Shown here: positions 1 to 34,681 of the stretch, in pieces
Numbering within the stretch: position 1 is the stretch's first letter
Layout of the letters: every line of letters begins with the position of its first letter
DNA from: a virus
IMG/VR virus record: IMGVR_UViG_3300013129_000014
Location: 1-34,681 of that record
DNA: 34,681 nt
Reading direction: 5' to 3' (one strand)
Position numbers and translations under genes: made by a program
The notes under the pieces: model-generated
The model's database searches: none
What the model was told of the DNA's origin: nothing
What the model saw: the letters and a program-made list of their open reading frames with translations, nothing else

Positions 1-114
1 ATCGATGAAATGGAGCCGAATAGGAGCATCGGGGGCATATTATCCTGCTATTTTCGATGTGGGTGGTTCCGAGAGAATGCGTATTGATACGTCAGGAAAT
101 GTGGGTATCGGAGA
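1..114 (+). repeat. Tail fibre direct repeat, copy 1
   Basis: This stretch is nearly identical in DNA to 223-336, with a period of 222 bases (74 codons). It codes for the GGSERMRIDT-x-GNVGIG unit. Only a handful of differences are visible between the copies, for instance around bases 19-25 against 241-247. Confidence 0.8.
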
Positions 115-652
115 GCCAAATCCCGGAGTTCCCTTAGATGTTGTTGTAGGGTCCGCAGCTGCTCGTTTTAAAACGGATTCCACTGCTGGTTCCGCTATAT
201 GGTATGTACGGCCAAGTACTGGATCGATGACATGGAGCCGACTCTTCGCATCGGGGGCATATTATCCTGCTATTTTCAATGTGGGTGGTTCCGAGAGAAT
301 GCGTATTGATACAGCGGGAAATGTCGGTATCGGGACAAACGACCCAAATTCAACGCTGCATTTTAATGGGTCAATGTCTGGAAATGTAACCATGGTATCT
401 TCCGAATATACCGCGGCAGACACGGATTTCTTTATCGTCGCAGCCCCAGGAATAGTTAATTTGTACATGCCAAGCTATTCCGGAAGAAAAGGCCGTTATT
501 ATATGTTCCGTAATCAATCCGGAGCTACTGTGATAATCGGGTGTCAGTCTGGTGAAAAGATCAATGGGGTGGTTAATGGCACGACCGGAGCAGTGAATAA
601 TACATCAAGTCGTATTATCTGCGACGGGACAAATGGTTGGTGGTCAGTTTAA
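2..652 (+). CDS. Tail fibre protein, C-terminal part (5' end cut by window edge)
   Basis: The reading frame is open from base 2, so the ATG at base 5 is probably internal and the gene begins outside the window. About 216 residues are visible. Two copies of a 74-residue unit carry the motif GGSERMRIDT-x-GNVGIG, which is typical of distal repeats in phage tail fibres and of long bacterial adhesin-like fibres. After the second copy comes a roughly 110-residue terminal domain rich in beta strands and small polar residues, ending in a Trp-Trp-Ser-Val tail; it contains no recognisable autocleaving chaperone domain. A receptor-facing role at the tip of a trimeric fibre is inferred from the repeat type and from the baseplate genes next door. 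It is followed 29 bases later by the enzyme gene at 682 on the same strand. Confidence 0.75.
   Translation, partial: SMKWSRIGASGAYYPAIFDVGGSERMRIDTSGNVGIGEPNPGVPLDVVVGSAAARFKTDSTAGSAIWYVRPSTGSMTWSRLFASGAYYPAIFNVGGSERMRIDTAGNVGIGTNDPNSTLHFNGSMSGNVTMVSSEYTAADTDFFIVAAPGIVNLYMPSYSGRKGRYYMFRNQSGATVIIGCQSGEKINGVVNGTTGAVNNTSSRIICDGTNGWWSV
223..336 (+). repeat. Tail fibre direct repeat, copy 2
   Basis: Second copy of the 222-base-period repeat, in the same reading frame as copy 1. The high DNA identity suggests recent duplication or homogenisation by recombination. Confidence 0.8.
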
Positions 653-681
653 TTTTTGTTTGAATTAAAGGTATCATAGAC

Positions 682-1854
682 ATGGAAATCCTCACGACCG
701 GGTCAAAGACCCCAGAGACGATCACCAAGTCCATTTTCCTTGCCGGCCCCATGTCCAGGACCGGTGCCACCAATTGGCATAAGGATGCCTGCGAAATCCT
801 TAAGAAAAAGGGCTTCGATGGCACAGTTTTCTGCCCATCCGCCTATGAAGGCCCATATGAAGGTCAGGTTAATTGGGAAAATACCCACCTGAACATGGCC
901 GACGTGATTTTGTTCTGGGTTCCTCGAACAACCGATATGCCCGCCTTCACTACCAACATTGAATGGGGCGAATGGTTCAAATCTAGCAAAGTCGTTCTCG
1001 GGTACCCCCCGGATGCCTTTAAAATGCGATATTTGGATCTTAAAGCCCGTCAAAACGGCATACCCGTCTCGTCCACCCTCGAACAAACAATCGATACCGC
1101 CCTGGCTTTGTTGAACTCTACAACAGCGGCCAAAAGAACCGGTGGGGAACGCTTTGTGCCTCTTTTTATATGGAACACCAAGAGCTTTCAAGCATGGTAT
1201 TCCGCGGTTAAAGAAGCCGGCAATAGCCTGAACTATGCACAGGTCCTGTTCACCTACCGGGTAGGACCAAAGAAATTTGTCTTTGCCTGGATTCTACAGG
1301 TCTCTGTCCATATCACAGCGGAGGGCCGGGACAAGACAAATGAATTCGTATTCGCCCGATCGGATATCAGCACTGTCGTGGCCTTCTGCCCTGGCAAAAC
1401 GATTTTTGATACACGAATTCTCCTTGTGAAGGAATTTCGGTCCCCTTGTTCCAATAAATCCGGGTACGTTTATGAACTTCCTGGTGGGTCCGCTAAAGAT
1501 CAGGCCCTGGACAATACGGCGGTGGTTGCTGAAGAGCTCGCAGAGGAGACCGGTTTGCATCTTGGGAAGAGTCGTTTCACATACCTGCAGTCACGCCAGT
1601 TGGGCGCCACTCTGAGCGCCCACAAAGCCCATCTATATGCCGTTCGACTGACCAAAGAAGAAATGGACTCAATACCCACGGACAAGACCTTTGGGGTCGC
1701 CGAGGACACTGAATTGACCTATCTTGCGGTGCAGAATGTCCGGGATCTTCTGGAAGAAGACCTGATTGATTGGTCTATGATGGGAATGGTGTTCAAAGCA
1801 ATGCTTGGGGTTAATGCAAAAGAGGCTGATTGGGTGTCCGAATTCATATTCTGA
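682..1854 (+). CDS. Nucleoside 2-deoxyribosyltransferase-like / Nudix hydrolase fusion protein
   Basis: This 390-residue protein has two enzyme domains. Residues 16-145 look like a nucleoside 2-deoxyribosyltransferase (Nuc_deoxyrib_tr2 type): IFLAGPMSR at 18-26, NMADVILFWVP at 71-81 and TNIEWGEW at 91-98, where Glu94 is the candidate nucleophile. Residues about 195-380 resemble an ADP-ribose-pyrophosphatase-like Nudix domain, with ELPGG at 265-269 and the helix EELAEETG at 284-291. The Nudix box is irregular: the usual Arg of REUxEE is Glu, and the spacing from the Gly is one residue off, but the metal-binding Glu residues are kept. A linker with aromatic residues lies between. The substrate is not known; a base-exchange or N-glycosidic step joined to hydrolysis of a nucleoside diphosphate derivative is inferred. 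The start is supported by AAAGG ten bases upstream. It is the only clear enzyme in the window. Confidence 0.8.
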   Translation: MEILTTGSKTPETITKSIFLAGPMSRTGATNWHKDACEILKKKGFDGTVFCPSAYEGPYEGQVNWENTHLNMADVILFWVPRTTDMPAFTTNIEWGEWFKSSKVVLGYPPDAFKMRYLDLKARQNGIPVSSTLEQTIDTALALLNSTTAAKRTGGERFVPLFIWNTKSFQAWYSAVKEAGNSLNYAQVLFTYRVGPKKFVFAWILQVSVHITAEGRDKTNEFVFARSDISTVVAFCPGKTIFDTRILLVKEFRSPCSNKSGYVYELPGGSAKDQALDNTAVVAEELAEETGLHLGKSRFTYLQSRQLGATLSAHKAHLYAVRLTKEEMDSIPTDKTFGVAEDTELTYLAVQNVRDLLEEDLIDWSMMGMVFKAMLGVNAKEADWVSEFIF

Positions 1855-1865
1855 AATTCGGACAC
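1834..1865. terminator. Inverted repeat between convergent genes, possible bidirectional terminator
   Basis: GTGTCCGAATT at 1834-1844 pairs perfectly with AATTCGGACAC at 1855-1865, giving an 11-bp stem with a 10-base loop that holds the stop codon of the plus-strand enzyme gene. The repeat lies between that stop and the stop of the frameshift-extended minus-strand gene (1871). Neither strand has a clear U-run straight after the stem, so this is not a textbook intrinsic terminator; it could act as an RNA-stabilising 3' hairpin. Confidence 0.45.
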
Positions 1866-1870
1866 TAGGT

Positions 1871-2017
1871 TCAAACAGGTCCAAGGGCCTGTAAAATTTC
1901 AGAGGCCTGGGCCTTGTCTGACTTTCCTGGATTTATTAACGAAGCGAGCGCACCCACCGCATCTGGTTCTACTCCAATTTTGCGAGCAATATCCTGAATC
2001 CAGTCCGATGCTGTACA
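1871..2017 (-). CDS. -1 frame extension of the preceding gene (48 residues)
   Basis: Reading resumes at TGT (2017-2015) after a one-base backward slip on T TTA AAT and ends at TGA 1873-1871. The encoded segment includes DWIQDIARKIGVEPDAVGA followed by a second and third helix-like stretch, ending ILQALGPV; it looks like a small three-helix domain. The frame has a stop codon (TAA) shortly upstream of the slip site and no ATG, so it is not an obvious independent gene. It fills nearly all of an otherwise 114-base gap in a very dense gene cluster. Confidence 0.55.
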   Translation of the reverse strand, partial: CTASDWIQDIARKIGVEPDAVGALASLINPGKSDKAQASEILQALGPV

Positions 2018-2625
2018 TTTAAAGGAACGGTTCTCACACGTTCCATCGCAAGTTTAACGGCAGATTTATTAGACGTCTCCATATCAGTCTCCTTTGGGTA
2101 CGAAAGACCCTGAACTTCTTGGCCAAACGGATCGACAAGTTTCACCGCTTCCAATCCCTTAGGTTTGCCAGAAGGGATCGTATACTTCCCACTGTCCACA
2201 AACACTCTTTTAAAGTCTTCAGGATTGTATGGCGTACCTTTAGGTTCCGAGCTCCCTGCTACATGGACCAGAATGTATTCAGTCTTTAATTGGTTTTTAT
2301 AGGGCTCTAATGATGGTCCTTGAAGTACACCGAACTTTTCCCGTACTGTCTCCGGGCGAATCTCTGCAGGACCATCATTTTTAAAGGCCTGGTCTGAATA
2401 ATGAACCCGTTCCGTACCATTCTGCCTGGAACCATCAGGATTCAAATTCACAGAGTAATAATAAAAATCAGGCGTCTCTTTTCCAGGAACGGAGAAAAGA
2501 ACCTGATAAGCCACCCAGGTGAAATTAGAACCGGATGGGCCTTTTATGGCCTCCGGCCTATGAGGATCCGCCCGGAAGTATAGCCGGGCTTCCTGCAAAT
2601 GATATTGATCTTCTCTGGAGCCCAT
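1969..2625 (-). CDS. Uncharacterised virion-associated protein, zero-frame product (218 aa)
   Basis: This is the last gene of the minus-strand baseplate run, and its start overlaps the stop of the 997-residue gene as TAATG. I do not recognise the family. The protein is mixed polar, with many Tyr, Pro and charged residues (for instance TPDFYYYSVNLNPDG near residues 51-65) and no signal peptide or membrane segment. The last fifteen zero-frame residues (VQHRTGFRILLAKLE) look unlike the rest. Just before them is the slippery heptamer T TTA AAT at 2023-2017, and the -1 frame continues as a convincing protein sequence for another 48 codons. The biologically full-length product may therefore be 251 residues, made by programmed frameshifting; a one-base indel would look the same. 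Its place at the end of the cluster, facing the fibre gene, suggests a role in fibre attachment or assembly, but this is only positional. Confidence 0.7.
   Translation of the reverse strand: MGSREDQYHLQEARLYFRADPHRPEAIKGPSGSNFTWVAYQVLFSVPGKETPDFYYYSVNLNPDGSRQNGTERVHYSDQAFKNDGPAEIRPETVREKFGVLQGPSLEPYKNQLKTEYILVHVAGSSEPKGTPYNPEDFKRVFVDSGKYTIPSGKPKGLEAVKLVDPFGQEVQGLSYPKETDMETSNKSAVKLAMERVRTVPLNVQHRTGFRILLAKLE
2017..2023 (-). promoter_or_regulatory. Slippery heptamer T TTA AAT, candidate -1 ribosomal frameshift site
   Basis: The minus strand reads TTTAAAT, in exactly the X XXY YYZ phase relative to the zero frame (codons CCT TTA AAT). Directly upstream, GGAACG and CGTTCC (2044-2039 and 2029-2024) can form a 6-bp hairpin. 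I found no strong hairpin downstream by eye. Confidence 0.55.
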
Positions 2626-5618
2626 TATTCAGGCTTTCTTAGCGGCCGGCCGGGCATCTCGAAGATGTCCACTGTATCCGTACCTGCTACATGGTCGAAG
2701 AACCGTGAATTTGACGTGAGGTCGTTTTCACTGCTGACCACCATCAAATAAAGACGACCAGTGTCATCTTTATCAAAGACGTAAGTCTGATACGTCTTCT
2801 GGTCCTGACCCTTAATCACAAGACGTTCGAACTTCAGACCAAGAGCGCCCGAACCATAAATAGCACCGGGAATCGCTACTTTTGAACGCCCACGATCGGC
2901 CGCACTGACTCCAAGGACTACGGTCGAATCAATGCCCTGGACCGGGGAAATTACCCGAGTCTCCAGGACTGGATATGCATCCGAAACGGCCGTTGTAATG
3001 GCCTCGCCGGCACAAAGGGCATCAGTGGCCTTATCAAGGGTTGGGAGTCGATCAACGACGTTGGCCGGGGCCAACTGGGGCACATTGGCATTGCAAATTT
3101 TGTATGTGGCCCCCGGGGCACTGAAGTTGACCGGTTCGGTTACATACAGGGCAAGGTCTCCGCCGACAGCAGCGACGACATACCGTGAAGAATCATATGC
3201 ATCCGCGCTGATTGTGGATCCCACCTTTGCCACTTGAGTCCACTGGGTACTTCCACCGGTAATGACCGTACTATCAAAGGTGAAATTCGCCGTACCGGTT
3301 GAATAGGTTTGATCCTGCATGAGGCCTGATCCGGCAGTAGTCACCAAGGCGGGACCAGTGGTGAGCACAAAACCAGCTGCAGTGCTATCGAGCAGGCCCT
3401 GATAGGGCAGGGATCGATAGAAAACCGAGTATGCCTCTGTATCGGTGATGGCAGATTTTACCAGAACCGGAACAGAAATCGTGGTTGATCCACCAGTAGG
3501 GGAATCCGTCAAGTGTGCAGTAAATTTATTTTTCGGATTTGCTGGAATATTTCTATTTGTATCCAACATGGTATAGCGCTGAATCCCAGATCCCATATTA
3601 TAATAAGCAAACCCGTATCCATTTAATACTTTTGAACTACCAATTGCAAGGATCGCTTGATTCGTAGTATCAAAAGTATATGTGGAAGAACCTGTTGAGG
3701 TGGTCACCAGTTCTTTCATCTCATAACAATCCACAATGCCGCGAGCCTGGTTGTTCCCCACAAACGTCTTCCCTGCCGTATACAGGGTCATCATCACGTC
3801 TTTGCCCGTGTCGACAATCGTCGGGGAAGTCATCGTAATCGTGTAGTTCGCGGAATCTCGAGCGACTTCATATGTCGTAGACGCCCCGTCTATGATAATA
3901 TCCGCAATACCCAGAATCTGGTATCCATTAAGCGTCCTGGGAAACACCAACGTGCCGGACCCATTTCCGATCATGTGATGTTCCATCTGATGTCCGAAAT
4001 CCCAGGGCTCCGCGGTTTCACACCCCATGGCATACAGATAATCGAATTTGGTCCCGTCATTGGTTAGGATCGGCGCCGCATTTCGAACCCGAATACCTTC
4101 CCTGGTCATTGCATATGAGAGCGACGAGGAGTCCGTAAGATTGCGGGATTCAAGGAACCGAATCGGCAGATCCGTCAAACCATGATCGGCGGACGTTGGG
4201 AACTGTATACTGTAATTGATCGAACAGGGCCGTGTGGGCGTCCCGATGAACGCTACAGTCACAGAAGATGTCCCGGTTCCCGTTACCGTGTAATTCACAC
4301 CAACGGTTAAGGTCGCTCCATTACCATCGCATACATTATCTACGGAAGCGATGACAGTGCCTGCCGGGTAAACGGCGGTATCCGTTGTGCTTATGTTCCC
4401 ATTACCTGCGGGAACACTCAGAATTGTATCTTTCTGAAGAATTGCCGCATTGGAGAATACCCGGCAAACTCCATCTCCTTTGGCGATTGTTGTCGTTCCA
4501 GGATAGTCCGTTGGCGCCACTGCGTCCGCCACGGTCATGTACGTTCCAATATGATCCTCACCAAGGAGGGACTGGGTGATTTTTCCCGGGACTTCACCAC
4601 GAATGAGTTTGTTAAAAGCCTGCTCGGCCATGGCCTTGAGATCCTGGCTAACCGGGACCAGATGACGCATGTCCAGAATGTCCTCCGCAACAATCCAGTC
4701 ATTGTACAGGTTATCAGGACGATCTGAGGCATACCCATTATTGTGATCCACCCGGGATTTTCCAGCTCCATTGGTATGGGTATCAATGCTGAAAGCCCAG
4801 GTATTTCTGCGTGCCACGGCAAACATCGGGATAGCGTAGCTGTAACCATCGACTGTATTCAATGTCTGCTGAGACGCCGTATCCCCATTACCCGCACGCC
4901 AAAGTCCAAGGTCACCGGCAACTGGCTGAAACACGGCCAGCGAACAACTCAGGGGGCTTCCCAATCCAGCCTGGGCAAAGACCCTATAAGGATCAAAGCC
5001 ATTTGGGTAGGTGATGATATCACTTGGTGCTACTCGAATACGATACTGAACCTGAATACGAAGAGTCGTCTCAATACCGGCCGCCGGATCAATCAGATCA
5101 TTGGTGGGATTAATACCACCATAAGCGGCATTCCCATGCTTATACACCACATCTCCGGGTTTCACCAGCTGACGCCAAACTTCGAGAAACACAAAATCCG
5201 TACGATGGGCAACCGTCGGAGGTGTCGGAAGGATGATGATATTATTCTCATCCGTCAGGGAGTTGGTTCCCTGGACCACGACCCGAAAGCCATCAACCCA
5301 GGCCGCCAGGCGTTCGGTCACGATCCCCTTATCAGAAGCCATCAGCTTGAAGGTGTTATCCGCATAGGAAGATGAGCACAGGACATCACCGGCCACGGCC
5401 TGGTCCTCTGTAACGGTGTCAGAAATGGAATTACCAAGGACTTCCCAACCGCTAGGGAGACGACGGGCATTACCCCGGCCGAAATCCGCAGCAAGGCGGC
5501 CTTCCAGGTTGACCTCACAGGAAAGCGGGGGTTTCTTTTTCTGATAGACCACCGATTCAAAGCTGCGGTCAGTAGGGTCAAGGACTCTTGTCTGATTGAG
5601 GCCCAGATTGTCGCTCAT
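2625..5618 (-). CDS. Large baseplate/tail structural protein, propeller-less paralogue of the gene at 11082-15125
   Basis: This 997-residue protein is beta-rich. Its first ~330 residues are clearly homologous to the 1347-residue protein: shared features are DPT-x-(R/G)-x(2)-(F/Y)-(E/D)-(S/T)-VV-(Y/F)-QK near 13-27, KPP-x(4)-E-NL, LPSGW, VF-(L/F)-EVWR, R-(I/V)-Q-(V/I)-QYRIR and (Y/W)-AIPMF-x-VARRN. In the paralogue a beta-propeller is inserted between EVWR and QYRIR; here a short loop takes its place. The middle and C-terminal parts contain repeated Ig-like modules, including one with VNYTVTGTGTSSVTV and one GTANFTFDSTVITGGSTQW module that also occurs twice in the giant protein. The N-terminal pattern recalls phage proteins annotated DUF4815, but I cannot confirm this. 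The ATG overlaps the upstream stop as ATGA, with GGAAGG 11 bases upstream. A fibre-attachment or peripheral wedge role is inferred from position. Confidence 0.8.
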   Translation of the reverse strand: MSDNLGLNQTRVLDPTDRSFESVVYQKKKPPLSCEVNLEGRLAADFGRGNARRLPSGWEVLGNSISDTVTEDQAVAGDVLCSSSYADNTFKLMASDKGIVTERLAAWVDGFRVVVQGTNSLTDENNIIILPTPPTVAHRTDFVFLEVWRQLVKPGDVVYKHGNAAYGGINPTNDLIDPAAGIETTLRIQVQYRIRVAPSDIITYPNGFDPYRVFAQAGLGSPLSCSLAVFQPVAGDLGLWRAGNGDTASQQTLNTVDGYSYAIPMFAVARRNTWAFSIDTHTNGAGKSRVDHNNGYASDRPDNLYNDWIVAEDILDMRHLVPVSQDLKAMAEQAFNKLIRGEVPGKITQSLLGEDHIGTYMTVADAVAPTDYPGTTTIAKGDGVCRVFSNAAILQKDTILSVPAGNGNISTTDTAVYPAGTVIASVDNVCDGNGATLTVGVNYTVTGTGTSSVTVAFIGTPTRPCSINYSIQFPTSADHGLTDLPIRFLESRNLTDSSSLSYAMTREGIRVRNAAPILTNDGTKFDYLYAMGCETAEPWDFGHQMEHHMIGNGSGTLVFPRTLNGYQILGIADIIIDGASTTYEVARDSANYTITMTSPTIVDTGKDVMMTLYTAGKTFVGNNQARGIVDCYEMKELVTTSTGSSTYTFDTTNQAILAIGSSKVLNGYGFAYYNMGSGIQRYTMLDTNRNIPANPKNKFTAHLTDSPTGGSTTISVPVLVKSAITDTEAYSVFYRSLPYQGLLDSTAAGFVLTTGPALVTTAGSGLMQDQTYSTGTANFTFDSTVITGGSTQWTQVAKVGSTISADAYDSSRYVVAAVGGDLALYVTEPVNFSAPGATYKICNANVPQLAPANVVDRLPTLDKATDALCAGEAITTAVSDAYPVLETRVISPVQGIDSTVVLGVSAADRGRSKVAIPGAIYGSGALGLKFERLVIKGQDQKTYQTYVFDKDDTGRLYLMVVSSENDLTSNSRFFDHVAGTDTVDIFEMPGRPLRKPE

Positions 5619-6496
5619 TTTTTGGAAACCTTCCAGATGAGGACCGGTTCAATGGCCGTCGTCTCCAGGTTGGCCATGCCGGCAAGGTTTTGTATCAGCT
5701 GTTCAAACTCATACATGAAATCCATCAAGAAAGACGACATGAAAAACCATGTCGCCGGATATCCCGTGTTATCTTTAAAAACTTTATCTACCCCGGCCAA
5801 TTTCTGAAGGGCCATTGCCGTTTCTGACATGAAACCCTTGACCTGGCCAAAGCTCTCAATCAACGTGGTCGCAGCTGCTGCGGTCTTGTCTACGGCCTTG
5901 GTATTGAATGCAAATTGCATAAATCTTGCGGCATCAGACAGGAGTTCCATCTGACGATCCACATTTTCTTTTTCCGCATTGATTTTTACCATTGCACTGC
6001 GAATTCCGGAAAGATACTCCCGAACCTGCTTACCACCCCACATATCTCGAGCAGGCTCTGTCTTAAGAAGGATATTTGCAGTATGAATCAACCCGTCAAG
6101 ATTCCCCGCCACTGCGTTCATGCGAGTCTTTATCTGAGTCAAACACCCGGGAAGACGAGCTTCCACAGGACGGCTCTCCTGCATCTCATCCGGTTTATTA
6201 TCGATCAAATACATGTCGTAGAGTCCAACATTCTCTCGGATAAATCTATCGATATCCTCAAGCTGTGCGGTGCAATAGTATGCAACTCTATTTTCATGTT
6301 TTTTGCTGAATATCGATGCAGAGGCCAAAAGGACCGAAAGCACTTTATTGACATCTTTTGATGCCAATACTGCCCGGCCATTCATATACCCCAGCCATTT
6401 ACCAGCCAAGCGATTGATGGACAATATATCCATCCCGGCCTTCAAAATGACCTGGGGCTTATCAGGACGGGCACAAATTCCGATGGGTTCCATCAT
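5615..6496 (-). CDS. Uncharacterised helical structural-cluster protein (293 aa)
   Basis: I do not recognise this family. The protein is mainly alpha-helical, with Lys/Glu/Leu/Ala-rich stretches in the middle (for example around KINAEKENVDRQMELLSDA) that could form a helical bundle, and a hydrophobic aromatic segment near the C-terminus (WFFMSSFLMDFMYEFEQLI) that is more likely a buried helix than a membrane anchor because acidic residues interrupt it. I chose the ATG at 6496, which overlaps the TGA of the upstream gene as TGATG and has AGGA ten bases upstream; a TTG three bases earlier and an ATG three bases later are also possible. Its place between a small beta protein and the 997-residue protein suggests a baseplate or chaperone function, but nothing in the sequence decides this. 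Confidence 0.75.
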   Translation of the reverse strand: MMEPIGICARPDKPQVILKAGMDILSINRLAGKWLGYMNGRAVLASKDVNKVLSVLLASASIFSKKHENRVAYYCTAQLEDIDRFIRENVGLYDMYLIDNKPDEMQESRPVEARLPGCLTQIKTRMNAVAGNLDGLIHTANILLKTEPARDMWGGKQVREYLSGIRSAMVKINAEKENVDRQMELLSDAARFMQFAFNTKAVDKTAAAATTLIESFGQVKGFMSETAMALQKLAGVDKVFKDNTGYPATWFFMSSFLMDFMYEFEQLIQNLAGMANLETTAIEPVLIWKVSKK

Positions 6497-7083
6497 CAAC
6501 AGGTAATCCTGAAAGTTATCGTAAGAGTCATGGAGTTCAATTTGTTCAAAACAGGGAAGGTCCTGTAATTGACTTCTGTGCCGCTATCCGCTAAATCGGT
6601 GGCATCCCCACCAAACATGCCCATTTCCACCAATGGGCCAACCGCTTCGGTTTCTGCAAAAGTCACGGTAAAATCCACGACGTTGGTTGGCACGACAGTA
6701 GGATCCCCTGTATCTGGGTCAATAAAGGAAATGTCCTGAGAGGTATAAACTTTACGGGCGATTTCCGATTCAAGTTTGACCTGGGTTGTGGTAGGCTGTG
6801 GAGGATTTTGCAGATTCCACCCCTGACTACCCGTCCCTACCGCCAAGTAGGTAATTCCCCCTGTGGGTTCATGGCTGTCTTTCAGAAGACGGGCAATGAG
6901 GATAGAGGCGGAATTGACGATGATGTTGGATCCATCACGTTCTTCAATGACTCGGCCGGAAGCAGCGTCACGGAGGGTCATCTTCCATTCACCCTTGAGC
7001 CTCCGGGGCTCTTCGGTAAATTTCAGTCCCAACCCCCCTGAAACCATCTCCATTGCCCGGCTGAAGATTTCCTTGAAAAGCAT
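6496..7083 (-). CDS. Small conserved tail/baseplate structural protein (195 aa)
   Basis: The protein opens with an amphipathic helix and then forms what looks like a compact beta domain. Its recognisable features are ITYLAVGTGSQGW near residues 77-89 followed by NPPQPTTTQVKLESEIARK, then FTVTFAETEAVGPLVEMG and a C-terminal strand set ending LTITFRITC. This arrangement is familiar from small proteins in phage tail-fibre and baseplate regions, but I cannot give a firm family name. The ATG has AAGGGG seven bases upstream. It is the first gene after the only sizeable gap in the minus-strand run, behind a sigma70-like promoter candidate at 7105-7133, and would lead a four-gene unit with the 293-, 997- and 218/251-residue genes. 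Confidence 0.75.
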   Translation of the reverse strand: MLFKEIFSRAMEMVSGGLGLKFTEEPRRLKGEWKMTLRDAASGRVIEERDGSNIIVNSASILIARLLKDSHEPTGGITYLAVGTGSQGWNLQNPPQPTTTQVKLESEIARKVYTSQDISFIDPDTGDPTVVPTNVVDFTVTFAETEAVGPLVEMGMFGGDATDLADSGTEVNYRTFPVLNKLNSMTLTITFRITC

Positions 7084-7104
7084 GCCTTAGCCCCTTTTGG
7101 ATTT

Positions 7105-7133
7105 TTTAAAGTGCGCCTATATCTATATGTCAA
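7105..7133 (-). promoter_or_regulatory. Sigma70-like promoter candidate
   Basis: In the 82-base gap between the 1183- and 195-residue genes the minus strand has a perfect -35 hexamer TTGACA (7133-7128), a 17-base spacer and TTTAAA (7110-7105), which matches the -10 consensus at four of six positions. A start site some seven bases on would leave a very short leader that still contains the AAGGGG ribosome-binding site of the 195-residue gene. Confidence 0.45.
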
Positions 7134-7156
7134 AACGATTAGAAGACTATTATGCT

Positions 7157-7185
7157 CGTAAGTCCTTATACCGGTAGGACTTCCG
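7157..7185 (-). other. Hairpin at the 3' end of the 1183-residue gene
   Basis: AAGTCCT (7160-7166) pairs with AGGACTT (7176-7182) around a 9-base loop; two further G-C pairs form beyond one mismatch. The stop codon of the 1183-residue gene lies inside. No U-run follows on the minus strand, so a processing, pausing or stability element is as likely as a terminator. Confidence 0.35.
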
Positions 7186-10100
7186 TTATTTCTATGGCCC
7201 TAAATGTATTGTTTGGAAGAAGTTCACGGAAATTTTTCTTGCGGAACCGCAGAATTTGATCCCCGAGATATTTGTAATCAATCCCCGCTACCTTCAGGGG
7301 ATCCCCACGAAGACCAGTGCCCAGACGAACCAGGGCATCTGGGAATTCCCCGGCAACACCGATCTGGTCTTGGGATGCCTGCCAGGTCTCAAATACAGGT
7401 CCGGAGAAAATATGTTCCTGGAATCCAGACGTCCGGGGGTTGAAATACTTGATTTTCAGGCCATCCCCGCCGTCATCCATGAAGGAGTAGTATTCATTTA
7501 TTCGCCAATTCACATCTGTCTTGTACCCGTCATAACAACCCGCCGGGAATACATCTTGATAATCAAGCAACCGGGCTCTGTTGCCATCAATGACATTTAT
7601 ATCGGCTTCATTGATGATCTTGTACGTAAAAGTCACCTCGGCATTGGCCATTGGATTGACCGCATAGGTCACACGAACCACATCCCCCTCTTCGAGCAAA
7701 GATGCCAGAGGGGTACCAAACCATGACAGAATGCGGCCGTAAACATAATAATCGAGCCCATAATACTGGGCTGTACCGTGAATCGTTGTCAAAGTGATAT
7801 TGGTTGGATCCAGAGGGATTCCAGGAAGAATAAGTTCAGCCCGATGCGCGTCCACATCCGTTAGGGTTATTTGAGTTTCAATTTTGGTAACGGCCGGAAA
7901 ATCTGTTAAAGTCGCTACTCCGGTAAGGGGATCTAAAGCAGACAGGGACCAAGGGGTTCCGCCTATTGTCACAGAAACATCTGAAGGGCTTGCCAGTGTC
8001 GTGGCATCATGTACAATAGGAAGTGCCGGGAAATCAACATAAGTCCCGTCTACTTGAATAGAGATCGTTTGGGGTAACTGAAACACCAGAGAGGTGGAAT
8101 CTGACGCTGTCGTAACTGAATAGGTCGTCTGCATGACCCCAGTAGAAACGAGCTCATTAAGAATAAAATTATGAGTCAGGAGTTTGTCCATAACCCGGAG
8201 CATTGGAACAGCGGTCATGTCACTGGGGAGAACGATATGGGATGTGTCATAAGCCAAGGTATCAAAAAGAATCCAATCAGGGCACTCCTGTGGCTTACCG
8301 ATTGTGTCATCTTTAAAGCCAATCCCAATACCGACTTTATTTGAGTCACAGATCGTATGGAGGGGTGCGTTACCACCTTCAGGAAATTCCTTCAACAATA
8401 GATCCGAGTACATCAATGGATGATGGTGTTGCCGAACGGTTTGAAGGTTCCGCTCCTCCACAAGATGCGGCTGGTATCCATATGTCTTCTGGAACGGCGG
8501 GGTGCCCGCATTGAGTTTTACAACAGGATCCAGGCCATTTTCCAAATAGGCGTCATCAAGATCAATCGTTTGATTTGTATCATACAAAAATTCGGCCGAA
8601 AAAAATGTATTAAAATGATTGATTGTCTGACATTTATTCGCCAGGGATGCCCTCGTAGCGGGCTTTTGGAACGTGTTGAAATTTAGGGTATCCGGAGAAT
8701 TCAATACGGAGGAGTGGGCCAGGAGATATGCCCTATAACGGTATCCAATAACCTCGGGGCTCTCAGGTATGACCGGGTCCATCCCAATATTGGAGCTGGC
8801 ATCCGCATCAAACAGGAAACCTGTTACGGAGAGACCACCTGGTATGCTGTCCATGGGGCGAGTGATATCGTCAAGAATCATTGAATACTGTTCGCGCTCG
8901 CCGTAATAATAAGAGAATCGGAACAAGTCACCAATCTCGGGCAGCCGGCCAAGAGAAGAATCCCGCCAGAAGTCTCCATCCAGGGATACCAGGACATGGC
9001 CCAGGACGGGTCTCATATCAACTATGGCCCCGGGGATAACCGTGCCATCCACAGTTAAGGTCAGGTCGGTTTTATCCGCCAGAGCACCTGATGACGTCAC
9101 GACCGGGGCATGGGGCATCTGCCAGTAGCCGATGCCAAAAACAGCAGCATACGTGGAATCTTGATTTGTTCCATCAAAATCCCAATGGTAATTGAAATTG
9201 AATTCGTTTCCGGATACGGGATAATTCTTACCCCAAAAGGATGTGGAATCTGAGATGTATACCCGGCCGGCACTTGCATCAACATGGGTAACGGGCAGGG
9301 CCGTAGTATCAAATGTTACGGATACGTCACTGATACCGGCGGGTTGCCCGGAACCGTCTGTCAAAGGCGTATTGGGCATCAGATATACAAAAGGATTACC
9401 GTAGTACTCCGGATAAATGATGCTTGATCGATCATAGGGCCAAGAGAGCCGCGGGGATCCCATGGAGGCCCGAAGTTCTGAAGAATATGTGCTTGGAAGA
9501 GCAGTGCCATCATAACAGGAGGACCGGAAATCCTCATACATCGGATCTAGGAGATCCTCAACCCATCTATCGCACATTGTTGTTTCCGTAGCCCTAATCT
9601 GCAACGGGAAACGACCCTGTGCGTCCATTATCTTTTTGACGTTTTCCTGGAAAGCTGGACGTTGGTAATTTTCGGGATAGAATTGTGCCGAGCTATCCCG
9701 AATGGCGCTAAATGAGGAACTGTCAAAACCGGACGCATCCCAGAATTGGAAATTTCCTGGAATAACCAAAGAAGCGATTCGAACATTCTGGCCGACAGAC
9801 AAACCCGCTAAATTTGTCTGGTGTCCTGAAATATCAAATATTGGTGTTCCGGTAGATCCAGGCACCACAATGAACTGATTATTTGCATTTGTCGTATCAA
9901 GGGTATAATTTGTGGTGTTAATTTTTGAGATCAGGCCAGTCGCCCCCGTAGAGTCGGGCAGAGCCACAATCATTTGCGCTAAAGATCTGTAGAAGCCTAC
10001 CGGATCATACAGATACTCCGGGACACATCCACCACCGAGGTCCCCAAAAATGATGTCGTGGATTTTATTGCCATTATACTGTTCTGTCCAGATAAGACGG

Positions 10101-10717
10101 GTATCATATAGGACATGTGCGGGACGAGTCAAATTGATGAAGAAATCCAGATCGGCCTTCAACTTATTGATATCATAACCAGCCAGTTGAAGAGCATCAA
10201 CCACGACCTCCACAAGCATCTTATTGGAATCACGAACAGTATAGGAGGAATTTAATTTTCGAGCTTCCTTGTACAATTCCCTGATATGAATTGGGAGACC
10301 GGTAAATTTTGAGGCAAGTGCCTCGAGTACTGTTACTTTACTGCCGGCCAAATAGGCACTTTTTATGGATTGGAGGTAATCCCGATAGGTCTGATCATTG
10401 TACCCTTCTGGAGCGATCTTATCCGCCAGAAAAAGCCGTTCTCCGAGGATCTGCTGCAAATACTCAGGCCGAGTCTGGGCGTACTCTTTATCCCCGTTGA
10501 TGGCCTCCATGGACATGTTGATCCGGGCCACCTCACGAGCCATCGTCCGATTAAGAATACCAAGATTTGTCGACAGCTCTTTAGGATAATTGCTTGGCAA
10601 TAAGGTCAGAACCGTGTTCTGAAGGTCAAGAGCACGATTGGCCAAATCCTTACGATACCCTTTATTATCAGGGAATCTACGTCGGCCGAGTACTTCTGGA
10701 TCCGGTGTGTATGCCAT
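7166..10717 (-). CDS. Large baseplate wedge candidate (1183 aa)
   Basis: The first ~215 residues are helical: LLPSNYPKEL near residue 39 and a stretch YLAGSKVTVLEALASKFTGL around 125-145, reminiscent of tail protein I / gp7-type wedge components. The rest is a chain of beta modules containing Asp/Ser/Thr-rich strands, for example PSDVSVTIGGTPWSL and a similar ISDVSVTFDTTALPV segment, so part of the protein seems to be made from repeated Ig-like domains. In P2-type phages the order of wedge genes is W (gp25-like), J (gp6-like), I; here the gp25-like and J-like genes lie upstream in the same order, so this gene sits roughly where an I/gp7-like protein would be. That assignment is positional. 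Its ATG overlaps the stop of the 120-residue gene as TAATG and has no good ribosome-binding site, which fits translational coupling. Confidence 0.8.
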   Translation of the reverse strand: MAYTPDPEVLGRRRFPDNKGYRKDLANRALDLQNTVLTLLPSNYPKELSTNLGILNRTMAREVARINMSMEAINGDKEYAQTRPEYLQQILGERLFLADKIAPEGYNDQTYRDYLQSIKSAYLAGSKVTVLEALASKFTGLPIHIRELYKEARKLNSSYTVRDSNKMLVEVVVDALQLAGYDINKLKADLDFFINLTRPAHVLYDTRLIWTEQYNGNKIHDIIFGDLGGGCVPEYLYDPVGFYRSLAQMIVALPDSTGATGLISKINTTNYTLDTTNANNQFIVVPGSTGTPIFDISGHQTNLAGLSVGQNVRIASLVIPGNFQFWDASGFDSSSFSAIRDSSAQFYPENYQRPAFQENVKKIMDAQGRFPLQIRATETTMCDRWVEDLLDPMYEDFRSSCYDGTALPSTYSSELRASMGSPRLSWPYDRSSIIYPEYYGNPFVYLMPNTPLTDGSGQPAGISDVSVTFDTTALPVTHVDASAGRVYISDSTSFWGKNYPVSGNEFNFNYHWDFDGTNQDSTYAAVFGIGYWQMPHAPVVTSSGALADKTDLTLTVDGTVIPGAIVDMRPVLGHVLVSLDGDFWRDSSLGRLPEIGDLFRFSYYYGEREQYSMILDDITRPMDSIPGGLSVTGFLFDADASSNIGMDPVIPESPEVIGYRYRAYLLAHSSVLNSPDTLNFNTFQKPATRASLANKCQTINHFNTFFSAEFLYDTNQTIDLDDAYLENGLDPVVKLNAGTPPFQKTYGYQPHLVEERNLQTVRQHHHPLMYSDLLLKEFPEGGNAPLHTICDSNKVGIGIGFKDDTIGKPQECPDWILFDTLAYDTSHIVLPSDMTAVPMLRVMDKLLTHNFILNELVSTGVMQTTYSVTTASDSTSLVFQLPQTISIQVDGTYVDFPALPIVHDATTLASPSDVSVTIGGTPWSLSALDPLTGVATLTDFPAVTKIETQITLTDVDAHRAELILPGIPLDPTNITLTTIHGTAQYYGLDYYVYGRILSWFGTPLASLLEEGDVVRVTYAVNPMANAEVTFTYKIINEADINVIDGNRARLLDYQDVFPAGCYDGYKTDVNWRINEYYSFMDDGGDGLKIKYFNPRTSGFQEHIFSGPVFETWQASQDQIGVAGEFPDALVRLGTGLRGDPLKVAGIDYKYLGDQILRFRKKNFRELLPNNTFRAIEITEVLPV

Positions 10718-11079
10718 TATCCGACTGTTCTGTAGGAGTCCAGGGCCACTGTTGTTCCATCACTGTTGAACATGAACAGCCCAACAGGAAAATCATTCGA
10801 TGAGACCATTGCAGGAACAGGTGCGGTCATTCGTGTGCTCGCAATGCTCCCAAGGGCCTGGGTCATGTCGACCGTCGAAGATGAATCAGACAGGTAAACG
10901 TAAAGGAGTGCATTTTGCCATCCTGACGTCCCATCACCGAGACGAGTCATTAGACCGTAGGGCATGGATGACCCGGAAAAGGAGTATAGGGAAGAGCCTA
11001 TTTTAGCGGCACCACCGGACACAGCTACGGTGGAATCCTGAATAGTGACCTCAAATGAAGAAGGGTGCGTGGTCAGCAT
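10717..11079 (-). CDS. Small uncharacterised baseplate-cluster protein (120 aa)
   Basis: This protein is rich in Ser, Thr, Gly and Val, with alternating strand-like segments (FEVTIQDSTVAVSGGAAKIG near residues 9-28), and is probably a single beta-sandwich domain. I do not recognise the family. The start has AAGG about nine bases upstream, in a region that also holds the stop codon of the 1347-residue gene two bases before the ATG. Its position between two very large structural genes suggests a small adaptor or decoration protein. Confidence 0.7.
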   Translation of the reverse strand: MLTTHPSSFEVTIQDSTVAVSGGAAKIGSSLYSFSGSSMPYGLMTRLGDGTSGWQNALLYVYLSDSSSTVDMTQALGSIASTRMTAPVPAMVSSNDFPVGLFMFNSDGTTVALDSYRTVG

Positions 11080-11081
11080 GA

Positions 11082-14000
11082 TTAAACCTTAGTGATGGGT
11101 TTAGAGGTCATTCTGTAAACGGCTATGGCACAGTTATACCCAGCACGCCAACCCGTCCAGTTTTCATTATTTAAAAACACGTTGCGAGACATAACAACTT
11201 GAACATACTCCCCAGGCAGGAACTTGCCATCCGATGCGGACTGCACCTTGGCAACGAAGGATACGTAAACTTTACGGTTCACAGGATCCGTCAACCCCTC
11301 AGACTGCAGTACCACATCACGAGAACAGGTGTTGTAATACCCCCTGCTGTCCCGATCCAAAGAGACCCCACTAAATGTAAGGATTTCTCCGATTTTTGCA
11401 GGGATCATAGTGGGCATCTGAACAAAACCCGTGTCAACAGAGAAATTCCGGAACGATAACGGATCCACGTTGTAAAAGACATCATCATTGGCAATGTTCG
11501 CGTCATTCAACGGAATATGCTGAATGGGGTTTCCATAAGGAACACCACCAAATCCACCACCCGTCCCTACGTCAGAGATGTATACAAGATCAGGTCGAGT
11601 CTGAATGACAACGGACAGTGTATCCGGCAATGCCGCAACGCTTTGGTTCGGGACCTTGTCATAGCCGATAAGAAGCCCGTCTGTACCCGCGTTGTTATAA
11701 ATCAGTTTAGACTGCTTATACATTACCTGTGCATAAACAGGACCATCATGACGGGCGGTGCCGTCCATAAAGGTCATTGTCAATGTTGTCGTATCAAAAC
11801 CGGATACGGTAACCGGGACCATATGATATGTCCCGTCCATATTGTTGAACCAGCAAACCGGCTGGTTCAGGCCCATTGCGGTTTCTGCCGTAGGGGCACC
11901 CCAGATACTCCCTGATTGTGCCAAGGTCAGAGTAGCGGTAAGAGAAGGCACCGCGGGCATTGTTCCGGAAGCGTCCCCGGAGGCACAGAACAGTTCAAGG
12001 CCCTTATTTTCCGGAATGAAATTAACCGTGGCGCCGTTACGAATACCCGTAGCACCTACGGAAGACCGGACATATCCGATGACCTCAACAAGGGTTCCTG
12101 CCAGGAATTGATAACCTGGCAGAACCTCAATAGTGATTGAGGTTGACACTGGAATGGCATCGGGAACCTGATCCTTCATCTTGTAGGAAAAACCGGCGTC
12201 AAGATTATTGATTTTTGATATAGTCTGCATTGCATAGCTGGCGCCGGCGGTTGGCTGGAAACGTGCAAGAAATTTGCACTTCAATCCCGCGGATGAAATA
12301 TCCGATGCACTGAGACGCGTGAAATAATGCATCTCCACTGTAGACGCCCGTGTACGCTGCCCTGAATCAGACGCACTCGTGGCAGGATAGGCTACAGCGT
12401 AGTTGGCATACCCGGTAATACCAGAGTCCCATTTCTCAATGACCTTTGTCGAACCTTCTGTCACGCCATTGTAATAGAATGCAAGAGCTGGTCCGGACAG
12501 GTTTTTCACCAATTCAGGCCGATTCGGAATACGGGAAAGAGATGCGGAAGGCGTAGAAATTTGACGGACACTGAATTTGTATCCTCCAGAAGCAAGACCC
12601 GCGTCATCTGCGGTAGTCTTGGTATATGGGGAATAAGTAAATACAAGGACATTTGTCCCAAGGCCTGATACTTCTCCAGGAACATTTTTGCCATTCACGG
12701 CAGGATTCGTACTGACATATGTAACAGAGAAATAGGCCGGGTTCTGATGAAAAATTCCCGAGGACGCAGTGATTGTATGCGGGGACGGTACCGCAGGGAC
12801 AGGCAAAGTTACGGGGAGTTCTGTTTCGGTATAAACAGAATCCGTAACCTGGGAGGAGATCCCGTTAACGACATCGGCCAGGGTCGTATTGATAACGGTA
12901 CCAGGAGTTCCGGTCACAGTACCAATTTGATCCAACTGCAAAAGTTCTGTTCCGTATTTATCCCCACCAATCGTATCCCTGGCAAGGACTGTTCTCAGGG
13001 CATTGTTGGACAGGGCATCAAAAGACTCCGCCTGCATCTGTTCCGTCGAAGGCAGGATGATTTTACGGCGAACATCCAGGATGTCCTTATCAACTACCTG
13101 TGCCGCGGTCAGAAGATCGGCCCTATAAACTCCTGATGAAGGGACGGACTGGCCGTTGCCATTAGTAACCGGATTATAGGTGGCCTGATTACGTCGAGCG
13201 ACAAAAAACATGGGGATGGCCCAGGCCAGACCATCAACAGTATTGGCACATTGTGCCTGCCAGAGTCCATAATCACCAGTGGAAGACCCCATATTCACAT
13301 ATGGGTAAACTCCTGAAGTATTCGGGCCGAGGGATACCACAGAAGAAGAACCAAGACCGGCTTCAGGATAATTTGTCGGGTCTGCGTCAACGGTCCTTAT
13401 ACGGTATTGAATCTGAACACGTTTCGTGGTTTCAACATTAGCGTCTGGATGAATGGAGTTTTCATCCAGATAGGTCTGGGTATTGTTATTCCCCTCTTGA
13501 TAGACCCTCTGAATAACCCGGGCAACAGCATTACTCTGCTGGATTGTCCAGGTGTCTCCGCTATCGATCGTATGCCTAATGGTGGAAAGAGCTCCAACTA
13601 CCCATCCTTTATAACGATCTACAAATTCAACACCCTGTAGATCGTAGGCCGTATTGGAGGTCTGGGTAATCCACTGGGATCCAAGATTGTCAGTTCTGAT
13701 GATTTTCCCACCAGTGCCAACGGCCCACACGTAGCCACGGAAAATTCCTGATGAGATCTTATGCCAGTAATACACCTTAACTGTATCACAGTGCCGTGGG
13801 GCATCATGAAGAATGATCTGCCCGGACGAACCTATCAGGGAGTCCACGGTAACGGCCACATCATTTACCGTCACTGTAATATCCGCGGGGTTGTTCGTTG
13901 TCGTTCCCATTCCGTCACCACGAGTGACGGGGACATTCATGACGGTGCAGTTTTTATTTGTGCCGTTGAACTGACCGGATACTTCCTCACCATCGACATA

Positions 14001-15125
14001 TTCATCGAGGCTTGGGGACATCGTAATGTCCTTCATATCATTGGTCAGGGTGGAATAAGTCATCCCATCCCACATATTGGCTGATTGGGAAACCCAGGAA
14101 GCGCCTCCATCTGAGGTACGAAGAATAACACCACTGTCACCGGCGATGAAACCGGTTTGCAGATCATAGAAAAACACGGCATTGAGCCGGGAGGAGACAC
14201 CACTGGTGATCTTTATCCAGGAGGACCCGCCATTGGTCGTTTTAAGGATAACCCCATTATCGCCAACAGCCCATCCAACAAGATTGTCTTTGAAATAAAC
14301 GCCACGAAGATCTGTAATCACCCCGGAGCTCTGAGCCACGAAGGTCACACCATTGACCGTTTTGAGGATTGTCCCAGATGCACCAACGACCCATGCCTGT
14401 AGCTGAGATATGGCATGAATGCCATAAAGATTGTGCGTGATATTCTGGGAGAGACTTGACCATGTCAACCCCCCGGAAGACGTACGAATAACTGTGCCGT
14501 TATTCCCAACAGCCCATCCGATGGTACCGGATACAAAAGAGGTACCATTAAGTTGGTAGCTGGTACCGGAAAGCTGGACATTCCAGGTGGATCCACCATT
14601 AGTCGTGGCGAGGACATGCCCGTTTTCTCCAACGGCAAAGGCATGGTTGGCATCGATTGCTGCAACATCCTGAATACCGTCAATGACCGTGATCGGGTCA
14701 GGTTTATTCTGGGAGCTATTTGGATCCAGAAGAGCTCGCCAAACTTCGAAGAATACCCCAGACACCCGGCTACCTGTAGTCGGTGCCGAACCAAGCTGAA
14801 TCAAATTGGTGTTTGGGATCTGCGTGTTTGTTCCAGTGACTTTCACGACCATGCCATTAACAAGAGCATACTCGGCCGCGGCATTTTCCGGGTTCTGCGT
14901 ATAGAATTCATTGGAGAGAAGGGTATCCGTATGAAACGGACGCGTGGTCATCCAGCCAGAAGGCAAATAGCCCAGCTGACGACTATTCAGTTCACGCTGA
15001 ATGTCCTGCACCAGGTTCATCTCCGTGTCCATTGGGGGTTTGCCCTTTTGGAACACTACCGTGTCATATGCATACCCGGTGGGGTCGAATACGTAGGAAA
15101 CGCCGGTACCCAGATTCTCTGCCAT
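11082..15125 (-). CDS. Baseplate/tail structural protein with inserted seven-bladed Ycf48-like beta-propeller (1347 aa)
   Basis: Residues 1-135 and the segment after about 535 match the 997-residue paralogue (VVFQKGKPP, LPSGW, VFFEVWR, then QIQYRIR and AIPMFFVARRN). Between EVWR and QYRIR lies a propeller at about 145-535. I count seven blades with the Ycf48/BNR-type motif G-(W/F)-x-VG-x-(N/S)-G-x-(I/V)-(I/L)-(R/K)-T-x(2)-GG-x-(S/T)-W: AFAVGENGHVLATTNGGSTW is the first, GWVVGALSTIRHTIDSGDTW the last. Between blades five and six sits a further ~100-residue insert (about 362-460) with an Ig-like module. In plants and cyanobacteria Ycf48 acts in photosystem II assembly, but here only the fold is shared; an outward-facing binding or spacing domain is inferred. 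The C-terminal 800 residues are beta-rich. The ATG follows GAGGA, which includes the TGA of the upstream J-like gene. Confidence 0.85.
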   Translation of the reverse strand: MAENLGTGVSYVFDPTGYAYDTVVFQKGKPPMDTEMNLVQDIQRELNSRQLGYLPSGWMTTRPFHTDTLLSNEFYTQNPENAAAEYALVNGMVVKVTGTNTQIPNTNLIQLGSAPTTGSRVSGVFFEVWRALLDPNSSQNKPDPITVIDGIQDVAAIDANHAFAVGENGHVLATTNGGSTWNVQLSGTSYQLNGTSFVSGTIGWAVGNNGTVIRTSSGGLTWSSLSQNITHNLYGIHAISQLQAWVVGASGTILKTVNGVTFVAQSSGVITDLRGVYFKDNLVGWAVGDNGVILKTTNGGSSWIKITSGVSSRLNAVFFYDLQTGFIAGDSGVILRTSDGGASWVSQSANMWDGMTYSTLTNDMKDITMSPSLDEYVDGEEVSGQFNGTNKNCTVMNVPVTRGDGMGTTTNNPADITVTVNDVAVTVDSLIGSSGQIILHDAPRHCDTVKVYYWHKISSGIFRGYVWAVGTGGKIIRTDNLGSQWITQTSNTAYDLQGVEFVDRYKGWVVGALSTIRHTIDSGDTWTIQQSNAVARVIQRVYQEGNNNTQTYLDENSIHPDANVETTKRVQIQYRIRTVDADPTNYPEAGLGSSSVVSLGPNTSGVYPYVNMGSSTGDYGLWQAQCANTVDGLAWAIPMFFVARRNQATYNPVTNGNGQSVPSSGVYRADLLTAAQVVDKDILDVRRKIILPSTEQMQAESFDALSNNALRTVLARDTIGGDKYGTELLQLDQIGTVTGTPGTVINTTLADVVNGISSQVTDSVYTETELPVTLPVPAVPSPHTITASSGIFHQNPAYFSVTYVSTNPAVNGKNVPGEVSGLGTNVLVFTYSPYTKTTADDAGLASGGYKFSVRQISTPSASLSRIPNRPELVKNLSGPALAFYYNGVTEGSTKVIEKWDSGITGYANYAVAYPATSASDSGQRTRASTVEMHYFTRLSASDISSAGLKCKFLARFQPTAGASYAMQTISKINNLDAGFSYKMKDQVPDAIPVSTSITIEVLPGYQFLAGTLVEVIGYVRSSVGATGIRNGATVNFIPENKGLELFCASGDASGTMPAVPSLTATLTLAQSGSIWGAPTAETAMGLNQPVCWFNNMDGTYHMVPVTVSGFDTTTLTMTFMDGTARHDGPVYAQVMYKQSKLIYNNAGTDGLLIGYDKVPNQSVAALPDTLSVVIQTRPDLVYISDVGTGGGFGGVPYGNPIQHIPLNDANIANDDVFYNVDPLSFRNFSVDTGFVQMPTMIPAKIGEILTFSGVSLDRDSRGYYNTCSRDVVLQSEGLTDPVNRKVYVSFVAKVQSASDGKFLPGEYVQVVMSRNVFLNNENWTGWRAGYNCAIAVYRMTSKPITKV
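13527..14690 (-). other. Seven-bladed propeller domain inside the 1347-residue gene
   Basis: Seven blade motifs are visible here, with an extra beta domain encoded at about 13745-14040 between blades five and six. The paralogous gene at 2625-5618 lacks the whole segment. Confidence 0.75.
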
Positions 15126-15135
15126 GTTTATTTCC

Positions 15136-18100
15136 TCACAGGACGGTGACTTGTGTCCTTGGATTGTCGAAATTCACCAGAAAAGCCCCAACAGTCAGGG
15201 ACTCAATAGAATTGACATTGATATCAGTAGCCCCAGTCTCCCCATACACATAGTAGGATGCCGAGTAACTCTTGTCATCCGGGAGCTTGCCATCTTTGGT
15301 GCTTACGATAAGATACCCATCACTTCGTATATAGGCTCGACCCATACCTGCAGAAACCTCAAGAGGATCCTCCACAAGGATCAGCCCTTTACTGTCTTCA
15401 AACACTCCCCGAAACAGGTTTGAGGGGCCACCATTGGCCTGCGTTTTATAGGTCAGCACTGATGTGGTCGTAATAAAAGATTTGGCAAGACCTGTATTGA
15501 ATTCCTGCCATTGTGTTTTCCCAATATCATCCCGGACGATCTGTGAGCCATCCGCTTTAACCATCCTGGAAAATGGGACAATAATTGAGGATACGTCCGG
15601 GACACCCTGGAGGACTCGTATGACCTCACTCTGCGTCAAAGGAGTTCCCACATCCTGCTGCGTGATATAATTGGACACGGCTGTTTGAAGCTGGGCAGTA
15701 AGCATGCCTGCATTATATACGCTCGTTTTTGGGATAACAGTGAAAGTAAAGTCTACCGCATTTGCCACGGCCTGTTTGGCTACTGCATCCGCACAAGCAT
15801 GTTTCATCTGGTCGGCTTTGACCTGCACATCATCCAAAAGGGCATTGGTCGAATAGGTCACCGTGAAGTTTTCAATGGCAGTATAGCTGATCATGACAAC
15901 TTCACCATTGGTAATCGCACCGGATTCAATAATGCGGATAGCCGTTGCGACCGTTGATGTCCCCGGGACAATTCGATAATCCGTGCCCTCCAGATAGGTA
16001 ATCGAAAGGCTCTGATTTTTAACGATAATTGAATTCGGGTCCACTCCCAAGTATTTCAGGGATTCATTCACATCAATGATAAGGATATGTGCTTCATTGG
16101 TAATCGTCTGTAATCCTGATAGTGGCAACCCATTTGCATAGATGATTCGCAGGCCGTCACTAGCAATTGTGGAATTGCCGTTCATCAAAGGATCATCCAG
16201 TTTCACCAGCTGGTAATTGTCCGTTGTCAGGGGCCCTGAAATTTGGCCTACCACAGAAATGATATCCGTGACCGGCTGGTAGGAAAGAATGAAAAGATCC
16301 GAACCGCGGAATTTATAATCCACCCGGATCACATCAGTAGTCGCCAATCCGATTGACTGATTCAGGGGTTTAGCCTCATCCAGATCAATCGTATCTCCGT
16401 CCCCGATGATTTGATACCCGGAGAGATCATAATCTGCCCCACGGGTCGCATTGTGGACCCTTGTAACATCAAAGATCGGGGTGTGGGCAGTGACCCGGGA
16501 ATCCGTGGTCTTAAACTGAAAGGCCACAGCATTTATGACATTAAACAGGGCGCCAGATTGCTGACCCTGGGATGCAATGGATCCGAATTCAAAAGCTATT
16601 TGATCCGAAACCTGTTTAGATCTCATGCCCTGGATGTACAGATCAACCTTACCGCCGATATGTTCATCATTGGCTGCGTCATAATCCCGGAGCATTAAGG
16701 GGTCTCCGGCTTTTTCAATACGGACATTCAATACACCTGGAACAGCGATAGCGGTCTTTGTATAACCACCTTCCGTACCGGTATCTGCATACATTGCAAG
16801 TTGAATGCGGCCGGCCAGAGAATGATTTGTCTCTTTGTCAACACCAAATGCAATAGGATTGGGATTCTCTACTGAAAAATCCGAATCCACGCCGCTCTGC
16901 GTGTTGGTGATACTGTAGGAATCCGTATTCCCCGATGACCCCGCAAGAGAAGCCCTGACGTCCACAGATAATTCGTAGCGTTTCGTCTGAGGATTGTAAT
17001 AAGATTCTTTATCCTTGTATGACAAAACTTTGGTCGTTTGCAAGGCATATGTCTGGGAGGCAATTCCTGCGTCGAGGTCTCCATTATTTGCGACAAGGCC
17101 ACCAGAATAAACGTACATGTCCCGAATAGGGGGATTTTCAGTATAGAAAGTTACATACCCTGCCGCGGATTCTGCCCCTTTACGCGTTACGTCCACATTT
17201 GACGCCAATTTATCAAACTGGGCATCAATGATAGCTTGTACCGCGTCCGCTGAATTCAGATTAAGGGCAATCTGAAGGACCTGCTTTTGTGTTGATGTGG
17301 AAACGGGATCGCTGATCCCGTCCCCATTCGCATCATCAAAATCCTGCAAAGCTCCTACGGACAGAGCCCTTGAGAGAAAATCCTGAATGATATAAACCCG
17401 GGCCATTTCTTCCGACACAGGATCCATAATGTCCCGAATCACTGTTCCGGGCTTGGTATCCGTACCCTTATTTGCGTTCAACTGTTCGTTGCTGAACGTA
17501 AGGATGATATCATTTTGGGTACGGCCGGGAAGATCCTGGATGCCCGTTGTAATGATGATCGGGGAACCCTGCAGTTCTGCCGAATACGCGCTTTCGGTGA
17601 CCTGCCCAGCGACGGTGTCATAGATGAGTGCCGAGGCTACAAAGAATAAAGGAACTTCCTCAGAAAAAGCCACATTATCAATCAAGCCGGCAGAGACAAG
17701 AGCATTGAAACGAGTCTGGTCTAGTGTTGCTGAAAAGTAAAAAACGGTGTTGACTTCTTCCGTGATAGTTGTGACGCGAAGATTCCCTGCCGTATCAACA
17801 ACCTGATTCAGAAGTTTCGTATCGATGTTATAGAAAGAATAATTTGTGACCAATGATGTATTGATCGGAGCATAAACTCCGTTAATGCCGCCACTCCGAG
17901 TAGAGACATAAAAATTGTACCCTAAAACCTGCGGTTCGGGATTCTTGGCCACAACCATTTCAACGCTCGTTTGATATCGTCGGATCTGAGCACCTGTAGA
18001 GGGTGTGACCGTTACAAAATTCTCACTTTGGACCACGGTAACAGTGATCGTTGTGGGGATACTTGGAATCAATGTTCCGGTTTCAATACCAATAATGTTA

Positions 18101-18303
18101 AGGATATTACTGCCTACAGACAGTGTTCCTGTCCATGACCATGCAGTCTGACCGGGAGTGAACGTGACTCCAAAAGATGACCCATTGACCTGAATGGCCT
18201 GCGTATTGGTGTCCGTGGTCCCGGAAATGACCTGTTGGGGCACATCGGTCGAGTAATTCGTGCCGTTGGTCGGTAAAAGGATGACTGGTGCCGGGATGGC
18301 CAT
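15136..18303 (-). CDS. Baseplate wedge protein, gp6/J-like (1055 aa)
   Basis: From about residue 280 the sequence follows the Baseplate_J pattern: PGTVIRDIMDPVSEEMARVY, then an AxxQIALN-type helix region, RKGAESAAGYVTFYT, SYYNPQTKRYELSVDVRA, and later EGGYTKTAIAVPGVLNVRIE followed by VDLYIQG. The C-terminus has the helical segment and final beta domain usual for J/gp6 proteins, with QSEVIRVLQGVPDVSSIIV near residue 905. The N-terminal 270 residues are extra: one Ig-like domain (about 1-95) and an Fn3-like region. The J core is interrupted after about residue 600 by beta modules, one of which (HNATRGADYDLSG...VDYKF) also occurs in the giant protein. In T4-like baseplates gp6 forms the ring that joins the wedges. 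The start overlaps the gp25-like gene's stop as TAATG, consistent with W-J coupling. Confidence 0.88.
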   Translation of the reverse strand: MAIPAPVILLPTNGTNYSTDVPQQVISGTTDTNTQAIQVNGSSFGVTFTPGQTAWSWTGTLSVGSNILNIIGIETGTLIPSIPTTITVTVVQSENFVTVTPSTGAQIRRYQTSVEMVVAKNPEPQVLGYNFYVSTRSGGINGVYAPINTSLVTNYSFYNIDTKLLNQVVDTAGNLRVTTITEEVNTVFYFSATLDQTRFNALVSAGLIDNVAFSEEVPLFFVASALIYDTVAGQVTESAYSAELQGSPIIITTGIQDLPGRTQNDIILTFSNEQLNANKGTDTKPGTVIRDIMDPVSEEMARVYIIQDFLSRALSVGALQDFDDANGDGISDPVSTSTQKQVLQIALNLNSADAVQAIIDAQFDKLASNVDVTRKGAESAAGYVTFYTENPPIRDMYVYSGGLVANNGDLDAGIASQTYALQTTKVLSYKDKESYYNPQTKRYELSVDVRASLAGSSGNTDSYSITNTQSGVDSDFSVENPNPIAFGVDKETNHSLAGRIQLAMYADTGTEGGYTKTAIAVPGVLNVRIEKAGDPLMLRDYDAANDEHIGGKVDLYIQGMRSKQVSDQIAFEFGSIASQGQQSGALFNVINAVAFQFKTTDSRVTAHTPIFDVTRVHNATRGADYDLSGYQIIGDGDTIDLDEAKPLNQSIGLATTDVIRVDYKFRGSDLFILSYQPVTDIISVVGQISGPLTTDNYQLVKLDDPLMNGNSTIASDGLRIIYANGLPLSGLQTITNEAHILIIDVNESLKYLGVDPNSIIVKNQSLSITYLEGTDYRIVPGTSTVATAIRIIESGAITNGEVVMISYTAIENFTVTYSTNALLDDVQVKADQMKHACADAVAKQAVANAVDFTFTVIPKTSVYNAGMLTAQLQTAVSNYITQQDVGTPLTQSEVIRVLQGVPDVSSIIVPFSRMVKADGSQIVRDDIGKTQWQEFNTGLAKSFITTTSVLTYKTQANGGPSNLFRGVFEDSKGLILVEDPLEVSAGMGRAYIRSDGYLIVSTKDGKLPDDKSYSASYYVYGETGATDINVNSIESLTVGAFLVNFDNPRTQVTVL

Positions 18304-19034
18304 TAGTATGCCCCTGCGGTTCTAAGATACTGGGTATAATTTATCGGCTGTCCTGATGCGGACGTCACGAATACCTCTACCCGGATTATGGAGGGGTCAT
18401 TTGTATCCTGGTTTACGATGACCCTTTGAATGGACCCCAGGATTTCACCGGTCGTCACCGGCCGGGTTGTCCTGATATACTGCTGCTGCATATCTTTGAA
18501 CGTATTTAAAGAGCTGCTGATTCCCTGAATGATCCTACTCCGCAAATATTCCATGTCAAGAACGCGGGTCCCGATCAATTTTTTAAGAGGTGTCCCTGTA
18601 AACAGGTGGAAGGGGTTGCTACCCAATTCCGTAATCGTGAACTTTTCAAGGTTCTGGAGCAGGAGCTTCTCATTATGGGACTGGGCCAAATGTCCACGGA
18701 CATCATAAGAAATATCATCCAGATTTCCCAGACCAACGCATTTTGGGCAAAAGCCCTTAATTGTGTTATAGACGATCTCAAAGTAATCTTCCGTATTTTT
18801 CCATTTAAACTTAAACTGAACCATTCGGAGTTGATTAATGGTCACTGAAGTAGGATCAAAAACAACCAAATACTGTGTTTTATCCACTTTGTTATCAGAT
18901 GCCCATACATCCATACTCCCCGCATTGGCCAACGGCTTCAGGAGCCGGATGGTCTTTCGATCGGATTCCAGAAGGACCCTTTCCCGGTAAAGACGGTGGT
19001 CACAGACTGTTGGTAACGTCAGATCGTAGGACAT
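18303..19034 (-). CDS. Baseplate wedge protein, gp25/W-like, with candidate zinc site (243 aa)
   Basis: The C-terminal half has the gp25/GPW pattern: FTITELGSNPFHLFTGTPL at about 132-150, LIGTRV, helices with an MQQQ stretch, and TTGEILGSIQRVIV near 194-207 followed by paired strands. A possible metal site precedes it: Cys96-x2-Cys99 (CPKC) and His115-x4-His120 in DVRGHLAQSH. T4 gp25 has no such site that I know of, but a Cys-x2-Cys motif before a GSNPFH-type segment appears in longer gp25-like phage proteins as I remember them. The N-terminal ~90 residues are beta-rich and unassigned. Next to the J-like gene, this is very probably the conserved sheath-initiating wedge protein. The ATG at 19034 has no clear ribosome-binding site; the 33-base AT-rich leader ends in TATATTAC. 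Confidence 0.75.
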   Translation of the reverse strand: MSYDLTLPTVCDHRLYRERVLLESDRKTIRLLKPLANAGSMDVWASDNKVDKTQYLVVFDPTSVTINQLRMVQFKFKWKNTEDYFEIVYNTIKGFCPKCVGLGNLDDISYDVRGHLAQSHNEKLLLQNLEKFTITELGSNPFHLFTGTPLKKLIGTRVLDMEYLRSRIIQGISSSLNTFKDMQQQYIRTTRPVTTGEILGSIQRVIVNQDTNDPSIIRVEVFVTSASGQPINYTQYLRTAGAY

Positions 19035-19067
19035 GTAATATAGAGTTTCGATTAAAAGAGTATCAGT

Positions 19068-20567
19068 TTAAACGGTTAATGGACCACCAACCCAGGTAAG
19101 GGTACGAAGATATGCAATCACATTTAAAAGGATTGATTTCTTTTGGTCTTCCGTAGCTTTTCCATTCAAAATCAACCCATTCAAGGAATCCACAAGATCC
19201 GTAACAAGAGATAAAAGGGTCTCTTGTTTGGGGGTGTAGGCCATAAAATTGGTCCCGTCGATAATAAAAACCATCCCGGCACCTGGTTTTGTATTATCCG
19301 CGGCTACTGCATCCCCCGACTTTTTAATTGTAGAGGGCCATAAATCAGAAACGGCTGCAAGAACATCGGCATCCGTGGCAGGTGTCGTTACTGCAGTGGC
19401 GGTAACCTTTGCATAATCCTCTGTCCCCTTGGCAACGGTTACATCCTGAACTGTTGCTCGGGCATCTTTTTGAGCTTGTTCCGGAGTAATCGGGGTACAT
19501 GGGGGTATCCCCACAAAAGAGTCAGAATATTTACCCCGAAGATGATCAAGAACACATTCTTTTAAACTTCCCAGCTGGTATGGGGTGTAATACGTTTTAC
19601 CAAAGGTTTTTATCATGGCGATGGGGTACGAGGCATTGTACTGGCTCATGGCTGTATCCGAGGGAGGCGGCGCCGGATTCTGCCTGAGAAAAGTCGCAGA
19701 CTTGTTTCGGTTTGCAATGGTAGCCGTAAGCAGCTTTGTGTACTGATTTACCTTTTCATCGATATCCGAGGACTCCGCCCCAACCCGGGCTAGAGTCAAG
19801 TATCCTTCAATCAACCCCTGATTGGCCGGGTCACCCGGATCCTGAAGATTTAATTTAGATGAACCATTAGTATTTCTGAACTCTGGAAAAGACGCTGCAT
19901 GGGCACCAAAGAGTTGTCGATATGTTTGAAGATCTTGGGCGGATTTTACATCAAATTGAGGCCAGTTACGAACCAACACCCCGTTTGCATCCGGGGCAGA
20001 AGTCATTGAATAGTACGTGGTGCTTAAATTTTGAAGAAACAGTAAAGAAGCCACCCGGCTACGAGCAATCCGGTCTTTCTCCATAGACGCCGCGGTAATA
20101 CCTTTGCCCTGATTTTCATTTTTCGTTAAAAGGGCATTGATTTCTTCAAGTCTATTTGTCTTGTTCCGGATATTAGCTTGGATCTCTTTATACCGGTCTT
20201 CGAGATTTTTGATTTTCTTTTGGAAGGTCTCAACACCTGCTAGACGTGCCGCCTTCTTTGACGCATCAGAGGATTCTGTAACCGGGGCCACAAAACCATA
20301 ATTTGTATTTTTGAATGACTGAATTGGCGGTACAGTCATGTCCCTGTCCGCTTTCATGTCCTCGATATCCCGAAGGCTCAAATTGTTGTAAAATTTTTGC
20401 TGTGTCGCTTGTACCTGTTGTTCCAATCCTTGCTTCTCTAATTGGAGCACTTGCAAATCACGTTGAATAATATCCCGTTCAACGCGTAATGCCATCACAT
20501 TATTGCCAATAACGCCCTTATTCTCATTAAGGGCATCTGGTGCACTTTTATTTACTGGATTCCCCAT
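19068..20567 (-). CDS. Uncharacterised coiled-coil structural protein (499 aa)
   Basis: The N-terminal region has two strong coiled-coil predictions by eye, about residues 25-70 (RDLQVLQLEKQGLEQQVQAT) and about 110-150 (FQKKIKNLEDRYKEIQANIR). The rest is mixed: a proline patch PAPPPSD near 300 and a C-terminal region that alternates helices and short strands, ending WVGGPLTV. I do not recognise the family. It lies between a helix/Fn3-like protein and the gp25-like wedge gene, so a rod-like connector or assembly protein of the baseplate is likely. The start has AGGA about eight bases upstream, sharing bases with the TAG of the preceding gene. Confidence 0.75.
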   Translation of the reverse strand: MGNPVNKSAPDALNENKGVIGNNVMALRVERDIIQRDLQVLQLEKQGLEQQVQATQQKFYNNLSLRDIEDMKADRDMTVPPIQSFKNTNYGFVAPVTESSDASKKAARLAGVETFQKKIKNLEDRYKEIQANIRNKTNRLEEINALLTKNENQGKGITAASMEKDRIARSRVASLLFLQNLSTTYYSMTSAPDANGVLVRNWPQFDVKSAQDLQTYRQLFGAHAASFPEFRNTNGSSKLNLQDPGDPANQGLIEGYLTLARVGAESSDIDEKVNQYTKLLTATIANRNKSATFLRQNPAPPPSDTAMSQYNASYPIAMIKTFGKTYYTPYQLGSLKECVLDHLRGKYSDSFVGIPPCTPITPEQAQKDARATVQDVTVAKGTEDYAKVTATAVTTPATDADVLAAVSDLWPSTIKKSGDAVAADNTKPGAGMVFIIDGTNFMAYTPKQETLLSLVTDLVDSLNGLILNGKATEDQKKSILLNVIAYLRTLTWVGGPLTV

Positions 20568-20576
20568 AAGATTTTC

Positions 20577-22286
20577 CTACTTTTTCAAAAACCCTTGAAG
20601 AGTGTCAATAAGCGTTTTGATTACCGCTATCTGTTCCTTGTACTTCTGGAGCTCTTCAGGACTCAAGCCCTGCGTCCCACCCAAACCTAAACCATACATA
20701 AATACCGCGCCGGCCGTAGTACCGTTGGGCCCGCTAAAAGGAGGTATATCCGGTGGTACAGTAGCCCCTGCTACCGCATTATAAAACGCTTTGTTACCGC
20801 CCTTTACTCCGGGGACAATCAGCAATGCGGCCGATTGGCTCTTAAGAACACCCTGTATGTAATCAATCACCTGCACCATGGTTTCAACCAATCCCAAATA
20901 ATACAGGATCTTTTCCTTAACTTGTTTAACAAAATCTGAGAAGGAATCTGACGCATCTATCGTTCCCCCCTGCAGAGTTTTCAAAGCCCCGTCAATCATA
21001 TCCACCAGGTCCCCAATCCAAGGAACCATGGCTTTGGCTTGGATTGAATTCCATTTACCTATTTTAAACTCCCCGGGGGTAATAATCTCAAACATCCCGT
21101 TTGAATGCTCCGTAATATTCACTGCCTCCGTTGCATCAGAGCACCATTTAACTTCAACAGCAATTTCCTGGGAAAAGTCTCCCTCAACCGCCCCCATGGC
21201 ATTACCAAAATTTGAAGTAATTACATAATAAACCGTTAAAGGAGTTTTTTCATCCGGTACAAAAGGCTGCCCCGGATTATTCGTACCGCCCATTTCATAG
21301 TCGACATAGGACGTTCCCGGGAAATCCACCACTACAGGACTCCCCTCATTAAACTCAACGTCCTTATATGTCTTCTTCAATTCTGTAGGCCAGATCCAAT
21401 TGTTCGCTTGAGCCAGCTGCATCAATGTCAGAACACCTTTAGGCCCCACAATACCCTCTGGTTCCATTTTTACAGGTAGGGTACCAGAGCCCCCTGATTG
21501 CTGACTACGGTAGACCTTATAAAAGGATGCCTGGAGAGGGGTGGCTTCCCATGAAACTTCAATTCCGAAACGAACTTTACCATCCTTATCCTTAAAATAT
21601 CCCGGCCGGCCACTCAGGTTGATCGGGGGAGGAGGTGCAAGATTGAATTCAAACAACTTTTTGAGATCAATCATTTGATTCAATGCTTTTAAAGAAGAGA
21701 AAAATTGGCTGATGTTATCCGAGTCAACAACAAGAACGATACCTCCAACAATATCCCCAGACCCAAAATTCGGCCGGCGTTTATCAGTTGGATCCACAAG
21801 GGATGCCTGAAAACGAGATAAGAACCCTTGAAAACCTCCAGTGGAAAGAGCCATGACATTAAAATTGGCCAGGGCGTCAGGCATTAAAGCCGGAGGAACA
21901 TATACATTGGCATATATCCCCACCTGTCCCATGCTCTTGGAAAAATCTTGTAGTGTATCCCTCATCATTTGAATTAAAGCATTAATGGCCTTGGCAAAAG
22001 AACTGAATGTGTTTATGAACATCTCAACGATATTCATGATCGGGACGACAACCGTTGTGATAAAGGTGCTGAACTGTTTCAGCGGACCCTTAATAGCGGT
22101 CAATGTCTGAGTAATAGCCCCCGGAACGCTGATTTGAATTTTATTCCATTGTCCCCCTGAAGTATTCAACTGTAACCCAGTATTGGACCCGATTGAATCT
22201 AATAAAGCCTGTGCGGCCATCTGAGAGTTATTCTCATTCTGAGCCTGGGCTATGATGGCCGGGAGAGTTTTATTATTTGACGCCAT
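20577..22286 (-). CDS. Uncharacterised structural protein with hydrophobic helices and an Fn3-like domain (569 aa)
   Basis: Residues 55-120 are a hydrophobic amphipathic helical stretch (TTVVVPIMNIVEMFIN near 77-92), and a similar region recurs at about 430-500 (MVPWIGDLVDMIDG). Between them, about 218-395, is an Fn3-like domain beginning after a tetraproline (APPPPINLSG) with VRFGIEVSWEATP and FYKVYRS strands, and TVYYVITSN further on. A short C-terminal helix ends DTLQGFLKK. No family name comes to mind; proteins with long hydrophobic helices at this place could line the hub or contact the membrane during infection, but that is speculation. The ATG lies 14 bases inside the 86-residue gene, with AGGA 13 bases upstream. 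Confidence 0.75.
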   Translation of the reverse strand: MASNNKTLPAIIAQAQNENNSQMAAQALLDSIGSNTGLQLNTSGGQWNKIQISVPGAITQTLTAIKGPLKQFSTFITTVVVPIMNIVEMFINTFSSFAKAINALIQMMRDTLQDFSKSMGQVGIYANVYVPPALMPDALANFNVMALSTGGFQGFLSRFQASLVDPTDKRRPNFGSGDIVGGIVLVVDSDNISQFFSSLKALNQMIDLKKLFEFNLAPPPPINLSGRPGYFKDKDGKVRFGIEVSWEATPLQASFYKVYRSQQSGGSGTLPVKMEPEGIVGPKGVLTLMQLAQANNWIWPTELKKTYKDVEFNEGSPVVVDFPGTSYVDYEMGGTNNPGQPFVPDEKTPLTVYYVITSNFGNAMGAVEGDFSQEIAVEVKWCSDATEAVNITEHSNGMFEIITPGEFKIGKWNSIQAKAMVPWIGDLVDMIDGALKTLQGGTIDASDSFSDFVKQVKEKILYYLGLVETMVQVIDYIQGVLKSQSAALLIVPGVKGGNKAFYNAVAGATVPPDIPPFSGPNGTTAGAVFMYGLGLGGTQGLSPEELQKYKEQIAVIKTLIDTLQGFLKK

Positions 22287-22533
22287 GGAATTTTTTTATC
22301 CTGTCAAGTTCTTTGACCAACGATTTTATCTGAATGGTCGCCGTTGTCTGCAAAAGGCCCTTCATATCCTCCAACTCTTTTATCATTTTCTCAGAGTCAA
22401 AGGTTGACCATTTCAACTGAGGCCCTTGTTGATCTCCAGTGCTGACTGATTCGACTCCAGGATCGCTTCCGCCTGTTTCAGACGGGCTTCGCTCCCCTGT
22501 CTGCGGTTGAATCGGTTGTTCGCCCATGTCCAT
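22273..22533 (-). CDS. Small overlapping gene, disordered N-terminus plus helix (86 aa)
   Basis: The first 121 bases of this gene lie inside the 3' end of the giant gene in another frame. The start at 22533 is backed by a purine-rich stretch on the minus strand (GGAGGGGTGGGGGATTT just before the ATG). The product has a Gly/Ser/Pro/Gln-rich, probably disordered N-terminus of about 45 residues and then an amphipathic helix (MIKELEDMKGLLQTTATIQI). The helical part lies almost entirely outside the overlap. An alternative is a shorter protein starting at the internal Met at about residue 50. It ends 14 bases into the 569-residue gene. Function unknown. Confidence 0.6.
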   Translation of the reverse strand: MDMGEQPIQPQTGERSPSETGGSDPGVESVSTGDQQGPQLKWSTFDSEKMIKELEDMKGLLQTTATIQIKSLVKELDRIKKFHGVK

Positions 22534-25500
22534 AAATCCCCCACCCCTCCATCCGTAGACCTGAGAAGTTCCTCATTGGCAAAGTTTCTCAAAATCTGCG
22601 GGTCACGTGTTTGATCCAAATATGTGTAACGGGAAATAACCAAAGGATCCCGAACAAGCAGATAGTCTGTACGATCAGACAGAATTTTCTCATCAATCGT
22701 GGCATAAACCACGTAACATGGATCAAGTCCACGATATACTGTAGCATCAGGATTAATGCTTCCCGTGGCATCCAAGAAAGCCCTCGAACGCCTGGAATTG
22801 TATACGGGGGACCCAGTAGCATCCAATCCTGTGATTTGATTAATCGCATTCTTCATGGACAGAACAGTCGTGTAATCGGTATATGGTAAAGAAACCCCAG
22901 TATAATCCGTGCGCTCATTCCAATAAATATTCAACCCAGAAGAATCCACCCGATAGCTCTGATTGGTCATATCAAAGTACACGGTAAACAAAGGCCCGGG
23001 TAACGCCGAATCAAAGTGAATGAAAGTCCCCGATGCTGAAATAGATCCGGAGGTAGTATCAAGATGACCGAAGGCATAGGCGGGATTATACACGGGAGAG
23101 GCATCCACTCCCGGAACGGTATTCCCTATAGCATTGCTTAACGAATTGACCGTGGGGTATGTCGCATATGAAAACGGATAATTCGTCGGCCCGGGAAGAG
23201 TGATCGTAATTCCCGTGACATTTGATGAAAAAGTCGGGGTCGCCGTGTATACCGTCAATGCTTCCGCGGTATTGCGGAGGGGGACAGGAGTATACCCGCT
23301 GACTGATGTGGTTCCCTGTACCTTCAGGGAACTGTACGAATAAAGCCCCGCAGCATACGTCAGACTGGCATCCCACCCCGCTTCCGCAGAGATGGTATTG
23401 GTCATGTCCTGAATTAATGGATAAGTGCTGTATGCCTTGGAGATCGTACGTAAAGAGGTTCCATCCGTATAGGATAGAACAAGATTGGTTAGAGTTGTCT
23501 GGAATGCCGGATTGGATGCATTGAAGGCCAAGGTCAGGACAGGAGCCATACCCCCAAAATTGATCTGCGTTCCCGGGGCAATATTGCTTATTGTCCCCGA
23601 CTGAGGCTGCAGAGTCCCATACACATAGGATTGATTGTCATAAAGCAGATTTACATGAAGGTTAGGAATATGGGTCAATTCGTAAACGATATCATTAATG
23701 TCCGGATAGGATGCATAAAGATATTCAAACGTACCCGCATTACAATCAATACGAAGGGCTGTGGAGTCTATGGACAACGCCCGGATTGTGTCCGTGGTCC
23801 AGATGCTCATCAGCGGGCTGTTCGGGCCGGCCATCAGGGTCACTGGACTTCCTGGTCCGGGCACCGGAGACACTGCCACAACAGGAATGGTACCGTAGGT
23901 ATAATCTGCGGATAAAAACCCAGGTAATACCGGCATGAAACCCGGGCTGGTTAAGGCAGAGGCCAGGGCCCCAATGGTTACAGGGAAGAATGCAGATAGA
24001 ATCTGCGGAGCACCATTATCAGTCCAATACAGATTCACACCGCTACCCGTTACTTCATACTGAGGATTACCAAGATCGAATTTTACATTGAACACGGAAG
24101 AAGGGGCATTCATGTAAATGGACGTTCCAGGCAGGCCCGTTGCCACAATACCATCTATCACCTGGAAAGGCCCCGAAGGGAAGTCTGGAGCAATAGAATT
24201 AACCAGAGTGTATCCCGGAGGTAGCGCTGATATGATACTTCCAAGTGTTGGATAAGACCCCAGATTATACGTTGTATCACTCAACACCAGTTGGGCCGTA
24301 TCAGAGTGATATTTGGGCTTAAAAACCATCTCAAATACCGGGGACTGGGAGCCCGCATTAATCTGAACATTAAACCTGGCAAATCCTGATGTTATCGTAA
24401 GATTGGTGTAATCATACCAAGATGCGTTGGGGGTGCTGTATATACCGAATCCAGGGACAGCATCTATCGCCCGGGTCAAATCCCCCAGCTTTGGGTAAGT
24501 GGTAAATGGGAATGTTTTAGTTACAGAACCTTCATCCTCTACCCAGAATAATCCCAAACTTGTAGGTACTGTATAACAAGTAGGATCGGGTCGTAATGAA
24601 TCTTGAATGATATAAAACAAAGCGGACGACTCATCCAGATTGAACCGGGCCTGATTGGTCGCACTATACTGATAGGGCACGTCCATCATTGACCATGTGC
24701 CATTGAACTCTGTATTATCCGTGGCACTATAAACCCGTGGAGAATAATCAAAGGAATCTATTGTTGCATTGAGAATTCTACGGTCGTACCCAGCGGGGAC
24801 TTCAAGAATGAAAGAATACTGACCATCAATAGGTGTTATACCCGCACCCGTGTGATCTACCCCAATGCTAGAAGCGTTAATGCCCGCAATGAATTGACGA
24901 GTGCTATCGAAATCCAGGGCCCACTGCCAATCCCCGTTTTTCCCTTCCCAGTCATTTGCAATGGACCAGTTATACGCATTGGCCGGCACCGTGGCATTGT
25001 ACATGGCTACGGCATTGTCATGAGCCAGTGTAGCGTCCCCATAACTTGGAGTAATCGATGGCTCCTGCATGATTATTTCAGTGGCCGTGATTTCTTTTTG
25101 GAGTCGATCAAGTTCCAGAGCAGTGAGATTTGCTTCTTTTACAATATGCGAATGGGCTTCATTAACCTGGGTCAAAAAGTTAAGACGGTTCAGACGATCC
25201 GGAAACCCAGCTTCAATTACTGCGAACATGTCCTGATATTCATTCAAAGAATACCCCGCCACCGTACCCATCATATGGTCATGTTCCAGCTTCAACAGGG
25301 CAGATTCAGGATTCTGGCCGGTACGATCGAGGTTCCCAATGGAAGTTGCCCATGGAGTAAAGCCCAGTTTCTGGTTGGCCGACCCCGGCCCTATGATTAA
25401 AGAATTAACGGTACTGTCCGACCGAATAACCAATGCCGTCTTATATCCGTAGGGATCCGCAGGACTTAGTATAGGCTCATAGGATATTTTAATACCCCCT

Positions 25501-28500
25501 ATTGCCGAGGTCAGTGTGCTGGCAATCTGCGGTCCGGTCAACTGCGGCGGCGAGAACATATACCACAGCATTATGCTCATAGGATCCGGAAGAGGCGGGA
25601 CAAGCGGATAAGAGAACGTGTAGCTTTTTAGGACTCCGTCCACATACACATTAAACTCGTCCCCTGTAATGCTAAGTCCAAAATTGTTTGATCGGTTACC
25701 ATTTACTTTTGCCCCAAGATGCCCATCATCATCGTAGAAAGGATAAAGAGTGGATGCAGCAAAAAGTTCCCCATTATCTGTATCCGTCGTTGATGGTTCC
25801 GTGAACGAGTCTACCAGTTGAATATGAGTATTGGAGAGAACCTGATTGATCTCATACCGCTTATTGGAAGTCCCCCGGCCAATAAAATCCCCATTGGTCA
25901 ATTGCTGGCTCCAGTTGGTCCCTATACCACAAACATCTAAGGAGCCTTTGGTAAAGAGAGCTGCATTTGTCCGCATTTCCCCAGTTAAAGGATTACAACG
26001 AAGTGGGGGCATTCCGGTATAATCCGTCTGTGCGAATATCCGATTATAGACCTTGGTGGCCTGGAGTTGCTGAGCATTTGTGAACATGCCGTCATTGTTG
26101 AACAGTTTCAGACCTTCCGCAGCCCAGAATTCCAATCCGTAAGCATAAACCCTATTGGAGAAGAAATCATAAATGTCTTTAAATACCCGGCATTCAATCT
26201 CCGCATCCTTACGGCGGTATTCATCATTTGCCAGGCCCCCAGAGGAGTTGCCCGAATTTTCATCGCCCGCGACCTCGCCACCCTGACCCACATTACCATT
26301 CAGTTGCTTGGCTTCTTCTTTAAGCCGCGGCGCCGATACCAGATTAAAAAAGTCCCGCCGGCTTAAAGCTTGTATGTAAAATTGATCCAGATTGTCATAT
26401 TCATAGGATGCTACGACTTTAGACTTTTGCGGAAGACTCGTGAAATAATTCAAAGAAAAGGATGTGGTAGTATCCCCCATGAACCGTTGACCCATATAAT
26501 CAAGGTTCAGCCGATCACCCTCAACAAGACCATGGTCAAGAAGAATACCGTTGATTGGGGTCAACGTATATGACGTATAGTCTGTGCCATTAAACCGAAG
26601 TTCTCGGCCCACATAAAGCAGAGCACTTGAATCCTTCCAGAAGTATTTAACCCCGTCCGTGGGAGCCAGTTTCCGGCTCGGCCATAGGGGTTCCCATACA
26701 AGGGCCTGAACATTAGGTATTACAGATAATCCGGATGATATATCTGAAAGGGTTGTTGATGAGTCAAACGGGAATACCTGCCCCTGCACATATAAAGCAG
26801 ATGAATCCACAAAGAATGAAATTTGGGAAGTTCCGTCTGTATTTAAAATCAGACCCGGTTGAGGAATAACTGAAATGATGGGGTCAACAGGATTAAGATC
26901 GGTCTCTCCAGAAGCATATAAAGGCTGATCACTATATTCAAGGGATGCCAAGGATACCGGATCTGTCACATCCACAACGACTTTTGACGCCAGCTGTACC
27001 GTGGTTATTCGATTGGCATGATCATAAGAGGTTCCAGCTACAGCATAAACGTAATCCCCGATTTTGATTACCGTATCACGACGGAAAATCCGGTGAATAT
27101 TTGGACCTTTGAATTGCAGGAAGGCCACCCCGGAAATGACGGGTTCCGCGGACAAGGGCACCGGCAGAAATGTCACGGTACTGTCAGAGACCGTAATAAT
27201 GGGATTGACCATCTGTTCAGGGATCTGCGTCCGCAGAGTAACCGCAGTATCTGGATCCTGGTATGAAACAGAATCAATGAAAAAAAGATATTTGATTTGA
27301 GCATCCGGCTGCTGCAGACCCAGAATACACCCGGCCGGGAATTGGGCTGTTGCATCCACCCCTTCAAAAATGACCTGATTGGTACCACCAGGGAGGGAGA
27401 AGTAATTCACCGTTACAGGGGCAAACTGCAGGTTGTCCGAGGTAAATTTATAGGATACCTGAATGTCATCATGAGAGCCCATGCCAATGGCCAGGTTGGT
27501 TGCATCTTGTTCCAATGTAACCATCTGACCGTTTACATATACCCCGGAAATATTATAGGTCGCATCTCTTGTTGCATTATAAACAGACACCACCCCGGAG
27601 TATGAAGCAGCCAGATCCACCCGTGTATCGTAAATTGATACTGTAAACGATGATGCGGATTGAACGGAAGCATTCGTCTGATAGGCCGTGCAGATCGAAG
27701 TGGTCCCGTCATAGGACATGCCGTTAATCTGCTGGGATGTCGGGATGTATGAAATTAAAAATGGGCCGGCTCCGGCAGGATTGAACAGGGTCACCATGCC
27801 CGTTTGGTAACTGATATGAAAATCATCGTCAGCCAACAGGACGTTGGTTCCATCTTGAATCATGACGGAATCTCGTTTCACCGGCCAGAATTCCGTTCGG
27901 AAAGTCGTCTGGCCTGGAATTAGATTCAGCGTCTTGTTCCTGATAGACGTGCCATCGACCATGTAATTAAAGATGTACTCTTGGCCGGCCGACGGGCGAT
28001 CCTGGGTCCGGGGCTTGTACCGGCCTGATTTAGGCTGAAACAAAAGAACGTCATCAACCTGTGGAGGGAAAGAGACCTTCTGCCGGGTGCCGTCCAGATA
28101 TACGGAGAATCCCATATCTACCAGGAGACTGCGATCCGCAGCAACGTACTTCACCAAAGGTTCATTGGTTGTAAAATCAGCATATGAACCAATGCCGGAA
28201 TTGTATTCAACCACATAATCAGTGGGCCATGTCTGCACGGTACTGTCCAGGTAGACCATTTCCGATCGGGGCATGATGCCCGAAATGGGCTGATTATCCG
28301 ACCCCAGAAATGGCAGGACACCTTCCTCCGTGGTCAATGAATTCAATGTACCCTGGGCCCCTTTTAAGAACATCAGATTGGCAACCTGACGCTGATCAAA
28401 GGGTAGCGGGGGCTCCCATATCGGATTTGGGGAGTATGATACGATATAGTCTCGGTTGCCGTCAGGATATCTATCCTGGAGCTGATTATTTATCAAAACG

Positions 28501-29414
28501 GACAGGGACGACTCCGGATTAGGCACTGTTGGCAAAGGGAATTGAAAGGCATCAAACTGTGTAGATTGGGCAAAGGTCTTGAAAAATACCGTGGCCTTCT
28601 CCATCATGTCCGGATTGTTCAAATTCAAAGCAGGAACATACGAAACGGTGACGCCATCCGTTATTGCACCATAATCCGGCGTAGCGGATGTATCAACTCC
28701 GGATGCCGTTGTAGCATCATACACCCACCGGGATTTTTTGCTGTCGTATGTGAACTCATTACGGACATATCTGGTTTGCAGCCGTTCAAGACGACTTTTT
28801 CGTGCCGTATAGGGCCCCGTAGTCGTATCCCCATTATATCCTCGAGTCAGTTGCAGTGATGTGGGTCCAAGAACAGTTTTAATAGGGAAATTCTGCTGGT
28901 ACCCGTCGCGCTTGATGAAATCTCCAGTAGACACATCCGTGGGAATACCCCAGGTTGTACCCACACCGGTAACCAGGTCACTGCCATTGGTGAATGTAGC
29001 CGTGCCGAAGAAATCATTGGACTTTGGATCCGGCTCAATCAAGTATTCCCGGTTAATGAGGGTCGCATCAAATGGTGTTACCCCTGAAAAACTCGGTTGT
29101 GGATCAATCCACACAGAGGTGGAGTCACGCTGACCTGTAATCGTGAATACGGTGGAGTCGGCAACCAGCATGTCTCCTACCCGCATGCCCGACGTATCGG
29201 AATAACATGGGATATAAAAATTATCCACGTAGGTCGAATCACTGTGAAAGAATCCAGACCCGTCCTGAATATTTCGAGTGGGGTTATACACACCGCCAGT
29301 AAATACAGGACTGGTAGTCGTGGCATTATTGGCCCCATACCGGGCACCCCGAATTTCAAAAGGGGCGAGATCGATAGCCTGGTAGGATAGGATCCTGTCG
29401 ATAGGTGTGGTCAA
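22413..29414 (-). CDS. Giant multidomain baseplate/tail protein (~2333 aa, TTG start)
   Basis: This is the largest gene in the window. The frame is open further upstream, but the likely start is TTG 29414-29412, which overlaps the TGA of the triplicated gene as TTGA and has GGGAAGG five bases upstream; the protein then begins TTPIDRILSYQAIDLAPFEI. The N-terminal 1100 residues are a chain of beta modules, including a GT-x-W module at about 132-193 and a module with VYNATRDATYNISG at about 605-665 that also occurs in the J-like protein. A helical stretch with a Gly/Asn/Ser-rich loop follows (about 1020-1130), then a second GT-x-W module (about 1145-1203), a helical segment around 1395-1460, and about seven degenerate ~90-residue repeats at 1635-2242 anchored on TYPT. 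It ends in a short helical tail (ARLKQAEAILESNQSA). I do not recognise a family; a very long spacer or wedge-to-fibre protein is inferred. Confidence 0.82.
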   Translation of the reverse strand: MTTPIDRILSYQAIDLAPFEIRGARYGANNATTTSPVFTGGVYNPTRNIQDGSGFFHSDSTYVDNFYIPCYSDTSGMRVGDMLVADSTVFTITGQRDSTSVWIDPQPSFSGVTPFDATLINREYLIEPDPKSNDFFGTATFTNGSDLVTGVGTTWGIPTDVSTGDFIKRDGYQQNFPIKTVLGPTSLQLTRGYNGDTTTGPYTARKSRLERLQTRYVRNEFTYDSKKSRWVYDATTASGVDTSATPDYGAITDGVTVSYVPALNLNNPDMMEKATVFFKTFAQSTQFDAFQFPLPTVPNPESSLSVLINNQLQDRYPDGNRDYIVSYSPNPIWEPPLPFDQRQVANLMFLKGAQGTLNSLTTEEGVLPFLGSDNQPISGIMPRSEMVYLDSTVQTWPTDYVVEYNSGIGSYADFTTNEPLVKYVAADRSLLVDMGFSVYLDGTRQKVSFPPQVDDVLLFQPKSGRYKPRTQDRPSAGQEYIFNYMVDGTSIRNKTLNLIPGQTTFRTEFWPVKRDSVMIQDGTNVLLADDDFHISYQTGMVTLFNPAGAGPFLISYIPTSQQINGMSYDGTTSICTAYQTNASVQSASSFTVSIYDTRVDLAASYSGVVSVYNATRDATYNISGVYVNGQMVTLEQDATNLAIGMGSHDDIQVSYKFTSDNLQFAPVTVNYFSLPGGTNQVIFEGVDATAQFPAGCILGLQQPDAQIKYLFFIDSVSYQDPDTAVTLRTQIPEQMVNPIITVSDSTVTFLPVPLSAEPVISGVAFLQFKGPNIHRIFRRDTVIKIGDYVYAVAGTSYDHANRITTVQLASKVVVDVTDPVSLASLEYSDQPLYASGETDLNPVDPIISVIPQPGLILNTDGTSQISFFVDSSALYVQGQVFPFDSSTTLSDISSGLSVIPNVQALVWEPLWPSRKLAPTDGVKYFWKDSSALLYVGRELRFNGTDYTSYTLTPINGILLDHGLVEGDRLNLDYMGQRFMGDTTTSFSLNYFTSLPQKSKVVASYEYDNLDQFYIQALSRRDFFNLVSAPRLKEEAKQLNGNVGQGGEVAGDENSGNSSGGLANDEYRRKDAEIECRVFKDIYDFFSNRVYAYGLEFWAAEGLKLFNNDGMFTNAQQLQATKVYNRIFAQTDYTGMPPLRCNPLTGEMRTNAALFTKGSLDVCGIGTNWSQQLTNGDFIGRGTSNKRYEINQVLSNTHIQLVDSFTEPSTTDTDNGELFAASTLYPFYDDDGHLGAKVNGNRSNNFGLSITGDEFNVYVDGVLKSYTFSYPLVPPLPDPMSIMLWYMFSPPQLTGPQIASTLTSAIGGIKISYEPILSPADPYGYKTALVIRSDSTVNSLIIGPGSANQKLGFTPWATSIGNLDRTGQNPESALLKLEHDHMMGTVAGYSLNEYQDMFAVIEAGFPDRLNRLNFLTQVNEAHSHIVKEANLTALELDRLQKEITATEIIMQEPSITPSYGDATLAHDNAVAMYNATVPANAYNWSIANDWEGKNGDWQWALDFDSTRQFIAGINASSIGVDHTGAGITPIDGQYSFILEVPAGYDRRILNATIDSFDYSPRVYSATDNTEFNGTWSMMDVPYQYSATNQARFNLDESSALFYIIQDSLRPDPTCYTVPTSLGLFWVEDEGSVTKTFPFTTYPKLGDLTRAIDAVPGFGIYSTPNASWYDYTNLTITSGFARFNVQINAGSQSPVFEMVFKPKYHSDTAQLVLSDTTYNLGSYPTLGSIISALPPGYTLVNSIAPDFPSGPFQVIDGIVATGLPGTSIYMNAPSSVFNVKFDLGNPQYEVTGSGVNLYWTDNGAPQILSAFFPVTIGALASALTSPGFMPVLPGFLSADYTYGTIPVVAVSPVPGPGSPVTLMAGPNSPLMSIWTTDTIRALSIDSTALRIDCNAGTFEYLYASYPDINDIVYELTHIPNLHVNLLYDNQSYVYGTLQPQSGTISNIAPGTQINFGGMAPVLTLAFNASNPAFQTTLTNLVLSYTDGTSLRTISKAYSTYPLIQDMTNTISAEAGWDASLTYAAGLYSYSSLKVQGTTSVSGYTPVPLRNTAEALTVYTATPTFSSNVTGITITLPGPTNYPFSYATYPTVNSLSNAIGNTVPGVDASPVYNPAYAFGHLDTTSGSISASGTFIHFDSALPGPLFTVYFDMTNQSYRVDSSGLNIYWNERTDYTGVSLPYTDYTTVLSMKNAINQITGLDATGSPVYNSRRSRAFLDATGSINPDATVYRGLDPCYVVYATIDEKILSDRTDYLLVRDPLVISRYTYLDQTRDPQILRNFANEELLRSTDGGVGDLWTWANNRFNRRQGSEARLKQAEAILESNQSALEINKGLS
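22534..22550 (-). promoter_or_regulatory. Ribosome-binding region for the 86-residue overlapping gene
   Basis: The minus strand reads GGAGGGGTGGGGGATTT directly before ATG 22533-22531. GGAGG lies 12 bases from the start and GGGGGA 3 bases from it. It lies inside the giant gene, where it codes for ordinary residues (GGVGDL). Confidence 0.5.
22690..24510 (-). repeat. About seven tandem ~90-residue protein repeats in the giant gene
   Basis: Each unit starts near a (T/S/A)-(T/S)-Y-P-x motif followed by a short helix with an (A/T)-I pair, then D/N-rich strands and a conserved end such as SGLNIYW or SGVNLYW. Anchors seen in order are TTYPKLGDL, GSYPTLGSI, FFPVTIGAL, ASYPDINDI, STYPLIQDM, ATYPTVNSL and TDYTTVLSM. 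The DNA copies have diverged, so this is an old duplication. Confidence 0.65.
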
Positions 29415-30019
29415 ACGAACCTTCCCGTTCCTGGTGCCGTAGGTATTGTGACAGTCCCGGCCGGGGGCGGGGCTGCGGCACCGATATCTGTTATTGATAC
29501 CGTGGCTACTGTAAGAATATGCGTACAAATGCCAAAGGCAATGGCGCCGGCCAAGGCAGAGAGTTTCGACCCAGAGATGACCTTACCGGCACACTGAGCC
29601 ACAATGATTCCCTGAAGAATCGTAGGAACCAACCCGAGGATCTTCCCCGTGCCACTGCCGGGTCCAGCCCCTATAATAGTCCCCTGCATTATGACAGTAT
29701 TAAGGGCATTACAGACTCCAAAGGCCACGGACTCACATAGTTTCTGAGTGTCTCGTCCGGAGATTCCCGAGGCCGCGGCCTTTCCCACCATAAGTGAGGA
29801 CATGGCAGATGGGTTGACCCCTACTACACGACCGATTTGAGTCCCTGAACCAGGACCGAGGGCCTGGTTGGTACTGGTGACTGTGGACGCGGAAAGAATG
29901 TATTGACTGGCGGCCTGACTGATAGCTGATGCAAGGGACCCAGACTTACTTCCAGTGATACTCTTGGAAGCAGCCTTTCCCTGCATCAAACCCTGCATTG
30001 CCGTTGGAATTAAAGGCAT
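29411..30019 (-). CDS. Internally triplicated small protein next to the spike gene (202 aa)
   Basis: Three related units of about 62-65 residues follow each other. Each has a (P)-x(2)-(M/L)-x(2)-(L/I)-(M/I) start, a GKAAS or similar turn, an (I)-(S/T)-G-(S/R) motif, and a small-residue helix (SAISQAASQYILSA, ESVAFGVCNALNT, GAIAFGICTHILT). Units one and two are followed by a glycine linker GPGSGT-x(2)-G. The C-terminus is a Pro/Thr/Ala-rich tail. Alanine and glycine content is very high and the helices are hydrophobic. The family is not known to me. It starts one base after the spike gene's stop. Spikes are trimeric, so a pseudo-threefold monomer placed at the hub or the spike tip is an attractive but unproven idea. 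Confidence 0.75.
   Translation of the reverse strand: MPLIPTAMQGLMQGKAASKSITGSKSGSLASAISQAASQYILSASTVTSTNQALGPGSGTQIGRVVGVNPSAMSSLMVGKAAASGISGRDTQKLCESVAFGVCNALNTVIMQGTIIGAGPGSGTGKILGLVPTILQGIIVAQCAGKVISGSKLSALAGAIAFGICTHILTVATVSITDIGAAAPPPAGTVTIPTAPGTGRFV
29420..29426 (-). promoter_or_regulatory. Ribosome-binding site that fixes the TTG start of the giant gene
   Basis: GGGAAGG on the minus strand stands five bases before TTG 29414-29412. No ATG or GTG is available nearby in this frame. Confidence 0.55.
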
Positions 30020-30020
30020 G

Positions 30021-31976
30021 TTATGCTATTCCCACTTTTGTACTGCCTTTTAATGGGGCCCCCGTAATAAAATCTTGATGTGACGGAATACCGGGCATTC
30101 CTGTAATAGCTCCTCCAAACGGTGCGCCATTACCAAGTTTTACAATAGGGCTTTCAATAACCGATTGCATGGATCCTTTTAACGTGGCCATACCAACGGC
30201 GGACATGGCCAAGGAGGTAGCGGAGTTCTTCATTTCAATACCACCAACACCATCAATACTGGTTTTAAAGGAACCGGTCAAAACGGTGTTTTTTATTGAC
30301 CCCACTTTAACATCATGTGCCACGTCCCCCGCCGTTAAATTGACCATATACCCACCCACCCCCGTGATTGATTTTTTGATGTCCCCCAAGGTCACTTCCA
30401 TCTCATAATTTCCCAGAGTAATGGACTTTTTCTGCTTCCCGAATTTTTCCTGCATTTCCTTCATCACAGTTACGGTCTTTACCCCGGACACGTTCTGAGA
30501 ATAATCCGACTGAAATGTACTGGACACGGAACCGGTCACAATTTCCGTTTTCAGACCCCGAACAGTCAGGGTCATCCCATTATCGGTGATTATCTGATTT
30601 CCCGCTATACTCGTGACCACATCCCCGGTGAATTTTTCCACCTTGGATATACCAGCATCATTCTTTCCATAGGTTTCCGAAACACTTCCAGCCGCATTAA
30701 TCTCAAGACTCGTTCCGCCACGAGTAGTATTATGGGCGCCGAGGTCCCAGATGACGCCACCCTTTGCAGTCAAATTCCAAGAGTTGCCGCTATCCCCATC
30801 CGGGCCCCAGATTTCCTTGAGATTGCCTTGGGCCAGAATCGACATTGACCGGCCGGTTCCAAGAGGATTGGCCTTGGACGCAGCCAGGTTTACATGCCAA
30901 TGGCCCTCTTTATCCACCCCAAGAAATGTTGAGCTCTTAAATTGAAGAGCCCAGGCAAGCCCAAGGATCATGGGCCCGTCGATCCCACTCTGGTTCTTGG
31001 TTGTTGCCAGATAAAAAGAACCTGCCGTATCCGAGGGGCTTTTAAATAGAATCGGACGTAAAGGGCGGGCATACTTTGAGATGTCTCGAGGATCCGCCCC
31101 TATCATATTCCCCAGATACATCGACACGGCGGGGTTACGTAAAGAGGCCTGCTCAGAATTAATCTCGTTAAAGTCCGGCTGACCATTTCCTACATCATCG
31201 ACGTCAACCCTGTACTCCGTGAAATACTGCGTATTAAGATCTGGCGGTTTTCCAGTACCACCATTCGTCGTCACATAGAAGATGTCCTTCATATCCTTGG
31301 TAGTAAATGGGGTAATAAAGGAACCAGGAATGAGGGTACCATCGGGATTGTAGAGATTATTTGAGGCATTTCGAACTGCAGGGCCCAAGGCAATAGACGC
31401 CCCGTCAGCAAATTGATAGTTATGTATTGCCGTTTGAATGATTGCCCGGTCACCGCTGCGTATGAGAATGGCATCCTTGTAGTCATTGAAAAGTTCCACA
31501 TTGTGATTGATAAAGAGGCCCCCGCCAACTGGGGACGTCATTTGCATATCACCAGGGAACATTCTGCGATGACTATACTGGATCTGATTCAGGTCTTCAG
31601 TGGGAATCGCATCTGGCATGATTTGTACTAGATCATGAGCCATTGCATGTAGGAGGCCTGATGGAACCATCGACAATAAATAAGGTTTAGGAGTTCCACC
31701 GGTCTCCGCGAAACCAAAAATTCCTATGCTGTACTCTTCCGGAAAAGCACCAATTATACCCGCAGGACCCATATAGGCAAAGGAAAGGGGGACATTATCT
31801 CTGGCTCCATTTTCAAAGAGCCATTCCACGGTCATTTCATATCGGTCGGGGTTCACATGAAGAATTCGACCCAAACGAATATGAAAATACCGCTGCATTT
31901 TCTGGGAAGGGCGATCCCTATCCAATGCCCCGGGGAGTTTCTCCCCTTTATGGTAGATATTTGAACTGAAGGCCAT
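30021..31976 (-). CDS. Central baseplate spike protein, gp5-like without lysozyme domain (651 aa)
   Basis: The N-terminal part has an OB-fold-like region (RLGRILHVNPDRYEMTVEWL near 33-52, followed by GIFGFAETGG). The C-terminal third is a run of short Thr/Gly/Val/Ser strands of the triple-stranded beta-helix type (SVSSTFQSDYSQNVSGVKTV, ITLGNYEMEVTLGDIKKSI). It ends PSHQDFITGAPLKGSTKVGI, a pattern like the C-termini of many phage spike and VgrG-like proteins. No lysozyme domain is seen between, unlike T4 gp5. The spike is the membrane-piercing needle under the hub. Its ATG overlaps the hub gene's stop as TAATG, and the hub-spike order fits known baseplate operons. Confidence 0.82.
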   Translation of the reverse strand: MAFSSNIYHKGEKLPGALDRDRPSQKMQRYFHIRLGRILHVNPDRYEMTVEWLFENGARDNVPLSFAYMGPAGIIGAFPEEYSIGIFGFAETGGTPKPYLLSMVPSGLLHAMAHDLVQIMPDAIPTEDLNQIQYSHRRMFPGDMQMTSPVGGGLFINHNVELFNDYKDAILIRSGDRAIIQTAIHNYQFADGASIALGPAVRNASNNLYNPDGTLIPGSFITPFTTKDMKDIFYVTTNGGTGKPPDLNTQYFTEYRVDVDDVGNGQPDFNEINSEQASLRNPAVSMYLGNMIGADPRDISKYARPLRPILFKSPSDTAGSFYLATTKNQSGIDGPMILGLAWALQFKSSTFLGVDKEGHWHVNLAASKANPLGTGRSMSILAQGNLKEIWGPDGDSGNSWNLTAKGGVIWDLGAHNTTRGGTSLEINAAGSVSETYGKNDAGISKVEKFTGDVVTSIAGNQIITDNGMTLTVRGLKTEIVTGSVSSTFQSDYSQNVSGVKTVTVMKEMQEKFGKQKKSITLGNYEMEVTLGDIKKSITGVGGYMVNLTAGDVAHDVKVGSIKNTVLTGSFKTSIDGVGGIEMKNSATSLAMSAVGMATLKGSMQSVIESPIVKLGNGAPFGGAITGMPGIPSHQDFITGAPLKGSTKVGIA

Positions 31977-34210
31977 TATTGTGGTGATCCTATATTTGCG
32001 GTGGTTTTCGTGTTGGATTTACCCCTTGGAGAATTTGAACCAGGGGCTATCGTGGTAGCGGTATTATTCGGGTCAATCGTTTTATTCTGAATGCCATTTT
32101 GTGTTGATACCTGATTGGGCTGGGATGCCGTTCCTTGCTGTGTACTCTCAGTTGCAGGAAGATCCTTCTTTACCCCGGAAACAAGATTAGTACTTTTTCC
32201 AAGATACCCAGGGACAATACCTTCGTCGCTCTGTGCAACTGATCCTTTGAAATTGAATAGACTTGACATTCTTGCACTTTCCATACCTGCCCCGGATGAA
32301 ATGTTTTCCGTCGGGGTCTCCGGAACAGAAACATCAGAACCAATAAATTTAGGATTCACTCCACGACCGTATGAGAAAGCTCCAATAACCCTGTATCCTA
32401 ATTCATCTGAATAGGGGAGGGCTTCAGGGGTAGCCGTTTTGATCTTCTCATTTGGGACGATTTTATACAGACCTCGAGTAGTTCCTGGAGCAAGACCCTC
32501 CATAAGATCCTGAGCCTTGGCTTGATCAGAAGTAAGGTCAAAGATATCCGGGGGGTTAGAGGGATCCTTTTTGTTTAAAATAGCAGCATCATACTGCCAC
32601 ACAAGGTTTGCCTGAGGCCCGGTCCATTTATTGTTTACAAACCGAAAAGCTCTGCGACGCTCCCCCATAAAACTCATCGAAGTCGTACAGCTTCCACCAT
32701 AATCAAAAGTATGGTTTATTGATTTCACATAATGGTAAGAATCACGGTGCCGTACATAGATTGGATACCCCAATCGAATTTCTGGCCGCCCCGGAACTGT
32801 TATGGATCCGTTATATGCCGAAGCATTAATTGTCCCGAGCTCGCCCATTGCAAGGGTACGTGCAATATTTGGGTTCTGAATAAAGTCATAATTTTTCTGA
32901 AAATACCGTACACCATATTTTTGCGTCAGCTCCACGTCCATGTAAAACCCAGGTTTTCTGGGTACATCGGAACTTTTCAAAGCCACGTCCATGGGCAGGG
33001 AGACTTCCATGACTGTTTTAATCTGATCAGAATCCACATTAAAAGAACAATTGATTATATCATGCGGCTCAAATTCATAGGGCTGAATACCTTTGACATT
33101 TATATTGTAAAAGGGCGGTTTAAAAATGAAGTTTCCATTAAAATCCTGGAAAAATTCAAAATTGATCCGGTTTTTTACTTCCGTGGCAATATCCAGCTTA
33201 GTCATCGTCTCAGCACTCTGAAAGGTCCCCATGTTATTATAATCGAAATAGGGCATAAATTTATTAATCAGACCATCTTCCGCTATATCCAAATCGAATC
33301 GATCCAAGTCATCTCTTTGAACGGCCTTTTTTGCTCTAGAGTTTCCCGTAGATGTCCCATTGGAATCCGCGGTTTTTGGGTACTCACGAACACCTTTATT
33401 GTTTACTGGATTACCGGATAAACCGTACATTTTGAGTAATCCGCCGAGACCACCCGCAAAACGCTCCCGCCAATATGCAGTGATTCCTTGAACCTGCTTT
33501 TCAAACAATTTTGTAGGATAAAAAGACTGTAAAGGCGTCAGCTGTACAAGCCACGTCGGCGATACGAAATCACTCATCCCCATGTCTTTGAACATCCGCC
33601 AAATAATTTCATACGGAGTGGCCCGTTCAAATATGGTTTTGCACGGCGTTAGAAGTTGGCCGGCTGCAGGACCACCACCCGCAGCAACCTGACTAGCTGG
33701 GGTTGGATGAACCGTAATTGTCGACATCCCCCACCAATGAAGCATGTCCGAACAGTTCAGTGTAACTTTCCAAACGCCCCCTGAAAAATTTTCCTCTATG
33801 CCTGTAATGAACCCCCAGAACACCGGGTAGTACCTGGGTTGATTATCTACCATGAAACGGCCCTTCATATAGATCTTCACTTCCATCATCGGAGTGAAAA
33901 CAGAGAATCGCTGCATACCGTCTTCTGTAACAAAGGGCACCCAATAATTGGATTTTTCATTATATATCGGGGTTTGAACTTCAATGGATGCGGTATTTCC
34001 CCCTGGGGTATCGATCGTAGCCTGAATATTAACTGATGTAATTCCATCATTGAAGTTCAGATTCGTGTCTTTACCCGCAACCGGAGCAATGATCGTTGAT
34101 TGGAGACTTCCCCCAATGTAGACCAGCACATCAGGGGCAAGTTTAATTACCCCGCGATTTTTGAATTCGTCCGCAGTAAATAACCCGGAGTTTTTAAATG
34201 CTGTATTCAT
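31976..34210 (-). CDS. Baseplate hub protein, gp27/gpD/XkdQ-like (744 aa)
   Basis: The N-terminal ~180 residues form a beta region with FWGFITGIEENFSGGVWKVT near 130-150 and a following (L)-NCSDMLHWW segment, a pattern found in tail hub proteins of the gp27/gpD type, where the domain forms the ring at the end of the tail tube. The middle holds helices and a beta domain with VSLPMDVALK and, further on, (P)GRPEIRLGYPIYVRHRDSYH followed by VKSINHTFDYGGSCTTSMSF, the usual final hub strands. The last ~90 residues are a Gln/Asn/Ser/Thr-rich, low-complexity tail that is probably disordered. The spike gene follows directly, which supports the call. ATGA overlap with the upstream gene. The exact family is not certain, but the hub role is well supported by motif plus context. 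Confidence 0.75.
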   Translation of the reverse strand: MNTAFKNSGLFTADEFKNRGVIKLAPDVLVYIGGSLQSTIIAPVAGKDTNLNFNDGITSVNIQATIDTPGGNTASIEVQTPIYNEKSNYWVPFVTEDGMQRFSVFTPMMEVKIYMKGRFMVDNQPRYYPVFWGFITGIEENFSGGVWKVTLNCSDMLHWWGMSTITVHPTPASQVAAGGGPAAGQLLTPCKTIFERATPYEIIWRMFKDMGMSDFVSPTWLVQLTPLQSFYPTKLFEKQVQGITAYWRERFAGGLGGLLKMYGLSGNPVNNKGVREYPKTADSNGTSTGNSRAKKAVQRDDLDRFDLDIAEDGLINKFMPYFDYNNMGTFQSAETMTKLDIATEVKNRINFEFFQDFNGNFIFKPPFYNINVKGIQPYEFEPHDIINCSFNVDSDQIKTVMEVSLPMDVALKSSDVPRKPGFYMDVELTQKYGVRYFQKNYDFIQNPNIARTLAMGELGTINASAYNGSITVPGRPEIRLGYPIYVRHRDSYHYVKSINHTFDYGGSCTTSMSFMGERRRAFRFVNNKWTGPQANLVWQYDAAILNKKDPSNPPDIFDLTSDQAKAQDLMEGLAPGTTRGLYKIVPNEKIKTATPEALPYSDELGYRVIGAFSYGRGVNPKFIGSDVSVPETPTENISSGAGMESARMSSLFNFKGSVAQSDEGIVPGYLGKSTNLVSGVKKDLPATESTQQGTASQPNQVSTQNGIQNKTIDPNNTATTIAPGSNSPRGKSNTKTTANIGSPQ

Positions 34211-34681
34211 GATAGAGTATTCTCAGGGGGATCATAGGAACTTGATTTTGTCATAGTGACCACCGAGGTCGAGTCACTTGGAATTGGAAGAAAGTGCCCC
34301 CGGACGTCCCTGTAATTTGTAGACAAGGTACTGCAAATAAATTCAAAATTATAGGACATTTGAAAAGGCGATGCCGCATCATTGTCTAACGTAAACGTAT
34401 TAAAGTGTCCGTTATAAATATCCCCATCCCAGGAAAGTTCAATTCCACGAACAATGCTGATTTGACGGCCGATGAAATTATTCTGGTTCGTATTGGGTTT
34501 GGTGATGTCTTCAAACTGGTAACCGTTATTCCGATAAACGGCGGTCAATCCCAAGAGATTGTGAAAGGCCAGAGATGACCTTGATGTTACTTGAGCGAGG
34601 CCCTCGGACGTCGTCATAAAAGCGGCTGTTTTTCCAGTAGCAGAGAGCATGTCCTGATTAGGACCCCAAGGCTGGATAATA
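34207..34681 (-). CDS. Tail/baseplate protein, C-terminal part (5' end cut by window edge)
   Basis: The frame is open to the right edge, so the ATG at 34650 is probably internal; the residues before it (IIQPWGPNQD) read as normal protein. About 158 residues are visible. The segment has strands with an FNTFTLDNDAASPFQMSYNF stretch ahead of a final acidic/serine-rich tail, a shape seen in tail-tube-terminal or hub-adjacent proteins. I cannot name the family. It overlaps the hub gene as ATGA and is the first gene of the minus-strand run within the window. Confidence 0.65.
   Translation of the reverse strand, partial: IIQPWGPNQDMLSATGKTAAFMTTSEGLAQVTSRSSLAFHNLLGLTAVYRNNGYQFEDITKPNTNQNNFIGRQISIVRGIELSWDGDIYNGHFNTFTLDNDAASPFQMSYNFEFICSTLSTNYRDVRGHFLPIPSDSTSVVTMTKSSSYDPPENTLS

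Follow-up and report, generated by a model that had tools for sequence, protein, structure and literature searches.

Whether the 3' end of a phage gene may be read in two frames is the question raised by a packed cluster of large virion-type genes on the minus strand of a 34.7 kb virus record (positions 1-34,681, the whole stretch of DNA analysed and hereafter the window). An earlier note on this DNA had proposed that a programmed -1 frameshift at a T TTA AAT heptamer appends a 48-residue domain to the product of the last gene of this cluster. The proposal holds in part: the phase of the heptamer, the coding-like -1 frame and the helices predicted for its product speak for it, whereas conservation and, among nested folds, a stimulatory structure were not found. 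Low-level -1 slippage at the heptamer is therefore presented here as the leading mechanism, at a confidence somewhat short of even.

The gene end and its two frames

The gene under study, an ORF of 218 aa, closes a tail/baseplate-type cluster, and its ATG shares one base with the stop codon of a preceding 997-aa gene. Distant relatives of the latter are found in jumbo phages and include gp420 of Bacillus phage G as well as a 'tail fiber protein' of Tunturiibacter phage Tunturi_5. Further relatives of the 997-aa gene reside on contigs L088, L089, L090 and L091; these were assigned to MAGs of Altiarchaeales, KSB1 and Asgard archaea, probably through misbinning of phage contigs. The 218-aa ORF itself matched no PHROG or Pfam entry, comparison of its structural model returned no match at E 0.001, and the profile of its family contained no stretch conserved enough for scanning. 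Downstream of the cluster end a convergent gene comes next, and no tape measure gene follows. The relevant features are the following:

2625..5618, minus strand: upstream 997-aa virion-type gene, the query used for finding relatives
1969..2625, minus strand: 218-aa ORF (gene A plus C-terminal module), final gene of the tail/baseplate-type cluster
2041..2082, minus strand: start of the C-terminal module, METSNKSAVKLAME, in the zero frame, alignable with MSNIHRKAVNLVKE of relative L003
2044-2039 and 2029-2024, minus strand: arms of a 6-bp hairpin, GGAACG/CGTTCC, the 3' arm abutting the heptamer
2023..2017, minus strand: heptamer T TTA AAT, with T at 2023, TTA at 2022-2020 and AAT at 2019-2017, in the X XXY YYZ phase of the 218-aa ORF
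1969..2019, minus strand: zero-frame tail NVQHRTGFRILLAKLE plus TAG, including TGFRIL
1871..2017, minus strand: -1 frame continuation CTASDWIQDIARKIGVEPDAVGALASLINPGKSDKAQASEILQALGPV, 48 residues plus TGA (1873-1871), coding-like and predicted to form three helices
Predicted tryptic peptide of the -1 product: IGVEPDAVGALASLINPGK
1865-1855 and 1844-1834, no strand assigned: 11-bp inverted repeat GTGTCCGAATT...AATTCGGACAC between the convergent genes

The heptamer thus lies exactly where the earlier note had placed it, in the zero-frame phase required for tandem slippage, and inside the only stretch that permits a frame switch. In total, 37 in-phase X XXY YYZ sites, five of them TTTAAAT, were counted in 10,851 codons, so that 0.09 such sites are expected by chance in the overlap of 27 codons. 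Hence, the presence of the heptamer is by itself not decisive as evidence for more than chance. A second in-phase T TTA AAT occurs in the window at 19128-19068, 20 codons short of the end of gene 20567-19068; there the -1 frame contains no stop in the 75 codons that precede the zero-frame stop and ends at most 5 bases from it.

Folding of the RNA around the heptamer was ordinary when compared with shuffled sequences (z -0.2 to -0.75, nested folds only), and neither a match to an Rfam element around the heptamer nor, by eye, a clear SD-like sequence upstream of it was found. The hairpin that the earlier note had described directly upstream of the slip site is present, yet with its 3' arm abutting the heptamer it sits upstream and not downstream of the latter, which is why it does not constitute a classical stimulator; given this upstream position and its ordinary energy it was discarded in that role.

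The -1 frame stops (1871) 5 bases from the inverted repeat at 1834-1865, which contains the stop codon of the convergent + gene and was examined for a T-run, none being there. This convergent gene (682-1854) appears by eye to encode a nucleoside deoxyribosyltransferase-like domain fused to a NUDIX-like domain; it matched one PHROG of the function-unknown class, and no viral relative of it was found. A + ORF at 5-652 comprises repeated GGSERMRIDT(S/A)GNVGIG units, which by eye are of a kind known from tail-fibre proteins.

Coding-like character of the -1 frame

One account of this locus takes 1969 as the true stop, with the -1 frame being a chance ORF in the gap of 114 bases between two convergent genes. 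The length of the open frame is uninformative in this respect, since 7% of simulated tails remain open for at least 48 codons in the -1 frame, so that an open frame of this size is common and fits an ordinary gene end. The codon content, on the contrary, argues against it. With a codon model for which the other genes served as the training set, and with the switch between frames scored in bits, a change to the -1 frame is favoured by 11.5-11.7 bits. A comparable score is reached by 0.5% of simulated gene ends, in which real gene tails ran on into Markov sequence and for which the best switch point and direction of shift were taken; because three gene ends in the window have free downstream space, this figure is nearer 2% once corrected for picking from the whole window. 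The joint frequency under dinucleotide shuffling was 0.0067. Over 49 codons the -1 frame scores 0.14, as compared with an in-frame median of 0.235 and an off-frame 99th percentile of -0.006, and G occupies codon position 1 in 47% of codons after the zero-frame stop versus 33% in genes. The earlier description of 48 convincing codons is supported by these values.

In addition, the same switch statistic was applied as a control to the homologous gene of six relatives, each with its own codon model. It amounted to 15.2 bits in L009 and 16.3 bits in L102, where coding in the -1 frame is confirmed by homology, and to 0.3-3.2 bits in L002, L003, L004 and L010, which are devoid of -1 coding, while the two + genes of the window gave 3.4 and 0.2 bits. 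With its 11.7 bits the 218-aa gene lies near the two former relatives and above the other controls, and its -1 frame thus behaves like real code; these controls are few, and the model for L102 derives from only 882 codons. Taken together, the -1 frame is likely to have coding character, a conclusion in which we place good confidence. The point of the switch is less sharply defined: its likelihood is flat from about 2053 to 1996, a span that includes the heptamer but does not single it out.

The zero-frame tail, which the earlier note had called unnatural, indeed has the lowest codon score among 16 gene ends (-0.24, at roughly the first percentile when ranked among in-frame windows, which again counts against an ordinary end). 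The last 16 codons of other genes nevertheless reach -0.20, and this proximity renders the low score a weak point; moreover, the tail includes TGFRIL, a weak match to a motif of the family that is described below. For the 48-residue extension a single-sequence prediction yielded three helices (mean pLDDT 68.9), in agreement with the three-helix-like segment anticipated earlier and at odds with a chance ORF. The family body of the 218-aa protein is beta-rich (AlphaFold2 mean pLDDT 74).

A family with a frame-changing C-terminal module

Homologues of the 218-aa protein were identified in six genomes (L002, L003, L004, L009, L010 and L102), all of them distant, at 24-35% identity. The family shares a common layout, in which the beta-rich body is followed by a variable C-terminal module consisting of an AVRLAxE-type helix together with (S/T)GGFDIMKK, which is present in one to three copies. 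In five genomes (L002, L003, L004, L010 and the window) the first helix of this module is fused to the body in the zero frame. L009 and L102 instead carry the module as a separate ORF in the -1 frame, the ATG of which overlaps the preceding stop:

L009:11600-11745 and L102:1990-2190: C-terminal module split into gene A and gene B, with ATGA stop-start overlap

Fusion in five genomes versus an ATGA-type split in two implies that the frame of the module changed during evolution. An in-phase A AAA AAT was noticed in L009 just before the stop, where the -1 frame enters the second gene; slippage is possible there besides reinitiation. The motif (S/T)GGFDIMKK occurs up to three times in the tail (L002:13054-14025, L004:13042-13953, L010:11132-11950), and sites of the GGFDIM or DGFDIM type, sought as a strict DNA pattern with GGFDIM written GGN TTY GAY ATH ATG, turned up once in each of three relatives' records.

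The split arrangement suggests a further explanation, namely that the -1 frame of the window is a short gene of its own, expressed by reinitiation like gene B of the two relatives, which carry such a -1 gene behind the homologue. An ATGA-coupled pair of this type is not present at the end of the 218-aa gene. The -1 frame contains neither ATG nor TTG, a start at its sole GTG, within predicted helix 2, would yield 28 residues, and the module corresponding to gene B of the relatives is read in the zero frame here, all of which makes a separate gene highly improbable. As the -1 frame thus lacks a usable start for the whole extension, ribosomes must come from upstream if it is expressed.

In the window, a frame change would sit later than in L009 and L102, after the AVKLAME helix and at the place where GGFDIMKK is expected. 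There the zero frame reads TGFRIL, which matches weakly (p of about 0.003 per site, or about 0.1 allowing for places), and the -1 frame holds no match to the motif. A weak zero-frame match at the expected place is in line with an ordinary gene end, as is the fact that in the relatives the protein terminates in a module of the GGFDIMKK type, the extension being absent from all of them. The motif was not retained as settling the matter for the zero frame, since it scored -0.8 versus 1.9-35.5 for the relatives in a leave-one-out comparison. Balancing these points against the codon content and the predicted helices, we regard an ordinary end at 1969 as unlikely.

A search for homologues of both versions, which the earlier note had suggested, disclosed no relative of the extension and no retention of the heptamer. 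The four fused relatives lack the extension and have different tails, so neither the heptamer nor the trans-frame product is conserved among these distant relatives. The 49-aa -1 peptide gave nothing credible in viral contigs, phages, plasmids, the relatives' records, Pfam, PHROGs and PDB, and an exact 21-mer from within the -1 frame was absent from viral contigs. A PDB match of the -1 peptide at 9e-06 was rejected: it involved a designed helical-repeat protein and was summed over five repeats, none of which was significant alone.

Proposed slippage, a possible one-base break and known recoding

According to the mechanism proposed, the 3' end of the gene would be read in two frames. Most ribosomes would stop at 1969 and release the 218-aa protein, while a minority would slip back by one base at T TTA AAT, with tRNA-Leu moving from UUA to UUU and tRNA-Asn from AAU to AAA. 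The slipped ribosomes would then add the 48-residue three-helix tail, giving rise to a minor, longer virion or assembly protein. Both the slipping of ribosomes into the -1 frame and the existence and role of this product are inferred. In E. coli, U UUA AAU slips weakly, yielding a few per cent of frameshifting even with a pseudoknot. A low-level product, similar in kind to the coat extensions of T3 and T7, would be the most to expect.

The main competitor of slippage is a one-base indel, whereby body and 48 codons constituted one ordinary frame that was broken by mutation or by an assembly error. Several observations accord with this view: the flat likelihood of the frame change about 2053-1996 leaves the heptamer without distinction, no stimulatory structure was predicted among nested folds, and the C-terminal tail is highly variable and has changed frame before (L009, L102), so that breaks there are tolerated. 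An indel would, however, reduce the in-phase heptamer to a coincidence (~9%); each of the 15 remaining minus-strand genes in the window is intact, and thus the contig is not error-prone, and the unbroken form occurs in no relative. Apart from the coincidence of the heptamer, an indel accounts for the frame break as well as slippage does. The sequences at hand do not discriminate between the two, and the indel is considered the less likely, albeit a serious contender. The weights assigned to slippage, indel and chance ORF are judgements and were not computed.

Extension of virion proteins by -1 frameshifting has been demonstrated for coat gene 10 of T3/T7 and for Lactobacillus phage A2 (PMC5009743). 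These cases resemble the slippage proposed here in that a -1 shift near the end of a virion gene generates a minor, C-terminally extended form; they differ in that their products were demonstrated, whereas the extended product of the 218-aa gene is a predicted one, and neither a stimulator (nested folds) nor conservation was found for it. Moreover, the T3 extension is Ig-like, in contrast to the predicted three-helix tail. The gpG/gpG-T pair of lambda likewise involves -1 slippage at a gene end in the tail region (PMC5009743), but it precedes the tape measure gene, while the 218-aa gene follows baseplate/fibre-type genes; being neither upstream of a tape measure gene nor recognisably similar to a chaperone family, it does not qualify as a chaperone of the lambda G/G-T type. 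In the Listeria phages A118, A500 and PSA, capsid and tail-shaft proteins also acquire C-terminal extensions by recoding (PMC5009743), though the tail-shaft shifts are +1 events on a proline codon before the stop, unlike the candidate -1 tandem slippage. The nearest parallel within the family is gene A/gene B of L009 and L102, in which a C-terminal part is likewise encoded in the -1 frame; there it starts at its own ATG, for which the window has no counterpart.

A broader reading, which we advance only as a speculative one, is that a tail/baseplate protein of a jumbo phage gains a new three-helix tail through a -1 frameshift specific to its lineage, in a family whose module has changed frame more than once, being fused, ATGA-split or reached by slippage. 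Were slippage not to take place, the locus would be ordinary, its gene broken by a single-base change or its -1 frame open by chance. If it does, -1 recoding of virion proteins, known from capsid, tail-tube and chaperone genes, would also embrace a gene that closes a baseplate-type cluster in a jumbo phage. Among the relatives one would then have a natural series, with one and the same C-terminal module being fused, ATGA-split or frame-shifted, illustrating that recoding, gene fission and gene fusion can substitute for each other at almost the same site.
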